64,000 bases of DNA from Archangium violaceum (lineage in GTDB: Bacteria; Myxococcota; Myxococcia; Myxococcales; Myxococcaceae): positions 5,500,001 through 5,564,000 of the forward strand of contig NZ_CP069396.1 of the NCBI RefSeq assembly GCF_016887565.1, written 5' to 3'. The position numbers and the translations under genes were made by a program. This document shows, one piece after another, positions 1 through 64,000 of this stretch. Position 1 is the stretch's first letter; every line of letters starts with the position of its first letter. The notes under the pieces were generated by a model, which worked only from the letters and a program-made list of their open reading frames with translations, ran no database searches and was not told the DNA's origin.

Positions 1-1650
1 GAGCTTGAGCAGCACGGGGGAGTTGGTGGGACCCGCGTCGAAGAGGATGCCCGCGATGGTCACACCATCGACGTCCGCGACGTTCATCGCGGCGGTGCCG
101 TAGTCCGGGATGAGCGTCGCGAGGCCGAGCCCCAGGACGATGGTCCCCGGGTTCGACACCTGGAGGGGGCTCGCGAGGTGGTAGATGCCGGGGGTGATGA
201 GCAGATGCTTGCCCGCGCTGAGCGCGGCGTTGAGCGTGTCGGCCGTGTCCCTGTCGGAACGGGCGATGTGGAACTTGTCGAGGGTCAACACCGCCCCGGC
301 GGTCGTCCCGGCGCTCCACGTGGTCCCCTTGCTGTTCGTCCGCAGGGAGGGAACCTTGACCGCGTAGTTTCCGGCGCTGTCGATGAAGAGATAGGGCTTC
401 TCCCGGATGACCGGCGTCGTGTCGACGACCGTGTAGACCTGGTTCGGCCAGGTGCCCGTCGGGGCCTGCTCGTCACCGACGAAGACCATGTTCCAGTTCT
501 GGCCCACCCAGTAGTTCAGGCTGGTGTTGCGGGTGAGGAACTGCTGCTGGGTTCCGGAGTTGATGGTGTTGTCGATCTTGGAGTCCGCGATGAACCCGCC
601 GCTCGACCAGGCGTTGGACCAGGCGTTATCCCAGAGATTGATGGAGCCCTTCACGTGGATGCGGCGCATGGTGGTCGCTTGTGAGACGGCCCACACCGCC
701 GTGTTCGAGTCCTTCGTCGGGACGATCGAGAGGTTCTCGACGCCGCGCCAGAAGTTATGGGTGGCATTGCCCTGGAACCAGTCCGCCTTGGTGCGGACCG
801 CTCCGGTGATCGTCACGTCGTCGGGCGATTGCCCGAGGCCGAACACGTTCATGTAGAACCCGACCTGGACGTCGAGGTTGTACTGGCCCGGCTTGAAGAA
901 GTACGCGTACCGCTGGCTGCCGAACTGGTTCGTCTCCTGCTGCCGGAAGATGGTGTCGACCTGACTCTGGATCGTCGCCATCGACATGGAGGGGTCGAAG
1001 ATGCGGACGTTGGGTCCGAAGTCCGGGCCGGACCCGTTGCCTCCACCGCCGCTCAGGATGTTCAGCGTGAGCGTCTCCCACTCCCTCGCCGCGGGGGCGG
1101 ACGCGACGACGGTGCTGCCGCCGGCGTTGATGGCGGAGACGAACTGGCCGCTGACCGTCGTCTTCAGCGCGATCTTGTCGCCGCTGACGATGTCGCCGGT
1201 GCCGCTCAGCTTCACGATGCTGAACTCTTCCCAGGCCAGGGGCGTCGTCGCCGTGAACCGGATGTTGCCGCCGCCGCCGTTGATCGCCGAGCCCCACTGG
1301 CCGCTGATCGACCGCAGCGTCACCACGTCTCCGCTGACGAGCGAGCCGCCGTTGACGTCCGTGAGCGTGAACGTCTCCCACTCCTTGGCCTGCGTGCTGT
1401 ACGCCATCAGATCGGCGCCACCGCCCTGATCGGCGACGAGGTAATGGCCCGACCAGGTCCGCAGGGTGACCGTCAGCGGGTTCGCCGCGAGCGCCTTCTC
1501 CTCGTGGCCGGTGCGCTCGTCCCGCTCCGTGTCCGGGGGCACGGCGCAACTCGCGCTGGCCGCCAGCAGGGTCGATGCGGCGATCCCCAGGACACGTGTC
1601 CGGCGGGGATGAACGGCAAACAGCGATTCATCCGGGTTACCTCGGCTCAT
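1..1650 (-). CDS. Secreted fascin-like/beta-helix protein, C-terminus beyond window
   Basis: This frame has no stop from its ATG at 1650 to the left edge, giving 550 visible codons; the C-terminus is missing. The start has a GAGGAAG ribosome site a few bases upstream. Residues 14-36 form a signal peptide ending in an Ala/Ser-rich stretch before a Cys, so it may be a lipoprotein, although the lipobox is weak. Residues about 55-205 contain three repeats with EWETFTLTD, WEEFSIVKL and EWETLTLNI cores, as in beta-trefoil fascin-like domains. From about residue 215 the pattern (FDPSMS, TNQFGSQRYAYFFKPG, NFWRGVENLS) matches secreted parallel beta-helix proteins of actinobacteria and myxobacteria, often mis-annotated as adenylyl cyclase or coagulation factor 5/8 type. 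Polysaccharide binding or hydrolysis is likely, but no catalytic residues were identified. Confidence 0.8.
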   Translation of the reverse strand, partial: MSRGNPDESLFAVHPRRTRVLGIAASTLLAASASCAVPPDTERDERTGHEEKALAANPLTVTLRTWSGHYLVADQGGGADLMAYSTQAKEWETFTLTDVNGGSLVSGDVVTLRSISGQWGSAINGGGGNIRFTATTPLAWEEFSIVKLSGTGDIVSGDKIALKTTVSGQFVSAINAGGSTVVASAPAAREWETLTLNILSGGGGNGSGPDFGPNVRIFDPSMSMATIQSQVDTIFRQQETNQFGSQRYAYFFKPGQYNLDVQVGFYMNVFGLGQSPDDVTITGAVRTKADWFQGNATHNFWRGVENLSIVPTKDSNTAVWAVSQATTMRRIHVKGSINLWDNAWSNAWSSGGFIADSKIDNTINSGTQQQFLTRNTSLNYWVGQNWNMVFVGDEQAPTGTWPNQVYTVVDTTPVIREKPYLFIDSAGNYAVKVPSLRTNSKGTTWSAGTTAGAVLTLDKFHIARSDRDTADTLNAALSAGKHLLITPGIYHLASPLQVSNPGTIVLGLGLATLIPDYGTAAMNVADVDGVTIAGILFDAGPTNSPVLLKL

Positions 1651-1809
1651 GGTGCTTCCTCTGCGTTGGAGTGGGTTCATCGAGATTGCCCTGTCGAGCA
1701 CTCTCCGGGCTATCTGCAACAACTCGACCATCAAACAAATCCGCTTTTACTTGATATTTCCGGCTGGCCCCTGCCGTCCCACGCCAGAATGGAGCCGAGG
1801 ACCCCCCAT

Positions 1810-1855
1810 CCCTGGTGACAGCAGTCACCAGGGGTGAGGACCGCGGTCACCAGGG
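1810..1855. repeat. Inverted repeat plus third direct copy in divergent intergenic region
   Basis: Perfect 10-bp arms CCCTGGTGAC (1810-1819) and GTCACCAGGG (1824-1833) are separated by AGCA. A third copy, GTCACCAGGG, lies at 1846-1855. The site sits in the 325-bp gap between two divergent secreted-protein genes and has no T-run, so an operator shared by the two promoters fits better than a terminator. Nothing else recognisable was seen in this gap. Confidence 0.6.
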
Positions 1856-1975
1856 TCACGAAGCCAGGAAGCGCATGGGTGAGCAGGCAATGACCCGAAA
1901 AACGGGGGGCGGCCCTCTACATGGCACCGAGTGAGGACGAATCCGTCTCATTCGAACCATCTCGAGGAGAGCAAC

Positions 1976-3151
1976 ATGTCTCGTATGAGTGTGTACCGTT
2001 GTCTGTCGTTGTTGGGCGTCGTGGGTGGACTGGGTGGATGCACCACCAACGAGCTGGAGAGCGCCGAGCAGACCGCCCAGCTGGAGAGCGCGGCCATCGT
2101 GTCGAGCATCACGGAGGGCGACTACGTCATCCGCTCGGCCATGACCAACAAGTGTGTCGACGTCGCCTCGAGCAGCACCGCGGATGGCGCAACGGTGCAG
2201 CAGTGGGATTGTAACGGCACCAACGCGCAGAAGTTCCACATCTCCCCGACGTCGGATGGCTACTGGAAGATCATCAACGTCAACAGCAACAAGGCGCTCG
2301 ACATCAAGGACAACAGCACCGCGCAGAACGCCTACTTCCACCAGTGGACGTACGTCGGCGCGAACAACCAGCAGTTCAAGTTCGTGGCCCGGGGCAACAA
2401 CCAGTTCAGCATCCATGCGCGCCACACGGACATGGTGATGGACCTGTACTGGGGCTCGGCGAACAACGGCACGCAGTACGTCCAGTACCCGTACACCGGC
2501 ACCGCCAACCAGCTCTACACCCTGGACAAGGTGAGCGGCGGCACCGATCCGGGCACGGGCCGCGGGTGCGCCATCGCCAATGATGGGCAGACCACGCTGC
2601 GCTTCATCAACCGGTGCGGCTTCGAGGTCAACTTCGCCGGCAACAACATCACGGGCGGGCTCCTGGGCTCGGGCCAGGAGGCGTGCCGGACCATCGGCTC
2701 CGTCACGGCGTACATGCCCACCAAGCGCTACTGGGGCTTCCGCAAGGGCGAGGACCCGGGCTTCGAGCACCACTCGCTGGCGGAGTTCGGCTTCAACGAG
2801 GTGTTCTACTCCTACACCAGCTGGGACTGGTTCAACCTCAGCCACGTGGATGCCCACAACCTCCCCCTGAAGATCATTCCCTATGAGCTGGGTGGGACGA
2901 CGACCTGCTCGGGGCAGACGCGGAGCTGCCCGATGGACCTGCTCCCGAACTGCCCCGCGGAGGGACAGCTGCGCAACGCCGCCGGCAAGGTCATCTCCTG
3001 CGTGAGCCGCGACCGCGACAATCCCAACAGCGTCGTGGCGCGGTACTTCGACGCGGCCTGCTCACAGTCCTACTCGTGGTCCGGCGATGACTCGGTGATG
3101 GCGGCGTGCAACGCCGAGGACTTCGACATCGTCTTCTGCCCGCCCAACTGA
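1976..3151 (+). CDS. Lipoprotein with ricin-B lectin and thaumatin-like domains
   Basis: The 391-residue product begins at ATG 1976 behind a GAGGAGA site. The signal peptide ends in lipobox LGGC (Cys22). Residues about 45-195 form a ricin-type beta-trefoil (CBM13-like) with three repeats marked by VQQWDC, FHQWTY and QYPYTG. After a Gly/Thr linker, residues about 205-391 are a Cys-rich thaumatin-like domain, recognised from NRCGFEVNF, the CPMDLLPNCP segment, YSWSGDD and the terminal FCPPN. Family members bind or cleave beta-1,3-glucans or act as antifungal proteins. The fusion suggests a surface protein that recognises fungal or bacterial glycans, which fits a predatory lifestyle (inference). 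A strong terminator follows. Confidence 0.85.
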   Translation: MSRMSVYRCLSLLGVVGGLGGCTTNELESAEQTAQLESAAIVSSITEGDYVIRSAMTNKCVDVASSSTADGATVQQWDCNGTNAQKFHISPTSDGYWKIINVNSNKALDIKDNSTAQNAYFHQWTYVGANNQQFKFVARGNNQFSIHARHTDMVMDLYWGSANNGTQYVQYPYTGTANQLYTLDKVSGGTDPGTGRGCAIANDGQTTLRFINRCGFEVNFAGNNITGGLLGSGQEACRTIGSVTAYMPTKRYWGFRKGEDPGFEHHSLAEFGFNEVFYSYTSWDWFNLSHVDAHNLPLKIIPYELGGTTTCSGQTRSCPMDLLPNCPAEGQLRNAAGKVISCVSRDRDNPNSVVARYFDAACSQSYSWSGDDSVMAACNAEDFDIVFCPPN

Positions 3152-3161
3152 GCGGCCTGCG

Positions 3162-3197
3162 CACCCCGTGGTCCGCGCCCTCTCGGACCACGGGGTG
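3162..3197 (+). terminator. Hairpin terminator after the thaumatin-like gene
   Basis: A perfect 14-bp stem (3162-3175 with 3184-3197) with an 8-nt loop begins 10 nt after the stop codon. There is no strong T-tract, so it may act as a processing or stabilising hairpin instead of a classical intrinsic terminator. Confidence 0.6.
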
Positions 3198-3275
3198 AGC
3201 CCCAAGTGTCGGGTTGTGCCTCCTGCGCTTTTTCACCGTTGCCGGGGCGCTCGGATTCCTGGATTCTCGCCGTCG

Positions 3276-3926
3276 ATGCGGAATGCTCTTCTCGTCGTGA
3301 CATCTGGTCTCGTTCTGCTCGCCGCGGGCGCGTGCCGACGTCAGCCCGAGCCCGTTGATGCTCGGGGGGCGCTCCCCCAGGTTGGCCCCGGTGAGCTCCG
3401 TTCCCCCGAGGCGTTCGGAGTCATCGCGGACCGGGCCGATCGTTCTCGCGCCCTGTTCCTCGAAGCCAGCCGGGTCCTGCTCCATCCCCGGTGCGCCAAC
3501 TGTCACCCCGATGGCGATACGCCGTACCATGGAACCGACTGGCAACCGCACAATCCTCCCGTCGTGCGCGGCCCCGAGGACCGGGGCGTGGTCGGGATGG
3601 AGTGCACGAGCTGTCACCAGGACAGGAATCTCGAGCTCGCGCGGGTGCCCGGTGCGCCGAACTGGCACCTCGCTCCGCGCTCGATGGCGTGGGTGGGCAA
3701 GAGCCCGCGCGCGATATGTGAGCAGCTGAAGGACCCCAAACGGAACGGAGGCAAGACGTTGGCGCAGATCGTCGAGCACAACGCGCATGACGAGTTGGTG
3801 GGCTGGGGTTGGACGCCGGGCGCTGACCGGCAGCCCGCTCCGGGAAATCAGAAGCTCTTCGGAGCCATCGTGGCGGCCTGGGCCGACACCGGCGCCGAGT
3901 GCCCCTCCGAGGAGGCACGGCCATGA
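3276..3926 (+). CDS. Di-heme c-type cytochrome lipoprotein of an isoquinoline-oxidoreductase-type operon
   Basis: The 216-residue product has a signal peptide ending at AAGAC (Cys20), consistent with a lipoprotein. Two CxxCH heme c motifs are present: CANCH at residues 73-77 and CTSCH at 110-114. The stop overlaps the start of the iorA-like gene (ATGA). Cytochromes next to IorAB-type enzymes take electrons from the 2Fe-2S subunit and pass them to the respiratory chain, and that role is likely here. No other fold was recognised outside the heme regions. ATG 3276 was chosen because it opens directly onto the signal peptide. Confidence 0.8.
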
Positions 3927-4384
3927 GCATTCGAGTCCGCGTCAACGGTGTCGAGCACGAGCTCGATGTGGATCCGGAGATGCCCCTGCTCTGGGCCCTG
4001 CGCGATGTGCTCGGCCTCACCGGCACGAAGTACGGCTGCGGCCAGGCGCTCTGCGGCGCGTGCACCCTCCATCTCGACGGTCAGGTGGTCCGCTCCTGCG
4101 TGACGCCGATCCGCCGCGCGGCCGGGCGGTCGATCACCACCATCGAGGGACTGTCCTCCGATGGGAGCCACCCCCTCCAGCGCGCCTGGGTCGACCTGGG
4201 CGTCCCCCAGTGCGGCTTCTGCCAGGCCGGGCAGATCATGACCGCGGCGGCCCTGCTCGCGAAGAATCCCAAGCCGACCGATGCGGAGATTGACCAGTCG
4301 CTCGCGGGCAACCTGTGCCGGTGCGGCACGTACACGCGCATTCGTGCCGCCGTGAAGAAGGCCGCGGGCCTCTCCGAGGAATGA
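3923..4384 (+). CDS. iorA: (2Fe-2S) subunit of an IorAB-type molybdenum oxidoreductase
   Basis: The 153-residue product has the two [2Fe-2S] sites of the xanthine oxidase family small subunit. The N-terminal plant-ferredoxin type uses Cys39, 44, 47 and 59. The C-terminal helical domain uses Cys97, 100, 132 and 134 (CGFC and CRC). Length matches IorA or CoxS-type subunits. Its start overlaps the cytochrome stop as ATGA, with a GAGGAGG site upstream, and its stop lies just before iorB. It should relay electrons from the molybdenum subunit to the di-heme cytochrome. The true substrate (isoquinoline, aldehyde or other heterocycle) cannot be read from sequence. Confidence 0.88.
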
Positions 4385-4395
4385 CGAGGACATCC

Positions 4396-6690
4396 ATGAG
4401 CAAGAAGCCCATGTTGATTGCCCGGCGGACATTCCTCGCCGGGATGAACGTCTCCGCCGGTGGGCTCGCCCTGGCCTTCTTCACCGGTCAGAAGCCCACC
4501 AGCGAGCCCACGGGCCAACCGGGGCCGAAGCCCAGGACGAGCTCCCAGGCCGAGGAGAACGCCTCGCCCGGGCTCAACCCCAACGTCTTCGTGCACGTGG
4601 CTGCCGACGGGCTGGTGACGATCGTCTGCCACCGCTCGGAGATGGGGCAGGGCATCCGCAGCTCGCTCCCGGTGCTGATCGCCGATGAGCTGGGCGCGGA
4701 CATGGCCCGGGTGAAGATCGTCCAGGCCGATGGCGACCCGGTCTACGGCGATCAGAACACCGACGGCTCCAACAGCGTTCGCAGCATCTATGAGGAGATG
4801 CGGCGGGTGGGTGCCACCGCGCGCGTGATGCTGATCTCCGCCGCGGCCAGGCGCTGGAAGGTGGCGCCGGAGCAGTGCGAGGCGCGCGATCATGTCGTGA
4901 TTCATCGCGCGAGCAATCGCACGCTCGGCTTCGGCGAGCTGGCGCTCGAGGCGGGCAAGCTGCCCGTCCCCAAGCCGGCGGCGGTCGTGCTCCGGCCCAA
5001 GGCCGAGCTCCGGCGCGCCGGTGGGCCGCTGCCGTTGCTGGACGGGCCCGCGTACGTCAACGGGAGCGCCACGTTCGGGGCCGACATCCGGCTTCCGGGC
5101 ATGCTCATCGCGGTGATCGCGCGTCCCCCTGTCGTGGGAGGCCGGGTGGTGAAGTACGACGCCTCCCGTGCGCTCGCCATCCCCGGGGTGAAGCGCGTCA
5201 TCGAGCTTCCCGCGCCGAAGCCTCCGTACATGTTCCAGTCCTGGGGTGGCATCGCCGTCCTCGCGGAGAACACCTGGGCGGCCATGCGTGGCCGCGCGGC
5301 GCTGGACATCACCTGGGATCATGGGGACAACGCGAAGTACGACTCGGAGCGGTTCCGCCAGGAGCTCACCGCGTCCGTGCGAGCGCCCGGCATGCCCGTC
5401 CGCAACGTCGGAGACGCGGACGCCGCCCTCGCCAAGGCCGCGCGCTTGATCGAGGCGGAGTATCACGTGCCTCACCTCCCGCACGTGTCGATGGAGCCGC
5501 CCGTCGCGCTCGCTCGCGTCCAGGATGGCACCTGCGAGGTATGGGCCCCCACCCAGAATCCGCAGGCGGCTCGCACCGAGGCGGCCCGGGCGCTCGGGCT
5601 TCCTCCGGAGAAGGTCCAGGTCCACGTGACCTTCCTGGGCGGTGGTTTCGGGCGCAAGTCGAAGGCGGACTTCGTCTCCGAGGTCGTGCTGCTCGCCAGG
5701 GAGGCCGGTACTCCGGTGCGCGTGCAGTGGACGCGCGAGGACGACGTCCAGCACGACTACTACAACACCGTCAGCACCCAGCTGCTGAGCGCGGGGCTCG
5801 ACGAGCGCGGTAAGGTCGTCGCCTGGCGGCACCGCACCGCGTTCCCACCCATCGGCTCCACCTTCGCGCCGGTCAACCGGCCCGGGGAAGGGGACCTCCA
5901 GCAGGGGGTGCTGGATCTCGCGCTCGCGGTTCCCAACGTCCGCGCCGAGGCGTGCGAGGCCAATGCCCACGTCCGCATCGGCTGGCTCCGGTCCGTCTAC
6001 AACATCTTCCACGCCTTCTCGGTCAACTCCTTCATCGATGAGATCGCCCACGCCCGGGGTGAGGACACCCGCGATGTGCTGCTGGAGGTGCTCGGGCCTC
6101 CCCGGCTGTCCTCACTGGAGGAACTGGGGATCAAGAACCTCAGGAACTATGGCGCCTCGCTCGATGCCCACCCTGTCAATGTCGGGCGCCTGCGCCATGT
6201 CATCGAGCGCGTGACGCAGCTGTCGCGGTGGAGCGAGCGGAAGAAGGAGGGCAGGGCCCTGGGCCTCGCCGCCCACCGCAGCTTCGTCAGCTACACGGCG
6301 GTGGTCGCATCGGTCGTGCGCGACGCCGCCGGCAAGATCCGGGTCGATGAAGCCTGGATCGTCGCGGACGCGGGGACGGTGATCAATCCGGACCGTGTCC
6401 GGGCCCAGATGGAGGGCTCGGTCATCTTTGGAATGAGTCTGGCGCTGTACGGTGGCGTCACGATGAAGGGCGGCATGACGGAGCAGTCGAACTTCCGCGA
6501 CGTCCGGTTGGTGCGCATCGCGGAGGTGCCGCGGAAGATCCACGTGGAGATCATCCAGAGCGACGCGGCTCCGGGCGGGGTGGGGGAGCCCGGTGTTCCT
6601 CCCGTCGCTCCGGCGATCGCCAACGCGGTCTTCGCGCTCACGGGCACGCGCGTCCGGGAGCTTCCGATCTCGAAAGCGCTCCAGGTCTGA
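4396..6690 (+). CDS. iorB: Molybdopterin-binding large subunit, IorB-type, Tat-exported
   Basis: The 764-residue product starts at ATG 4396 (GAGGA 8 nt upstream); ATG 4381 in the same frame overlaps the iorA stop and is an alternative. The N-terminus has a twin-arginine motif, RRTFLAG, followed by a hydrophobic stretch, so the folded holoenzyme is probably exported. The body has the xanthine dehydrogenase family molybdopterin-binding architecture in the IorB arrangement: SEMGQG near residue 80, GGGFGRKSK near 415, and GGVGEPGVPP with Glu731 as the candidate catalytic base. With the cytochrome and IorA it forms a complete periplasmic oxidoreductase. Substrate is unknown. Confidence 0.87.
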   Translation: MSKKPMLIARRTFLAGMNVSAGGLALAFFTGQKPTSEPTGQPGPKPRTSSQAEENASPGLNPNVFVHVAADGLVTIVCHRSEMGQGIRSSLPVLIADELGADMARVKIVQADGDPVYGDQNTDGSNSVRSIYEEMRRVGATARVMLISAAARRWKVAPEQCEARDHVVIHRASNRTLGFGELALEAGKLPVPKPAAVVLRPKAELRRAGGPLPLLDGPAYVNGSATFGADIRLPGMLIAVIARPPVVGGRVVKYDASRALAIPGVKRVIELPAPKPPYMFQSWGGIAVLAENTWAAMRGRAALDITWDHGDNAKYDSERFRQELTASVRAPGMPVRNVGDADAALAKAARLIEAEYHVPHLPHVSMEPPVALARVQDGTCEVWAPTQNPQAARTEAARALGLPPEKVQVHVTFLGGGFGRKSKADFVSEVVLLAREAGTPVRVQWTREDDVQHDYYNTVSTQLLSAGLDERGKVVAWRHRTAFPPIGSTFAPVNRPGEGDLQQGVLDLALAVPNVRAEACEANAHVRIGWLRSVYNIFHAFSVNSFIDEIAHARGEDTRDVLLEVLGPPRLSSLEELGIKNLRNYGASLDAHPVNVGRLRHVIERVTQLSRWSERKKEGRALGLAAHRSFVSYTAVVASVVRDAAGKIRVDEAWIVADAGTVINPDRVRAQMEGSVIFGMSLALYGGVTMKGGMTEQSNFRDVRLVRIAEVPRKIHVEIIQSDAAPGGVGEPGVPPVAPAIANAVFALTGTRVRELPISKALQV

Positions 6691-6758
6691 GCCCGTCTTC
6701 CTCCGAGCCAGCGGGATGCTCATCCCGTCTGGCTCGTCAGGGCGGCCACGAAGGGTGC

Positions 6759-7157
6759 CTACGAGAGCTTGTTCAGCTTCTCGATCTCGCCTTCGGCAAC
6801 CTCCCGGTACAGCGGTACGACCTCCACGGCGAGCACGTCGCGCATTTGTTGGCGTGCGCCGTCAAGGTCTCCTTTTTGCTGAAGCTGGTACATCCGATCG
6901 AGTGCATCCACCAGTCGATTGGAACCCTCGGTGATGCGACGCCGAATCTCATGGAGTAGGGCCGTGCCGCTGTCCACACGGGCGAGAGCGGTTTCCGCAT
7001 CAGCCTCGGGGATTGCCACCGTTGGAGCGGTGCGTTTGATCAGGTCGCGCACGTCATCGGTGAGTTCCAGGGCTTCTCCCCGCTGAACCTGATTGTCCAG
7101 CACTCGTATCTCGTGCCAGTCGCTTTCTTCGGCTTCCTCTGTCTCCATGTCTCGCAT
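6759..7157 (-). CDS. DUSAM-domain protein, partner of the upstream lipoprotein gene
   Basis: The 132-residue cytosolic protein is nearly all a DUSAM domain, a family I know from Stigmatella and Myxococcus. Key stretches are DWHEIRVLDNQV, LTDDVRDLIKRTAP, the helical EIRRRITEGSNRL and MRDVLAVEVVPLYREVAE. ATG 7157 was chosen because AGG of the preceding gene's stop region lies 7 nt upstream; ATG 7148 is an alternative. It starts 4 nt after the lipoprotein stop, so the two are co-transcribed and probably translationally coupled. Function is unknown. The tight pairing with a secreted partner suggests a regulator or an immunity protein (inference). Confidence 0.8.
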   Translation of the reverse strand: MRDMETEEAEESDWHEIRVLDNQVQRGEALELTDDVRDLIKRTAPTVAIPEADAETALARVDSGTALLHEIRRRITEGSNRLVDALDRMYQLQQKGDLDGARQQMRDVLAVEVVPLYREVAEGEIEKLNKLS

Positions 7158-7161
7158 CTCT

Positions 7162-7584
7162 CTACCTGCGCGGCCTGCATTTGCGGATCGGCCATTCGTG
7201 TTGGCCCTCGCAATATCGGAGACAGTCATCACATTTTCCTGTCCACCCAGCGTTCTGACAGTTGACGTAGGCCTTGATGCACCGCTGCTTCCACTCCGGT
7301 AGGTCTTTGTTGTTGGCGAATTCGTCCCCATCGCTCATCGTCATGATGGGAGCGACTTCATCTGCCGTTGTCACGGACTCTAGCGCCTGCTCTATGTCCG
7401 ACGCAGTGGCACCGCAGGCCTCCGCGGGGTCGTATGGGTGCTTTTTGATGCAACAGGTCATCGTGGAGTCCCCGGGCCGGCAGTCACTCGGGCCCATGGC
7501 AGCCGACCCTGCCGAGCACCCCGAGGCGAGAACACTCCACGTCATGAACACCCCAAGCAATGGGGCATGATTCAGGTGCTTCAT
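7162..7584 (-). CDS. Cys-rich lipoprotein coupled to a DUSAM-domain protein
   Basis: The 140-residue product has a signal peptide with lipobox LASGC (Cys23). The mature part is short and rich in Cys: CCIKKHPYDP, then EACGATASDIE, then LPEWKQRCIKAYVNCQ and GKCDDCLRYCEGQHEWP. This pattern recurs in myxobacterial lipoproteins and in the C-termini of larger secreted proteins, as far as I recall. It is followed at 4 nt by the DUSAM gene. It may be an effector transferred between cells, by analogy with SitA lipoproteins of Myxococcus xanthus, but no toxin domain is recognisable. Confidence 0.7.
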   Translation of the reverse strand: MKHLNHAPLLGVFMTWSVLASGCSAGSAAMGPSDCRPGDSTMTCCIKKHPYDPAEACGATASDIEQALESVTTADEVAPIMTMSDGDEFANNKDLPEWKQRCIKAYVNCQNAGWTGKCDDCLRYCEGQHEWPIRKCRPRR

Positions 7585-7595
7585 GTCCGCGAGAC

Positions 7596-7631
7596 TACCC
7601 TCACCCCCCGCCCTCTCCCAGAGGGAGAGGG
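7596..7631. repeat. Dispersed intergenic palindromic repeat, copy 1
   Basis: The element reads TACCCTCACCCC, a short spacer, then an inverted pair CCCTCTCC (7611-7618) and GGAGAGGG (7624-7631). Related copies are at 24733-24769 (reverse orientation) and 30690-30723. It lies between two minus-strand genes. Confidence 0.7.
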
Positions 7632-7650
7632 AGCATGCGCAACCCGGTTA

Positions 7651-8481
7651 TCATCGAGAAGTCGTTGGATGCTTCGCTAGCATGCGCTCGGTGGTTTCTC
7701 GCACCGCTCGCCTCGTCGCCTCGTCCTCCGCCACGGCCGGCCACGGCTGCTCGTTCTCCTCGATGAGCCAGCGGGCTTCTCCGGCCGATGACCAGCGCTC
7801 GCGCGCGAGGATCCGTGCGAGGCGTGCCGCGCACACCTCTGGCGTCTCCCAGCCCCGCTTCACGAGTGACAGGAGCCAACCGATGGGGCCCGAACGTGCC
7901 CCGAGATCCGTGCGCACCACGCCCGGATGGAGGATGACCACGTCGAGCTCCGGCCTGGCGGCCGCGAGGTCGCGCATGGCCAGCGCGAAGCAGAGCTTGG
8001 TCGTGCAGTAGGTCCGGATGCCGGAGAAGTCCTCTCCTGTCGGCGTGCGAGCTGCGTCGAAGCGCCCCTTCAGGATCAGACCGGCGCTCACCACCATGAC
8101 CCGGCGCAGGCGCCCGGCATCCAGCAGCGCCCTCTGCATCTCGAGGGGCGCCAGGTGGTTGACCACGAAGGCCGCTTCGAGTCCTTCGGGCGTGAGCACC
8201 CGCTTCGCTGGCCACAGCCCGGCATTGTGGATGAGCGTCGCACCGGGAGTGACCACCTCGACCAGGCGTTGCCCGAGCTCCCGGGCCTCCGCCAGGGACG
8301 AGAGGTCTCCCGGCACCGCGATGGCGCGGCCTCCCTTCTGCTCGACCGCGGTGACGAGGGCTTCGAGACGGGCTCGGTCGCGGGCGACGAGCACGAGGCG
8401 ATCGTCGCGCCGCTCGGCCAGGGCCAGCGCCAGGGCGTGACCGATGCCGCGGGAGGCGCCAGTGAGGATCAAGTCAGCCAT
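7651..8481 (-). CDS. Short-chain dehydrogenase/reductase
   Basis: The 276-residue product is a classical SDR. The NAD(P)-binding TGASRGIG motif is at residues 7-14, NAG at 86-88, and the catalytic Ser132, Tyr158 and Lys162 (YCTTK) are present with Asn109. ARDR at residues 33-36 suggests NADP(H) preference. ATG 8481 places the Rossmann motif at the usual position; an ATG 24 nt upstream has a weaker site. The gene stands alone between the DUSAM pair and a divergent lipoprotein operon. The C-terminal lid resembles retinol-dehydrogenase-like or WWOX-like members, but the substrate cannot be assigned. Confidence 0.88.
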   Translation of the reverse strand: MADLILTGASRGIGHALALALAERRDDRLVLVARDRARLEALVTAVEQKGGRAIAVPGDLSSLAEARELGQRLVEVVTPGATLIHNAGLWPAKRVLTPEGLEAAFVVNHLAPLEMQRALLDAGRLRRVMVVSAGLILKGRFDAARTPTGEDFSGIRTYCTTKLCFALAMRDLAAARPELDVVILHPGVVRTDLGARSGPIGWLLSLVKRGWETPEVCAARLARILARERWSSAGEARWLIEENEQPWPAVAEDEATRRAVRETTERMLAKHPTTSR

Positions 8482-8520
8482 GGCCAGAGCCTGACAGGCC
8501 CCCATCCAAAGTGGAAGGCA

Positions 8521-8537
8521 CTTAAGGATTCCTTAAG
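8521..8537. promoter_or_regulatory. CTTAAGG-ATT-CCTTAAG palindrome
   Basis: Perfect 7-bp inverted arms with a 3-nt centre lie in the 99-bp gap between the divergent SDR and lipoprotein genes, 44 nt before the lipoprotein start. The size and position suit a dimeric repressor or activator site. No matching regulator was identified in the window. Confidence 0.5.
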
Positions 8538-8580
8538 GGCGCACCTCTACAAAGAGGTCTGCATCGGGAGCACGCCCGCC

Positions 8581-9552
8581 ATGGAGACTGTCTTGAAGAG
8601 GCTTCACGAGGTCCGGACCCTTCTCCTCATCCTCCTCGCGTTGTGTGGGCCTGGCTGTGGCTCATCCTCTACGCCTCCGGACGACACCGAGGACACCACG
8701 AGCTCCGAGCTCGCCTACGAACCCTGCGACGCGAGCCAACGGGTCGGACAATTCACCGTCGAGCTGGGGGATGGGTACACGTCCGTCCAGGGCCGCGTCC
8801 TCAACGGTGTCGTTCCGGCCAACGTGCGGCAGGTGCAAGCCCAGGAGGGTGAGTGCCGTCTCCTGCGTGGACGCACGCTCTTCTGTGAGCCGACCTGTGG
8901 CGCCTCGCAGACGTGTGGAGAAGGCGGCGTCTGCATTCCCTATCCGACCGCGCAGAACGTGGGCACCGTGCGCGTGCTGGGATTGAAGGCCGAGCTCTCC
9001 ATGTCACCGAACTCGGCGAGGTTCTATTTCAACGGCGGGACCTCGCTGCCGTACCCTGGCTTCGACGAGGGCGCCAACATCAAGCTCGAGGGCAGTGGCG
9101 CGGACGTCCAGGCCTTCTCGCTTCGAGGGCAGGGCATCTCTCGTCTCACCGTCCCCGAGGGGGCCATCACCGTCGAGCGGGGAAGCCCGGTGACCGTGTC
9201 GTGGACGCCTCCCACCACTCCCGGAGCGGCACGCATCCAGATCGTCATGGATCTCGCGCACCACGGCGGCATTGCCGCCTCGCTCGAGTGCGATGGTGTC
9301 CCTGACACGGGCAGCTATGTCATCCCCGCCGGGTTGAGCTCGCAGTTGCTCGACGTGGGCGTCGCCGGCTTTCCCAAGATCACCATCAGCCGCCGTACGG
9401 CGGACTCCGCGGACACGAGCGCCGGGTGCGTGGACCTGATGGTGCTGTCCCAGGTGGAGCGCGAGCTCCTCATTCCCGGACTGGTGTCGTGCAGCGGTGA
9501 CGAGGACTGCCCGGCGGGACAGACCTGCCAGGCGGACCTGACGTGCAAGTGA
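8581..9552 (+). CDS. Secreted lipoprotein of unknown function, first of a four-lipoprotein operon
   Basis: The 323-residue product starts at ATG 8581. A signal peptide (LLLILLALCGPGC) ends at a candidate lipid Cys. The mature protein contains Cys clusters CRLLRGRTLFCEPTCG and CGEGGVC, a beta-rich central region, and a terminal DEDCPAGQTCQADLTC motif. That last motif is the short Cys-knot tag common in myxobacterial surface lipoproteins. It is followed at 15 nt by the next lipoprotein gene. No enzyme family was recognised. Confidence 0.75.
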   Translation: METVLKRLHEVRTLLLILLALCGPGCGSSSTPPDDTEDTTSSELAYEPCDASQRVGQFTVELGDGYTSVQGRVLNGVVPANVRQVQAQEGECRLLRGRTLFCEPTCGASQTCGEGGVCIPYPTAQNVGTVRVLGLKAELSMSPNSARFYFNGGTSLPYPGFDEGANIKLEGSGADVQAFSLRGQGISRLTVPEGAITVERGSPVTVSWTPPTTPGAARIQIVMDLAHHGGIAASLECDGVPDTGSYVIPAGLSSQLLDVGVAGFPKITISRRTADSADTSAGCVDLMVLSQVERELLIPGLVSCSGDEDCPAGQTCQADLTCK

Positions 9553-9567
9553 AAGGAGTCGTCCCTC

Positions 9568-10407
9568 ATGAGAAACACATTCGTCATTCCCGCGGTGACC
9601 CTGCTTGCTCTCGGCGTCTGCGCTACCGCCTGCGGTTCGGACCCCATTGATACGGATCAGGACCAGGGTGATGGTTCCACGGGTGGAGACACCACGGATG
9701 GTGGTGGCACCACGGGTGGTTCGGCGGATGAGACGAAGTTCAGTTTCTTCGTCACCAGCATCGAGGCCATGCGCCAGCTCTCGGGCAGCTCGAACGGCTT
9801 CGGCGGAGATCTGCGTTTCGGTGAGGCCACGGGGTTGGAGGGTGCGGACAAGATCTGCCGGACCATCGCCGAGATGGGTCTTCCCGGCTCCGGGCAGAAG
9901 GTCTGGCGCGCCTTCTTGAGTGCCTCGACCGGTGGTGCCGACGGCGGCACCGTCCACGCCATCGATCGCATTGGCGAGGGCCCCTGGTACGACCGCAATG
10001 GTCGGCTCGTGGCCTCGAACAAGGCCGGGCTCTTGAGTGCGCGTCCGAAAGGCGATGCGCAAATCGTGAACGATCTGCCCAACGAGCGGGGCGAGCCCAA
10101 CCACCAGGGCGTCGACAACCACGACACCCTGACGGGCTCGAACAAACAGGGGCAGTACGCGGGCAGCAAGTCCTATACCTGCAACGACTGGACGAGCGCG
10201 GTCGGCTCCACCGGGAAGCCGTACATCGGTCACTCCTGGCCTCGTAGCGCCAGCAATCCCACGAACGGCGGCAACTGGATCTCCGATCACCAGGCGCCGG
10301 GCTGCGCCGCCGGCGTCAACCTCTCCCAGAACGGCCCGGGTGGTGGGTCCTCCGTGGGCGGAGGCGGCGGGTACGGTGGCCTCTACTGCTTCGCGATCAA
10401 TCCCTGA
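9568..10407 (+). CDS. Lipoprotein with C-type-lectin-like/DUF1554-like domain
   Basis: The 279-residue product has a signal peptide with a TACGS lipobox, then a Gly/Thr/Asp-rich linker to about residue 50. The globular part has the pattern GLEGADKICRTIAEMG, VWRAFLS, then SYTCNDWTSAVG and a terminal LYCFAINP. This GADxIC, CNxWTS and LYCF arrangement resembles bacterial lectin-like secreted domains (DUF1554 type); the assignment is by pattern only. A Gly-rich run (GGGSSVGGGGGYGG) precedes the last strand. It is second in the operon, 15 nt after the preceding gene and 20 nt before the dikinase-like gene. Confidence 0.7.
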   Translation: MRNTFVIPAVTLLALGVCATACGSDPIDTDQDQGDGSTGGDTTDGGGTTGGSADETKFSFFVTSIEAMRQLSGSSNGFGGDLRFGEATGLEGADKICRTIAEMGLPGSGQKVWRAFLSASTGGADGGTVHAIDRIGEGPWYDRNGRLVASNKAGLLSARPKGDAQIVNDLPNERGEPNHQGVDNHDTLTGSNKQGQYAGSKSYTCNDWTSAVGSTGKPYIGHSWPRSASNPTNGGNWISDHQAPGCAAGVNLSQNGPGGGSSVGGGGGYGGLYCFAINP

Positions 10408-10427
10408 CATCCCCCGAGGAACCCGTC

Positions 10428-12446
10428 TTGCGCTCCCATCTCTTCGTCGTCATCACCGCGCTCCTTCTCGCGTGTTCTTCGGACTCCTCGTCCACCCCTG
10501 ACGTGGTGCAGGAGGGGACCTGCGAAGTGACCGACGAGAGCTCGAGCCCCAGCTTCCTGGCGCGCATCGGGTGCCAGAAAGACTTCAACGCCCTCGCCTC
10601 CGAGCCGCTCGACACCAGCATCCCGGGCGCCCGCTCCGTGAAGGTCGTGCTCGATCGGTTCGACAACGACACCCTCTACTTCCAGAACAGCACCCGCTAC
10701 GCCATCCATTACGAGTTCGTCTCCGCCAATCTTTCCGGTGGGGGACGGCCCATCGTCGGCTCGCTGGCGGACTTCAACCAGACGGAATACTACTCACCGG
10801 ATCGCCGCTTCCTGCTCGGGTCCGTCACGTATTACGAAGGACCCGACGTCTGGGCGCTCGAGATCGCGCCCTATGACTCCGCCTCCGCCTCGATGGTGAC
10901 CCGTCTCTACGAGGCCGTCCGCGACGCGGGCTACTTCGGTCCCGCGCTGTTCTTCCACCCCACCTCCCAGGCGGTCGAGGCCGAGGCGAAGAATCTGCCC
11001 ACCTCCGTCCGCGTGAAGACGACGGCCGAGCTCTTCGCCGCCATCGACTATCAACCCCTCAACCTCGCCACCTCGGTCGGGCGGCTGCGTTTCATCAAGG
11101 CCGCCGACCTGGCGACGACCTACCTCTCCTACCGCGACATCGTCGTGCTGGACCGCATCCCCAATGACATCTCGGTGGTGCTCGGCATCATCACCGAGGA
11201 GTTCCAGACTCCGCTCTCGCACGTCAACGTGCTCTCCCAGAATCGCAAGACCCCGAACATGGGATTGCGCGACGCCACGACGAACTCCCAGCTCCGGGCG
11301 CTCGAAGGGAAGTGGGTCCGTCTCACCGTGGGCGCCTTCGATTGGAGCGTCGAGGAGGTGACGAGCACGGAGGCCGACGCCTATTGGGAAGCGCACAAGC
11401 CCGTGCCCGTGCAACTGCCCGCGGCCGACCTGACGGTCACGGACCTGCGCGATCTCGAGCAGGTCGTGGTCGAGGGCTCGGGTTCCCTCCGGGACGCCAT
11501 CAAGGCCGCCATCCCCGCGTTCGGTGGGAAGGCCGCTCACTACTCCGTCATGGTCAACACGCCGGGGCTCCCCATCCGCAAGGCTTTCACCATCCCGGCC
11601 TACTACTACGTCCAGTTCATGGAGGAGAACGGGTTCTACGCCAGGATGGATCAGCTGCTGGCGGATCCCGAGTTCCAGGCGAAGCCCGAGGTGCGTGACG
11701 CGCGTCTGAAGGAGTTCCGCAAGGCCATGGAGGCGGCGCCCGTGAATGCCACCTTCCAATCCATGCTCAAGGCCAAGCTGGCCACGGACTACCCGGGACT
11801 GACCATGCGCTTCCGCACCAGCACGAACAGCGAGGACCTGGAAGGGTTTCCGTGCGCGGGTTGCTACGAGTCACACACCGGAGATCCCAGCGATTGGGAG
11901 GATGTGCTCGATGCCATTCGCGAGACCTGGGCCAGCATCTGGTTGTTCCGCACCTTCGAGGAGCGCGCCTACAACGGCATCGATCACAAGGCAGTCGTGA
12001 TGGCCCTGCTGGTGCACCACAACTTCCCGGACGAGGAAGCCAATGGAGTGGCGCTCACGGCGAATCCATTCGACCCGTCGGGCCTGCAGCCGGGGCTCTA
12101 CGTGAACGTGCAGGCGGGAGGGGACGCCGAGGTGGTCCACCCCCCACCGGGAATCACCAGCGACCAGTTCATCTATGAGTTCCACCAGCCAGGACTCCCC
12201 ATCACGTACCTGTCCCACTCCAACCTGGTGGCCGAGGGCGAGACGGTGCTGACGCCCGCCCAGGTCTTCGAGCTCGGTCAGGCGCTCGACAGGATTCACG
12301 AGCGTTTCTCGCCGGCCTATGGACCGAAGGCGGGCAACACCGGCTGGTACGCCATGGATGTCGAGTTCAAGTTCGACGGTGAGCCCGGCCAGACGCCGAC
12401 ATTGACGGTCAAGCAGGCTCGCCCGCACCCGGGTCGAGGCCAATGA
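10428..12446 (+). CDS. Extracytoplasmic phosphohistidine/PEP-synthase-like ATP-grasp lipoprotein
   Basis: The start is TTG 10428, with GAGGA 8 nt upstream and a signal peptide ending LLLACSS directly after. The 672-residue product has a phosphohistidine swivel-like segment, TPLSHVNVLSQNRKTP with candidate His265. This is followed by a complete PEP synthase/PPDK N-terminal ATP-grasp region: FGGKAAHY near 364, FRTSTNSEDLEG with Arg463, GVALTANPF near 540, and KQARP at the C-terminus. The His-then-ATP-grasp order is the reverse of PEP synthase and matches alpha-glucan water dikinases. Export to a compartment without ATP is puzzling, so binding or a non-ATP donor must be considered. Confidence 0.75.
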   Translation: MRSHLFVVITALLLACSSDSSSTPDVVQEGTCEVTDESSSPSFLARIGCQKDFNALASEPLDTSIPGARSVKVVLDRFDNDTLYFQNSTRYAIHYEFVSANLSGGGRPIVGSLADFNQTEYYSPDRRFLLGSVTYYEGPDVWALEIAPYDSASASMVTRLYEAVRDAGYFGPALFFHPTSQAVEAEAKNLPTSVRVKTTAELFAAIDYQPLNLATSVGRLRFIKAADLATTYLSYRDIVVLDRIPNDISVVLGIITEEFQTPLSHVNVLSQNRKTPNMGLRDATTNSQLRALEGKWVRLTVGAFDWSVEEVTSTEADAYWEAHKPVPVQLPAADLTVTDLRDLEQVVVEGSGSLRDAIKAAIPAFGGKAAHYSVMVNTPGLPIRKAFTIPAYYYVQFMEENGFYARMDQLLADPEFQAKPEVRDARLKEFRKAMEAAPVNATFQSMLKAKLATDYPGLTMRFRTSTNSEDLEGFPCAGCYESHTGDPSDWEDVLDAIRETWASIWLFRTFEERAYNGIDHKAVVMALLVHHNFPDEEANGVALTANPFDPSGLQPGLYVNVQAGGDAEVVHPPPGITSDQFIYEFHQPGLPITYLSHSNLVAEGETVLTPAQVFELGQALDRIHERFSPAYGPKAGNTGWYAMDVEFKFDGEPGQTPTLTVKQARPHPGRGQ

Positions 12447-12472
12447 GCAGCTCCGCGAGGAAGGACACGACG

Positions 12473-13171
12473 ATGCGTACCTCTCACTTGTTCCAGGTGC
12501 TGCTCCTGGCCGGCTCCCTGGCCACGGGATGCGGCGGGACCTCTTCCACTCCTCCTCCCGACAGCGTGGACGGCAGCGGCACGGTCGGCTCCAACCCGCT
12601 GCTGCCGTGGAAGGCGGGAAACCGCTGGACCTACCGGGTCACCGAGGACGGAGAGGTCTCCGAGAAGGTGACCACGGTCGGTGAGCCAGAGCCCGTGGGT
12701 GGCACGGGACCCCACCGGGACGTCCTCGCGAACAAGGTGACCACGTTGAAGAGCTCGGGTGCCAGGACCCTCAGCTGGCAGGCCTATTCGGGCGCGCGCC
12801 TCGTTCGCTACCGCGAGCAGTCGCTCCGCGCGAACACGGACACCGTCAAGAGCGAGGAGCTCTGGGATCCCCCCAGGCTTCACATCGACGAGTCGCCCGA
12901 GCACGCCGTGGTGGGCGCCTCCTGGCTCGAGAGCTACGAGGAGACGGCGCTCTCCGCTGGTGAGAATTCGAGCACGACCGTCCGGGAGCGTTGGACGGTG
13001 ATCGCCGATGGAGAGTCCGTCACCGTCCCCGCCGGCACGTTCCAGGCGCTCGTCCTGCAGAAGGCGGGCGGCAGTACGGCCAAGACCTACTGGTTCGTTC
13101 GGGGCATTGGAAAGGTGAAGGAGGAGGGCGGGCAGACCGAGGAGCTGGTCAGCTATGAGCTCCAACCGTAG
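12473..13171 (+). CDS. Lipoprotein of unknown function, last of four-lipoprotein operon
   Basis: The 232-residue product starts at ATG 12473, where GAGGAAGG lies 8 nt upstream and the signal peptide begins. An in-frame ATG at 12443 overlaps the previous stop but would precede the signal with polar residues. The lipobox is LATGC. The mature part opens with NPLLPWKAGNRWTYRV and is otherwise beta-rich, containing GTFQALVLQK and TYWFVRGIGKVKEE. This pattern occurs in DUF-type envelope lipoproteins of myxobacteria. No catalytic motif is visible. Confidence 0.72.
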   Translation: MRTSHLFQVLLLAGSLATGCGGTSSTPPPDSVDGSGTVGSNPLLPWKAGNRWTYRVTEDGEVSEKVTTVGEPEPVGGTGPHRDVLANKVTTLKSSGARTLSWQAYSGARLVRYREQSLRANTDTVKSEELWDPPRLHIDESPEHAVVGASWLESYEETALSAGENSSTTVRERWTVIADGESVTVPAGTFQALVLQKAGGSTAKTYWFVRGIGKVKEEGGQTEELVSYELQP

Positions 13172-13242
13172 CGCTCCCTGGCTCGCCTGCTCCAACTGTG
13201 ACTGGCGAGCGCGTGGGGCTTGCGTTAGAGCCGCCTGACCGT

Positions 13243-14532
13243 ATGGCTTCCCCCGACGCTCCCTCGGCCCCTCCCTCCGTCTTCCACTACCGCGACTTCC
13301 GCTTCTACCAGCTGGCACGCCTGTGCGCGGTGCTCGCCGTGCAGGTCGAATCGGTCGCCATCGGTTGGCAGGTGTACGAGCTGACGGGCAGCGCACTCGC
13401 CCTGGGCTACACGGGTCTGGCGCAGTTCCTGCCCTTCCTCGCCTTCGCCCTCGTCGGAGGCCAGGTGGCGGACCGGGTGGACCGGCGCGCCATCCTCGTG
13501 GTGTGCCAGTCCATCATGCTGCTGTGCAGCCTGTTGCTGCTCTCCTTCACGCTGGGCCACATCCGGGACGTGCGTTTCGTCTATGGCGTGCTGGTGCTCT
13601 TCGGTACCGCACGGTCCTTCTATGCGCCCGCGAGCTCGGCGCTCGTTCCCCGCCTCGTGCCCCCCGAGGCGCTCACGCGCGCGGTGGCCATCAACTCCAC
13701 CACCTGGCAGGTGGCCACCATCGCCGGTCCCGCCGTGGGCGGACTCCTCTACGGGTGGGCGGGCGCCAGGGGGGCCTATATCGGCTCGGCCCTGCTGTGC
13801 TCGCTCTCCGTGGTGTGGATGCTGTCCCTGAAGGTGCGGACGGGCCAGTCCTCCCGCGAGCCCTTCTCCTTCTCCACGTTCCTGGCCGGGTTCCACTTCG
13901 TGCGCCGCCAGCGGCTGCTGCTGGGCAGCATCACCCTGGACCTGTTCGCGGTGCTGTTGGGAGGCGCGGTGGCGCTGCTGCCCATCTACGCGCGCGACGT
14001 GCTGCACACGGGGCCGTGGGGGATGGGGCTGCTGCGTAGCGCGCCCGCGGTGGGCGCGGCGCTGGTGGCCGTGTTCCTGGCCTCCCGTCCCATCGGAGGT
14101 CGGGCTGGATGGAAGATGTTCATCTCGGTGGCCATCTTCGGCGCGGCGACGCTCGTCTTCGGGGTGAGCCGCTCGCTGCCCCTGTCCGTCGTGGCGCTGG
14201 CGATCGCCGGAGCCGCCGACATGGTGAGCGTGGTGGTGCGCAGCACGCTGGAGATGGTGGCCACGCCGGATCACATGCGGGGCCGCGTGGGCGCGGTGAA
14301 CATGATCTGCGTCGGCGCCTCCAACGAGCTGGGTGAGTTCCGCGCCGGAGTCTTCGCCGAGCACATGGGCGCGGTGTCGGCGGTGGTGTCTGGCGCGGTG
14401 GGCACGCTGGTGGTGGTGGGGCTCTGGGCCTGGGGCTTCCCCGAGCTGCGGCAGGTGGACGAGCTGGAGAAGGCCGCCCGAGAGCCCCTGCCCGATGAAC
14501 CGGAGCCCCAGGAGGCCCCCGCGGCTCCGTGA
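13243..14532 (+). CDS. MFS exporter of the EntS-like (MFS_3) group
   Basis: The 429-residue product has 12 predicted membrane segments. The loop 2-3 signature GGQVADRVDRR (about residues 83-93) is present, with an N-terminal FHYRDFRFYQLARL typical of EntS-like siderophore or drug exporters. ATG 13243 gives a short cytosolic tail before the first helix; no good ribosome site is visible. It converges with the thiaminase-like gene, 34 nt away. The substrate is unknown. The Pro/Glu/Ala-rich C-terminal tail is not conserved in the family. Confidence 0.85.
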   Translation: MASPDAPSAPPSVFHYRDFRFYQLARLCAVLAVQVESVAIGWQVYELTGSALALGYTGLAQFLPFLAFALVGGQVADRVDRRAILVVCQSIMLLCSLLLLSFTLGHIRDVRFVYGVLVLFGTARSFYAPASSALVPRLVPPEALTRAVAINSTTWQVATIAGPAVGGLLYGWAGARGAYIGSALLCSLSVVWMLSLKVRTGQSSREPFSFSTFLAGFHFVRRQRLLLGSITLDLFAVLLGGAVALLPIYARDVLHTGPWGMGLLRSAPAVGAALVAVFLASRPIGGRAGWKMFISVAIFGAATLVFGVSRSLPLSVVALAIAGAADMVSVVVRSTLEMVATPDHMRGRVGAVNMICVGASNELGEFRAGVFAEHMGAVSAVVSGAVGTLVVVGLWAWGFPELRQVDELEKAAREPLPDEPEPQEAPAAP

Positions 14533-14566
14533 GCCCGCGGGAGTCCTCCGCCGAGGCGGCTCGGGC

Positions 14567-15841
14567 TCAGGGGGCCTTCGTGGTGAGCTCCTGCACGAGG
14601 TGGTCCCTCATCGCCTTGCGGATCCCCAGCACGCCTCCGTTGGGGAAGGGCGAGGCCGTGCGCGTGGTGGTGTCGATCCGCTGGTAGAGCGGATCCTCCT
14701 TCAGCCCGGGCGCCTGGTAGGCGTCCAGCGTCGCGGGCATGAGGTAGCGCGGCACGCGCCCGGTGGCGGGAGCATCCTCGCTGAGGAGGATCCACGCGTA
14801 CGTGCTCGTCTGGCTCATGTAGCTCACGAACGCCCTCGCGGCCTTCTCGCACTCGCCGGTGCACTGGGCCCCGAGGAAGAAGGAGTCGGTGAACAGCAGG
14901 GTCTGGCTGCCCGCGCCCAGCGGGGCAGGGGAGATGCGCAGCTGCCGCCGGTCCTCCGCCTGGGGCAGCTTCTTCACGATGGTGTGCAACCGCTCCGAGT
15001 AGCCCAGCGTCACGTCGGCCTTGCCCTCCGCGAAGAGCGTCGCGGGCAGATCGATGTTCTCGTCGGCGTCGAAGGTCCCATCGAGGCAGGGATTGCCCGC
15101 CGGGGTCTCGCAGGCCTGGGCCAGGGTCCTCATCCCGGCGATCACCTGCGTGTCGTAGCGCTCCGTGGTGACGGCCGATTGGATCTGCTCGGGGCCGTGG
15201 GTGTCCGACCAGGCGTCGAGGTAGAGCGAGGGCAGGTTCCAGCTCCCCAGCAGGTTGCCCGCCACGTCCATCTCCGGGGTCTTCCGCGACGCGATCAGCT
15301 GCACCAGCTCATTCACCGTGCGGGCGTTGCTCACCGCCTCGTCGCGCGAGATGACGTAGTGCGTGCACAGCCAGTGGGGCACGCCGTACAGCTTGCCGTC
15401 CAGCGTCGAGGCCTTGACGCCCGCGGGATGCCAGTTCACGCCTTCCGGCAGCGCCGACCAGGGACGGACCGCCCCGGTGGCGACCAGCTCGCCCAGGAGC
15501 ATCGTGTCCGTCTCGACGAGATCGTAGGCGCACTCTCCCTGTCCCTGGAGGGAGCTCGCGAGCTGGGTGGGCTCGTAGAGGTCATCCTTGAAGCACGAGG
15601 GGTTCACCACCAGATCCACGTCCGGGTGCTGCTGCTCGAAGTCGGCCTCGATGCGAGCGGACATGGCCTTGAGGCCATCTCCCGCCGCATCCGGGATGTA
15701 CGAGTAGAGCGGCACCCGGAGCTGGGTCCGGGGCGTGGGCTGAGGATCCGGCTGCGGCTCCGACGTGTCGCAGCCCAGCATCGGCCCGAGGGTCGCTCCG
15801 AGTACCACCATCCACTTCTGAATTCGCATGTTCTCGCTCAT
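14567..15841 (-). CDS. Thiaminase I-family lipoprotein
   Basis: The 424-residue product has a lipoprotein signal (GPMLGC, Cys24). The mature part aligns by eye with thiaminase I (aminopyridine aminohydrolase-like, periplasmic-binding-protein fold): LRVPLYSYIPDA, YDLVETDTMLLGELV, DGKLYGVPHWLCT, VTLGYSERL and RVPRYLMPATLDAY. The nucleophile equivalent is Cys159 (HWLCT). The general-base Glu equivalent is Glu283 (GYSE). The family cleaves thiamin by exchanging the thiazole for a nucleophile. It is the last gene of a corA-hydrolase-thiaminase unit. ATG 15829 is an alternative start. A simple solute-binding protein is less likely given the Cys/Glu pair. Confidence 0.75.
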   Translation of the reverse strand: MSENMRIQKWMVVLGATLGPMLGCDTSEPQPDPQPTPRTQLRVPLYSYIPDAAGDGLKAMSARIEADFEQQHPDVDLVVNPSCFKDDLYEPTQLASSLQGQGECAYDLVETDTMLLGELVATGAVRPWSALPEGVNWHPAGVKASTLDGKLYGVPHWLCTHYVISRDEAVSNARTVNELVQLIASRKTPEMDVAGNLLGSWNLPSLYLDAWSDTHGPEQIQSAVTTERYDTQVIAGMRTLAQACETPAGNPCLDGTFDADENIDLPATLFAEGKADVTLGYSERLHTIVKKLPQAEDRRQLRISPAPLGAGSQTLLFTDSFFLGAQCTGECEKAARAFVSYMSQTSTYAWILLSEDAPATGRVPRYLMPATLDAYQAPGLKEDPLYQRIDTTTRTASPFPNGGVLGIRKAMRDHLVQELTTKAP

Positions 15842-15886
15842 GGTGTGGGGGGACTTCTGACTGCTCCCGTTGTACGGGGACGGTCC

Positions 15887-16669
15887 TCACAGCCCCGACA
15901 GGAAGCTGTCGAGCACCGCGTTGAATCTCTCCGGCTGCTCCTGGTTGGTCAGGTGCGCCGCGTCTGGAATCACCTCCAGCCGCGCCCCGGTGATGAGGTC
16001 CGCCATCTGCTTCGCCTTCTCCAGCGGCGTCACCGGATCCTTCTCGCCCACCACCACCAGCGCCGGCCCGGCGTAGCGCGCGAGGATGTCCTTGCCGTCC
16101 GGTCTCAGCGCCATGCCCCGCTGCGCCGCCGCGAGGCCCGCCGGTGTCGCCGTCCGGATCAGCGCCGCCACCTCGCGCCCCACCTCCGAGTCCGGTCCCG
16201 CCGCCACCAGCTTCGGCAGCAGCGCCCGCACCGCCGCCTCGGGCCCCTCCCTCAGCGCCTCCTGGGCCGACGTCTCCCTCCGCGCCCGTCCCGCCTCGTC
16301 GTCCGCCGTGGCCTGCGTGTCCACCAGCACCAGCCCCCGCACCCGGCCCGCGTCTTCGCGCAGCAGCGCCATGCTGGCGTAGCCGCCCATCGACACCCCA
16401 CCCACCACCGCCGACTCCACGTTCAGCGCGTCCAGCAGCGCCAGCCCGTCCCGGGCGATGCGCGACATCTCCGTGGGGCCATCCCCCAGTCCGCTCCTCC
16501 CAAAGCCCCGGACGTCCGGGAGGATGAAGCGGTAGCGCCCCGACAGCGCCTTCACCTGCTTCTCGAAGGCATCCGCGTTCAGCGGGAACGCGTGGAACAG
16601 CAGCACCGGCAGCCCGCGGCCCTCGTCGCGGTAGTGCAGGGGAACTCCATCGACGGTGATGGTGAGCAT
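15887..16669 (-). CDS. Alpha/beta hydrolase
   Basis: The 260-residue product has a nucleophile elbow GVSMGG with Ser93, acid Asp211 (GEKDPVTP) and His239 (DAAHLTN). An oxyanion strand HAFPLN is at residues 26-31. It is close to 3-oxoadipate enol-lactonase and other small esterases. ATG 16669 is preceded by GGAGGAGCCC and lies 17 nt after the corA stop, so it is co-transcribed. No clear link with thiamin chemistry is evident; the substrate is unknown. Confidence 0.85.
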   Translation of the reverse strand: MLTITVDGVPLHYRDEGRGLPVLLFHAFPLNADAFEKQVKALSGRYRFILPDVRGFGRSGLGDGPTEMSRIARDGLALLDALNVESAVVGGVSMGGYASMALLREDAGRVRGLVLVDTQATADDEAGRARRETSAQEALREGPEAAVRALLPKLVAAGPDSEVGREVAALIRTATPAGLAAAQRGMALRPDGKDILARYAGPALVVVGEKDPVTPLEKAKQMADLITGARLEVIPDAAHLTNQEQPERFNAVLDSFLSGL

Positions 16670-16686
16670 GGGCTCCTCCAGGGACT

Positions 16687-17631
16687 TCAGATCCACTGCT
16701 TGCTCTTGAACCAGAACACCAGGCCCACCGGCAGCCCGACCACCGACACCATCATCAGCCAGAAGAACCCCCGCTGACTCAGGAAGTCGAAGTTCTGTCC
16801 GAAGAAGCCCGTGATGAACGACAGGGGCAGGAAGATGGTCGAGAAGATGGTGAGCTGCTTGGTGATGTCGTTCGTCCGGTTGGCGATCATCGACAGGTAG
16901 CCATCCATCACGTTGCCCAGCAGATCCCTCACCGCGTCGATCTGCTCGTGCAGCCGCACCAGGTGGTCGTACACGTCCCGGAAGTACAGCGCGGTGCGCT
17001 CACCCACGTTGGGGATGCCTCGCCGGGTCAGCAAGCTCAGCACGTCCCGCTGGGGCGACAGCACCCGCCTCACCGTCACCAGCGCTCGTTTCAGCTCGAA
17101 GATGCGCTGCAGGTGCTCCGGCTGCGGGTTCTCGAAGACCGCCGACTCCAGATCCTCCAGCTCATCGTTGAACTTGTCGAGGATGGGGAAGTTCCGGTCC
17201 ATCAGCGCGTCCGCCAGCAGGTACAGCAGGAAGTCCACCCCGCGTTCGAACGTCGCCTGGGGCTCGCGCTGGACGCGCTGCCGCACCGTATCCAGCCCCT
17301 CGAAGCGCAATTCGTGGACGCTGATGAGCCAGTCCGGCCCCAGGAAGAAGTGGTGCTCGTGCAGCGTCAGCTCGCACGCGTCCTTCGACTCCGAGGTGAA
17401 TCCCTGGAGCACGATGAACTGGTGGTTCGGGTACTCCTCCAGCTTGGGCCGCTGGTCCAGGTGGAGGCAGTCCTCGATGGCCAGCTTGTGCAGCCCGAAG
17501 CGATCCCCGAGCCGCCTCATCTCCTCCTCGGTCGGGTGGAGGACGTCGATCCACCGGGTGCCGGGCTGGTCGAGCAATTCCTCACCGCCCGAGAAAACCT
17601 TGCCTTCGTTCAGGAGCAGAACCTGGATCAT
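16687..17631 (-). CDS. corA: CorA-family divalent cation transporter with GQN in place of GMN
   Basis: The 314-residue product has the cytosolic alpha/beta funnel, a long stalk helix (about 180-250) and two C-terminal membrane helices, as in CorA. The family signature after the first membrane helix is usually GMN. Here it is GFFGQNF with Gly278, Gln279 and Asn280. The positively charged end FKSKQWI matches the basic CorA C-terminus. It heads a three-gene minus-strand unit with the hydrolase and thiaminase-like genes. Mg2+ is the default substrate; the Met-to-Gln change could alter selectivity. Confidence 0.85.
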   Translation of the reverse strand: MIQVLLLNEGKVFSGGEELLDQPGTRWIDVLHPTEEEMRRLGDRFGLHKLAIEDCLHLDQRPKLEEYPNHQFIVLQGFTSESKDACELTLHEHHFFLGPDWLISVHELRFEGLDTVRQRVQREPQATFERGVDFLLYLLADALMDRNFPILDKFNDELEDLESAVFENPQPEHLQRIFELKRALVTVRRVLSPQRDVLSLLTRRGIPNVGERTALYFRDVYDHLVRLHEQIDAVRDLLGNVMDGYLSMIANRTNDITKQLTIFSTIFLPLSFITGFFGQNFDFLSQRGFFWLMMVSVVGLPVGLVFWFKSKQWI

Positions 17632-17757
17632 TCGCGCGCGTCCTTAGATCGCCCCCCACCCGAAAGTCGAGAGCCCCAGGCCAAGTGCCCGGATCCACAC
17701 GCTCCGGGCTCCGAAGTCCGCGACGCGCCTCGACAGAACCGTTACAGTGTGCGCGCC

Positions 17758-18924
17758 GTGGCCGCCGATACTCCTCCGCCCGTTCTCTCTCCGAAACTCG
17801 AAGAGCTCCTTCAATCCCTGTCCGATCGGGCCTTCGCCGAACGCCTGCGCAAGGTGTACACCGCCGCGGGTCAGGCCATCGCGCGCCTGAGCGACCTGGA
17901 CCTGGTGAAGTACGAGACGGCTGGCGTGGACGGCAGTCCGGACCTGTCGCTCTGGGAGGAGATGGCCCCCGTCATCCGCGACACGGTGGTGGACGTCAAC
18001 GCGCTCCTCAACGTCATCCGCGAGCAGTTCCAGGCGGCGGGCGCCGGCGGCACGTCGGGCTTCGCGGCGCCCCTGGCGGCCACCGTGGAGGCGCGGCGGG
18101 CCAAGGACGCGGCCGAGCTCCTCCAGGGCTGGATGCAGCAGCTCGCCCAGGGCATCACCCAGCTCGGCGAGACGATGCGCAACCCCTCGGTGGTGTCGGA
18201 CCGGTGGACGCTGCTGGCGGAGATCCAACGCCTGCGCGCGCGCTTCCGCGAGCACATCGGCAACCTCGTCTTCGAGTCCGCCAGCGCCTTCGGGCCCATG
18301 ACGCGCCAGCAGGTGGTGCCCGGTCACGAGGCCGAGGTGAAGGCGGCCGTGATGGTGCGCGCCATCGTGGCGGACCTGTCTCGCATCGTCGCCGCGCGGT
18401 TGAACAAGGTGCGCGAGGCCGAGCCCGAGGACGTGCAGTGGAACGCCCAGCAGTTGCAGACGGAGCTGGACGCCTTCGGCCGCACCGCCGCCTACCGGCA
18501 CCTGCGCGCGCAGGACAAGCGGCACATCATCGAGATGCGCGGCAACGTGGGCCGGCTGGCCATCCAGGACAGTCCCAGGAAGCAGGAAGTGCTCTCGCTG
18601 GTGGAGGAGCTGGACACCTTCGTGCGCTCGCTCTCCAACGTGAACCAGCGCCAGGTGCTCATCGCCCATGACCGCGAGGTGTGGGCGGGCTGTGGGGTGC
18701 GGCTGGAGCGGGCGCTCGGGCTGCTGGGTTCGGAGCCGGCGGCGGCGGCGCGGGCCCTGGCCGAGGCGGCCGCCAGTGCCCAATCCCTCTACGGGAGGGA
18801 TCCCCGGCTCGATGCCTTCCTGCGCAAGGTGCGCAAGGTGCAACTCGTCCAGCTCACCGGTGCCGAGCTGCGCTCCACCATCGGGGAGCTCCAGTCCCTG
18901 CTGGCCGGGCTGGACGTGATGTGA
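17758..18924 (+). CDS. Conserved helical protein of unknown function
   Basis: GTG 17758 opens a 388-residue cytosolic protein with no signal peptide or membrane segment. It is mostly long amphipathic helices, such as EARRAKDAAELLQGWMQQL and ALAEAAASAQSLYG. No family was recognised. It diverges from corA and converges with the DAACS symporter gene, whose stop is 1 nt away. Codon use matches the neighbours. Confidence 0.7.
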   Translation: MAADTPPPVLSPKLEELLQSLSDRAFAERLRKVYTAAGQAIARLSDLDLVKYETAGVDGSPDLSLWEEMAPVIRDTVVDVNALLNVIREQFQAAGAGGTSGFAAPLAATVEARRAKDAAELLQGWMQQLAQGITQLGETMRNPSVVSDRWTLLAEIQRLRARFREHIGNLVFESASAFGPMTRQQVVPGHEAEVKAAVMVRAIVADLSRIVAARLNKVREAEPEDVQWNAQQLQTELDAFGRTAAYRHLRAQDKRHIIEMRGNVGRLAIQDSPRKQEVLSLVEELDTFVRSLSNVNQRQVLIAHDREVWAGCGVRLERALGLLGSEPAAAARALAEAAASAQSLYGRDPRLDAFLRKVRKVQLVQLTGAELRSTIGELQSLLAGLDVM

Positions 18925-18925
18925 G

Positions 18926-20269
18926 TCACCCGCGGGCGTCGGACGCGCTCGCGGACCTGGCCACCTCCCCGGCTTCCCGGGCCTCCACGGCCACCTCCGC
19001 GGCCATCATCGAGGGAGGTGGGGCCGCGAGCACCTCATTGGCCAGTTGGATGTCCAGGCTGCCCTCCCATTTGGCCACCACGAGCGTGGCCACCGTGTTG
19101 CCCACGAGGTTGGTGAGGGCGCGCACCTCGGACATGAACCGGTCCACGCCCAGCAGCAGCACCATTCCCGCCACGGGCACATGGCCGGTGGCGGAGAGCG
19201 TCGCCGCGAGCGTGATGAAGCCACCGCCCGTGACGGCCGCCGCTCCCTTGGAGGTGAGCAGCAGCACCGCGAGCAGCGCCAGCTTCTCACCCAGGCTCAG
19301 GTGGGTCCCGGTGGCCTGGGCCACGAAGAGCGCGGCGAGCGTGAGGTAGATGGAGGTGCCATCCAGGTTGAACGAGTAGCCCATGGGCACCACGAACCCC
19401 ACGATGCTCTTGGGGCACCCCAGCGCCTCGAGCTTCACGATCAACGAGGGCAGGGCGGACTCGGAGGACGAGGTGCCCAGCACGAGCAGCAGCTCGTCGC
19501 GCATGTAGCGCAGCAGCCGCCACAGCCCCACGCCCGTCCAGCGCGCGATGGGTCCGAGCACGAGCAGCACGAAGAAGAACGCGGTGGCGTAGAAGGCGCC
19601 GAGCAGCCGGCCCAGGCCGACCAGCGTCCCCACCCCGTACTTGCCCACCGTGAAGCCGATGGCGCCCAGCGCTCCCAGGGGGGCCAGCCGCATGATGAGG
19701 CCCACCATGCCGAAGAGCAGGTGGCCGACGGTATCCAGCCCGTGGAGGATGCCCTCGCCCGCCTTGCCCATCTTCGCCAGCGCGATGCTGGCCAGCAGCG
19801 CGATGAGCAGCACCTGGAGGATGTCTCCCTTGACGAAGGGCTCCACCAGGGAGGCGGGGACGAGGTTGAACAGGAAGTCCACCGTGGACATCGACTTGCC
19901 GGCGCTCGCGTAGCCCTCGATGGCCTTGGCATCCAGGCGGGACACGTCCACGCCCAGCCCGGCCCCCGGCTGCAACAGCTCGCCCACCACCAGCCCGATG
20001 GCGAGCGCTCCCGTGGTGACCACCTCGAAGTAGATGAAGGCCTTGAGCCCCACGCGCCCCACGCGCTTGAGGTCTCCCATCTTCGCGATGCCCGTCACCA
20101 CCGTGGTGAACACCACCGGCGCCACCATCATCTTGATGAGCTTGATGAAGCCGTCGCCCAGCGGTTTGAGCGATTCGCCCGCGTGGGGCCAGAAGTGTCC
20201 GAGCAGCGCTCCGGCCACCACCGCGATCAACACCTGCACATAGAGGTTCTTGAGCCACGAGAGCCGCAT
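18926..20269 (-). CDS. Dicarboxylate/amino-acid:cation symporter (DAACS family)
   Basis: The 447-residue product has the DctA/GltP fold: [12 protein letters not shown] (the HP1 serine-rich tip), [14 protein letters not shown] (the NMDGT-type TM7 motif) and a conserved [17 protein letters not shown] in TM8. ATG 20269 gives [15 protein letters not shown], a typical start for the family. Substrate is C4-dicarboxylate, glutamate or aspartate driven by Na+ or H+; the exact one cannot be called. The acidic/Ala-rich C-terminal tail is lineage-specific. Confidence 0.88.
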
Positions 20270-20336
20270 GGGGCGCGACTCTAGACCGGCCGGGCGGATC
20301 TCCCATCGCACATGCGCGGAGGGCCTCCGGCGGAAA

Positions 20337-20457
20337 GTTGCTTCTCAAGCTAAAATGTTTATATTCCAATATCCAGAGAGATGGGTCAGATTAGACTTCT
20401 TTTTCGAGGGACTGTCTGAAAAGAGGACAGTCTCCAGGGGCTCACGCAACCCCCTGG
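20337..20457. promoter_or_regulatory. AT-rich pocket and two tandem hairpins upstream of the M4 protease gene
   Basis: The 384-bp gap (20,270-20,653) between the divergent symporter and protease genes has an AT-rich stretch at about 20,339-20,405, unlike the rest of the window. Two hairpins follow it: GACTGTC (20,410-20,416) with GACAGTC (20,426-20,432), and CCAGGGG (20,434-20,440) with CCCCTGG (20,451-20,457). A divergent promoter region with a structured protease leader is likely. The remainder of the gap shows nothing distinct. Confidence 0.5.
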
Positions 20458-20653
20458 AATCCGGGTGCTTCTGGCCGCGCGTGTAAACACTCCATACATC
20501 GCGGGGAAGACCTGGCGTGACATTCCTGCTCCACACGGTTGAGGTGGAGGGAGGCAAAGGCTCGGATTCCAATGCTTTATGGGTTGGCCCGATACCTGCT
20601 TAAGCCTCCTGCGTCCAACGGCACCCTCGTCGTTGGCCAGGAGGAACCCCCCT

Positions 20654-22567
20654 TTGCTTCGCACTCGTTTCCTTGCTGCTGCGCTGCTCGCCCTTCCCCT
20701 CGCCGCCTGCGGTGTCGACAACTCGCAGCTGCCCGAAGGCGCCCAGAAGTTCGACGAGGCCGCTGACTCCCTCGGTGACGTGCAGGCCGCGCTCGCGGCG
20801 CTGCCCTCCGCCCAGGTCGTTGGCGCGGATGAGAGCAACTTCCCCTTCATGATCACCGGCAAGCTGGGCACCGCCAGCAGCGCCGTGCAGGGCCTGGCTG
20901 CTCGTGACGCGCACAGCCGCGTGAGCGGCGCGCTGCCCGGCATCGCCGCCGTGTTCCGCCTCAACGCCGCCGACCTCGTCGCCAAGCGCTCGCGCGTGGA
21001 CGAGCAGGGCATCACCCACCTGCGCTACGGCCAGACCAAGAACGGCCTGCGCGTGGCGAACGAGGAGCTCATCGTTCACGTGGCCGCCGACGGCACCATC
21101 ATCGGCGCCAACGGCACCGCGCGCGACGGTGAGATCGTCTCCTCCAAGACGACCATCTCCCCCGAGGCCGCCCAGTTCGCCGCCGCCAAGGACGTCGACG
21201 GCAGCCGCCTGTCCACCGAGGGCGCCGAGCTGGTGTACGTGCGCGCCAATGGCAAGCTGAAGCTGGCCTACGAGGTGTCGCTCAAGGGCGAGGGCCGCGA
21301 CCTGCCCATCGACGAGCAGGTGTACGTGGACGCGCACAGCGGCTCCATCCTGCTGCGCGACACCAACATCCACAGCGCGCTCAACCGCAAGGTGTACAGC
21401 GCCAACAACGGCACCTCCACCCCGGGTACGCTCAAGCGCTCCGAGGGCCAGGCGGCCACGGGTGACGCGCACGTCGACGGCAACTACGACAAGCTGGGTG
21501 GCACCTACAACTGCTACAAGAACAACTTCAACCGCGACTCCTTCAACAACGCGGGCGCCACGCTCACCAGCACGGTGCACTACAGCTCCAGGTACGTGAA
21601 CGCGTACTGGGACGGCACCCAGATGGTGTACGGCGATGGTGACGGCGTGAACTCGGGCATGCTGGGTCTGTCCGCGGACGTGACCACGCACGAGCTCACC
21701 CACGCGGTGACCGAGTACGAGTCCAACCTCACCTACTCGGGTCAGTCCGGCGGCCTCAACGAGGCGATGAGCGACATCTTCGGCGCCTACTGCGAGAGCT
21801 ACGCCTCGGGCACCTGGGCCACCACCAACGCGGTGTTCATGGTCGGCGACGACATCTGGACCCCGGCGACCGCGGGTGACGCGCTCCGCTACATGTACGA
21901 CCCGGCCAAGGACGGCGCCTCGCTCGACTTCTACACGAGCTCCTCCGGCAACGTGGACGTGCACTACAGCTCCGGTATCGCCAACCTGGCCTTCACGCTG
22001 CTCTCCAGGGGCGGCACGCACCCGCGCGGCAAGAGCACCATCAACGTGACGGGCGTTGGCGTGCAGAAGGCCGGCGCCATCTTCTACAAGGCCAACACGG
22101 ACTACATGACGGCCTCCACCACCTTCGCCCAGGCGAAGACCTACACCGAGCAGGCCGCGACGGCCCTCTACGGCGCTGGCGCCGCTGAGATCGCCTCCGT
22201 GACGCAGGCCTGGAGCGCCGTGGGCGTGGGTGTGGTGACGCCTCCCCCGACCGCCACCGCGCTGACCAACGGCGTGGCGAAGACCGGCCTGGGCGCCTCC
22301 TCGGGCTCCGAGCTGTACTACTACCTGGACGTGCCGGCCTCCAAGGCCTCCACGTACGTCACCAGCGGCGGTACGGGTGACGCGGACCTGTACGTGAAGG
22401 CCGGCTCGCAGCCGACGACCTCCTCGTACGACTGCCGTCCGTACCTGTCCGGCAACGCCGAGACGTGCAACATCGCGGCGAAGACGGCGGCCACCCGCAT
22501 CTACGTCACGCTGCGCGCCTACAGCACCTTCTCCAGCGTCTCGCTCAAGGGCTCGTACACGCCGTGA
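20654..22567 (+). CDS. Secreted thermolysin-like (M4) metalloprotease with C-terminal PPC domain
   Basis: TTG 20654 was chosen because AGGAGG lies 9 nt upstream and the signal peptide, with LPLAAC lipobox, follows directly. The product is 637 residues. A propeptide with FTP/PepSY character (about 110-245) precedes the catalytic domain. Zinc ligands are HELTH (His346, His350) and Glu370 (GGLNEAMSD) with the standard 19-residue spacing. Residues about 535-637 match the bacterial pre-peptidase C-terminal domain (GDADLYVKAG). It would be exported and auto-processed, probably for protein degradation during predation or development. A strong terminator follows. Confidence 0.9.
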   Translation: MLRTRFLAAALLALPLAACGVDNSQLPEGAQKFDEAADSLGDVQAALAALPSAQVVGADESNFPFMITGKLGTASSAVQGLAARDAHSRVSGALPGIAAVFRLNAADLVAKRSRVDEQGITHLRYGQTKNGLRVANEELIVHVAADGTIIGANGTARDGEIVSSKTTISPEAAQFAAAKDVDGSRLSTEGAELVYVRANGKLKLAYEVSLKGEGRDLPIDEQVYVDAHSGSILLRDTNIHSALNRKVYSANNGTSTPGTLKRSEGQAATGDAHVDGNYDKLGGTYNCYKNNFNRDSFNNAGATLTSTVHYSSRYVNAYWDGTQMVYGDGDGVNSGMLGLSADVTTHELTHAVTEYESNLTYSGQSGGLNEAMSDIFGAYCESYASGTWATTNAVFMVGDDIWTPATAGDALRYMYDPAKDGASLDFYTSSSGNVDVHYSSGIANLAFTLLSRGGTHPRGKSTINVTGVGVQKAGAIFYKANTDYMTASTTFAQAKTYTEQAATALYGAGAAEIASVTQAWSAVGVGVVTPPPTATALTNGVAKTGLGASSGSELYYYLDVPASKASTYVTSGGTGDADLYVKAGSQPTTSSYDCRPYLSGNAETCNIAAKTAATRIYVTLRAYSTFSSVSLKGSYTP

Positions 22568-22593
22568 TTCGCTGAAGCAGAGTTGAGCTGAAC

Positions 22594-22632
22594 GGCCCCT
22601 GGGAGGCACTGCCTCCCGGGGGCTTCGTTTTG
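22594..22632 (+). terminator. Rho-independent terminator of the M4 protease gene
   Basis: A 12-14-bp G/C-rich stem with one G-T wobble (about 22,594-22,607 with 22,611-22,623) and a 3-nt loop is followed by TTCGTTTT. Confidence 0.8.
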
Positions 22633-22714
22633 CGGGCCACCGTCGCTGATGGGCCGAGAGGTTGCACGCGGGCCTTCCCGCGAGGCCGGGAAGGGTGTAG
22701 GTGCCCCAGTCCTC

Positions 22715-23533
22715 ATGACCGCCCCCCGCCCCTTGCGCGACGCGGACCTCTCCCGGGTGGAAGGGGTCTTCACCGACGTCGACGGTACCCTCACCAGCTC
22801 ACACAAGCTGCGCTCCACCACCGTGCGGGCGCTCGAGCGCCTGGCGGACGCCGGCCTCAAGCTGGTGCTGGTGACGGGACGCCCGGCCGGCTGGGGCGAG
22901 GCCTGGGCGCGCACGCTGCCGGTGGATGGAGTGGTGGTGGAGAACGGGGGCCTGCTGTTCCTGCGTGGGCCCGGAGGCAAGCTGCGCAAGGTGTACGCCG
23001 AGTCCCCGCGCGTCCGGGAGTCGAACCGGAAGCGGCTGGTGGCGGAGGTGGCGGACGTGCTGCGGCGGGTGCCGGGGGCGCGCCTGTCCATGGACAGCGC
23101 CTACACGGAGGTGGACCTGGCCGTGGACTACAACGAGGAGGCGCGGCTGGGCGAGCAGGGGGCCGAGCGGATCGAGTCGCTGCTGCGAGCGCGCGGGGTG
23201 ACGGCGGTGCGCTCGTCGGTGCACATCAACTGCTGGCTGGGCCGCTTCGACAAGCGCTCCGCGGTGCGGCGCTTCCTGAAGCTCGCCTGGGACCTGCGGC
23301 TCACGCCGGGGGATGAGCGCTTCGTGTATGCCGGGGATAGTTTCAACGATGCCCCGATGTTTGGAGAGTTCGCTCTCAGTGTCGGGGTGGCCAACGTGCG
23401 GCGGGTGCTGGACCGCATCGAGACGCCGCCGGCCTTCATCACGCGGGCGGAGGAGGGGCGGGGCTTCGAGGAGCTCGCGCGCGCCATCCTCGCCCAGAGG
23501 GGCCGCGGGGCCCGTCGAGGAGTCAGGGTATGA
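22715..23533 (+). CDS. HAD-superfamily (type IIB) phosphatase
   Basis: The 272-residue product carries HAD motif I FTDVDGTLT, motif II LVTGRP, the Lys of RFDKRSAV, and motif III GDSFNDAPMF. The inserted cap between II and III marks the Cof/mannosyl-3-phosphoglycerate or sucrose-phosphate phosphatase type. It overlaps the methyltransferase start by 4 nt (ATGA), so both are co-expressed. ATG 22715 lacks a clear ribosome site. Substrate is probably a phosphosugar or other small phosphate ester. Confidence 0.85.
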   Translation: MTAPRPLRDADLSRVEGVFTDVDGTLTSSHKLRSTTVRALERLADAGLKLVLVTGRPAGWGEAWARTLPVDGVVVENGGLLFLRGPGGKLRKVYAESPRVRESNRKRLVAEVADVLRRVPGARLSMDSAYTEVDLAVDYNEEARLGEQGAERIESLLRARGVTAVRSSVHINCWLGRFDKRSAVRRFLKLAWDLRLTPGDERFVYAGDSFNDAPMFGEFALSVGVANVRRVLDRIETPPAFITRAEEGRGFEELARAILAQRGRGARRGVRV

Positions 23534-24726
23534 ACGTCGTGAAGCTGGAACTGGCCCCGGGGCTGGGCCGTCACCTGCGCGCGGGGCACCCGTGGGTCTT
23601 CCGCAAGGCGCTGGACAAGGTACCGAAGATTCCACCGGGCAGCGTGGTGGATCTGGCGGAGAACGGGAAGTTCGTGGCGCGCGGGTATTTCGATCCGCAC
23701 TCGGCCATCGCGGTGCGGGTGCTGACGCGCAACCCGCGGCAGAACATCGACGCGGCCTTCTTCGCGCAGCGGGTGAAGCAGGCGCTGGCCGAGCGGCGCT
23801 CGCTGATCGACCTGAGCGACACGGACAGCTTCCGGCTGATTCACGGCGAGGGAGACGGGCTGCCGGGCGTGGTGGTGGACCTCTATGGCCAGTACGCGGT
23901 GCTGAAGCTGTACTCGGCGGGGCTCACGCCGTACCGGGGGCTGATCGTCGAGGCGCTGAAGGCGGCGGTGCCGGAGCTGAAGGGCATTCTCGGCCGGGAC
24001 GAGGTGGGCCGGGACGACGCGGAGGAGGACGAGGGCCGGGGTACGGGGCGGATGCTGTGGGGCGAGAAGGCGCCGGAGCTGCTGAGCATCCGCGAGCGGG
24101 GCGCGACGTTCCTGGTGGACGCGTGGCGAGGGCAGAAGACGGGCTTCTTCCTGGACCAGCGGGAGAACCGGTACCTCATCCGGCGGCTGGCGAAGGGCCG
24201 GGAGGTGCTGAACTGCTTCTGCTTCAGCGGTGGTTTCTCGGTGAACGCGGCGCTGGGCGGGGCGAAGAGTGTGTTCTCGGTGGATCTGGATCCGGACGCG
24301 ATCGCCCTGGCGCGGGAGAACTTCACGCGCAACGGGCTGCCGGCGGAGAAGCATGACTTCCTGGCGGCGGACGTGTTCAAGCTGCTGGCGTCGTTCCGGG
24401 AAGAGGGGAGGACGTTCGATCTGATCATCCTGGACCCGCCGGCGTTCGCGAAGAGCCAGCGGGCGGTGCAGGCGGCGATCGACGGATACGCCTCGCTGAA
24501 CCGTCAGGCGCTGGGGCTGCTGAAGCCTGGAGGGCTGCTGGCGACGGCGTCGTGCTCGGCGCGCGTGGGGCCGGATGACTTCATGGGAGCGGTGAAGGAG
24601 GCGGCCTTCAAGGCGGGAGTGGACCTGGCGATGGTGGAGGAGCGCTACCAGCCGCCGGACCATCCGATCCGTCTGCAGTTCCCCGAGGGCCGCTACCTGA
24701 AGTTCTACGTGATGGTATCGGTTTGA
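23530..24726 (+). CDS. RlmI-like class I SAM-dependent 23S rRNA methyltransferase
   Basis: The 398-residue product has an N-terminal PUA-like domain (about 1-75, with HPWVFRKALD), a central EEHEE linker, and a Rossmann methyltransferase domain. SAM-binding and catalytic-site motifs include VLNCFCFSGGFSVNAA, SVDLDPDAI and LDPPAFAKS. RlmI and relatives make 5-methylcytosine in 23S rRNA using a Cys; ATASCSARV near residue 340 carries the candidate catalytic Cys region. A 15-residue acidic insertion (RDDAEEDEGRG) near 160 is unusual. It is translationally coupled to the HAD gene. Confidence 0.87.
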   Translation: MNVVKLELAPGLGRHLRAGHPWVFRKALDKVPKIPPGSVVDLAENGKFVARGYFDPHSAIAVRVLTRNPRQNIDAAFFAQRVKQALAERRSLIDLSDTDSFRLIHGEGDGLPGVVVDLYGQYAVLKLYSAGLTPYRGLIVEALKAAVPELKGILGRDEVGRDDAEEDEGRGTGRMLWGEKAPELLSIRERGATFLVDAWRGQKTGFFLDQRENRYLIRRLAKGREVLNCFCFSGGFSVNAALGGAKSVFSVDLDPDAIALARENFTRNGLPAEKHDFLAADVFKLLASFREEGRTFDLIILDPPAFAKSQRAVQAAIDGYASLNRQALGLLKPGGLLATASCSARVGPDDFMGAVKEAAFKAGVDLAMVEERYQPPDHPIRLQFPEGRYLKFYVMVSV

Positions 24727-24732
24727 CCCACT

Positions 24733-24769
24733 ACCCCTCTCCCTCCGGGAGAGGGACGGGGTGAGGGTA
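24733..24769. repeat. Dispersed intergenic palindromic repeat, copy 2 (reverse orientation)
   Basis: Arms CCCTCTCCC (24,735-24,743) and GGGAGAGGG (24,747-24,755) are followed by ACGGGGTGAGGGTA. The copy is the reverse complement of the elements at 7,596 and 30,690. It sits just after the methyltransferase stop codon, where it could act as a terminator. Confidence 0.7.
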
Positions 24770-24843
24770 TCGCGGATCCGTGCCCGGTGGAGCGGGGGGA
24801 GCGACTCGCGCCGCTCCCTGAAGCTCCGCGTGTGGCGAGTGTC

Positions 24844-25263
24844 TCAGCGCTTGAACACCCGCGAGGCCACGCGGTCCAGCACCTCGTCACCCCACACGAG
24901 GCTGGCCTGGGTGAGGCGCTGCATGTCCGCCTTGAAGGCCGCGTCCGGAGGGGGCGTGGAGTAGATGCGGCTCAGGAAGAGGCTCTTGTTCTCGGTCTCG
25001 TAGTCCACCGCGCCACCGCCGGTGTCGGTGCCGGCCTTCTCCTCTTCGCGGAAGCCATCGAGCACGCCGGGCTTGGGCGGATCGCGGAACTTGTAGACGA
25101 GGGCGCTCGCCTCCAGTGCCTGTTTGTCCGAGTGGTACTCGAAGTAGAGCTGGGCAGCTCCGAGCACCGCGCCGCCGAACCCCTGCGGGTTGAGGCCTTC
25201 GCTCGGCTGTCCGAGGGACATCATGAACGCCTGCACCAGGCGCTGCGCTTCGTCGCGGGTCAT
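24844..25263 (-). CDS. Small helical protein of unknown function
   Basis: The 139-residue product starts at ATG 25263, with GGAGG 5 nt upstream; longer forms upstream would be low-complexity Pro/Ser. Residues 1-60 (MTRDEAQRLVQAFMMSLGQ, then AQLYFEYHSDKQALEASALVYKF) form a compact alpha/beta pattern reminiscent of small secretion-chaperone folds, but the resemblance is weak. The rest is polar and helical. It is monocistronic and converges with the methyltransferase gene. Confidence 0.6.
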   Translation of the reverse strand: MTRDEAQRLVQAFMMSLGQPSEGLNPQGFGGAVLGAAQLYFEYHSDKQALEASALVYKFRDPPKPGVLDGFREEEKAGTDTGGGAVDYETENKSLFLSRIYSTPPPDAAFKADMQRLTQASLVWGDEVLDRVASRVFKR

Positions 25264-25424
25264 GGGTCCTCCGCCTCCAGGAGGCGTCGTTCGTCCAGGG
25301 GAGACGTTAGCAGCAGCCCGCCCGGAGTCGCGAGGAATGCGGTGGATGACCGCGTGGGTGGGGGCGGGGGGCCCCATGTCAGAGGTGGGCGATAGACGGG
25401 AAGGAGGCGGGGAGGGGAAGGGCG

Positions 25425-25802
25425 ATGGAGCGGAAGGCGTGGGAGAACCTGGCGGCGGCACGTGTGCTTCTGGACGATGAGGATCCGTGCCCCAACGCGG
25501 CAGCCTCGCGGGCGTACTACGCGGCCTACCATGCGTGCTGGCACGCGATGAACGAAGTGGGTATTCCTACTCCCGGAGTCAGGCCCGGTGTATATTACTT
25601 CGTGCATGACTCCCTTCCCTACGAGGCACGCAGGGTCGGGGTGCTCGATGCTCAGGCGAGCGAGGGACTGTACGATTTGTTCGAGCTACGAGTGGCTGCG
25701 GACTACCTCGATGAAGACTTGACGGTCGAACACGCGAGGGAGGCGCTGGAGATGGCTACATCCATCGTCCATCAGGTGCTTGGGGAGGAGCCGACATGGT
25801 GA
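25425..25802 (+). CDS. HEPN-domain protein
   Basis: The 125-residue product is a HEPN four-helix protein of the UPF0332-like type, shown by NAAASRAYYAAYHACWHAMN with an R-x6-H match (Arg29, His36). The C-terminal helices (LYDLFELRVAADYLD) fit the family. HEPN proteins usually pair with an MNT nucleotidyltransferase as a toxin-antitoxin module. Here the overlapping downstream gene (7 nt) is not a recognisable MNT protein. Whether it is an RNase toxin, or the non-catalytic half of the module, cannot be decided from sequence. Confidence 0.78.
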   Translation: MERKAWENLAAARVLLDDEDPCPNAAASRAYYAAYHACWHAMNEVGIPTPGVRPGVYYFVHDSLPYEARRVGVLDAQASEGLYDLFELRVAADYLDEDLTVEHAREALEMATSIVHQVLGEEPTW

Positions 25803-26101
25803 ATGAGCGTGAGGAGATTCGTCGGCAGGTGAAGGAAATCGTCGGGAATCGACCCGTGAGGTGGGTGGATGCGCGAACGGCGAAGATTCCCTTTCCAGGG
25901 CGGGATTGGGCCCTGGAGGTCTTCGACGTGCCTTTCGCCGAGCGACGAGAGCTCATCCATCGGCTCTGGGGGATGCTGACGCGGCTCTGGGAGGAGAATC
26001 ACCTGGCGTTGCTCGTGCTCTTCCACACCCCCGAGAACACCGATCGGTATTACGCCTGGGTCCGCGAGGAGCACGCGGCGGAAATGGCGGGAGCGACCTG
26101 A
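25796..26101 (+). CDS. Small partner protein of the HEPN gene
   Basis: The 101-residue protein starts inside the last codons of the HEPN gene (ATGGTGA), a coupling typical of toxin-antitoxin pairs. It lacks the GSxxxG and DxD motifs of MNT nucleotidyltransferases. Visible stretches are REEIRRQVKEIVGNRP, EVFDVPFAERRELIHRLW and VLFHTPENTDRYYAWVREE, a mixed alpha/beta pattern. The next gene begins 1 nt after its stop. It could be a divergent antitoxin or a nucleotide-sensing subunit. Confidence 0.7.
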   Translation: MVNEREEIRRQVKEIVGNRPVRWVDARTAKIPFPGRDWALEVFDVPFAERRELIHRLWGMLTRLWEENHLALLVLFHTPENTDRYYAWVREEHAAEMAGAT

Positions 26102-26102
26102 C

Positions 26103-26618
26103 ATGCGATACCTGGGAACCGCGGCGGTGCTCACCGTGCTCGCCGGCTGTGGAGGGGGAGAGGAGATCCGGCGCTACCGGGTGTCGGTGGATCCCGCGCC
26201 CTTGTCGGCGCTCCCGGCCTCCTGCTTCCGGGGCGGTACGCCTCCGTCCTCGCGCGTGGAGGATCGCAACCTCTACCAGGGGCTCGTGTGGACCGTCTGG
26301 CAGGCCGGGAAGAAGGACAGCGCCTTCCTGGAGCTGGAATCGCCCGAGGGAGGTTGGCGGCTGGGGGATGCGCCTCCGGTGATGCTCTCGGGGAACATCA
26401 TCGGTGACGGGGATTCCTTCTCGGCCGAGCGGGTGCAGGTGAACGAGGGTCAGGTGCAGGAATCCACGGCCCTGCACATCGTCTTCGAGGACCGGGACAC
26501 CATCTCCAAGGGAGTGGTGGAGCTGAAATCGCACTGCGCCTCGTGCGCGGGGGGAAGCGCCCTGTCCTGTGAGGCCCGGCTGTCGTTCACTGCCCGAGAG
26601 GAAATGCTCCAGGAGTGA
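26103..26618 (+). CDS. Small lipoprotein of unknown function
   Basis: The 171-residue product starts at ATG 26103 directly after the previous stop. The signal peptide ends at VLAGC (Cys16). The mature domain is beta-rich and has a pair of Cys clusters near the C-terminus (KSHCASCAGGSALSCEARL). No family was recognised. Its place in the HEPN unit may be coincidental, since the promoter upstream of 25425 could serve all three. Confidence 0.65.
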   Translation: MRYLGTAAVLTVLAGCGGGEEIRRYRVSVDPAPLSALPASCFRGGTPPSSRVEDRNLYQGLVWTVWQAGKKDSAFLELESPEGGWRLGDAPPVMLSGNIIGDGDSFSAERVQVNEGQVQESTALHIVFEDRDTISKGVVELKSHCASCAGGSALSCEARLSFTAREEMLQE

Positions 26619-26657
26619 AGCGCCCGGACAGGCCACGCGTTAATCTCCAGCCCCTCT

Positions 26658-27290
26658 ATGGTCCTCAAAGGACAGTTCCTCGAGCGCTCCACGCTCATCC
26701 CCGTGGGCCGCGAGGTGATGGAAGGTGTGGCGCACCGGGGCGACGAGCGTCCCCCGCTGCTCGTCCTCCCACCCCGGCCCGAGGAAGGGGGTGGCATGGA
26801 CCATGTCATCGGGGCCGAGCTGGCCTTCGCCGCGGCCTCGGCCGGCCACCCCACGCTGCGCTTCAACTACCGCGGTGTCGGTGGCAGTCAGGGGGCGCGG
26901 GGCTCGGGCGAGGCACTGTTCCAGGACGCCGAGGCCGCGCTGGGGGTGGTGCTGGAGAACGCCCAGGCGCCCACGGCGGCGGTGGCCGCGCTCCACGGGA
27001 GCGCCCGGGTCGTCCTCGAGCTCCGGGCGCGTCACCCGGAGATCGCTGGCCTGTGCCTGGTGAGCCCCAGGGGAGTGAGCGCTCGGGAGCTGGCCGGGCT
27101 CGGGCGGGAGCTGCTGGTGGTGGTGGGTGAGCTGGACTCCACCCTGTCCCGGGCCGAGCTGGCACAGGCGGTGGATGCGGCGGGGGGGGTGTTGCAGGTG
27201 GTGGAGGGCGCCGGTGCCAATTTCCATCACGCCCTACCCTTGGTGGGAAAAGCCGTGCGCACCTGGCTGAAGATGCTGTCGGGCAAGTGA
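26658..27290 (+). CDS. Alpha/beta-hydrolase-fold protein with altered nucleophile elbow
   Basis: The 210-residue product resembles the short dienelactone-hydrolase-like/UPF0227-type hydrolases: RFNYRGVGGSQG near residue 70, a core strand LLVVVGELDS and a terminal His pair in ANFHHALP. The expected GxSxG elbow is replaced by AALHGSARVV, so it may be inactive or use an unusual nucleophile. It is monocistronic after the HEPN unit. Confidence 0.7.
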   Translation: MVLKGQFLERSTLIPVGREVMEGVAHRGDERPPLLVLPPRPEEGGGMDHVIGAELAFAAASAGHPTLRFNYRGVGGSQGARGSGEALFQDAEAALGVVLENAQAPTAAVAALHGSARVVLELRARHPEIAGLCLVSPRGVSARELAGLGRELLVVVGELDSTLSRAELAQAVDAAGGVLQVVEGAGANFHHALPLVGKAVRTWLKMLSGK

Positions 27291-27430
27291 CCGATGTGCT
27301 GTAACCCGTTGAATTGACGAAGGATCCTCATCCTGGGGGGAACTTGTCCCCCGGGAGGGGTGTCGACCAGACTCGAGTCAGACCCAATCGTTCCGCCGTT
27401 CGTTCGTATGGGTCGTCATAAGGAGCGCCC

Positions 27431-29296
27431 ATGCCCATGAAGCGATTGACCCTGGCACTGGCGGTGCTGGCCCTGACGGCGGCGGCCTGCGCGTCCCGCT
27501 CGGACGGGGAGGGGAAGGAGACGGCCGCGGAGAGTCCGGCCGTGGACACCTCGCGCAGAGAGCTGTCCCAGGAGGTGCCCGGCGGCATCGTCGTGGACTT
27601 CAAGGACGGCACCACCAAGGCCGAATTCGATGCCTGGGAGCCCGATTGGGGGGTGGACCTGGAGTTCAACTCCGTGGAGGGCTCGCAGACGGGCGTGACG
27701 ATCGCCCGGGACGTGGGTGACGTGGACGCGGTGCTCGCGCGCATCCGTCAGAACCCGGCCGTTGAGTCCGCCGAGCCGCTGAGGGTGTACTCGGTGCCGC
27801 CGGGCGAGGATCTCGTGTCGGAGGAGCCGGCCGCGCGCGAGGACGCCGACGAGGACGGCTTCACGCCGAACGATCCGGACTATCCCAAGCAGTGGAACCT
27901 CCGGATGATCCACATGCCGAAGGCGTGGAAGGAGAGCCGCGGCAAGGGCGTGGTGGTGGCGGTGCTGGACACGGGCATCGCCTACGAGGACCACGACGAC
28001 TTCAAGCAGGTGCCGGACCTCAAGGGGGCGAAGTTCAAGAAGGGGTACGACTTCGTCAACGACGACGAGCACGCCAATGACGACCACGGGCACGGCACGC
28101 ACGTGGCGGGCACCATCGCGCAGGCGACCAACAACGGCCAGGGCGTGGCCGGCGTGGCCTTCGAGGCGACGCTGATGCCGGTGAAGGTGCTGAACCACTT
28201 CGGCTCGGGCACGTCGGCGGACATCGCCGAGGCCATCCGCTTCGCGGCGGACAACGGCGCCAACGTCATCAACATGTCCCTGGGTGGTGGAGGCCACTCG
28301 CAGGTGATGGCGGACGCGGTGGCCTACGCGCGGAAGAAGGGCGTCACGGTGGTGGCGGCGGCGGGCAACGCCGGGCGCTCGCGGGTGGAGTTCCCGGCGG
28401 CGTATCCGGGCGCGGTGGCGGTGGCGGCGGTGGGCCCGGGCGGCACGCGTGCCCCGTACTCGTCCTATGGCAAGGAGCTGGACATCGCGGCCCCCGGTGG
28501 TGACAAGCGCCAGGGCGACGCGGGCGGCATCCTGCAGAACACCATCGACCCGAGGGATGTGTCGCGCTCCGTCTACGCGGCCTACCAGGGCACGAGCATG
28601 GCGACGCCGCACGTGGCCGCGGTGGCGGCGCTGCTGTACGCCGAGGGCGCCAGCGGACCGGACGAGGTGGAGAAGGCCCTCTACGCCGGGGCGAAGCGGG
28701 TCCAGGACCAGGCCTGGACGGAGGAGTACGGGCACGGGCTGCTGGACGCCGAGGCCTCGCTGAACGCGCTCGGGGGTGGGGTGTCCCGCTGGCCGTCCAT
28801 GTGGTGGGCGCTGGCCCTGCTGGCGCTGGTGCTGCTGACGATTCGCGGGCGCGAGCGTCCGGGTTACCTCAACATCCTCTTCCGGCCGAGCTTCCTCCTG
28901 CCGCTGGTGCTGGCCACGGTGGGCGTGTTCTTCGCGCGCTCGTGGTTCGGCGGGGCCTCGGGCGTGGCGGGAGACGTGGTGGACGCCGCCTGGCTGCCCA
29001 TCCCCGACTGGCAGCGCATCATCTTCGGCCGGGGCAAGCTGGCCAACCCGCTCTTCTACAGCTCGCTCATCCCCCTGCTGCTGTCCTTCCTGGCCATCAA
29101 GTTCCAGGGGCTCCGGCCGGCCATCGGCGGGCTCTCGCTGGGCTTCGCGGGCTTCCTCTCCTACGCCGCCTGGTCCAATGCCCCCGCGCTCGCGTGGATG
29201 CCCTTCACCTTCCTGGCGCTGCCCTGGCTGGTGATCAACGTGTTCATCTGCCTCATCATCGCGCGGGCCATGCTCCGCAAGGAGACGGCGGTATGA
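27431..29296 (+). CDS. Subtilisin-family (S8) protease with C-terminal multi-pass membrane anchor
   Basis: The 621-residue product starts at ATG 27431 (AAGGAGCGCCC upstream). A signal peptide ends in TAAAC (Cys20), a possible lipobox. An I9-like propeptide spans about 50-125. Catalytic Asp180 (VLDTGIA), His221 (HGTHVAG) and Ser389 (GTSMATPHVA) are intact, with oxyanion Asn313. After residue 455 come about five hydrophobic segments, including PSMWWALALLALVLL and FTFLALPWLVINVFICLII, forming a membrane domain instead of the usual PPC or sortase tail. The protease domain would face the periplasm. It is coupled to a small downstream gene (ATGA). Confidence 0.88.
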   Translation: MPMKRLTLALAVLALTAAACASRSDGEGKETAAESPAVDTSRRELSQEVPGGIVVDFKDGTTKAEFDAWEPDWGVDLEFNSVEGSQTGVTIARDVGDVDAVLARIRQNPAVESAEPLRVYSVPPGEDLVSEEPAAREDADEDGFTPNDPDYPKQWNLRMIHMPKAWKESRGKGVVVAVLDTGIAYEDHDDFKQVPDLKGAKFKKGYDFVNDDEHANDDHGHGTHVAGTIAQATNNGQGVAGVAFEATLMPVKVLNHFGSGTSADIAEAIRFAADNGANVINMSLGGGGHSQVMADAVAYARKKGVTVVAAAGNAGRSRVEFPAAYPGAVAVAAVGPGGTRAPYSSYGKELDIAAPGGDKRQGDAGGILQNTIDPRDVSRSVYAAYQGTSMATPHVAAVAALLYAEGASGPDEVEKALYAGAKRVQDQAWTEEYGHGLLDAEASLNALGGGVSRWPSMWWALALLALVLLTIRGRERPGYLNILFRPSFLLPLVLATVGVFFARSWFGGASGVAGDVVDAAWLPIPDWQRIIFGRGKLANPLFYSSLIPLLLSFLAIKFQGLRPAIGGLSLGFAGFLSYAAWSNAPALAWMPFTFLALPWLVINVFICLIIARAMLRKETAV

Positions 29297-29508
29297 AGCT
29301 GACCGGCCGCGTGGTGTTCCGCGACATCGAGACGGGCGTCTGGGTGCTCGAGGGGGATGACGGGCGCACCTACCAGCTCGCCGGTGGCGACCGGAAGATC
29401 AAGAAGGACGGTCAACGCGTGGAGGTCGAGGGCGACGTGGCCCGCGACGTGTTGACCGCCGCCATGGTGGGCCCCGTCTTCAACGTGGCCTCCTACCGGT
29501 TCCTCTGA
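29293..29508 (+). CDS. Small OB-fold-like protein
   Basis: The 71-residue protein overlaps the S8 stop (ATGA). The sequence, with GVWVLEGDDGRTYQLAGGD and GQRVEVEGDV, has the short-strand pattern of small OB-fold domains (DUF5818-like). The function is unknown. Coupling suggests it is made with the protease. Confidence 0.65.
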   Translation: MKLTGRVVFRDIETGVWVLEGDDGRTYQLAGGDRKIKKDGQRVEVEGDVARDVLTAAMVGPVFNVASYRFL

Positions 29509-29509
29509 G

Positions 29510-29920
29510 TCAGCGGTGCGGCTCTCCTCCCGAGGGGGGCCGCACCATCCGCTGCATCAGGTGCTCGAGCGCCTTCGTTGGCTCCTGGCACAGGCCCGAG
29601 TGCACGGGGCCCGTCTGGAGCATCGTGCTGCGCGGCGCCACCAGCCAGTGGAAGCGCTCCTTCTGTGGCAGCTGTCCGATGGGCCCCGCCGCCCTGCCTC
29701 CCGCGCACAGGCGGGGGATGGCCTCCAGGTGGCCGCGGATGAGGTCCACGTCGACGTCCGGCGCGAGCGCCAGCAGGCGCCGCTCGTCCAGCTCCACCCG
29801 CGCATCCAGGAACCGCCGGGTGAGGCAGTAGAGGATGACGCCCGCGTTGATGAACTCCTCGCGCTCCACGCGCGGCACGACGCGGATGACGGCGTAGTCA
29901 AACGAGCTGTGCGCGGGCAC
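29510..29920 (-). CDS. DUF3037 protein coupled to a HipA-like kinase
   Basis: The 136-residue product carries the DUF3037 signature FDYAVIRVVPRVEREEFINAGVIL (positions 7-30 of the protein) and a conserved RLCAGG. It overlaps the 3' end of the HipA-like gene by 23 nt on the minus strand, a pairing I know from other genomes. Function is unknown; it converges with the OB-fold gene, separated by 1 nt. Confidence 0.82.
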   Translation of the reverse strand: MPAHSSFDYAVIRVVPRVEREEFINAGVILYCLTRRFLDARVELDERRLLALAPDVDVDLIRGHLEAIPRLCAGGRAAGPIGQLPQKERFHWLVAPRSTMLQTGPVHSGLCQEPTKALEHLMQRMVRPPSGGEPHR

Positions 29921-30683
29921 GCTCCGCCTCCTCGATGAACGCTGGCGCCGCTTCCAGGCGCTTCAGCAGGTACGTGGCATACGCCTCCCGGTGCTCCGTC
30001 ACCGTGGTGAAGCGCGGCTCCACCGCCGGGCCCAGCCACGCGTCCGGGACGCACGAGACGACGTGCTGGATGACCTCCGCCGTCACCTTCTGGCGCAGCG
30101 TGGCCAGTGCCTCGGACAGCGCCGAGGCCCACGGCAGCAGCACGTGATCGCGGATGGGCTGGAAGCGGCTCTGGCTGCGCTCCAGGTAGTCGTCCCACGC
30201 GTGGTGGAAGTACAGGGACGCGCCGTGGTCGATGAGCCACAGCTTCTTGTGCCAGCTCAGGAGGTTCGGGTTCTTCGGCGTCCGGTCCACGTTCGTCACG
30301 TAGGCGTCGAAGCAGACGATCGCCGAGGCCTCCGCGGCCTCCGGCGCGGGGCGTACCGTCGGATCGAACGTGATGGAGCCCGGCAGGTAGTCCATGCCCA
30401 GGTTGAGCCCCGGGCTCGCCTTGATGAGGTCGCGGATCTCCTCGTCGGGCTCGGCGCGGCCCAGCGCCGGATCCAGCTCCACCAGCACGAGCTCCGGCAT
30501 CCTCAGGCCCAGCGCCCGCGCCAGCTCGCCCGAGAGGATCTCCGCCACGAGCGCCTTGATGCCCTGGCCCGCTCCCCGGAATTTCAGCACGTACAGGCCC
30601 GAGTCCTCCGCCTCGATGATGGCGGGCACCGAGCCGCCCTCGCGCAAGGGCGTGACGTAGCGTGTCGCGGTGATCGTTCTCAC
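29898..30683 (-). CDS. HipA-like kinase-domain protein
   Basis: GTG 30683 was chosen; GAGG at about 30,693 falls inside a repeat element. The 261-residue product is a shortened HipA-type kinase: an ATP-binding region (YVLKFRGAGQG), the catalytic loop equivalent FDAYVTNVDRTPKNPN (Asn131, Asp133, Asn138) and the metal-binding IDHG (Asp152). The N-terminal HipA-1 domain and a HipB-like DNA-binding partner are absent. Instead it is paired with DUF3037. A role in growth control or protein phosphorylation is inferred; the substrate is unknown. Confidence 0.8.
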   Translation of the reverse strand: MRTITATRYVTPLREGGSVPAIIEAEDSGLYVLKFRGAGQGIKALVAEILSGELARALGLRMPELVLVELDPALGRAEPDEEIRDLIKASPGLNLGMDYLPGSITFDPTVRPAPEAAEASAIVCFDAYVTNVDRTPKNPNLLSWHKKLWLIDHGASLYFHHAWDDYLERSQSRFQPIRDHVLLPWASALSEALATLRQKVTAEVIQHVVSCVPDAWLGPAVEPRFTTVTEHREAYATYLLKRLEAAPAFIEEAERARAQLV

Positions 30684-30689
30684 GTTTCG

Positions 30690-30723
30690 ACCCTCACCCC
30701 AGCCCTCTCCCAGGGGGAGAGGG
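30690..30723. repeat. Dispersed intergenic palindromic repeat, copy 3
   Basis: GACCCTCACCCCAG is followed by CCCTCTCCC (30,703-30,711) and GGGGAGAGGG (to 30,723). It spans almost the whole gap between the CPBP protease stop and the kinase start, and on the minus strand its GGGGTGAGGG supplies the kinase gene's ribosome site. Confidence 0.7.
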
Positions 30724-30734
30724 TGCATCCACGG

Positions 30735-31895
30735 TCAGCGAACATGGGTTCTCTTCAGTTTGGACTGCCTCGCCCGCTCCTGGGCGTACTCCTCGAGCGG
30801 GATTTCTCCCCGGCGCGCGCGCACCCGGAGCTCGTACAGGGCTTCGCGCTCGGCGTGCAACGCATCCGAGGCGTCCTCGGGGATGGGCCGCAGGGGGTAG
30901 TGCTGATCGATCTGGCTCAGCTGGATGCCCCGCGTGTCCAGGGCCACGTAGGCGCCCAGTGAGAGCGCCGCGGCGAACATCCAGGGGACCGCCAGATGGA
31001 GGAGCCTCGTTGCCGGCTCCAGCCGCACGGGGGCCTCGCGGGCCTCCACGAGCTCCGCCGGACGGGGCGGGCCCAGCAGGCCCGGGAAGCGGCGCGCGGC
31101 GGATATCAATCCCCAGACGGCTCCGCTGCCCAGGAGCGCGAACATCAGGATGAACTGCACCTCCTGGCCGGCCGTCGGCTCCTGGGGGGAGTCGATCTGT
31201 TTCGCGATGAAGAACAGCACCGTGGACACGATGTTGTTGGCCGCGTGCGCGAGGATGCCGGGCCACAGCGAGCCGGTGCGCAGCAGCAGCCAGCCGAACA
31301 GCACTCCCAGCTCCACGCGGGCGACGAAGCCCACCGGATCCAGGTGGAACGCGCTGAAGACGACGGCCGAGAGGACGAGGGCTCGCAGGGGAGGTCCCCC
31401 CGGTGCCTTCAGTCCCTGGAAGAAGATGCCCCGGAAGAAGAACTCCTCGCACACCGGGGCCCCGAGGCTCACGCTCGCCACGATGAGGGCCAGCTCCACG
31501 GGCGACTGGCCCCGGAAGATGTCCGCCACGTCGTAGATCTCCCGCCAGGCCTTGGGCATGAGCGCCTGGGAGACGTACTGGACGGGGGCGACGATGGCGA
31601 AGAAGTTGACCGCGCCCAGGAGGAAACCGAAGGCCAGCGGTCCCAGGCCCGGGAAGGTCAGCCCGGTGTAGCGCACCGGATCCCGCCCGGTGGCTCGCAG
31701 CACGAACCAGCCCAGGCCGAGGAAGACGAAGATCTGCGTGAACCAGATGCCGAAGGCCGCGTTGAGGAGCTGGACGAACACCCCCGTCACCAGGAAGGCC
31801 ACGAACACGATCATCGCGGCGACCACCGCCACGGCGCGTGGCTCGAGCAGCGGCGGCGAGGGTGTGGGCGGCAGGCTGGGGGTGACGTCTTCCAC
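30735..31895 (-). CDS. CPBP-family (ABI/CAAX) intramembrane metalloprotease
   Basis: GTG 31895 is preceded by CGGAG. The 386-residue protein has about eight membrane segments. CPBP motifs are complete: EExxxR (Glu150, Glu151, Arg155), a downstream AFHL (His184) and HAANN (His217, Asn221). Family members cleave peptides in the membrane, often for bacteriocin self-immunity or peptide maturation. No bacteriocin gene was found. The C-terminal third (after 300) is a cytosolic tail with charged helices. Confidence 0.87.
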   Translation of the reverse strand: MEDVTPSLPPTPSPPLLEPRAVAVVAAMIVFVAFLVTGVFVQLLNAAFGIWFTQIFVFLGLGWFVLRATGRDPVRYTGLTFPGLGPLAFGFLLGAVNFFAIVAPVQYVSQALMPKAWREIYDVADIFRGQSPVELALIVASVSLGAPVCEEFFFRGIFFQGLKAPGGPPLRALVLSAVVFSAFHLDPVGFVARVELGVLFGWLLLRTGSLWPGILAHAANNIVSTVLFFIAKQIDSPQEPTAGQEVQFILMFALLGSGAVWGLISAARRFPGLLGPPRPAELVEAREAPVRLEPATRLLHLAVPWMFAAALSLGAYVALDTRGIQLSQIDQHYPLRPIPEDASDALHAEREALYELRVRARRGEIPLEEYAQERARQSKLKRTHVR

Positions 31896-32064
31896 CGGCT
31901 TTCTCCGGCTGCGAGGGCGGCGCTCGGAACGCGAGGCGCCGGGGTGCGGCACTTCTATAATGCCCGGATGACGACGTGCTTCCCGGTTATGAACGCAGGC
32001 GAGGACGTACGGGGTGGTATGAGCCTGACCGGCCGTGATGGGTGCGGTAAGGAGTGAGTAGGGG

Positions 32065-32376
32065 ATGCGACACTTTCGGAGCAGTGACTTCCGTGCCGGG
32101 CGGGCCTGGGGCGCCCTGGACATCGCCGAGCTGAACGGGGTCTCGGTGCGTCTGCACTGGACCAACGCGCCCTACGAGTGGCACGTCAACGAGGGCGAGG
32201 AGGTGTTCGCCGTCCTCGACGGGGCCGTGGACATGCACGTGAGGCAGGACGGCGAGGTGCGGATCATCCCGCTGCGCGCCGGGGACGTCTTCCACGCCCA
32301 GGTGGGGGATGAGCACGTGGCCCATCCCCTCGGGGAGGCGCGGATCCTGGTGATTGAGAAGGCCGGCAGCGTGTAG
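32065..32376 (+). CDS. Small cupin-domain protein
   Basis: The 103-residue protein is a single cupin barrel: WHVNEGEEVFAVLDG, then LRAGDVFHAQVGDEHVAHP. Metal ligands are probably His40, Glu44/45 and His72 or His81-type residues. It starts behind an AAGGAGTGAG site and converges with plsB. Substrate unknown. Confidence 0.83.
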   Translation: MRHFRSSDFRAGRAWGALDIAELNGVSVRLHWTNAPYEWHVNEGEEVFAVLDGAVDMHVRQDGEVRIIPLRAGDVFHAQVGDEHVAHPLGEARILVIEKAGSV

Positions 32377-32385
32377 GGCAGGGGC

Positions 32386-34959
32386 TCAGGCCTGCTGGCG
32401 CAGGTAGCGGCGGATCTCCTCGGCGAACTGCTTGCAGGCCGCCGTGTCGGGCGCCGCCGGCCCCAGCTTGAGCTTCTTGTCCTCCTCCACGAGGTAGCGC
32501 TGGTCCAGCAGGTAGGCGACGGCGTTCTCCAGCGTCACCTTGGCCAGGGACTCGGCGGCGGTGATGCGCCCCGAGTGGTACTCGGCCCGGCCCAGGTCCA
32601 TGGCCTGCTTCACGAAGGACTTGCGGTCCTGTGCCACGCCCGTCGCCACCTCCGGCAGCGTCTGGGTCGCGATCAGGTAGGCCTCCAGGTAGTCGCGCAG
32701 CAGATCCGCCAGGAACTCCAGCTCCGGACGCGCATGGGGCTCGGGCGCCACGCTCAGGGTGTCCCCTTCGTACAGCACCAGCCCCATCCGCACCATCCGC
32801 TCCACCATCTCCGAGAAGATGGTGTCGAAGCTGGCGCCCACCCGGTAGATGAACTCCACCTTGAAGAGCCGCGACAGCCACAGTGCCCGGGCCTTCACCT
32901 CGTCGAACGGCGCCGGGGCCCCCACCAGCAGCGCGGTGGCCACGAGGCTGCGCGCCGCCACCAGGTTCATCAGCGTGTTCTTGTAGAAGGACATCTCGGC
33001 GCGGCGATCGTCCTCGGCCTGGTAGATGACCTCGCCGTGCGCCTTCTGCGTGCGCACCATCCCATCCGAGCAGAAGGTGCGCATGGCGTCCTGGATGGCG
33101 CCCATGGCCTCGGGGTTGCTCGGCGAGTCCTTCAGCAGGGTGGACAGCGGTGCCTTCTCCTCCGCCGCGATGCGGCGCAGGACGGAGATGCGGTCCGTCA
33201 GCTCGCGGCTCGTCATGCCGCGCCGGCGGTGGGCCAGCAGCGACGCGCTCACCAGGGCGTGGGGCGTGACCGTGGACACCTTGCTGATGCCGTACATCAC
33301 CCGGTTGCCCAGCGCGCGCACCAGGCCCTTCTTCTGGTCGTCCGAGATGGGCTGGGCCGGATCGAGCCCGCGGCTCTTCATCAGCTCCACCAGCGACAGC
33401 GGCTCGTCGAAGGTGAGGTGGATGCGGCCGTAGCGCGCCGTGAGCACCTTGGGGGTGCTCAGCAGGGCCTTGATGTCCTCGGGCTTCTTCTCGCCGCCGG
33501 CCAGCTCCTTGGAGTAGCTGCCCGACTCCACGACCTTCTCGTAGTCGATGGACACGGGCACGAAGATGAGATCGTTGCGAGCGCCCTCGAGCACGGACTC
33601 CACCTGCCAGGTGAACATGCCCAGCTTGGGCTGCAGCAGCTTGCCGGTGCGCGAGCGCCCGCCCTCGGGGAAGAACTCCTGGTGCACGCCGTCGTGGGCC
33701 AGCTTCTTCACGTAGCCCTTGAAGGAGGCGGCATACACCTTGTCGTCCTTGAAGGAGCGGCGCAGGAAGAAGGCGCCGCAGCGGCGCAGCAGGGGCCCCA
33801 GGGGCCAGAAGGACAGGTTGGCGCCCGCGGCCACCAGTGGCACCGCGTAGCCGCGGTTCCAGAGGATCCAGCTCATCACCAGGTAGTCCACGTGGCTCTT
33901 GTGCGAGGGGCACAGCACCAGCGGGGCCTTGCTGGCCGCCTTCAGGGCCCGGTTGAGCCCCGCCTCGTCCACCTCGATGCCGTCGTAGATGCGGTTGAAC
34001 ACCCACCCGAGCAGGGGCGAGACGAAGGCCAGCGTCGTGGGGCTGGGCTTGGCGGCGATGGCGCGCAGGTTGCGCCGGGCCTGGCGCAGCACGCTCTCGG
34101 GGCGGCGGTTGCTCTCGGTGGCGACCGCGTCCAGGGACTTGCGCAGGGTGCGGTCGCGCAGCGTCTCCTCGATGATGCGCTCGGGGGACTTCACCGGTGG
34201 CCCGAAGACGGCTTGCGTCTCGCGCGCCAGGTGATGGTTGAGCGCGCTGCGCACCTTGCGGGCGATCACCTCGTCCGAGTCCTGCGGGTTCTCCTCGATG
34301 AAGCGCTTGAGATCGATGGGCTCGCCCACGCGGAACTGCGCGCGGCGGTAGTTGCGGAAGAAGGCCACCATCGAGTGCAGGAAGCCAGGGGCCTCGGGGC
34401 TGCCGAAGACGTGGTCCCACACGTTGGGCTTGGCGCGGGCGGTGCGCTTCTCCCAGACGAAGAGCTCCGGCACCAGGTAGACGGTGCGGTCCCCCTTGCG
34501 CGCCATGGCCACCAGGGAGGGGAAGGGGTTCTCCTTGATGTCCTTGCCCGAGGCGCTCAGCAGGGCCGTCTTCTTGAGGAAGATGAGGCCGCTGCCGCCG
34601 TGGCGCCGGGCGTAGGTGAAGCGCACGTCGAAGTCACCCCGCTGCGCCGTCTTGCGGAAGGGCCGGGTGAACCAGGGACGCAGGTTCACCACGGCCCGCA
34701 CGGGGGGCAGGGCCCGGCGCACCATCGCCCAGGCCAGGTAGAGGTAGTTGACCCAGGCCGTGGTGCGCATGACGTGCACCACGAAGCCCTTGGCGTGGAG
34801 CGCACGCAACTCGTCCTCTGCCTCGGTGGGGAAGCGCACCCCATCGAAGTAGCGCTGGCCCAGCACCCGGGAGACGGGGCCGAACTCCTCCTTCAATGCA
34901 TCGCTGTGATTCGTAGCCTGCACCAGGGCGGTATCCACGTGCGGCCCCCCTTTCTCCAC
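32386..34959 (-). CDS. plsB: Glycerol-3-phosphate 1-O-acyltransferase
   Basis: The 857-residue product matches full-length PlsB. The acyltransferase H-x4-D motif is PSHKSHVDYL (His353, Asp358), block II is GAFFLRRSF, and block III is FFPEGGRSRTGK (Glu432). It transfers an acyl chain to the sn-1 position of glycerol-3-phosphate at the inner membrane, starting phospholipid synthesis. GTG 34959 has AGAGAGG upstream, formed partly from the argS stop, which is 10 nt away; the two genes form an operon. Confidence 0.92.
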   Translation of the reverse strand: MEKGGPHVDTALVQATNHSDALKEEFGPVSRVLGQRYFDGVRFPTEAEDELRALHAKGFVVHVMRTTAWVNYLYLAWAMVRRALPPVRAVVNLRPWFTRPFRKTAQRGDFDVRFTYARRHGGSGLIFLKKTALLSASGKDIKENPFPSLVAMARKGDRTVYLVPELFVWEKRTARAKPNVWDHVFGSPEAPGFLHSMVAFFRNYRRAQFRVGEPIDLKRFIEENPQDSDEVIARKVRSALNHHLARETQAVFGPPVKSPERIIEETLRDRTLRKSLDAVATESNRRPESVLRQARRNLRAIAAKPSPTTLAFVSPLLGWVFNRIYDGIEVDEAGLNRALKAASKAPLVLCPSHKSHVDYLVMSWILWNRGYAVPLVAAGANLSFWPLGPLLRRCGAFFLRRSFKDDKVYAASFKGYVKKLAHDGVHQEFFPEGGRSRTGKLLQPKLGMFTWQVESVLEGARNDLIFVPVSIDYEKVVESGSYSKELAGGEKKPEDIKALLSTPKVLTARYGRIHLTFDEPLSLVELMKSRGLDPAQPISDDQKKGLVRALGNRVMYGISKVSTVTPHALVSASLLAHRRRGMTSRELTDRISVLRRIAAEEKAPLSTLLKDSPSNPEAMGAIQDAMRTFCSDGMVRTQKAHGEVIYQAEDDRRAEMSFYKNTLMNLVAARSLVATALLVGAPAPFDEVKARALWLSRLFKVEFIYRVGASFDTIFSEMVERMVRMGLVLYEGDTLSVAPEPHARPELEFLADLLRDYLEAYLIATQTLPEVATGVAQDRKSFVKQAMDLGRAEYHSGRITAAESLAKVTLENAVAYLLDQRYLVEEDKKLKLGPAAPDTAACKQFAEEIRRYLRQQA

Positions 34960-34969
34960 GCGAGCCTCT

Positions 34970-36688
34970 CTACATGTACTCCGGAGTTGCCATTCCCAGC
35001 AGCGTCAGGCCCGCGGCGAGCGATGCGCGCGTCGCGTCCGTCAGCGCCAGCCGTGCGGCCTTCAGGGCGTCATTGTCCTCGAGCAGCACGCGCTTGCCGC
35101 GGTCCTGGTTGCCCGCCGTGAAGTAGCTGTTGAAGGCGGCGCCCAGATCCAACAGCCAGCGCGCCACGAAGCTCGGCTCGAACTGCTCGGCCGCCTCCTG
35201 CACCACCACCGGCAGCCGGGCGATGCCGCGCAGCAGCGCCTGCTCCTCCGGGAGGGTGAGCAGCGACGCGTCGTACGAGGCCGGAGCCCCGCCGCCCTTG
35301 CGCAGGATGCTGCAGGTGCGCGCGTGCGCGTACTGGAGGTACGGGCCGGAGTGGCCCTCGAAGGCGAGCACGTCGTCCCAGTCGAAGGTGTAGTCCGTGG
35401 TCCGGCGGTTCTTCAGGTCACCGAAGAAGATGGCGCCCAGGCCGATCTGCTCCGCCAGGCCGTCCGGATCGTTCGTCTGGATGCGGCCCGCCTTGATGTT
35501 CTCCTGGACCTTCTCCAGGGCGCGCGCCTTGGCCTCGTCGAGCACGTCCGTGAGGAGCACCACCGTGCCCTTGCGCGTGCTCATGCCGTGCACGCGGCCG
35601 AAGTTGACGTGCACCATCCGCTTCGTCCACTCGCGGCCCATGGCCTCGAGCACGCGGAAGAGCTGCCGGAAGTGCAGCGCCTGGTCCGTGGCCACCACGT
35701 ACAGCGACTTCTCGAAGTGGAAGCGATCCCACCGGTCGTTGGCCGCCGCCAGGTCGCGCGTGGCGTAGAGCGTGCTGCCGTCGTTCTTCTTCAACATGAC
35801 GGGCGGCTCGTTCTCCGCGTAGGGCAGGTCCACGATGGTGGCGCCCTGCGACTCCTTGACGCCGACCTTCTGGGCGAGCTCCTCGATCACCGGCTCCATC
35901 TTGTCCTGGTAGCGGCTCTCGCCCTCCATGTGCTCGAACTTCACGCCGAGCCGGGCGTAGATGCGCTCGAAGTCGCGCAGGGACGTCTCGCGGAACTCCT
36001 TCCACAGCGCGAGCGCCTCGGGCTCCTTGGCCTCCATGCGCCGGAAGAAGTCGCGGGCGCGCTCGTCGAAGGCGGGCTCGGCTTCCGCTCGCTTGTTGGC
36101 CTTGACGTACACCTCCACCAGGTGGGCCATGTCGTTGCGGCGGGCCGGGTCTCCGTACTCCTGGAAGCCCACGGCCACGAGGCCGAACTGCTTGCCCCAG
36201 TCGCCCAGGTAGTTGATGCCCTCGACCTTGTAGCCGAGCGCCCGGTGCAGGTTGGCGATGCCGTGGCCGATGACCGTCGAGCGGATGTGGTGGAAGGCGA
36301 TGGGCTTGGCGATGTTGGGCGACGAGTAGTCCATGACCACCGTCTTGCCGGTGCCCACGTCACCACCGCCGTAGCGCACGCCCTGGGCGCGCGCCGTGTC
36401 GATGACCTCGCCGGTGAAGGGCATCGGCGCGAACTTCGCGTTGACGTAGGGGCCGGCGGCCACCACCTCGAGGCCCGGCACCTTGATGGCCTGGGCGAGC
36501 GCGGCGGCGATGGCCGGCGGCGCCTTCTTCTGGGCCTTGGCCAGGGGGAAGGTGGGGAAGGAGAAGTCCCCGTGAGCCGGGTCGGCCGGCTTGATCTGGG
36601 AGTCGAGCTCGGAGGCGGGCACGCCCAGGTTCTGGGCGAGCGCCTCGACGAAGGCAGTCCGATAGCGGGAATAGACGGAAGGATTCAT
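34970..36688 (-). CDS. argS: Arginyl-tRNA synthetase
   Basis: The 572-residue product has the class I fold with an N-terminal Add-1 domain, the signature region SSPNIAKPIAFHHIRSTVIG (residues 122-141) and the KMSKS-equivalent GMSTRKGTV, followed by the DALR anticodon-binding domain at the C-terminus. The usual HxGH motif is degenerate here (FHHIR, residues 132-136). It charges tRNA-Arg. The start, ATG 36688, lies 78 nt downstream of the histidine kinase stop. Confidence 0.95.
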   Translation of the reverse strand: MNPSVYSRYRTAFVEALAQNLGVPASELDSQIKPADPAHGDFSFPTFPLAKAQKKAPPAIAAALAQAIKVPGLEVVAAGPYVNAKFAPMPFTGEVIDTARAQGVRYGGGDVGTGKTVVMDYSSPNIAKPIAFHHIRSTVIGHGIANLHRALGYKVEGINYLGDWGKQFGLVAVGFQEYGDPARRNDMAHLVEVYVKANKRAEAEPAFDERARDFFRRMEAKEPEALALWKEFRETSLRDFERIYARLGVKFEHMEGESRYQDKMEPVIEELAQKVGVKESQGATIVDLPYAENEPPVMLKKNDGSTLYATRDLAAANDRWDRFHFEKSLYVVATDQALHFRQLFRVLEAMGREWTKRMVHVNFGRVHGMSTRKGTVVLLTDVLDEAKARALEKVQENIKAGRIQTNDPDGLAEQIGLGAIFFGDLKNRRTTDYTFDWDDVLAFEGHSGPYLQYAHARTCSILRKGGGAPASYDASLLTLPEEQALLRGIARLPVVVQEAAEQFEPSFVARWLLDLGAAFNSYFTAGNQDRGKRVLLEDNDALKAARLALTDATRASLAAGLTLLGMATPEYM

Positions 36689-36765
36689 TGGATCGCGCGG
36701 ATACTAAGCGAAGCCCGGCGATAAACCGCGCACCTTCTGTCAACGCACCGCGCCGGGAGTGCCTT

Positions 36766-38451
36766 TCAGGTGACTGCCGGGTTGCGGCGGCTCGGACGGA
36801 CCACGGCGGCCACGGTGTCCAGCAGCCGCGGCAATTGCAGTGGTTTCTCGAAAAATCCGTCGATGCGGTCCAAGCCCTGGCCCGCGCCGAGGCTGGAGAC
36901 CTCGCTGGCGCCGGAGATGATGTAGACGGCCACGTCGGCGAGGGACTCGGTGCCGCGGATGAAGCGCAGCACGGAGCGACCGTCGTCCTCGCTCAGTCGC
37001 AGATCCAACAGCACCATGGCGGGGCGGATGTGAGAGAGGATGGAGCGGGCCTCGGAGGCGCCCGAGGTGGACATCACCCGGTACCCCTCCTGCTCGAGCA
37101 CCTGCTGGAGCACCTCGCGGCAGTCGGCGTCGTCCTCGACGAGGAGGATGCCACCGGCGCGAGGCCCCGCCTGGGCCGCGTCGGGAGAGCTGACGGCGCC
37201 GGCGAACATGGGCAGCACCATCTGGAAGCTGGTGCCTTCACCCAGGGTGCTGGAGGCCTCCACGCGGCCGCCGTGGAGCGCGAGGATCTTCGCCACCAGG
37301 GGCAGGCCGAGGCTGCGCCCCGGACCGCCGCGGCTTCCCTCGGGGCGGTGGAAGGGATCGAAGACGTGCTCCAGGTCCTCGGCGCCGATGCCCGGCCCGG
37401 AGTCCTTCACGGTGAGCACGGCGAGCCCGTCATCGACGGAGACGCGCAGCTCCACGGAGTCCTCTTCCTCGCAGCGGTGGATGCCGGCCTCCACGAGGTT
37501 CTGGATGGCCTCGGCGATGCGCTCGCGGTCGCCGCGGACGAAGACCTCGCCGGAGGGGGGCAGGTCGAGCCGCACCTTGGACTGCTCGGCCAGGGGCGTG
37601 AGGTTGCGGACGACCTCCTCGGCCACGGACTTGAGCCCGAAGGGGCGCTGGTTGAGCTGCATCTTGCCGGCCTGGAGGCGGGACATGAGCAGCAGATCGT
37701 TCACCATGCGCAGCATGCGGTCCGCGCTGCGGTCGCACACCTGGACCGCGCGGCGCTGGGCGTCGGCGATGGGCCCGAGCTTCTCGCGGCCCATCATGGC
37801 CAGGTAGGCCTTGATGGTGGTGAGGGGGTTCTTCAGGTCGTGCGAGACGTTGCCGAGCAGCTCGTCGCGGCTCTGCTCGAGGGCCTTGAGGCCGGCGATG
37901 GCCGTCTGCAGGTCCTTGTTGCGCCGGGCGCTGTCGTCGCGCAGACGGGCCACCTCGTAGGAGGCGGAGAGCTGGCCGGCCAGGGCCATGAGCAGCGAGT
38001 CCGAGGCCGAGCGGCGCGGGGCGATGAGGGCCAGCACGCCGCTGACGCCCTGGGGGCTCTCGAGCGGCACGGCGACGGTCTCCTCGTCACGGAGGATGGC
38101 CTTCTCGGCGAAGGAGCGGCCCACCAGACCCTCCTGGGGAGTGGCGGCGGTGATGCGCTCGTCGTAGCGACCGCGCACGTGCTCGACATGGAGCTGGTTG
38201 CGCGAGGGGAGGAAGCGCGCCACGTAGCAGGCCTTGGCCTGCATCAGCCCGTGGATGATCTGCAGCTGCGAGCGCAGGGCCTCGGTGGGACCGGCGCTGG
38301 AGGTGATGTGCTGGGCCATCTCCACCAGGGCGCGCTCGGCGTCCTCGGCCTCGACGGGAGGCTGGGGCTTGATGGCGCGCCGGGGGGACTTCTTCACCTC
38401 GGGGCGCAGGGTGACGACCTCTGCCAGATGCGGAACCTTCTTCTTCGGCAC
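36766..38451 (-). CDS. Hybrid histidine kinase with GAF and receiver domains
   Basis: GTG 38451 is preceded by GAGG. The 561-residue cytosolic product has a GAF domain (about 40-170), a coiled linker (175-200), a HisKA domain with NVSHDLKNP (His204), and a HATPase domain (about 270-415; N box near Asn317, DSGPGIG, then GPGRSLGLPL). A C-terminal receiver domain follows (Asp483 in LLDLRL; Lys in FEKP). No membrane segment is present, so the signal is intracellular, probably sensed by GAF. A separate response regulator or phosphotransfer partner is not nearby. Confidence 0.9.
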   Translation of the reverse strand: MPKKKVPHLAEVVTLRPEVKKSPRRAIKPQPPVEAEDAERALVEMAQHITSSAGPTEALRSQLQIIHGLMQAKACYVARFLPSRNQLHVEHVRGRYDERITAATPQEGLVGRSFAEKAILRDEETVAVPLESPQGVSGVLALIAPRRSASDSLLMALAGQLSASYEVARLRDDSARRNKDLQTAIAGLKALEQSRDELLGNVSHDLKNPLTTIKAYLAMMGREKLGPIADAQRRAVQVCDRSADRMLRMVNDLLLMSRLQAGKMQLNQRPFGLKSVAEEVVRNLTPLAEQSKVRLDLPPSGEVFVRGDRERIAEAIQNLVEAGIHRCEEEDSVELRVSVDDGLAVLTVKDSGPGIGAEDLEHVFDPFHRPEGSRGGPGRSLGLPLVAKILALHGGRVEASSTLGEGTSFQMVLPMFAGAVSSPDAAQAGPRAGGILLVEDDADCREVLQQVLEQEGYRVMSTSGASEARSILSHIRPAMVLLDLRLSEDDGRSVLRFIRGTESLADVAVYIISGASEVSSLGAGQGLDRIDGFFEKPLQLPRLLDTVAAVVRPSRRNPAVT

Positions 38452-38673
38452 GGAGCTACCTCGGCGACCAGGGGGTGGCGCGCCATCCCCCGTCCAGGTG
38501 GAGGCGGCGCGATCACCACTCGAGGCGATCCTGCGCCACCCGGCGCCGGGGTGGAAACCCTTCCCCGGCCCCCCGTCGGAACAGGGACGACCGCAGGACA
38601 ATTGCGCTGTCCGATGGAGGACACAATGGGGTGGGCGGGGGCCGCCCGACCCGTCAGGTGCCAGACACGGGGC

Positions 38674-39399
38674 TCAGGAGCGGCGCTTCACCACGCCACC
38701 GCCATCGACGAAGAAGGGCTCGGAGATGACGGACTCCACCTTCTCGCGGTGGGCCTGCACGTTGAAGCCGCTCTCCTGGAGCGCCTCGATGGCGGCCACC
38801 TGCACGCGGCGTCCGGAGTCCCCGGACGTCAGGACGTGGAGGATGGGCTCGCGGGCCGGCTCGTGCTTCAGGGGGCCGAGCGCCTTGAGGGCGGCGATCT
38901 TCACCTCGTCGGCCATGTCATCGAGGTGGGGCAGCACCACGGCGGGGATGCGCGGATCCTGCTTGCCGGTGACGTAGTGGAGCAGGACGACCTTCTTCTC
39001 GGGGTTGCGCATGTACTGGGTGCTCAGGGTGCCGAGCGCGTCCACGACGATGCCGATGACCTCGGCCTCGGGCAGCAGGGCCTCGAGCAGGCGCAGGGCC
39101 CAGGAGGTGGCCTGCTCGTTCTTGCGGAGGAAGTCGGTGATGGGGGCCACCGCGTCCTGGCCGAAGCCCTTGACGAGCTCGAAGACGTGCTCCTTCTCGT
39201 CGGCGTCGGTGGTGAGGGGCTCCACGGTGATGTTGTAGCGGTGGAGCAGGACGCCGACGGCCTCGGGGATCTTCATCTCCCCGAGCTGCTGGAGGGCCTT
39301 CTGACGGGTCGTGGGATCCCCATACTTCTGGGTCACCTTGGACTTGAGCTTGAGAGCCTTCTCGGGGCCGGAGCCGCCGAGGAAATCGAAGATGCCCAT
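38674..39399 (-). CDS. HEAT-repeat protein
   Basis: The 241-residue product is built of HEAT-like helical pairs: ATSWALRLLEALLPEAE, VKIAALKALGPLKHE and RRVQVAAIEALQESG. No signal or catalytic motif is seen. It is likely a scaffold. It stands between the kinase and dnaJ genes with its own leader. Confidence 0.82.
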   Translation of the reverse strand: MGIFDFLGGSGPEKALKLKSKVTQKYGDPTTRQKALQQLGEMKIPEAVGVLLHRYNITVEPLTTDADEKEHVFELVKGFGQDAVAPITDFLRKNEQATSWALRLLEALLPEAEVIGIVVDALGTLSTQYMRNPEKKVVLLHYVTGKQDPRIPAVVLPHLDDMADEVKIAALKALGPLKHEPAREPILHVLTSGDSGRRVQVAAIEALQESGFNVQAHREKVESVISEPFFVDGGGVVKRRS

Positions 39400-39500
39400 G
39401 ATGGAGATGCTCCGAGGGGTGCTGCGAGTTCTTGGGCGCCGTGTAGGACGCGGCGCAAGCTAACGCAAGAAGCTTGGTTGGCCAGGGTCTGGCCGTCGAT

Positions 39501-40679
39501 TCACAACTGCAGTGAGCCCCGGACATCCGTCTGGTAGGCGCTGGCGAGCGCCTCGGCGGCCTTTCGGGCCTCGGAGGAGGGGTGCTCGGGCACCTTCACC
39601 TGGAGTGTGAGGTAGAGATCACCCGAGGGCCCACCCTTGAGCGAGGGAGCGCCCCGGCCGCGCAGCCGCATGCGGCGGCCGGACTGCGAGCCCGGAGGCA
39701 CCTTCACGGTGACCTCGCCCTGGAAGGTGGGCACGCGCACCTCGGCGCCCAGCATGGCCTCGGTGACGGTGACGGGCAGGTCCAGGTAGAGATCGTCTCC
39801 CTCGCGACGCACGAGGGGGTGCTCCGCCACCTGCGTCTCGATGTAGAGGTCTCCCGGAGGGCCGCCGTGCATGCCCGCCGCGCCCTGGCCGGCCAGCCGC
39901 ACCTTGGAGCCCGTCTGGACGCCGGCGGGGATCTTCACGGTGAGGCGCGCCGTCTCGTCCACCACGCCCGTGGCCTGGCAGGAAGGGCAGGGGGGCGCGG
40001 CGCGGCCGGAGCCGTGGCAGGTGGGGCAGGCGCCTCCCGCCATGCCCAGGATGCCGCTGCCCCGGCGGATGCGCCCGCTGCCGCCGCACGTGGCGCACGT
40101 GGTGGGAGTCCCCACCTGTCCCGAGCCCTGGCAGCGCTGGCAGCGGCCGGGGCGCTGCAGGGAGATGCTGCGCTCGATGCCGGTGAGGGCCTCGCCGAAG
40201 CTGAGCGTGAGGCTGGCCGTGATGTCCTCGCCCGGGGTGGGGCCATCTCCCCGGCCTCCCGCGGCGCGCCCGAAGATCTCCCCGAAGTCCACGCCGCCGC
40301 CGCCGCCACCGCGCGAGCGGTTGAAGATGTCCCCGAGGATGTCGCCCAGGTCGAAGTCCGCGCCGCCACCAGCGCCACCGAACGGCATGCCGCCGCCGGC
40401 CGCCTGCGCGGCCTTGTAGGCCCGGTACTGCGTGGCCTTCTTCTCATCGAAGCCGAACTTGGCCGCCTCGTCGCCGAACTCGTCGTAGAGCTTGCGCTTG
40501 CGCTCGTCCGAGAGCACTTCGAAGGCCGCGTTGAGCTGCTTGAATTTCTCCTCGGCCGCCTTGTTCCCCGGGTTGACGTCGGGGTGGTACTGGCGAGCGA
40601 GTTTGCGGAAGGCCTTCTTGATTTCGTCGGCAGAGGCCGTCCGGGACACGCCGAGAATCTGGTAGTAGTCGTCCGCCAT
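39501..40679 (-). CDS. dnaJ: DnaJ-type (Hsp40) co-chaperone
   Basis: The 392-residue product has a J domain with HPD (residues 32-34), a Gly/Phe-rich segment (about 75-135), and a zinc region with four CxxCxGxG-type motifs: [24 protein letters not shown] and CPSCQATG. Two beta-sandwich substrate-binding domains follow. It stimulates DnaK ATPase activity and binds unfolded proteins. No dnaK or grpE is nearby, so this may be one of several J proteins. It diverges from the SurA-like gene. Confidence 0.9.
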
Positions 40680-40792
40680 GGGGTTTGCCGCCCTCCAAAC
40701 TGCAAGATCGTAACCAGCCGTGCGGCAAGCGCCAGCACGGCGTGTGTCCTTCGGTCCGGATGTATAAAGTGGCCGGAGGGACGAGGGAGAGC

Positions 40793-41497
40793 ATGGGAGC
40801 GCGGCGCCTGCGTGGAGCGAAGACGGGGCTGATGGGCTGGCTCGTGCTGGTCTCGTTGGGGGTGGCCCGGCAGGCCGCCGCCGAGGAGCCCGCGGCGCCC
40901 GAGGGCCGCGTCATCGACCGGGTGGTGGCGGTCATCGAAAATCAGGTCCTCACCTTGAGCGAGCTGGAGTTCGAGGCGCGGGTGACGCTCGTGCAGCTGG
41001 GAGGCGTGCGAGCGGCGGAGGCCCCGCTCGACGAGCAGACGCTCCAGAAGGCGCTGGAGCTGGCGATCGGCCATCGGCTGCTGGTGGCGGGGGCGGACAG
41101 GCTGCAGGCCTTCCAGGCGGAGCGTTCGGAAGTGGAGGCGCGGCTGAGGTCGTTCCGTGAACGCTTCGAGAGCGAACCGGCGCTGTTGGGGTTCCTGGCG
41201 AGGCATGACGCGGACCTGGAGCAGCTGACGGCGGTGTTGGAGCGGGGAGTGCGGGCCGAGCGCATCCTGGACAGCCGGATCCGCCTGCGCGCGCAGGTGA
41301 GCGAGGCGGAGGTGCGGCGGTACTGGGAGGAGCACAAGGCGACCCTGGGCGGGCCATACGAGTCGGTGCGCGACGCGCTGAAGGAGAAGCTGGTCCGGGA
41401 GAGCTACCGCCGGCTGGCGAAGGAGGAGCTCGACAAGGCGAGGGCGAGTGCGCGGGTGCGGCGGGTGGCACCCTTCGCCCGGGAGGCGCTGCCATGA
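40793..41497 (+). CDS. SurA-like periplasmic chaperone without a PPIase domain
   Basis: ATG 40793 has GAGGGAGAG upstream. The 234-residue product has a signal peptide ([21 protein letters not shown]) and an N-terminal SurA-type domain: [20 protein letters not shown] then [11 protein letters not shown] and a C-terminal pairing helix ([20 protein letters not shown]). Both parvulin domains are missing. It is probably an outer-membrane protein or secretion chaperone. It overlaps rimI by 4 nt (ATGA). Confidence 0.8.
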
Positions 41498-42003
41498 GGC
41501 GGATGCGCGAGGAACCCCGTCCGAGGGAATCGAAGCCCTGTCCGTTCCTGATCCGGAGGATGACGCGGGAGGACCTGCCGGCGGTGATGGATCTGGAGAA
41601 GGCCTCGTTCCGCAGTCCGTGGTCGTTCGAGCTGTTGCAGCGCGAGCTGAGTCACGACTGGTCGGTCATCTTCCTCCTGGAGGAGCCGATATCGGAGGGA
41701 TGCCGCCGTCTCTTGGGGGTCTCCATCTTCTGGATCGTCCATGACGAGGTGCACGTGCTCAACGTGGCCACCGCGCCGGAGCACCGACGGCGGGGGGTGG
41801 GCCGGCGGCTGATGGAAGCCACCCTGGACGAGGGGCGGGCGCGCAAGTGCTGCCTGGCGACATTGGAGGTGCGCCGGAGCAACGAGCCCGCCATCAACCT
41901 CTACAAGTCATTCGGCTTCCGCCCGGTGGGCGTGCGGCCGAACTACTACGTGGAAGAGGGCCAGCCCCCCGAGGACGCGATCGTGATGGTCCTCGACTTC
42001 TAG
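41494..42003 (+). CDS. rimI: Ribosomal-protein-alanine N-acetyltransferase
   Basis: The 169-residue GNAT protein has the RimI features: MTREDLPAVMDLEKASFRSPWS, the acetyl-CoA loop NVATAPEHRRRGVGRRLM and VRRSNEPAINLYKSFGF near the C-terminus. RimI acetylates the N-terminal alanine of S18. It is translationally coupled to the SurA-like gene and precedes the rpsL promoter. Confidence 0.9.
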   Translation: MRRMREEPRPRESKPCPFLIRRMTREDLPAVMDLEKASFRSPWSFELLQRELSHDWSVIFLLEEPISEGCRRLLGVSIFWIVHDEVHVLNVATAPEHRRRGVGRRLMEATLDEGRARKCCLATLEVRRSNEPAINLYKSFGFRPVGVRPNYYVEEGQPPEDAIVMVLDF

Positions 42004-42096
42004 AGGCTGGGGGAGTAGAGGAGCGAGCCCGCCGACAGACCATTAGGAATGGACCCCGGTGTGGTCCACGGTTTGAACCCCGTGGGCCGGCAGTGC

Positions 42097-42124
42097 TTGA
42101 CACGGGGTGCTCCCTCCCTATACT
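42097..42124 (+). promoter_or_regulatory. Near-consensus sigma-70 promoter of the ribosomal superoperon
   Basis: TTGACA (42,097-42,102) and TATACT (42,119-42,124) are separated by 16 nt. They stand 86 nt upstream of the rpsL GTG and 93 nt after the rimI stop. The match is much closer to consensus than other candidate promoters here, which suits very high rRNA/r-protein expression. Confidence 0.8.
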
Positions 42125-42209
42125 CGCGGCCCTTTTTCAAGCGCAGTTGTAGGTTTGTATGCGCCCCCGGGTACACCCGCCCGGGACAACGGGAAGGAAG
42201 AGAAGCTCA

Positions 42210-42581
42210 GTGCCAACCATCAGTCAGCTGGTCCGTCAGGGCCGCGAGAAGTTGAACATCAAGGGCAAGAGCCCCGCTCTGAAGGAGTGCCCTCAGAAGC
42301 GCGGCGTCTGCACCCGCGTGTACACCACCACCCCGAAGAAGCCGAACTCGGCGCTCCGCAAGGTGGCCCGTGTGCGCCTCACCAACGGGATCGAAGTGAC
42401 GTCCTACATCCCCGGCGTGGGTCACAACCTCCAGGAGCACTCGGTGGTGATGATCCGCGGTGGCCGTGTGAAGGACCTCCCGGGCGTTCGCTACCACATC
42501 ATCCGCGGCACGCTGGACTCCGTGGGCGTGGCCGGCCGCAAGCAGGGCCGTTCCAAGTACGGCGCCAAGCGCCCGAGCTGA
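42210..42581 (+). CDS. rpsL: Ribosomal protein S12
   Basis: GTG 42210 gives the canonical [12 protein letters not shown] start and a 123-residue protein; upstream in-frame codons are discarded. S12 lies at the decoding centre of 30S. The conserved KKPNSALRK and [10 protein letters not shown] segments are wild-type in appearance, including the streptomycin-contact Lys. It is first in the str unit. Confidence 0.96.
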
Positions 42582-42722
42582 TTCGGGTCGATCACCTTCG
42601 TCTCATTCGCATAGGTCGCTTGCCCCGCACCCTGGGGAGCTTCCTCGACATCGCCAACGCAGTTCGAAGCCCCAACAGAGTCTCCCGGGTGCATGGGAGC
42701 GGGGCGTAAGGGATAGAAAGCA

Positions 42723-43193
42723 ATGCCTCGTCGTCGCGTAGTAGCCAAGCGCAAGATCCTTCCCGATCCGAAGTTCCAGGACCGCCTCGTCACGAAGTTC
42801 GTGAACGACCTGATGCGCAAGGGGAAGAAGTCCATCGCCGAGCGGGTGTGCTACGGCGCCTTCGCCCTCATCGAGGAGCGTGCGAAGGAGGATCCCCTCA
42901 AGACCTTCAAGAAGGCCCTGGACAACGTCAAGCCCGTGCTCGAGGTGAAGAGCCGCCGCGTCGGTGGCGCCACCTACCAGGTTCCCGTGGAGGTCCGTCA
43001 GGACCGCCGCGTGGCGCTGGGCATGCGCTGGATCATCACCTACGCCAAGGCGCGCGGTGAGAAGACGGCCATGGAGAAGCTGGCTGGCGAGATCATGGAC
43101 GCCGCCAACAACCGTGGCAACGCGGTGAAGAAGCGCGAGGACACGCACAAGATGGCCGAGGCCAACAAGGCCTTCGCCCACTACCGCTGGTAG
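42723..43193 (+). CDS. rpsG: Ribosomal protein S7
   Basis: The 156-residue protein ([18 protein letters not shown]) has the same length as typical S7. It nucleates 30S head assembly by binding 16S rRNA. Its stop is followed by a terminator-like hairpin before fusA. Confidence 0.96.
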
Positions 43194-43217
43194 TCCTCGG
43201 TTTTATGTAGTACCCGG

Positions 43218-43253
43218 CACCCGGATGCGGCCCCCCGCGTCCGGGTGTTTCAG
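43218..43253 (+). terminator. Hairpin with T-tract between rpsG and fusA
   Basis: A 12-bp stem with one G-T pair (CACCCGGATGCG at 43,218-43,229 with 43,236-43,247) and a 6-nt loop is followed by TTT. It should end or attenuate the rpsL-rpsG transcript. Confidence 0.7.
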
Positions 43254-43335
43254 GTCTTTGACATCCGTTTACGTGAGTTCGTGGTTGGAGGGGCAGGGGA
43301 GCACGCCCATCCCGTTCTTGGAGAGGTTCGGAGAA

Positions 43336-45411
43336 ATGCCTCGCGAGTATCCGCTCGAGCGCTATCGCAACATCGGCATCATGGCGCACATCGATGCCGG
43401 CAAGACCACGACCACGGAACGGATCCTGTTCTACACGGGAGCCATCCACAAGATGGGCGAGGTGCATGAAGGCACCACGACCACGGACTGGATGGTGCAG
43501 GAGCGCGAGCGCGGCATCACCATCACCTCGGCCGCCATCACCGCCTTCTGGACCCGGAGCGATCAGAAGTTCCGCATCAACATCATCGACACGCCGGGGC
43601 ACGTGGACTTCACCATCGAGGTGGAGCGCTCGCTTCGCGTGCTGGACGGGGCCATCGCTGTCTTCGACGGCGTGAACGGTGTCGAGCCCCAGTCCGAGAC
43701 GGTCTGGCGTCAGGCGGACAAGTACAAGGTCCCCCGCATCTGCTTCATCAACAAGATGGACCGGGTGGGCGCGGACTACACGATGTCCGTCAACTCCATC
43801 AAGGAGAAGCTGGGCGCGCGTCCGGTGCGCCTGCAGCTGCCGCTGGGTGCCGAGGAGAAGCACCGCGGCGTCATCGACCTGGTGCGGATGAAGGCGCTCG
43901 TGTTCCACGACTCGGAGCAGGGGAGTCGCTTCGACGTGGTGGACATCCCCGAGGAGTTCCACGAGGAGGCCAACGCGGCCCGCGCCGAGCTCGTCGAGAC
44001 GGCCGCCGAGCAGGACGACGCGCTGACCGAGAAGTTCCTCGAGGGCCACGAGCTCACCGAGGAGGAGATCCGCGCCGCCATCCGCAAGGGATGCCTGTCG
44101 CTGAAGATCTTCCCCGTGTTCTGTGGCTCGGCCTTCAAGCACAAGGGTGTTCAGCCGCTGCTGGACGCGGTGGTGGACTACCTGCCCAACCCGCTGGAAG
44201 TGCCGCCGGTGCACGGCAAGAGCCCCAAGGGCGAGGACGAGACGCGCGAGACGAGCGACAAGGCGCCCTTCAGCGCGCTGGTCTTCAAGATCATGAACGA
44301 CCCGTCGTTCCAGTCGCAGACGCTCACGTTCCTCCGTGTGTACTCGGGGAAGCTGGAGGCGGGCGGGGCGGCGTGGAACTCGGTGAAGGGCAAGCGCGAG
44401 CGCATCAGCCGTCTGGTGCAGATGCGCGCGGACAAGAAGGACGAGGTCCAGGAGGTCTACGCCGGCGACATCTGCGCGGTGGTGGGCCTGAAGCTGGCCA
44501 CCACGGGCGACACGCTCTGCGACGACAAGCACCCCATCATCCTGGAGCGGATGGAGTTCCCCGAGCCCGTCATCGACGTGGCCATCGAGCCGAAGTCCAC
44601 GGCGGACCAGGACAAGATCATCACCAGCCTGGCGCGCCTGGCGATGGAGGACCCGTCCTTCCGCGTGAAGACGAACGAGGAGACGGGGCAGACCATCATC
44701 GCCGGCATGGGCGAGCTGCACCTGGAGATCATCGTCGACCGGCTCCTACGCGAGTTCAAGGTCGACGCCAACGTGGGCAAGCCGCAGGTGGCCTACCGCG
44801 AGACGATCACCAAGGCGGTGCAGAGCGAGGGCAAGTACATCCGCCAGACGGGTGGCAAGGGCATGTACGGCCACATCAACCTGCGCGTGATGCCCAACGA
44901 GCCGGGCGCGGGCTTCGCCTTCGAGAACCAGATCGTCGGCGGGGTGGTGAGCAAGGAGTTCATCGACGCGGCGAAGCAGGGCGTCCAGGAGGCCATGCAG
45001 AGTGGCCCCATCGCGGGCTACCCCATGCTGGACGTGAAGGTGGAGGCCTACGACGGCTCGATGCACGACGTGGACTCCAACGAGATGGCCTTCAAGATCG
45101 CCGGCTCGATGGCCTTCCGGGACGCCGTGCGGAGCGCCGACCCCGTGCTCCTCGAGCCCATCATGGACTGTGAGATCGTCACCCCGGACGACTTCACGGG
45201 CGACGTCATCGGCGACCTGAACGGCCGCCGCGGGAAGATCATGGGCATGGAGCCCCGGCCGGGAGGCGTGCAGGCAATCCACGCCCAGGTGCCGCTCGCC
45301 AAGATGTTCGGGTACTCGACCGACCTGCGCAGCCGCAGCCAGGGAAGAGCCACCTACACCATGCGGTTCAGCCACTACGCGCCGGCATCGAAGGACGCGT
45401 TGAACCGCTGA
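43336..45411 (+). CDS. fusA: Elongation factor G
   Basis: ATG 43336 matches the conserved [20 protein letters not shown] start; 37 upstream codons in frame are not used. The 691-residue product has G1 AHIDAGKT, G3 DTPGHVD, G4 NKMD and domain IV near YRETIT. It translocates tRNAs on the ribosome. A TTGACA box at 43,258 lacks a convincing -10. Confidence 0.95.
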
Positions 45412-45529
45412 CTTGACCGCTCCCTCGTAAAGGGGGCGGGCGATTTAGATTGACGTTTCCGCGGGTTTGGAGCACGACGCAGCACCTTTTCTCGATTCGG
45501 CCGGAAACCCGGCCTCGCGAGGAGCAGCA

Positions 45530-46720
<1,191 letters not shown>

Positions 46721-46731
46721 TTTCCGTCGTA

Positions 46732-46775
46732 CCCACTTCCCTGGTCTTTTGTTCAGAAAAGTCCGGGGAGGTGGG
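46732..46775 (+). other. Long hairpin between tuf and rpsJ
   Basis: Arms 46,732-46,744 and 46,763-46,775 pair over 13 bp with two G-T wobbles. Five more inner pairs (CTTTT with AAAAG) continue after one mismatch. It starts 11 nt after the tuf stop and has no T-tract, so an S10-leader regulatory element or RNase III-type processing site is as likely as a terminator. Confidence 0.6.
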
Positions 46776-46782
46776 AATAAGG

Positions 46783-46811
46783 TTGCATCCACCAGGGGCC
46801 GGTGGTACAAG
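46783..46811 (+). promoter_or_regulatory. Candidate promoter for the S10 unit
   Basis: TTGCAT (46,783-46,788) and TACAAG (46,806-46,811) have 17-nt spacing and lie about 100 nt before rpsJ. The matches are partial, so this is tentative. Confidence 0.3.
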
Positions 46812-46909
46812 CCGCGCCCCTTCGTTCGAAGAAATGGCTCTGTGACATCCAGGGGACGTTGGTCGTAGCGCCTCCCGAAGGCAGAGGCCGTTTAAAGAGG
46901 TTTTTGCGA

Positions 46910-47218
46910 ATGGCGACACAGAAGATCCGCATCCGGCTGAAGGCGTACGACTCCAAGCTCCTGGATCAGAGCGCTGGGGAGATCGTCGAGACTGCTCGGC
47001 GCACGGGCGCCAAGGTGGCCGGTCCGATCCCCCTGCCCACGCGCATCAACAAGTTCACGGTTCTGCGCTCGCCGCACGTGGACAAGAAGAGCCGCGAGCA
47101 GTTCGAGATCCGCACGCACAAGCGCCTGCTCGATATCCTCGAGCCGACCCAGCAGACGCTGGACGCGCTGATGAAGCTGGATCTCTCGGCCGGTGTTGAC
47201 GTGGAGATCAAGTCCTGA
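46910..47218 (+). CDS. rpsJ: Ribosomal protein S10 (NusE)
   Basis: ATG 46910 gives [20 protein letters not shown] and 102 residues, the usual S10 length. It also acts as NusE in antitermination. The next gene is rplD, only 53 nt away, where rplC would be expected. Confidence 0.97.
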
Positions 47219-47271
47219 GGAAGCGGGGCTGAGCCCTCGCGGTTCCACTCCGTTCCCCAGAGGAAAGAGCC

Positions 47272-47895
47272 ATGGCGAAGTTCGACGTAGTCGACCTGGA
47301 TATGAAGAAAGTGTCGGAGCTTGAGCTCTCCGACGAGGTTTTCGGCGCCGAGCCGAACGCGAACCTCTTCTATGAGGTCGCGAAGATGCAGCAGATCAAC
47401 CGGCGCCGCGGCACGGTGGGTGTGAAGAACACCTCGCTGGTCAGCGGTGGTGGCAAGAAGCCCTGGAAGCAGAAGGGTACTGGCCGCGCCCGTCAGGGCT
47501 CCATCCGCGCCTCCCACTGGGTGGGTGGCGGCAAGGCGATGGCCCCGAAGTCGCGGGACTATCTCTACCGCCCGCCCAAGAAGGTCCGCCGCGGTGCGCT
47601 CAAGGCGGTTCTGTCGCTGCGCGCCCGTGAGAAGTCGCTCATCATCCTGAGCGATTTCAACCTGTCCGCTCCCAAGAGCAAGCAGGCCTTCGAGGCCCTG
47701 ACCAAGCGGCTGAAGCTGGCTGACGCGCTGGTCATCGACGCCAAGACCAACACCAACCTGCACCGCAGCGTGCGCAACCTGGCGAAGTTCGACGTGCTCC
47801 CGCCCGAGGGCCTGAACCTCGAGTCCGTCCTCCGCCACAAGCACCTGGTGCTCACTTCCGCGGCCGCCAAGGCCATCGAGGGGGCGCTCTCGTGA
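47272..47895 (+). CDS. rplD: Ribosomal protein L4
   Basis: The 207-residue protein has the conserved loop [18 protein letters not shown] that reaches the exit tunnel. AGAGGAAAGAG precedes ATG 47272. In enterobacteria L4 represses the S10 operon by binding its leader; the hairpin before rpsJ could be the target (inference). Confidence 0.96.
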
Positions 47896-48185
47896 ATATC
47901 AACGACGTCATCAAGGGACCGCTCATCACCGAGAAGCTGGACGCGGCCCGTGAGAAGTTCCGGCAGTACTCGTTCATCGTGGACAAGAAGGCCACCAAGT
48001 ACGACGTGGCCCACGCCGTCGAGTCGCTCTTCAAGGTGAGCGTCGAGGGTGTGCGCACCAACATCGTCCGCGGGAAGACGAAGCGCGTGGGCCGCTCGAT
48101 TGGCAAGCGGCCGAACTTCAAGAAGGCCGTCGTCACCCTCAAGGAGGGGGACAAGATCGAGCTCTTCGAGGGAGGCGCGGTCTAG
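47892..48185 (+). CDS. rplW: Ribosomal protein L23
   Basis: GTG 47892 overlaps the rplD stop (GTGA), so the two are coupled. The 97-residue protein ([20 protein letters not shown]) sits at the tunnel exit, docking SRP and trigger factor. Confidence 0.96.
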
Positions 48186-48217
48186 CGCACGGCGCTGACC
48201 GTCGTTGAGGAACCACC

Positions 48218-49063
48218 ATGGGCATCAAGAAGTACAAGCCGACCTCCGCCGCCCGTCGTCTGATGACGGTGTCCGACTTCGCGGACATCACCAAGGGCAA
48301 GCCGGAGAAGAAGCTCACCGAGTCTCTCTCCAAGTCTGGCGGCCGCAACGTCCACGGCCACATCACCCGTCGTCACCAGGGTGGTGGTCACAAGCGCCGC
48401 TACCGCATCATCGACTTCAAGCGTCGGGACAAGGACGGCGTGCCGGCGAAGGTCGCGGCCGTCGAGTACGACCCGAACCGCTCCGCCAACATCGCCCTCC
48501 TGCACTACGCGGATGGCGAGAAGCGCTACATCCTCGCTCCGGTGGACCTGAAGGTCGGGGACACCGTCATGGCGGGTGAGAACGCGGATATCCGTCCGGG
48601 CAACACGCTGCCGCTGCTCAACATCCCGGTCGGTACCATCATCCACAACGTGGAGCTGAAGCCGGGCCGCGGCGGGCAGATCATCCGCTCCGCGGGCTCC
48701 TCCGGTCAGCTGATGGCCAAGGAGGGCCGCTACGCCCAGGTGCGTCTGCCCTCGGGTGCCGTGCGCATGGTGCTCATCGAGTGCCGCGCCACCGTGGGCC
48801 AGGTGGGCAACCTGGAGCACGAGATCATCCGCATCGGCAAGGCGGGTCGCAGCCGCTGGCTGGGCATCCGGCCCACCGTCCGCGGTCTGGCGATGAACCC
48901 GGTCGACCACCCGCACGGTGGTGGTGAGGGTAAGTCCGGCCAGGGCAACCCGCACCCGGTGTCGCCGTGGGGCCAGAAGACCAAGGGCCTCAGCACCCGC
49001 AAGAACAAGCGTACTGACAAGTTCATCGTGAGCGTCCGCCGTCCGGGCGCGCGCAGCCAGTAG
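48218..49063 (+). CDS. rplB: Ribosomal protein L2
   Basis: The 281-residue protein has the typical [15 protein letters not shown] start and conserved [20 protein letters not shown] near the peptidyl-transferase centre. Length is slightly above the E. coli protein. Confidence 0.97.
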
Positions 49064-49078
49064 TCGAGGGTTCACACA

Positions 49079-49360
49079 ATGGCGCGTTCGATCAAGAAGG
49101 GTCCGTTCGTCGATGGTTACCTCGTGAAGAAGATCGAGGACATGATCAAGACGAACAAGAAGAGTGTTGTGAAGACGTGGTCCCGGCGTTCCACCATCCT
49201 GCCGGAATTCGTGGGCCACACCTTCGCGGTGCACAACGGCCGCAAGTTCATCCCCGTCTTCGTGACCGAGAACATGGTGGGCCACAAACTCGGCGAGTTC
49301 TCCCCGACGCGTACGTTCGGCGGTCACTCGGCGGAGAAGAAGGTCGCCAAGGGCAAGTAG
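49079..49360 (+). CDS. rpsS: Ribosomal protein S19
   Basis: The 93-residue protein ([20 protein letters not shown]) contacts 23S in bridge B1a. It begins 15 nt after rplB. Confidence 0.97.
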
Positions 49361-49400
49361 CCGGCCCCGCTGACAGGCGGCGTCCGCCAGAGGAGATGAC

Positions 49401-49748
49401 ATGGAGTCGAAGGCACATCTGAGGTTCCTGCGCATGTCGCCCCGGAAGGTTTCCACGGTGGCGGCACTCGTCCGGGGCAAGCCGGTGGAGCAGGCGCTGA
49501 ACATCCTGCGTTTCACCAGCCGCGCCGCGGCCGTCCCGGTGGCCAAGCTCATCAAGAGCGCCGTGGCCAACGCGACCGACCTGTCCAAGGGCCAGGTCGA
49601 CGTGGACAAGCTCGTCGTGAAGACGATTTCGGTGGATCAGGGGCCGTCCCAGCGCCGCTACATGCCGCGCGCCATGGGCCGCGCCACGCGCATCAACAAG
49701 AAGACCAGTCACATTCACGTGGTGCTGGCGGAGGCGGCCAAGAAGTAA
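49401..49748 (+). CDS. rplV: Ribosomal protein L22
   Basis: The 115-residue protein has the long beta-hairpin that lines the exit tunnel (RYMPRAMGRATRINKKTSHIHVVL spans the tip, residues about 80-103). AGAGGAGATGAC precedes the start. Confidence 0.96.
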   Translation: MESKAHLRFLRMSPRKVSTVAALVRGKPVEQALNILRFTSRAAAVPVAKLIKSAVANATDLSKGQVDVDKLVVKTISVDQGPSQRRYMPRAMGRATRINKKTSHIHVVLAEAAKK

Positions 49749-49796
49749 GGCCTGCCGCCTGGCGCCCCCACGCAACCGATTCGAAGGAGAAGCACG

Positions 49797-50462
<666 letters not shown>

Positions 50463-50472
50463 CTCCCCGGGG

Positions 50473-50492
50473 GCCGCCCCGGGAGGGGCGGC
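50473..50492 (+). other. Hairpin between rpsC and rplP
   Basis: GCCGCCCC (50,473-50,480) pairs with GGGGCGGC (50,485-50,492) around a GGGA tetraloop, 11 nt after the rpsC stop. Confidence 0.6.
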
Positions 50493-50517
50493 TGGCCGGG
50501 CTTGAAGGACACCGACG

Positions 50518-50937
50518 ATGCTTCAGCCTGCTCGTACGAAATTCCGCAAGATGCACAAGGGCCGCACGCCCGGCCGGGCCTATCGCGGCAGCGATCTCAC
50601 CTACGGTGAGTACGGCCTGATGTCCCTGCAGCCGGGGTGGATCACCTCGCGGCAGATCGAGGCGGCCCGTATCGCGATGACCCGCCACATCAAGCGTGGC
50701 GGCAAGATCTGGATCCGGGTGTTCCCGGACAAGCCCATCACGAAGAAGCCCGCCGAGACCCGTATGGGTACCGGTAAGGGTGGTGTGGAGTACTACGTGG
50801 CGGTGGTGAAGCCCGGTCGCATCCTCTACGAGATGGAGGGTATGACGCCCGAGGTTGCCACGGCCGCCATGAAGCTGGCCCAGGCGAAGCTGCCGGTGCT
50901 GACGAAGATCGTCACCCGCAGCGAGCTGGCGCTCTAG
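50518..50937 (+). CDS. rplP: Ribosomal protein L16
   Basis: The 139-residue protein ([20 protein letters not shown]) binds near the A-site tRNA and helps finish 50S assembly. Confidence 0.97.
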
Positions 50938-50946
50938 TTCCGCCCT

Positions 50947-50975
50947 CGGGCGGCCCCTGATATGAGGGCCGCCCG
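50947..50975 (+). other. Hairpin between rplP and rpmC
   Basis: A perfect 10-bp stem (50,947-50,956 with 50,966-50,975) with a 9-nt loop begins 10 nt after the rplP stop and has no T-tract. Confidence 0.6.
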
Positions 50976-50998
50976 CTGGCTCTGAGGAGATTTAGAAG

Positions 50999-51205
50999 AT
51001 GGCGACTGCGAAGGAACTCAAGGAGCTCTCGGCGGACGACCTGAAGCGGCGCGCGGCCGAGCTGCGCGACACGCTGTTCCAGGACCAGCTCAAGCGGGCC
51101 ACCGGCTCGCTGGACAATCCGTCCGAGCGCACGCAGCACAAGCGCGACCTGGCTCGCATCCTGACCGTCCTGGGGGAGAAGACCCGGGCGGAGAAGAAGG
51201 CTTAG
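50999..51205 (+). CDS. rpmC: Ribosomal protein L29
   Basis: The 68-residue two-helix protein ([20 protein letters not shown]) lies near the tunnel exit. Confidence 0.95.
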
Positions 51206-51216
51206 GAGCTTTTCCC

Positions 51217-51531
51217 ATGGCTGAAGCGACTCAATCCACCTCTGCCAAGACCACCTCCCGCGGCCGTCCCAAGACGCGCGTGGGCATTGTCACCTCCAAC
51301 AAGATGCAGAAGACGGTGGTGGTCACCGTCTCCCGCCGCGCGGCTCACCCCAAGTACGGGAAGATCATGAGCATGCGCGAGAAGTACAAGGCGCACGTCG
51401 AGGATCACGACTACCCCGCGAAGATCACCATCAACGAGGGTGACCGGGTGCGCATCGCCGAGACCCGTCCCGCTTCCAAGGACAAGCGCTGGCGCGTGGT
51501 CGAGGTGTTGGAGAAGAGCAAGAACGTCTGA
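51217..51531 (+). CDS. rpsQ: Ribosomal protein S17
   Basis: The 104-residue product has the OB-fold body ([16 protein letters not shown]) preceded by an 18-residue Ser/Thr/Ala-rich tail absent from the E. coli protein (84 aa). It is the last gene of the S10 unit; a 108-nt gap follows. Confidence 0.95.
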
Positions 51532-51639
51532 GCCGTCCGAGCTCGCGCCGCCGTTCAGGCGCGCGCGGCCGTGGCTCGAGCCCGCGCGGTGCCCGTCCTC
51601 GCCGGAGGGGCCTGCCGTAGCTAGAGAAGGAGATTCCAG

Positions 51640-52008
51640 ATGATTCAGATGACGAGCGTGCTCGACGTGGCCGACAACTCGGGCGCCAAGAAGGTGTTCT
51701 GCATCAAGGTGCTTGGCGGTTCCAAGCGCAAGTACGCGTCCATCGGCGATGTGATCGTCGTGTCGATTCGCGAGGCGCTGCCGAACTCCAAGGTGAAGAA
51801 GGGTGACGTGGCCAAGGCGGTCATCGTGCGCACCGCGCGCGAGGTGGGCCGTCCGGATGGCAGCTACATCAAGTTCGATGGCAACTCCGCCGTCCTCATC
51901 AACAAGGACATGGAGCCCATCGGGACGCGTATCTTCGGGCCGGTCGCCCGTGAGCTCCGCGCCCGCAAGTTCATGAAGATCATCTCGCTCGCTCCCGAGG
52001 TCCTCTAG
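51640..52008 (+). CDS. rplN: Ribosomal protein L14
   Basis: The 122-residue protein ([20 protein letters not shown]) starts the spc group. An AGAGAAGGAG site precedes ATG 51640. L14 lies at the subunit interface, in bridge B5/B8. Confidence 0.97.
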
Positions 52009-52045
52009 TAGGGCGTCAGGCGGTCCGCGAGGAGGGAGAGGAACC

Positions 52046-52375
52046 ATGGAGAAGCTCAAGGTTGGAGACACCGTCCAGGTCATCGCCGGCGCCGAGCGCT
52101 CGGAGAAGACCCCGGCGACCAAGCGCGGGAAGATCCTCAAGATCGACCGCGAGGCCCAGCGCGTGACCGTGGAAGGCGTGCGCCTGGTCAAGCGGCACCT
52201 GCGCAAGACGCCCCAGCAGCCCGAGGGCGGCATTGTGGACAAGCCGGGCACCATCCACATCTCGGATGTGCAGCTGGTTTGCGCCAAGTGCGACAAGCCG
52301 ACCCGCGTGGGTATCCGGGCGGATGGGGACAAGAAGAAGCGGTTCTGCAAGAACTGCGACGCCCTGATTGACTAG
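52046..52375 (+). CDS. rplX: Ribosomal protein L24, zinc-ribbon form
   Basis: The 109-residue protein has the KOW motif (LKVGDTVQVIAG) and a C-terminal zinc ribbon with Cys79, Cys82, Cys101 and Cys104. It begins 50S assembly near the 5' end of 23S rRNA. Confidence 0.95.
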   Translation: MEKLKVGDTVQVIAGAERSEKTPATKRGKILKIDREAQRVTVEGVRLVKRHLRKTPQQPEGGIVDKPGTIHISDVQLVCAKCDKPTRVGIRADGDKKKRFCKNCDALID

Positions 52376-52405
52376 GGGCGCGGGTTCGGGCATGTATGCG
52401 CGCCC
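52376..52405 (+). other. Hairpin after rplX
   Basis: GGGCGCG (52,376-52,382) pairs with CGCGCCC (52,399-52,405) around a 16-nt loop; a TTT follows. It starts 1 nt after the rplX stop. Confidence 0.5.
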
Positions 52406-52441
52406 TTTGCCCTACCCGGGTGAGGGGAGGGCGGGCGAGCA

Positions 52442-52478
52442 CACCGGAAGCCCTGAAGAATCGGTAGGGGCTCCGGTG
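52442..52478 (+). terminator. Bulged hairpin with T-rich tail before rplE
   Basis: CACCGGA (52,442-52,448) and GCCC (52,450-52,453) pair with GGGC (52,468-52,471) and TCCGGTG (52,472-52,478), with one bulged A. GTTTCCAGTTTCC follows. It may be partial termination before rplE. Confidence 0.5.
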
Positions 52479-52549
52479 TTTCCAGTTTCCACGCAGTACT
52501 GATCGGCGCACTGGGTCCACGACGGCGCTCCGAAGCAGAGGGTCAGACG

Positions 52550-53203
<654 letters not shown>

Positions 53204-53217
53204 GAGGATCCGCATCC

Positions 53218-53403
53218 ATGGCCAAGCTCTCGAAGATCGCCCAGGCGAAGCGCAAGCCGAAGTTCTCCGTCCGCGCGTACAACCGCTGCCCGCTCTGCGG
53301 CCGGCCCCGCGCGTTCCTGCGGAAGTTCAACATGTGCCGTATCTGCTTCCGGCACCGCGCGCTCCGCGGCGAGATCACCGGCGTCACCAAGTCGTCCTGG
53401 TAG
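53218..53403 (+). CDS. rpsN: Ribosomal protein S14, zinc-binding type
   Basis: The 61-residue protein is the short, zinc-containing S14 with Cys24, Cys27, Cys40 and Cys43 (CPLCGR, CRICF). It starts 14 nt after rplE. Confidence 0.96.
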
Positions 53404-53447
53404 TCGGACGCGGGCATCCCGGTCCCTGACAGGAGGCCGGGAAGCCT

Positions 53448-53471
53448 GGTCCGCCCGCGAGCGGGTGGACC
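53448..53471 (+). other. Hairpin between rpsN and rpsH
   Basis: A 10-bp stem with one G-T pair (53,448-53,457 with 53,462-53,471) and a CGAG loop lies in the 180-nt gap, which holds no gene. Confidence 0.6.
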
Positions 53472-53583
53472 GAATGCAGTGTGTGCATGGCAATTCGTGG
53501 CGAACCCCCGGGATGGGCCCGGCAGGCGCGGCGGTTGCGAACGCGGAGGCGGCCAGGCCGCTCCGCACGGAAGGTAGCCATTC

Positions 53584-53985
53584 ATGTCGGTCGTCAACGA
53601 TCCCATCGGCGACATGCTGACCCGCCTGCGCAACGGTTCGCGCGCGCGGCACGACAAGGTCGTCATCCCCCACTCGAACCTCAAGCTCGAGATCATCAAG
53701 GTCCTCAAGTCCGAGGGCTTCATCGGGGACTACACCGTTCACGAGCGCAAGCCGCAGAGCGAGATCTCCGTCCAGCTGAAGTACGGCCAAGACCGCGCTC
53801 CCGCCATCACCGGCATCCGCCGCATCTCCAAGCCTGGTCTGCGCCGGTACACCAACTCGCGTGAGATCCCCCAGGTGCTCGGCGGTCTGGGCATCTCCAT
53901 CCTGTCCACGTCCCGAGGCGTGATGGTGGACACCGAGGCTCGCAAGCAGAAGGTCGGCGGCGAGCTGCTCTGCACCGTCTACTAG
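53584..53985 (+). CDS. rpsH: Ribosomal protein S8
   Basis: The 133-residue protein ([20 protein letters not shown]) binds helix 21 of 16S rRNA. In enterobacteria it represses the spc operon through its mRNA; the hairpins before rpsH or rplE are candidate targets (inference). Confidence 0.97.
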
Positions 53986-53990
53986 CCAGC

Positions 53991-54026
53991 AGTCCGGGTG
54001 CCGCGGCTCGCGCCGCGACCTGGACT
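53991..54026 (+). other. Hairpin between rpsH and rplF
   Basis: An outer 9-bp stem (53,991-53,999 with 54,018-54,026; one G-T), a 2-nt bulge and an inner 6-bp stem close on a TCGC loop. It begins 6 nt after the rpsH stop. Confidence 0.6.
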
Positions 54027-54043
54027 CACCGCACGAGGGAATC

Positions 54044-54613
54044 ATGAGTCGGATTGGAAAGCTTCCGGTCAAGCTGGCGGACAAGACGAAGGCCACTGTT
54101 TCGGGCCGCCAGGTCAGTTTCGAAGGTCCCAAGGGCAAGATGGTCGTCCAGCTGCCCGCCACCGGCGTGAAGGTGAAGATCGCCGGCAACGAGGTGACGG
54201 TCGAGCGCGAGAACGATTCGCGCGAGGCCCGCAGCCTCCACGGCCTGACCCGCACGCTGCTGGCCAACGCGGCCAAGGGCGTGTCGACGGGCTTCGAGCG
54301 TCGCCTGGACATCCGCGGCGTCGGTTTCCGCGCCGAGGTGAAGGGCAAGACGGTCAACCTCTCGCTGGGTTACTCGCACCCTGTGGTGTTCAACCTGCCC
54401 GAGGGCGTCACGGCCGAGGTCGACAAGGCCGCCCGCACCGAGGACGGTCTGCCCACGCTGGGTCTGACGTTGCGGTCAGCGGACAAGGAGGCCCTCGGGG
54501 CCGCCGCGGTGAAGATCCGCGCGCTGCGCCCGCCCGAGCCGTACAAGGGCAAGGGCATCAAGTACGCCACCGAGAAGATCCGCCGCAAGGAAGGCAAGAC
54601 CGGCACCACCTAG
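54044..54613 (+). CDS. rplF: Ribosomal protein L6
   Basis: The 189-residue protein (MSRIGKLPVKLADKTKATVS) has two L6 repeats and the conserved PEPYKGKGIKYATEKIRRKEG near the C-terminus (positions about 165-185). It binds near the GTPase centre. Confidence 0.96.
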   Translation: MSRIGKLPVKLADKTKATVSGRQVSFEGPKGKMVVQLPATGVKVKIAGNEVTVERENDSREARSLHGLTRTLLANAAKGVSTGFERRLDIRGVGFRAEVKGKTVNLSLGYSHPVVFNLPEGVTAEVDKAARTEDGLPTLGLTLRSADKEALGAAAVKIRALRPPEPYKGKGIKYATEKIRRKEGKTGTT

Positions 54614-54632
54614 TCGGAGTGAACACCCAACC

Positions 54633-54692
54633 GCGCGGCTCCCTGAGGGGCCGCGCAATCATCCGGCGGTGGAATTCCCCATCACCGCCGGA
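54633..54692 (+). other. Two tandem hairpins between rplF and rplR
   Basis: A 10-bp stem with one G-T pair (54,633-54,642 with 54,647-54,656; loop CTGA) is followed by a perfect 10-bp stem (54,662-54,671 with 54,683-54,692; 11-nt loop). They fill the 96-nt gap and leave a GGAGAAGGAATC ribosome site for rplR. Confidence 0.65.
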
Positions 54693-54709
54693 CGGAGAAG
54701 GAATCATCC

Positions 54710-55066
54710 ATGTCGAACAAGCTCGATCCGCGCCTCAAGAGGAAGGACCGCATCCGCCGGAAGATCTCGGGTACCACCGAGCGCCCGCGGCTCACGGTCT
54801 ACAAGAGCCTCAAGCACATCTACGCCCAGGTGGTGGACGACACCACGGGCCGCACCCTGGCCTTCGCCTCGTCGCTCTCCAAGGAGCTCAAGGGCAAGGA
54901 CGAGGGCGACAAGAAGGCCGAGGCCAAGCGCGTGGGCGCTCTGATCGCGGAGAAGTGCAAGGCGGCCAACGTGAACGCGGTGGTGTTCGACCGCAACGGC
55001 TTCCCGTACCACGGGCGCATCGCCGCCGTGGCGGATGCCGCGCGTGAGGGCGGGCTGAAGTTCTAG
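54710..55066 (+). CDS. rplR: Ribosomal protein L18
   Basis: The 118-residue protein ([20 protein letters not shown]) is the 5S rRNA-binding protein with conserved [20 protein letters not shown] (residues 91-110). Length is standard. Confidence 0.97.
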
Positions 55067-55093
55067 AAACCTTTCGAATAAGGAAGTTCCCAA

Positions 55094-55612
55094 GTGGCAA
55101 CTCCGATCAATCCGAACGATCTCGACCTCACCGACCGCGTGGTGAACATCAACCGCGTCGCCAAGGTGGTGAAGGGCGGCCGGCGGTTCTCGTTCGCCGC
55201 CCTGGTGGTGGTGGGCGATGGCGCCGGTCATGTGGGCGTCGGCCTGGGCAAGGCCAACGAGGTTCCCGAGGCCATCCGCAAGGGTGGCGAGAACGCGAAG
55301 AAGAACCTCTTCCGCGTCCCGCTGCAGGGTCACACCATCCCTCACGAGGTGCTCGGGCACTTCGGCGCGGGCTGGGTGCTCCTGAAGCCGGCCGGTGAGG
55401 GTACGGGCGTCATCGCCGGTGGCGCGGTGCGCGCGGTTCTCGAGGCGGCGGGCATCCGCAACATCCTGACCAAGAGCCAGGGTTCGCGGAATCCCCACAA
55501 CGTGCTCAAGGCGACCGTGGCGGGCCTGAAGAACCTGCGCTCGCCGGAGCAGGTGTCGCGCCTGCGTGGCAAGGACGTGGGTCCCCAGAAGTCCGAAGAG
55601 GCGAGGGGTTAA
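55094..55612 (+). CDS. rpsE: Ribosomal protein S5
   Basis: GTG 55094 (AAGGAAG upstream) gives 172 residues with the double-stranded RNA-binding region ([19 protein letters not shown]). S5 affects translational fidelity. It lies 2 nt before rpmD. Confidence 0.96.
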
Positions 55613-55614
55613 TC

Positions 55615-55884
55615 ATGGCTCTCAAGGTCAAGCTGACGAAGAGCTTCTCGGGCTCGTCCGAGGATCAGATCGCGACGATCCGGAGCCTCGGGCTGAAGAA
55701 GTTCGGTGACGAGCGGCTGCTTCAGGACACGCCGGCGGTTCGCGGCATGGTGAACAAGGTGCGTCACCTGGTGACGTCCGAGACGGTGCAGGGTGATGCT
55801 CCCAAGCCTTCCCGCCGCAAGCCTCGGAAGATTCGGGCCCGGGACGCCGCGCGCGCCCGGAATGCCCAGGCCGCGAAGGCCTAG
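55615..55884 (+). CDS. rpmD: Ribosomal protein L30 with basic C-terminal tail
   Basis: The 89-residue product has the L30 core (LKVKLTKSFSGSSEDQIATI) and about 30 extra Lys/Arg/Ala residues at the C-terminus, which E. coli L30 (59 aa) lacks. Confidence 0.93.
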   Translation: MALKVKLTKSFSGSSEDQIATIRSLGLKKFGDERLLQDTPAVRGMVNKVRHLVTSETVQGDAPKPSRRKPRKIRARDAARARNAQAAKA

Positions 55885-55902
55885 TGCGAGAGGGTTCAGA
55901 CA

Positions 55903-56424
55903 ATGGCGACTACGCTCCATAACCTGAAGCGCCCTGAGGGCTCGTGGCACCGCAAGAAGCGGGTGGGCCGCGGCCAGGGTAGCGGCCTGGGCAAGACGGC
56001 CGGCCGCGGTGGCAAGGGCCAGAAGGCCCGTAGCGGCAACATGCGTTTCGAGGGCTTCGAGGGCGGTCAGAGCCCCCTGCAGCGCCGGCTGCCGAAGTTC
56101 GGCTTCATCTCCCCCAACCGCACCGTGTACGCGGTGGTGAACCTGTCGGACCTCGAGGGGTTCGACGCGGGCGCCACGGTGGACGTGGCCGCGCTGGAGT
56201 CCCGGGGCCTGGTGAAGGGCCGCTACGACGGCGTGAAGGTGCTCGGCAACGGCACCCTCTCCAAGAAGCTCTCCGTTCGGGCGCACAAGCTTTCGGCGAC
56301 CGCCCGCGAGGCGATCGAGAAGGCGGGCGGCTCCGTGGAGGAGCTCCCCCTGGTGGCGCACAAGCCGGAGTCCGCGGCCAAGGCCCACTCCGGCAAGGGC
56401 GTCAAGCAGGCCAAGAAGTCGTGA
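55903..56424 (+). CDS. rplO: Ribosomal protein L15
   Basis: The 173-residue protein has the typical [20 protein letters not shown] glycine/arginine-rich start, and a longer C-terminal tail than E. coli (144 aa). It is a late 50S assembly protein. Confidence 0.96.
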
Positions 56425-56430
56425 GGGTAG

Positions 56431-56459
56431 GGCGCGTTACACTCTTAGTGGTGCGCGCC
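56431..56459 (+). other. Hairpin downstream of rplO
   Basis: GGCGCG (56,431-56,436) pairs with CGCGCC (56,454-56,459); CACT and AGTG pair inside. It begins 7 nt after the rplO stop. Confidence 0.45.
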
Positions 56460-56480
56460 TTTCCATCCGTGTAGGATTCC

Positions 56481-56515
56481 GCGCCCCTTTCCGAATTCGG
56501 ACAGGGGCGCTGTTG
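56481..56515 (+). terminator. Hairpin with T-rich tail between rplO and secY
   Basis: GCGCCCCT (56,481-56,488) pairs with AGGGGCGC (56,503-56,510), with an inner CCGAATTCGG palindrome; TGTTGTTCT follows. It could lower expression of secY relative to the ribosomal genes. Confidence 0.55.
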
Positions 56516-56550
56516 TTCTGGCTGAAACCTTTCTGGGGGATGGATCCCAC

Positions 56551-57897
56551 GTGGCTCTGAACGCCTTCGTCAACGTCTTCCGCATCGCGGAGCTGCGCAG
56601 CCGGCTCATCTATACGCTGATGCTGCTCGCGGTGTACCGCATCGGCATCTTCATCAACACGCCTGGCGTGGACCGGGCGGCGATGAACGCGTTCATGGAC
56701 GCCCAGCGCCAGTCGGGCGGCCTGTTCTCGCTCTTCAATCTGTTCTCCGGCGGCGCCCTGAACCAGATGTCCATCTTCGGTCTGGGCATCATGCCGTACG
56801 TGTCCGCCTCCATCATCATCCAGCTCCTGGCGGTGGTGGTGCCCAGCCTCGAGCGGCTGCAGAAGGAGGGCGCCGGCGGCCGGCAGAAGATCAACCAGTA
56901 CACCCGCTACGGCACCATCGCGCTGTCGATCGTCCAGGGTGTCGGTATCTCGCGCTGGCTGGCCTCGCTGGGCCGCAGCGACGCGGGCCAGTCCGGCTTC
57001 AACCAGGTGGTCGTCCCCAACGACAACGTCTGGTTCACCTTCATGACGGTGATCAGCCTGACGGCGGGCACCGCGTTCATCATGTGGCTGGGTGAGCGCA
57101 TCACCGAGCGCGGCATCGGCAACGGCATCTCGCTCATCATCTTCGCGGGCATCGTGTCCGGCCTGCTGCCCAGCGGCAAGACGCTGTTGGACCTGGTCCA
57201 GCAGGAGGTCGTCAGCATGGCGGCCGTGGCGGCCCTGCTGCTCTTCATGGTGTTGGTCGTCGGCGTGGTGGTCTACGTCGAGCGCGGCATGCGGCGCATC
57301 CCGGTGCAGTACGCCAAGCGCATGGCCGGCCGGCGCATGTTCGCCGGACAGGCCACGTACTTCCCGATGAAGGTGAACACCTCGGGCGTCATCCCGCCCA
57401 TCTTCGCCGGCGCGCTGCTGTCCTTCCCGGCCACGCTGGGCACCTGGTTCCCCTTCCTGCAGGGCATCCAGCGCAGCATCGAGTCGAGCCCCTGGGTCTA
57501 CAACGGCATCTTCGTCCTGCTCATCATCTTCTTCTCCTACTTCTACACGGCGCTGACCTTCCGGCCGGACGACGTGGCGGACAACATCAAGAAGCAGGGC
57601 GGCTACATCCCGGGCATCCGTCCGGGCCGGCAGACGGCGGACTTCATCGAGGGCGTGCTCAACCGCATCACCTTCGGTGGCGCCCTGTATCTGGCCGCCA
57701 TCTGTGTGATTCCGTCCATCATCAGCAACATGCTGGGCGTCAACTTCACCTTCGGCGGCACGGCGCTGCTGATCGTCGTGGGCGTGGCGCTGGACACGGT
57801 GCAGCAGATCGAGGGCCACCTCATCAGCCGCAACTACGAGGGCTTCGCCGGTCCGCGCGGCCCCCGTATCCGCGGCCGGGTCCGCGTGGCGGCCTGA
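56551..57897 (+). CDS. secY: Protein translocase subunit SecY
   Basis: GTG 56551 opens a 448-residue, ten-helix membrane protein with standard SecY signatures: LFNLFSGGALNQMSIFGLGI, the TRYGT/RRIPVQYAKR cytosolic loops and the C-terminal IEGHLISRNYEGF. It forms the translocon channel with SecE/SecG. It follows a terminator-like hairpin. Confidence 0.97.
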   Translation: MALNAFVNVFRIAELRSRLIYTLMLLAVYRIGIFINTPGVDRAAMNAFMDAQRQSGGLFSLFNLFSGGALNQMSIFGLGIMPYVSASIIIQLLAVVVPSLERLQKEGAGGRQKINQYTRYGTIALSIVQGVGISRWLASLGRSDAGQSGFNQVVVPNDNVWFTFMTVISLTAGTAFIMWLGERITERGIGNGISLIIFAGIVSGLLPSGKTLLDLVQQEVVSMAAVAALLLFMVLVVGVVVYVERGMRRIPVQYAKRMAGRRMFAGQATYFPMKVNTSGVIPPIFAGALLSFPATLGTWFPFLQGIQRSIESSPWVYNGIFVLLIIFFSYFYTALTFRPDDVADNIKKQGGYIPGIRPGRQTADFIEGVLNRITFGGALYLAAICVIPSIISNMLGVNFTFGGTALLIVVGVALDTVQQIEGHLISRNYEGFAGPRGPRIRGRVRVAA

Positions 57898-57915
57898 GCG
57901 AGGAAGTCGTTCTCG

Positions 57916-57949
57916 GGCGCTCCTCCCCCTCACCCCGGGGAGGGGCGCC
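57916..57949 (+). other. Strong hairpin between secY and adk
   Basis: A 13-bp stem with one G-T pair (57,916-57,928 with 57,937-57,949) and an 8-nt loop begins 19 nt after the secY stop. The CCCCTCACCCC core resembles the dispersed repeats, but the arms differ. Confidence 0.6.
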
Positions 57950-58037
57950 TCGTCGTTCCAGGGGTGTGAGAGCGGCGTGGGGGGCATGTTCGCCGTGGCC
58001 CCCGGCGCGCTCCTTCCTGACGAGCTGAGAGGAATAC

Positions 58038-58685
58038 ATGAACCTCATCCTGTTTGGCCCTCCGAACGCGGGGAAGGGCACCCAGGCGAAGATGCTGTAC
58101 TCGGAGTTCAAGATTCCGCAGATCTCCACGGGTGACATCCTCCGCAAGGCGGTTCGTGAGGGCACGGAGATGGGCAAGCTGGCCGGGCCGTTGATGGCCG
58201 CCGGTGCCTACGTGCCGGACGAGATCGTCATCGGCATCGTGGAGGAGCGCCTGAAGGAGCCGGACTGCGCCAACGGTTTCATCCTGGATGGCTTTCCTCG
58301 CACCACGCCCCAGGCCGAGGCGCTTGAGCGCATGCTGGCCCGGCTGGGCAAGAAGATCGACGCGGTGGTGTCCCTCGAGGTGCCGCACGAGAAGCTCATC
58401 GAGCGCGGCTCGGGGCGCCGCTCCTGCCCCAGCTGCGGGGCCGTCTACCACGTCTACCAGAGCCCGCCGAAGCGGGCAGGCTTCTGCGACAAGGACGGCA
58501 CGGGCCTCGTGCAGCGCGAGGATGACAAGGCCGAGGTCGTTGAGAAGCGCTTGAAGAAGTACGACGCGGAGACGGCTCCCCTGAAGCAGTTCTACGCGCA
58601 ACGTGGGCTGCTCAAGAGCATCGACGGTGTAGGGTCGCCCGAGGGCGTCTACGCGGATATCAAGAAGGCGATGGGCAAGGCCTGA
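58038..58685 (+). CDS. adk: Adenylate kinase with zinc-binding LID
   Basis: The 215-residue protein has P-loop GPPNAGKG, NMP-binding motif and a LID with Cys130, Cys133, Cys150 and Asp153, the Cys3Asp zinc site of some adenylate kinases. It interconverts AMP and ATP with ADP. The gap downstream holds a degraded map gene. Confidence 0.96.
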   Translation: MNLILFGPPNAGKGTQAKMLYSEFKIPQISTGDILRKAVREGTEMGKLAGPLMAAGAYVPDEIVIGIVEERLKEPDCANGFILDGFPRTTPQAEALERMLARLGKKIDAVVSLEVPHEKLIERGSGRRSCPSCGAVYHVYQSPPKRAGFCDKDGTGLVQREDDKAEVVEKRLKKYDAETAPLKQFYAQRGLLKSIDGVGSPEGVYADIKKAMGKA

Positions 58686-58735
58686 GCGCCCGTATACCAG
58701 CGGGCCACCAGGCAAGGGCCGGGCGCGCGGAGTGC

Positions 58736-58925
58736 GTGCCCGGCGTTCGTCCAGGAATGGTCCTCCCCGCCGAGCTCATGGTGAACCAGGGCACGGATGA
58801 GGTGGACCTCCTCGGCGATGACTGGACAGCCGATCTCCTCGACATCAAGCTTTCCGCGTACTTGGAGCATTCGGGTGCTCATCACCGAAGGGGGGCGGGA
58901 AGTCCTCACCCGGCGCCAGGCTGGG
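58736..58925 (+). pseudogene. map: Decayed C-terminal remnant of methionine aminopeptidase
   Basis: Between adk and infA, where map normally sits, about 46 codons in one frame match the end of MetAP: PGMVLPAELMVNQG, EVDLLGDDWTAD, then KLSAYLEHS. An extra G at about 58,874-58,877 shifts the frame, after which LITEGGREVLTRR completes the match. Both metal-binding Glu positions of the real enzyme align with this stretch. The upstream two-thirds, including the His and Asp ligands, are gone. A working map must be elsewhere in the genome. Confidence 0.82.
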
Positions 58926-58994
58926 TGGGAGTGTGGAATACAAGGGTGTACGCAGGGAGTTCGTAGAATTTCGGGGTTTTCAGCGCGAGGATGC

Positions 58995-59023
58995 TTGCCA
59001 CTTCAGGACCAAAGTGTTATCCC
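58995..59023 (+). promoter_or_regulatory. Candidate promoter before infA
   Basis: TTGCCA (58,995-59,000) and TATCCC (59,018-59,023) are 17 nt apart in a locally AT-richer stretch just after the map remnant. The -10 match is weak. Confidence 0.3.
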
Positions 59024-59067
59024 GCCGCGCTTCCAGTGTTCAGGTGGTCCGCAAGAGGGTTATCTGA

Positions 59068-59286
<219 letters not shown>

Positions 59287-59365
59287 CAGGGGCCTGGTTC
59301 CGCGGAATGGCGGACAGGCCCTCGAGGCTTTTCTTTTCTAAAAGCGAAGGAAGGGAAGTACCGCC

Positions 59366-59482
59366 ATGAAGGTTCGGGCGTCCGTCAAGAAGATCTGCGA
59401 CAAGTGCAAGGTTGTCCGCCGCAAGGGCATCGTGCGCGTCATCTGCGCCTCCAACCCCCGGCACAAGCAGCGCCAGGGCTGA
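59366..59482 (+). CDS. rpmJ: Ribosomal protein L36, zinc-binding
   Basis: ATG 59366 gives 38 residues ([20 protein letters not shown]) with zinc ligands Cys11, Cys14, Cys27 and His33. GGAAGGGAAGT precedes it. Confidence 0.95.
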
Positions 59483-59534
59483 GTCCCCCAGGGACTGAGC
59501 TCCAGACCAACTCCACCCAGAAGGAACGACGAAG

Positions 59535-59918
59535 ATGGCTCGTATCGCCGGCATCGACCTCCCGCCCAACAAGCGCGCGGTGATCTCGCTGCAGTACATC
59601 TACGGGATCGGCAACAAGTCCGCCCACGACATCATCGTGGCCGCGGGGATCGACCTCGCCACCCGGACCAAGGATCTCACCGAGGAGCAGACGCGGAAGA
59701 TCCGCGACCTCATCGAGACCAACTACAAGGTCGAAGGTGACCTCCGTCGCGAGGTGACCATGAACATCAAGCGGCTGATGGACCTGGGTTGCTACCGGGG
59801 TCTGCGTCACCGCAAGGGTCTGCCGGTTCGCGGCCAGCGGACGCACACCAACGCGCGTACCCGCAAGGGTCCCAAGCGCGGCATCGTGCGCGCCAAGCCG
59901 GCGGCGGGCGCTCGCTAG
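59535..59918 (+). CDS. rpsM: Ribosomal protein S13
   Basis: The 127-residue protein ([20 protein letters not shown]) has the conserved [20 protein letters not shown] (residues 95-115). S13 contacts P-site tRNA and bridges to 50S. It leads the alpha group. Confidence 0.97.
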
Positions 59919-59930
59919 TTCTTCCACCTG

Positions 59931-59954
59931 CGCCGGTTCCATGAGGAGCCGGCG
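59931..59954 (+). other. Hairpin between rpsM and rpsK
   Basis: CGCCGGTTC (59,931-59,939) pairs with GAGCCGGCG (59,946-59,954), 9 bp with one G-T, around a 6-nt loop. It begins 13 nt after the rpsM stop. Confidence 0.6.
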
Positions 59955-59986
59955 TCGATCACCTACCTCCAGGAGCAACGAGTTCC

Positions 59987-60436
59987 ATGGCTGAAGAGAC
60001 CAACGCGCCCGCGGCGACCGAGGCGGCCCCCGCGACCGGCGAGGCCCCTGCCGCTGCCGCGCGCAAGAAGGGCAAGAAGGGCAAGAAGAGCATCCTCAAC
60101 GGCGTGGTCCACATCCAGTCCACGTTCAACAACACCATCATCACGATCACGGACGTGTCCGGGAACGTGATCTCCTGGTCCTCCGCCGGCGCCCGCGGTT
60201 TCCGCGGCAGCCGCAAGTCGACGCCGTTCGCCGCCCAGGTGGCCGCCGGTGACGCCGCGGCCAAGGCCATGGAGCACGGCCTGAAGAACGTGACGGTGCT
60301 GGTGAAGGGTCCGGGAGCTGGCCGTGAGTCCGCCCTGCGCGCGCTCGCCGCCGCCGGCCTGAAGATCTCGCTCATCCGCGACGTGACGCCCATCCCGCAC
60401 AACGGCTGCCGTCAGCCCAAGCGCCGCCGCGTCTAG
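59987..60436 (+). CDS. rpsK: Ribosomal protein S11
   Basis: The 149-residue protein has an Ala-rich N-terminal extension of about 20 residues before the conserved [21 protein letters not shown]11 forms the 30S platform. E. coli S11 has 129. Confidence 0.95.
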
Positions 60437-60445
60437 TTCCATTCC

Positions 60446-60472
60446 GGGCCGCTCTCCTCGCGGGAGCGGCCC
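60446..60472 (+). other. Hairpin between rpsK and rpsD
   Basis: GGGCCGCTC (60,446-60,454) pairs with GAGCGGCCC (60,464-60,472), a perfect 9-bp stem, with further inner CC/GG pairing. It starts 10 nt after the rpsK stop. Confidence 0.6.
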
Positions 60473-60499
60473 CAGACCACCTTTACACGGAGAAGCATC

Positions 60500-61126
60500 G
60501 TGGCCCGTTATACCGCCTCCGCCTGCCGCATCTGCCGGCGTGAGAACCTGAAGATGTACCTGAAGGGTGACCGCTGCTACACGGACAAGTGTGCCATCGA
60601 GCGGCGTCCCTATCCCCCCGGCCAGCACGGCCAGGGTCGCGTGAAGTTCTCTGGCTACGGCGTGCAGCTGCGCGAGAAGCAGAAGGTCAAGCGCATGTAC
60701 GGCCTGCTCGAGAGCCAGTTCCGCGGCTACTACCACCGCGCCTCCGCCGCCAAGGGCAAGACCGGTGAGAACCTCCTGCAGCAGCTTGAGCTGCGCCTGG
60801 ACAACGTGGTGTTCCGCATGGGCTTCGCGGACACCCGCGCCGAGGCCCGCCAGCTGGTGCGTCACGGTCACTTCACGGTCAACGGCAAGCGGGTCAACAT
60901 CCCGTCCTTCGCCGTGAAGCCGGGCGCCACCATCGAGGTGGCCGAGAAGAGCCGGAAGATCCTCCGCATCTCCGAGGCGCTGGAGACCGTGGACCGCCGC
61001 GGCGTGCCGCAGTGGATCGACCTGGACAAGAAGTCCTTCAAGGGCACGGTGCGCACCGCTCCGAACCGCGAGGACCTCACCATGCCGATCCAGGAGCAGC
61101 TCATCGTCGAGCTCTACTCCAAGTAA
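60500..61126 (+). CDS. rpsD: Ribosomal protein S4, zinc-binding type
   Basis: GTG 60500 gives a 208-residue protein with Cys9, Cys12, Cys26 and Cys31, the zinc-finger form of S4 known from Thermus. The KINDOR-like S4 domain follows. In enterobacteria it represses the alpha operon. A 204-nt gap to rpoA holds no gene. Confidence 0.95.
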
Positions 61127-61330
61127 TTGGCCTGGCTCGCCCACCTGCTGGGCGTGCTGCCGCTGGAGCTGTCGTACGCGCCCTGGCCTCACCGCCGGGG
61201 CGTCGTGCTTCTACCGGCCCTCCCCGAGCAACTCCGGGCCGGGCCGTTCATCCAAGAACCCCACGTGCCCATCCTCCCGTCATCCGGCGGGTAAGTCGGT
61301 GGTGGCGCACGGCATGAGGAGTACACGGAC

Positions 61331-62410
<1,080 letters not shown>

Positions 62411-62584
62411 TCGTTTCCGCAGCACCTCCTCCCACGGGGCGGCACTGCCGCATGCCTCGCGGGAGGAGGGGGCCTCACCAGGCCCAACACAGCAACGGTG
62501 GAGCCCGTGCCGGTTCCATCCTTCCCACCCGGTACCTCATACGGCCGGAGTGGTGGGTCCTCCCCGGACCCGGAAAGTCAGCCC

Positions 62585-63010
62585 ATGCGTCACAAGGTCG
62601 GACAGAGGAAGCTCCACCGCACCACGAGCCACCGGCTCGCGATGCTCCACAACATGGTCACCTCGCTGCTCGAGCACGAGGCCATCCGCACCACGCTGCC
62701 CAAGGCCAAGGAGGCCCGGGCCCTCGCCGAGCGCATCATCACCCTCGGCAAGCGCGGTGGTCTGGCCAACGTGCGCCTCGCGGAGCGGACGGTTCGCAAC
62801 CGCGCCATCCTCCAGAAGGTGTTCAGCGAGTACAAGACCCGCTACGCCAATCGCCCGGGCGGTTACACCCGCATCGTGCGCCTCGGCTTCCGCAAGGGTG
62901 ACGGCGCCGAGATGGCCCTGCTGGAGCTGGTGGATCGTCCCGCCAAGGCCGTTCAGCCCGAGGGCACCGAGGGCGCCGCTCAGGCCACGGAGCCCAAGAC
63001 GGAGGGGTAG
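62585..63010 (+). CDS. rplQ: Ribosomal protein L17
   Basis: ATG 62585 gives [20 protein letters not shown] and 141 residues; the upstream in-frame GTG region (62,498) is not used. The acidic tail is lineage-specific. It is the last gene of the superoperon. Confidence 0.95.
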
Positions 63011-63045
63011 TCCACTCCCGTCGGTAGGGTAGGTAGTGCACGGAA

Positions 63046-63080
63046 GCGTCCTTCCCCCTGGGAAGGGCGCTTTCGCGCTT
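63046..63080 (+). terminator. Rho-independent terminator of the ribosomal superoperon
   Basis: An 11-bp stem with one G-T pair (63,046-63,056 with 63,060-63,070) and a 3-nt loop is followed by TTTCGCGCTTTC. It lies 36 nt after the rplQ stop and before a convergent minus-strand gene. Confidence 0.8.
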
Positions 63081-63147
63081 TCTGGGGCCTGTCATGGGCT
63101 CGTGGAGCGGAGGGCTCCCGGGGAGCCCTCGACGCCCCTCGGGGCTA

Positions 63148-63783
63148 CTACTCGTCCTGGGTGAGGTTCTTGCCGTTCTCGAGCAGCACGGCGCGGCCCT
63201 CGGAGGTGCGCATCTCCACACCCACGATGCCGATATCCGCGGGCGCCGCCCGGCCATCGGCTCCCAGCAGCTGCTTGGGGCTGATGGTGACTTCCTTGGC
63301 CGGCTCCACGCGAGCCACCGAGGCACGCCACTCCGCGCCCTTCCTGTCCTTGATGATGACGAGGACGTCCAGCCAGGGCTCCTCGCTCTTGTTCATGATC
63401 GTCACCGAGGAGCGGCTGGTGACTGGAACGAGCTTGGCGCCGAAGTCTCCCGTGTCCTTCGTGCCCCGGGCCCAGGTGGCGCCGACGGTCAGCATCGAGA
63501 GCAGGACCCAGCCGGCCACGATGAAGGCCTTGTACTTGAAGAAGCGGTCCTGCTGGCGGAACTCGTCCACCTTCTCCTTCACGACGGAGACGGCGTTGAG
63601 GGCCACGTTGGCGGACTCGGACTTCAGCCGCTGGCTGAGTGCCTCCTGCTGTTTGTCCTTTGGCAGGGGCGCCGCTCGCGTGGCACTCATCACACGCAGG
63701 TTGGTCTGCGACACGCGCGGCACGTTCGACGACGACGGAGTCCCGCGCGCCGGCTGCTGGGGCTTGTTGGCACCTTCACTCAT
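63148..63783 (-). CDS. Single-pass membrane protein of unknown function
   Basis: The 211-residue protein has a polar N-terminal part with a helix (KQQEALSQRLKSESANVALN), one membrane segment (about residues 83-105, FIVAGWVLLSMLTVGATWA) and a beta-rich periplasmic domain (VTIMNKSEEPWLDVLVIIKD) that resembles FxLYD-like domains. No catalytic motif is seen. It converges with rplQ. Confidence 0.7.
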   Translation of the reverse strand: MSEGANKPQQPARGTPSSSNVPRVSQTNLRVMSATRAAPLPKDKQQEALSQRLKSESANVALNAVSVVKEKVDEFRQQDRFFKYKAFIVAGWVLLSMLTVGATWARGTKDTGDFGAKLVPVTSRSSVTIMNKSEEPWLDVLVIIKDRKGAEWRASVARVEPAKEVTISPKQLLGADGRAAPADIGIVGVEMRTSEGRAVLLENGKNLTQDE

Positions 63784-63819
63784 CGGGCCCCCAGTGTAGA
63801 AGGCCCGGGCTCCCGCTGG

Positions 63820-64000
63820 CTACTGGCCGGGAGTCTTCAGCTGCTGCAGCGCCCGGGACGCCATCACGTTCTCCGGCTGGGCCTCCAGCACCTTGCGCAG
63901 CCAGCGCTCCGCCTTCTCGGCCGCTACCCGGCGCTCCTCGGGCTTCGAGGACTGCTTCGCCTGCTCGGTGAAGAGGATGCCCAGCCGCAGCGTGAACTCG
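63820..64000 (-). CDS. C-terminal part of a TPR-like protein, cut by the window edge
   Basis: Sixty in-frame codons (stop at 63,820-63,822) end the window. Residues AEKAERWLRKVLEAQPENVM then ASRALQQLKTPGQ have the helix spacing of TPR repeats. It is 36 nt downstream of the membrane protein gene's start, on the same strand, so it lies upstream of it in the transcript. Confidence 0.6.
   Translation of the reverse strand, partial: EFTLRLGILFTEQAKQSSKPEERRVAAEKAERWLRKVLEAQPENVMASRALQQLKTPGQ

Follow-up and report, generated by a model that had tools for sequence, protein, structure and literature searches.

Plant GWD carries a phosphohistidine domain followed by a C-terminal ATP-grasp domain, and CotH is a kinase of the spore coat. 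To our knowledge, all PEPS/PPDK-type dikinases described so far are located in the cytoplasm or in an organelle stroma. Here we analyse a dikinase-like lipoprotein of 672 aa with a TTG start (10428..12446, + strand), recognized from its ORF translation, Pfam matches, orthologues and predicted fold, which is encoded in a window of 64,000 nucleotides, the whole stretch of DNA analysed, within a single contig of 13.2 Mb. The protein resembles plant GWD in placing the predicted phosphohistidine domain before a C-terminal ATP-grasp domain and in having a His loop of the SHVxV type. It differs from GWD, however, in having no starch-binding domains, in its predicted export as a lipoprotein and in its co-inherited lipoprotein partners. 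With PEP synthase and PPDK it shares a PPDK_N ATP-grasp domain with all nucleotide residues, whereas its predicted export and the position of its His domain (before the ATP-grasp domain, not after it) set it apart. A C-terminal PEP/pyruvate-binding barrel was not matched by Pfam in the dikinase-like protein, and the ATP-grasp domain ends at residue 667 of 672.

The antibiotic kinase RPH-Lm (5hv1/5hv6; PMC4844700) has in common with this protein the ATP-grasp fold (TM 0.74 normalised by 5hv6) and a mobile phosphohistidine domain combined with a separate acceptor domain, both being putative in the dikinase-like protein. Each substitution of Lys22, Arg117 and Thr136 of RPH-Lm abolishes rifampin resistance, no activity was observed when Lys22 was changed, and the ATP pyrophosphatase partial reaction persists in RPH mutants (PMC4844700). 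Equivalents of these three residues are kept in the dikinase-like protein, and by alignment to RPH-Lm (residue offset derived by hand) they are K368, R463 and S482, respectively. In contrast, the order in RPH is ATP-grasp, acceptor and C-terminal His, there is no lipoprotein signal, and the acceptor domain is unrelated. Taken together, we estimate a probability of about 0.55 that the protein is an exported, catalytically competent swivelling dikinase of the PEPS/PPDK/RPH superfamily, whose catalysis would use a phosphate donor to phosphorylate an acceptor in the envelope.

Start site and export signal

A ribosome-binding site, GAGGA, lies about 8 nt upstream of the TTG start, and the N-terminus of the product reads as a lipoprotein signal, MRSHLFVVITALLLAC followed by SSDSS. 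The signal peptide and lipobox (LLAC, Cys16) occupy 10428..10475 on the + strand, and a signal peptide with a lipobox Cys, as is required of bacterial lipoproteins, was found in 54 of the 56 orthologues. The two exceptions are L067, in which the N-terminus is lost at a contig end, and L079, which is without a clear signal. The dikinase-like protein is accordingly predicted to be an exported lipoprotein.

Phosphohistidine loop and ATP-grasp domain

The His loop, TPLSHVNVLSQN (residues 261-272, containing His265), comes first and is followed by the ATP-grasp motifs of the PEPS/PPDK/RPH type, namely GGK (K368), MRFRTSTNSEDL (R463) and DVEFKF...TVKQARP (E646, Q663 and R665). The latter belong to a PPDK_N domain (residues 364-667; 11517..12428, + strand), which also includes R423 and S482 and which scored 78.6 bits (E=6.7e-22) against a curated Pfam cut-off of 27. 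This family was matched by all 54 aligned members, matches to PDB sequence profiles reached 1.5e-27, its profile and fold matches in the PDB are to PEPS, RPH and PPDK, and the C-terminal E/Q/R motif aligns to PEP synthase. The loop itself lies in a predicted phosphohistidine-type swivel domain (about residues 207-315; 11046..11372, + strand), assigned from homologue matches and from a GWD1_pHisD match over residues 251-315 that is sub-threshold (20.2 bits vs a Pfam cut-off of 27). Across 54 homologues, the swivel region gave weak matches to GWD1_pHisD (19) and PEP-utilizers (7), the window protein itself being sub-threshold.

Residue conservation was assessed in 56 sequences at no less than 47% identity (window protein included) and nine distant homologues, which come nearly throughout from Myxococcota genomes, with one Phycisphaerae bin. 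None of the 56 close and nine distant homologues departs from H265, K368, R423, R463, E646, Q663 or R665, and all of them carry Ser or Thr at position 482. With PPDK_N above its cut-off and the Lys/Arg/Glu/Gln/Arg set of the nucleotide site invariant, the protein is a probable member of the PEPS/PPDK/RPH superfamily. The observed features are not due to chance, as is shown by the E-value of PPDK_N (6.7e-22), the invariance of the residues in the 56 and nine homologues and the lipobox in 54/56. The initial annotation, made from the DNA letters, had read a phosphohistidine-type loop, a PEP-synthase-type ATP-grasp domain behind it and a lipoprotein signal; all three were borne out, and His265 and Arg463, the residues on whose conservation it had staked its reading, proved to be conserved without exception. 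As judged from the alignments, this conservation shows a constraint on the nucleotide site and is not a proof of turnover.

The same annotation had offered a binding fold as an alternative; the ATP-grasp and swivel domains would then be a structural or ligand-binding (e.g. nucleotide-sensing) module in a surface lipoprotein complex. Such a module would suit the extracytoplasmic location, the absence of an acceptor domain of known type and the presence of a CxxC in place of two ATP-grasp loop positions in 45/56 orthologues. However, a dead fold is not expected to retain the full catalytic set, H265 included, even at 27-36% identity, and since this set is strictly conserved, we consider a mere binding fold unlikely. 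The CxxC (C476-A-G-C479, window 11853-11864) lies within an ATP-grasp loop and is replaced by G..L in the remaining orthologues; it is a possible disulfide in the exported protein.

Predicted fold and N-terminal domain

The AlphaFold model of the dikinase-like protein has a pLDDT of 87.9 (54-row alignment), and a Foldseek search of the PDB with the whole model matched RPH, HpeI, PEPS and PPDK. The best fold matches were the ATP-grasp domain of RPH, PEPS and PPDK. Structure prediction, the check that had been proposed at the outset, thus returned an ATP-grasp fold like those of RPH, PEPS and PPDK and not a fold devoid of an ATP-grasp pocket. A Foldseek match to pyruvate kinase over 114 columns may correspond to the phosphohistidine-like part.

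The N-terminal domain (residues 28-206; 10509..11045, + strand) is confidently predicted, with a pLDDT of 93.9 when folded alone. K72, H94, Y121 and D150 are exceptionless in close and distant members wherever letters exist, and C32 and C49 are retained in nearly all close members. The domain had no significant match among PDB folds (best E=0.26), BFVD viral folds, Pfam families or PDB sequence profiles; a low-ranked match to polyphosphate kinase 1 (E=0.53) was rejected as noise. We propose that it may serve as the acceptor-binding domain.

A cassette of three lipoproteins

Beyond the features in the initial annotation, the dikinase gene was found to have co-inherited partner lipoproteins and, in relatives, a recurrent neighbourhood of CotH, VTC and DUF4956. 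Partner lipoprotein 1 (up2; 8581..9552, + strand; 323 aa), identified by alignment and synteny, is cysteine-rich, has conserved W208, H228-G229, C237 and D242, and matched no Pfam family; its orthologue adjoins the dikinase gene in most loci. Partner lipoprotein 2 (9568..10407, + strand; 279 aa), identified by the DUF1554 profile and by orthologues, has a DUF1554-like domain behind a Gly/Ser/Thr-rich linker. DUF1554 was matched by 32/32 aligned members, with the window protein itself sub-threshold, and a faint endostatin match was seen in two of the 32. For neither partner were sequence relatives found in the PDB. Among the papers found, none was relevant to DUF1554 lectins, and none describes the cassette or an exported dikinase, those on CotH/VTC/DUF4956 clusters included.

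The close dikinase, strong DUF1554-like matches and partner 1 show identical presence, in 19 of the 142 genomes of the class. Because the cassette is patchy within genera (three of six same-genus genomes, this one included), shared ancestry alone is no easy explanation of the co-occurrence. The gene order varies among loci, with partners on either side of the dikinase gene or on the opposite strand. In genome G078 (L027, G078:C1:4966008-4967269), the dikinase is broken into three out-of-frame pieces and partner 1 is reduced to a fragment, an apparent joint decay of the cassette that would be expected if the dikinase and the partner system were lost together.

The gene immediately downstream (12443..13171, + strand) overlaps the dikinase stop by ATGA and encodes a lipoprotein of 242 aa with a weak DUF3108-like match. 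Its homologues are adjacent or nearby in some related loci, fewer than for the cassette partners, and it is an accessory member of the cassette. Upstream of the cassette, window 4390-6690 encodes an apparently unrelated molybdopterin-binding dehydrogenase subunit (MoCoBD_1/2).

CotH, VTC and DUF4956 beside the cassette in relatives

Pfam searches of the proteins beside the cassette in relatives recognized VTC (PF09359), DUF4956 (PF16316), CotH (PF08757) and LTD (PF00932, lamin-tail). By profile search, at least one of the four lies within 6 kb in 24 of the 28 full-length loci of relatives (VTC in 13, DUF4956 in 16, CotH in seven and LTD in 10). The seeds of these profiles came from loci of the set itself, and VTC and CotH were also sought genome-wide with Pfam models; the DUF4956 and LTD counts are therefore less independent than those of VTC and CotH. 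VTC is rare, with one to three copies per genome, and lies at most 8 kb from the dikinase in 8/20 genomes vs 0.06 expected (P about 6e-16 with genomes treated as independent, and about 3e-13 when genomes are roughly collapsed to genera). In the tree, the VTC/CotH-linked dikinase loci are spread across deep branches.

In one relative (G109), the order is dikinase, DUF1554-like protein, partner 1, DUF4956, thymidylate-kinase-like protein, porin (Porin_O_P, just under the cut-off), VTC and CotH. Profile searches for CotH, VTC and DUF4956 in the 64-kb window itself gave none. The same genome does have a separate block with DUF4956, a thymidylate-kinase-like protein, a Porin_O_P-like protein, VTC and CotH (L111, G000:C1:1988000-2003000). 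This block, at 1.99 Mb and 3.5 Mb from the cassette, is 58-67% identical to the cassette-contiguous block of G109 (L112). Although CotH/VTC/DUF4956 clusters are recurrent neighbours of the cassette, the CotH kinase family is unrelated to the dikinase; a CotH domain (PF08757) was not matched by Pfam in the dikinase-like protein, CotH being a neighbour in relatives only.

This neighbourhood bears on the idea of a true glucan or exopolysaccharide dikinase, which would phosphorylate an extracellular polysaccharide as GWD does starch and alter its solubility or charge, since the Pel exopolysaccharide operons of Gram-positives have CotH, polyphosphate polymerase and DUF4956 genes at their flanks (PMC7112168). 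The His loop PLSHVNV and the order of the domains are GWD-like, among Pfam families the His region matches GWD1_pHisD best, though below threshold, and the faint endostatin match of a DUF1554 partner points in the same direction. However, Pfam detected neither starch-binding nor other carbohydrate-binding domains, the GWD pHis model stays under its cut-off, and no polysaccharide synthesis gene was recognized among the recurrent neighbours, the annotation of which is partial; this idea, too, is improbable. The glucan-dikinase likeness noted initially therefore holds for the order of His loop and ATP-grasp domain and does not extend to membership of the GWD family, which is unsupported because a CBM45-type starch-binding domain is missing (Pfam gave PPDK_N and the sub-threshold GWD1_pHisD alone) and the pHis model reaches 20.2 instead of 27 bits.

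Proposed mechanism and significance

From the lipoprotein signal, the fold, the catalytic residues, the three-gene cassette and the CotH/VTC/DUF4956 linkage in relatives, all of which are computed observations, we infer the catalysis of the exported dikinase, its direction, acceptor, donor and membrane face. The ATP-grasp domain would bind a nucleotide polyphosphate and phosphorylate His265 on the swivel domain, which would then pass the phosphoryl group on to an acceptor bound by the N-terminal domain, by the two partner lipoproteins or by both. As acceptor, a surface protein or a glycan belonging to the envelope or matrix would be most likely. ATP is taken as the default donor, given the intact nucleotide site. 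The host myxobacteria are predatory bacteria, and lysed prey or sister cells are a possible source of the ATP; exported polyphosphate would be a second, speculative possibility. Free ATP is scarce outside the cytoplasm, which counts against the proposed dikinase, as do the unmatched N-terminal domain, the distance of 3.5 Mb to the CotH/VTC/DUF4956 block in its own genome and the sub-threshold score of the swivel domain by sequence.

The family is widespread in Myxococcota and keeps the whole catalytic set. It has a domain of its own, for whose predicted fold no match was found, and its two partner lipoproteins are co-inherited. The membrane-anchored dikinase and its partners suggest an extracytoplasmic phosphorylation system of an uncharacterised kind and, with genes for a polyphosphate polymerase, a DUF4956 membrane protein and a CotH kinase recurring next to theirs, surface phosphorylation without cytosolic ATP becomes directly testable. 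The yeast VTC complex both synthesizes polyphosphate and transfers it across the membrane (PMC9911596). It is conceivable, though very unlikely, that polyphosphate made by VTC and passed through the membrane with DUF4956 is the donor or energy source for the exported dikinase and the CotH kinase, which would modify envelope or matrix polymers; if true, this would explain the energy supply for phosphotransfer in a compartment poor in ATP. Another reading is that of a scavenger or sink which converts ATP released by lysed prey or sister cells into AMP and Pi, or which works in reverse; its acceptor would be water or phosphate, and no polymer would be modified. This would agree with the pyrophosphatase partial reaction of the superfamily and with predatory hosts, but is very unlikely, as the co-inherited partners and the separate N-terminal domain, which is conserved, point to a dedicated acceptor.

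Distant homologues

The distant homologues L028, L029, L030 and L032-L038 are 27-36% identical to the dikinase-like protein, and some of their reading frames extend to 900-1080 aa. They have the same layout of N-terminal domain, His loop and ATP-grasp domain. Their N-termini are lipoprotein-like in L030 and L038, signal-like in L032, and long and Ala/Pro-rich in the others.
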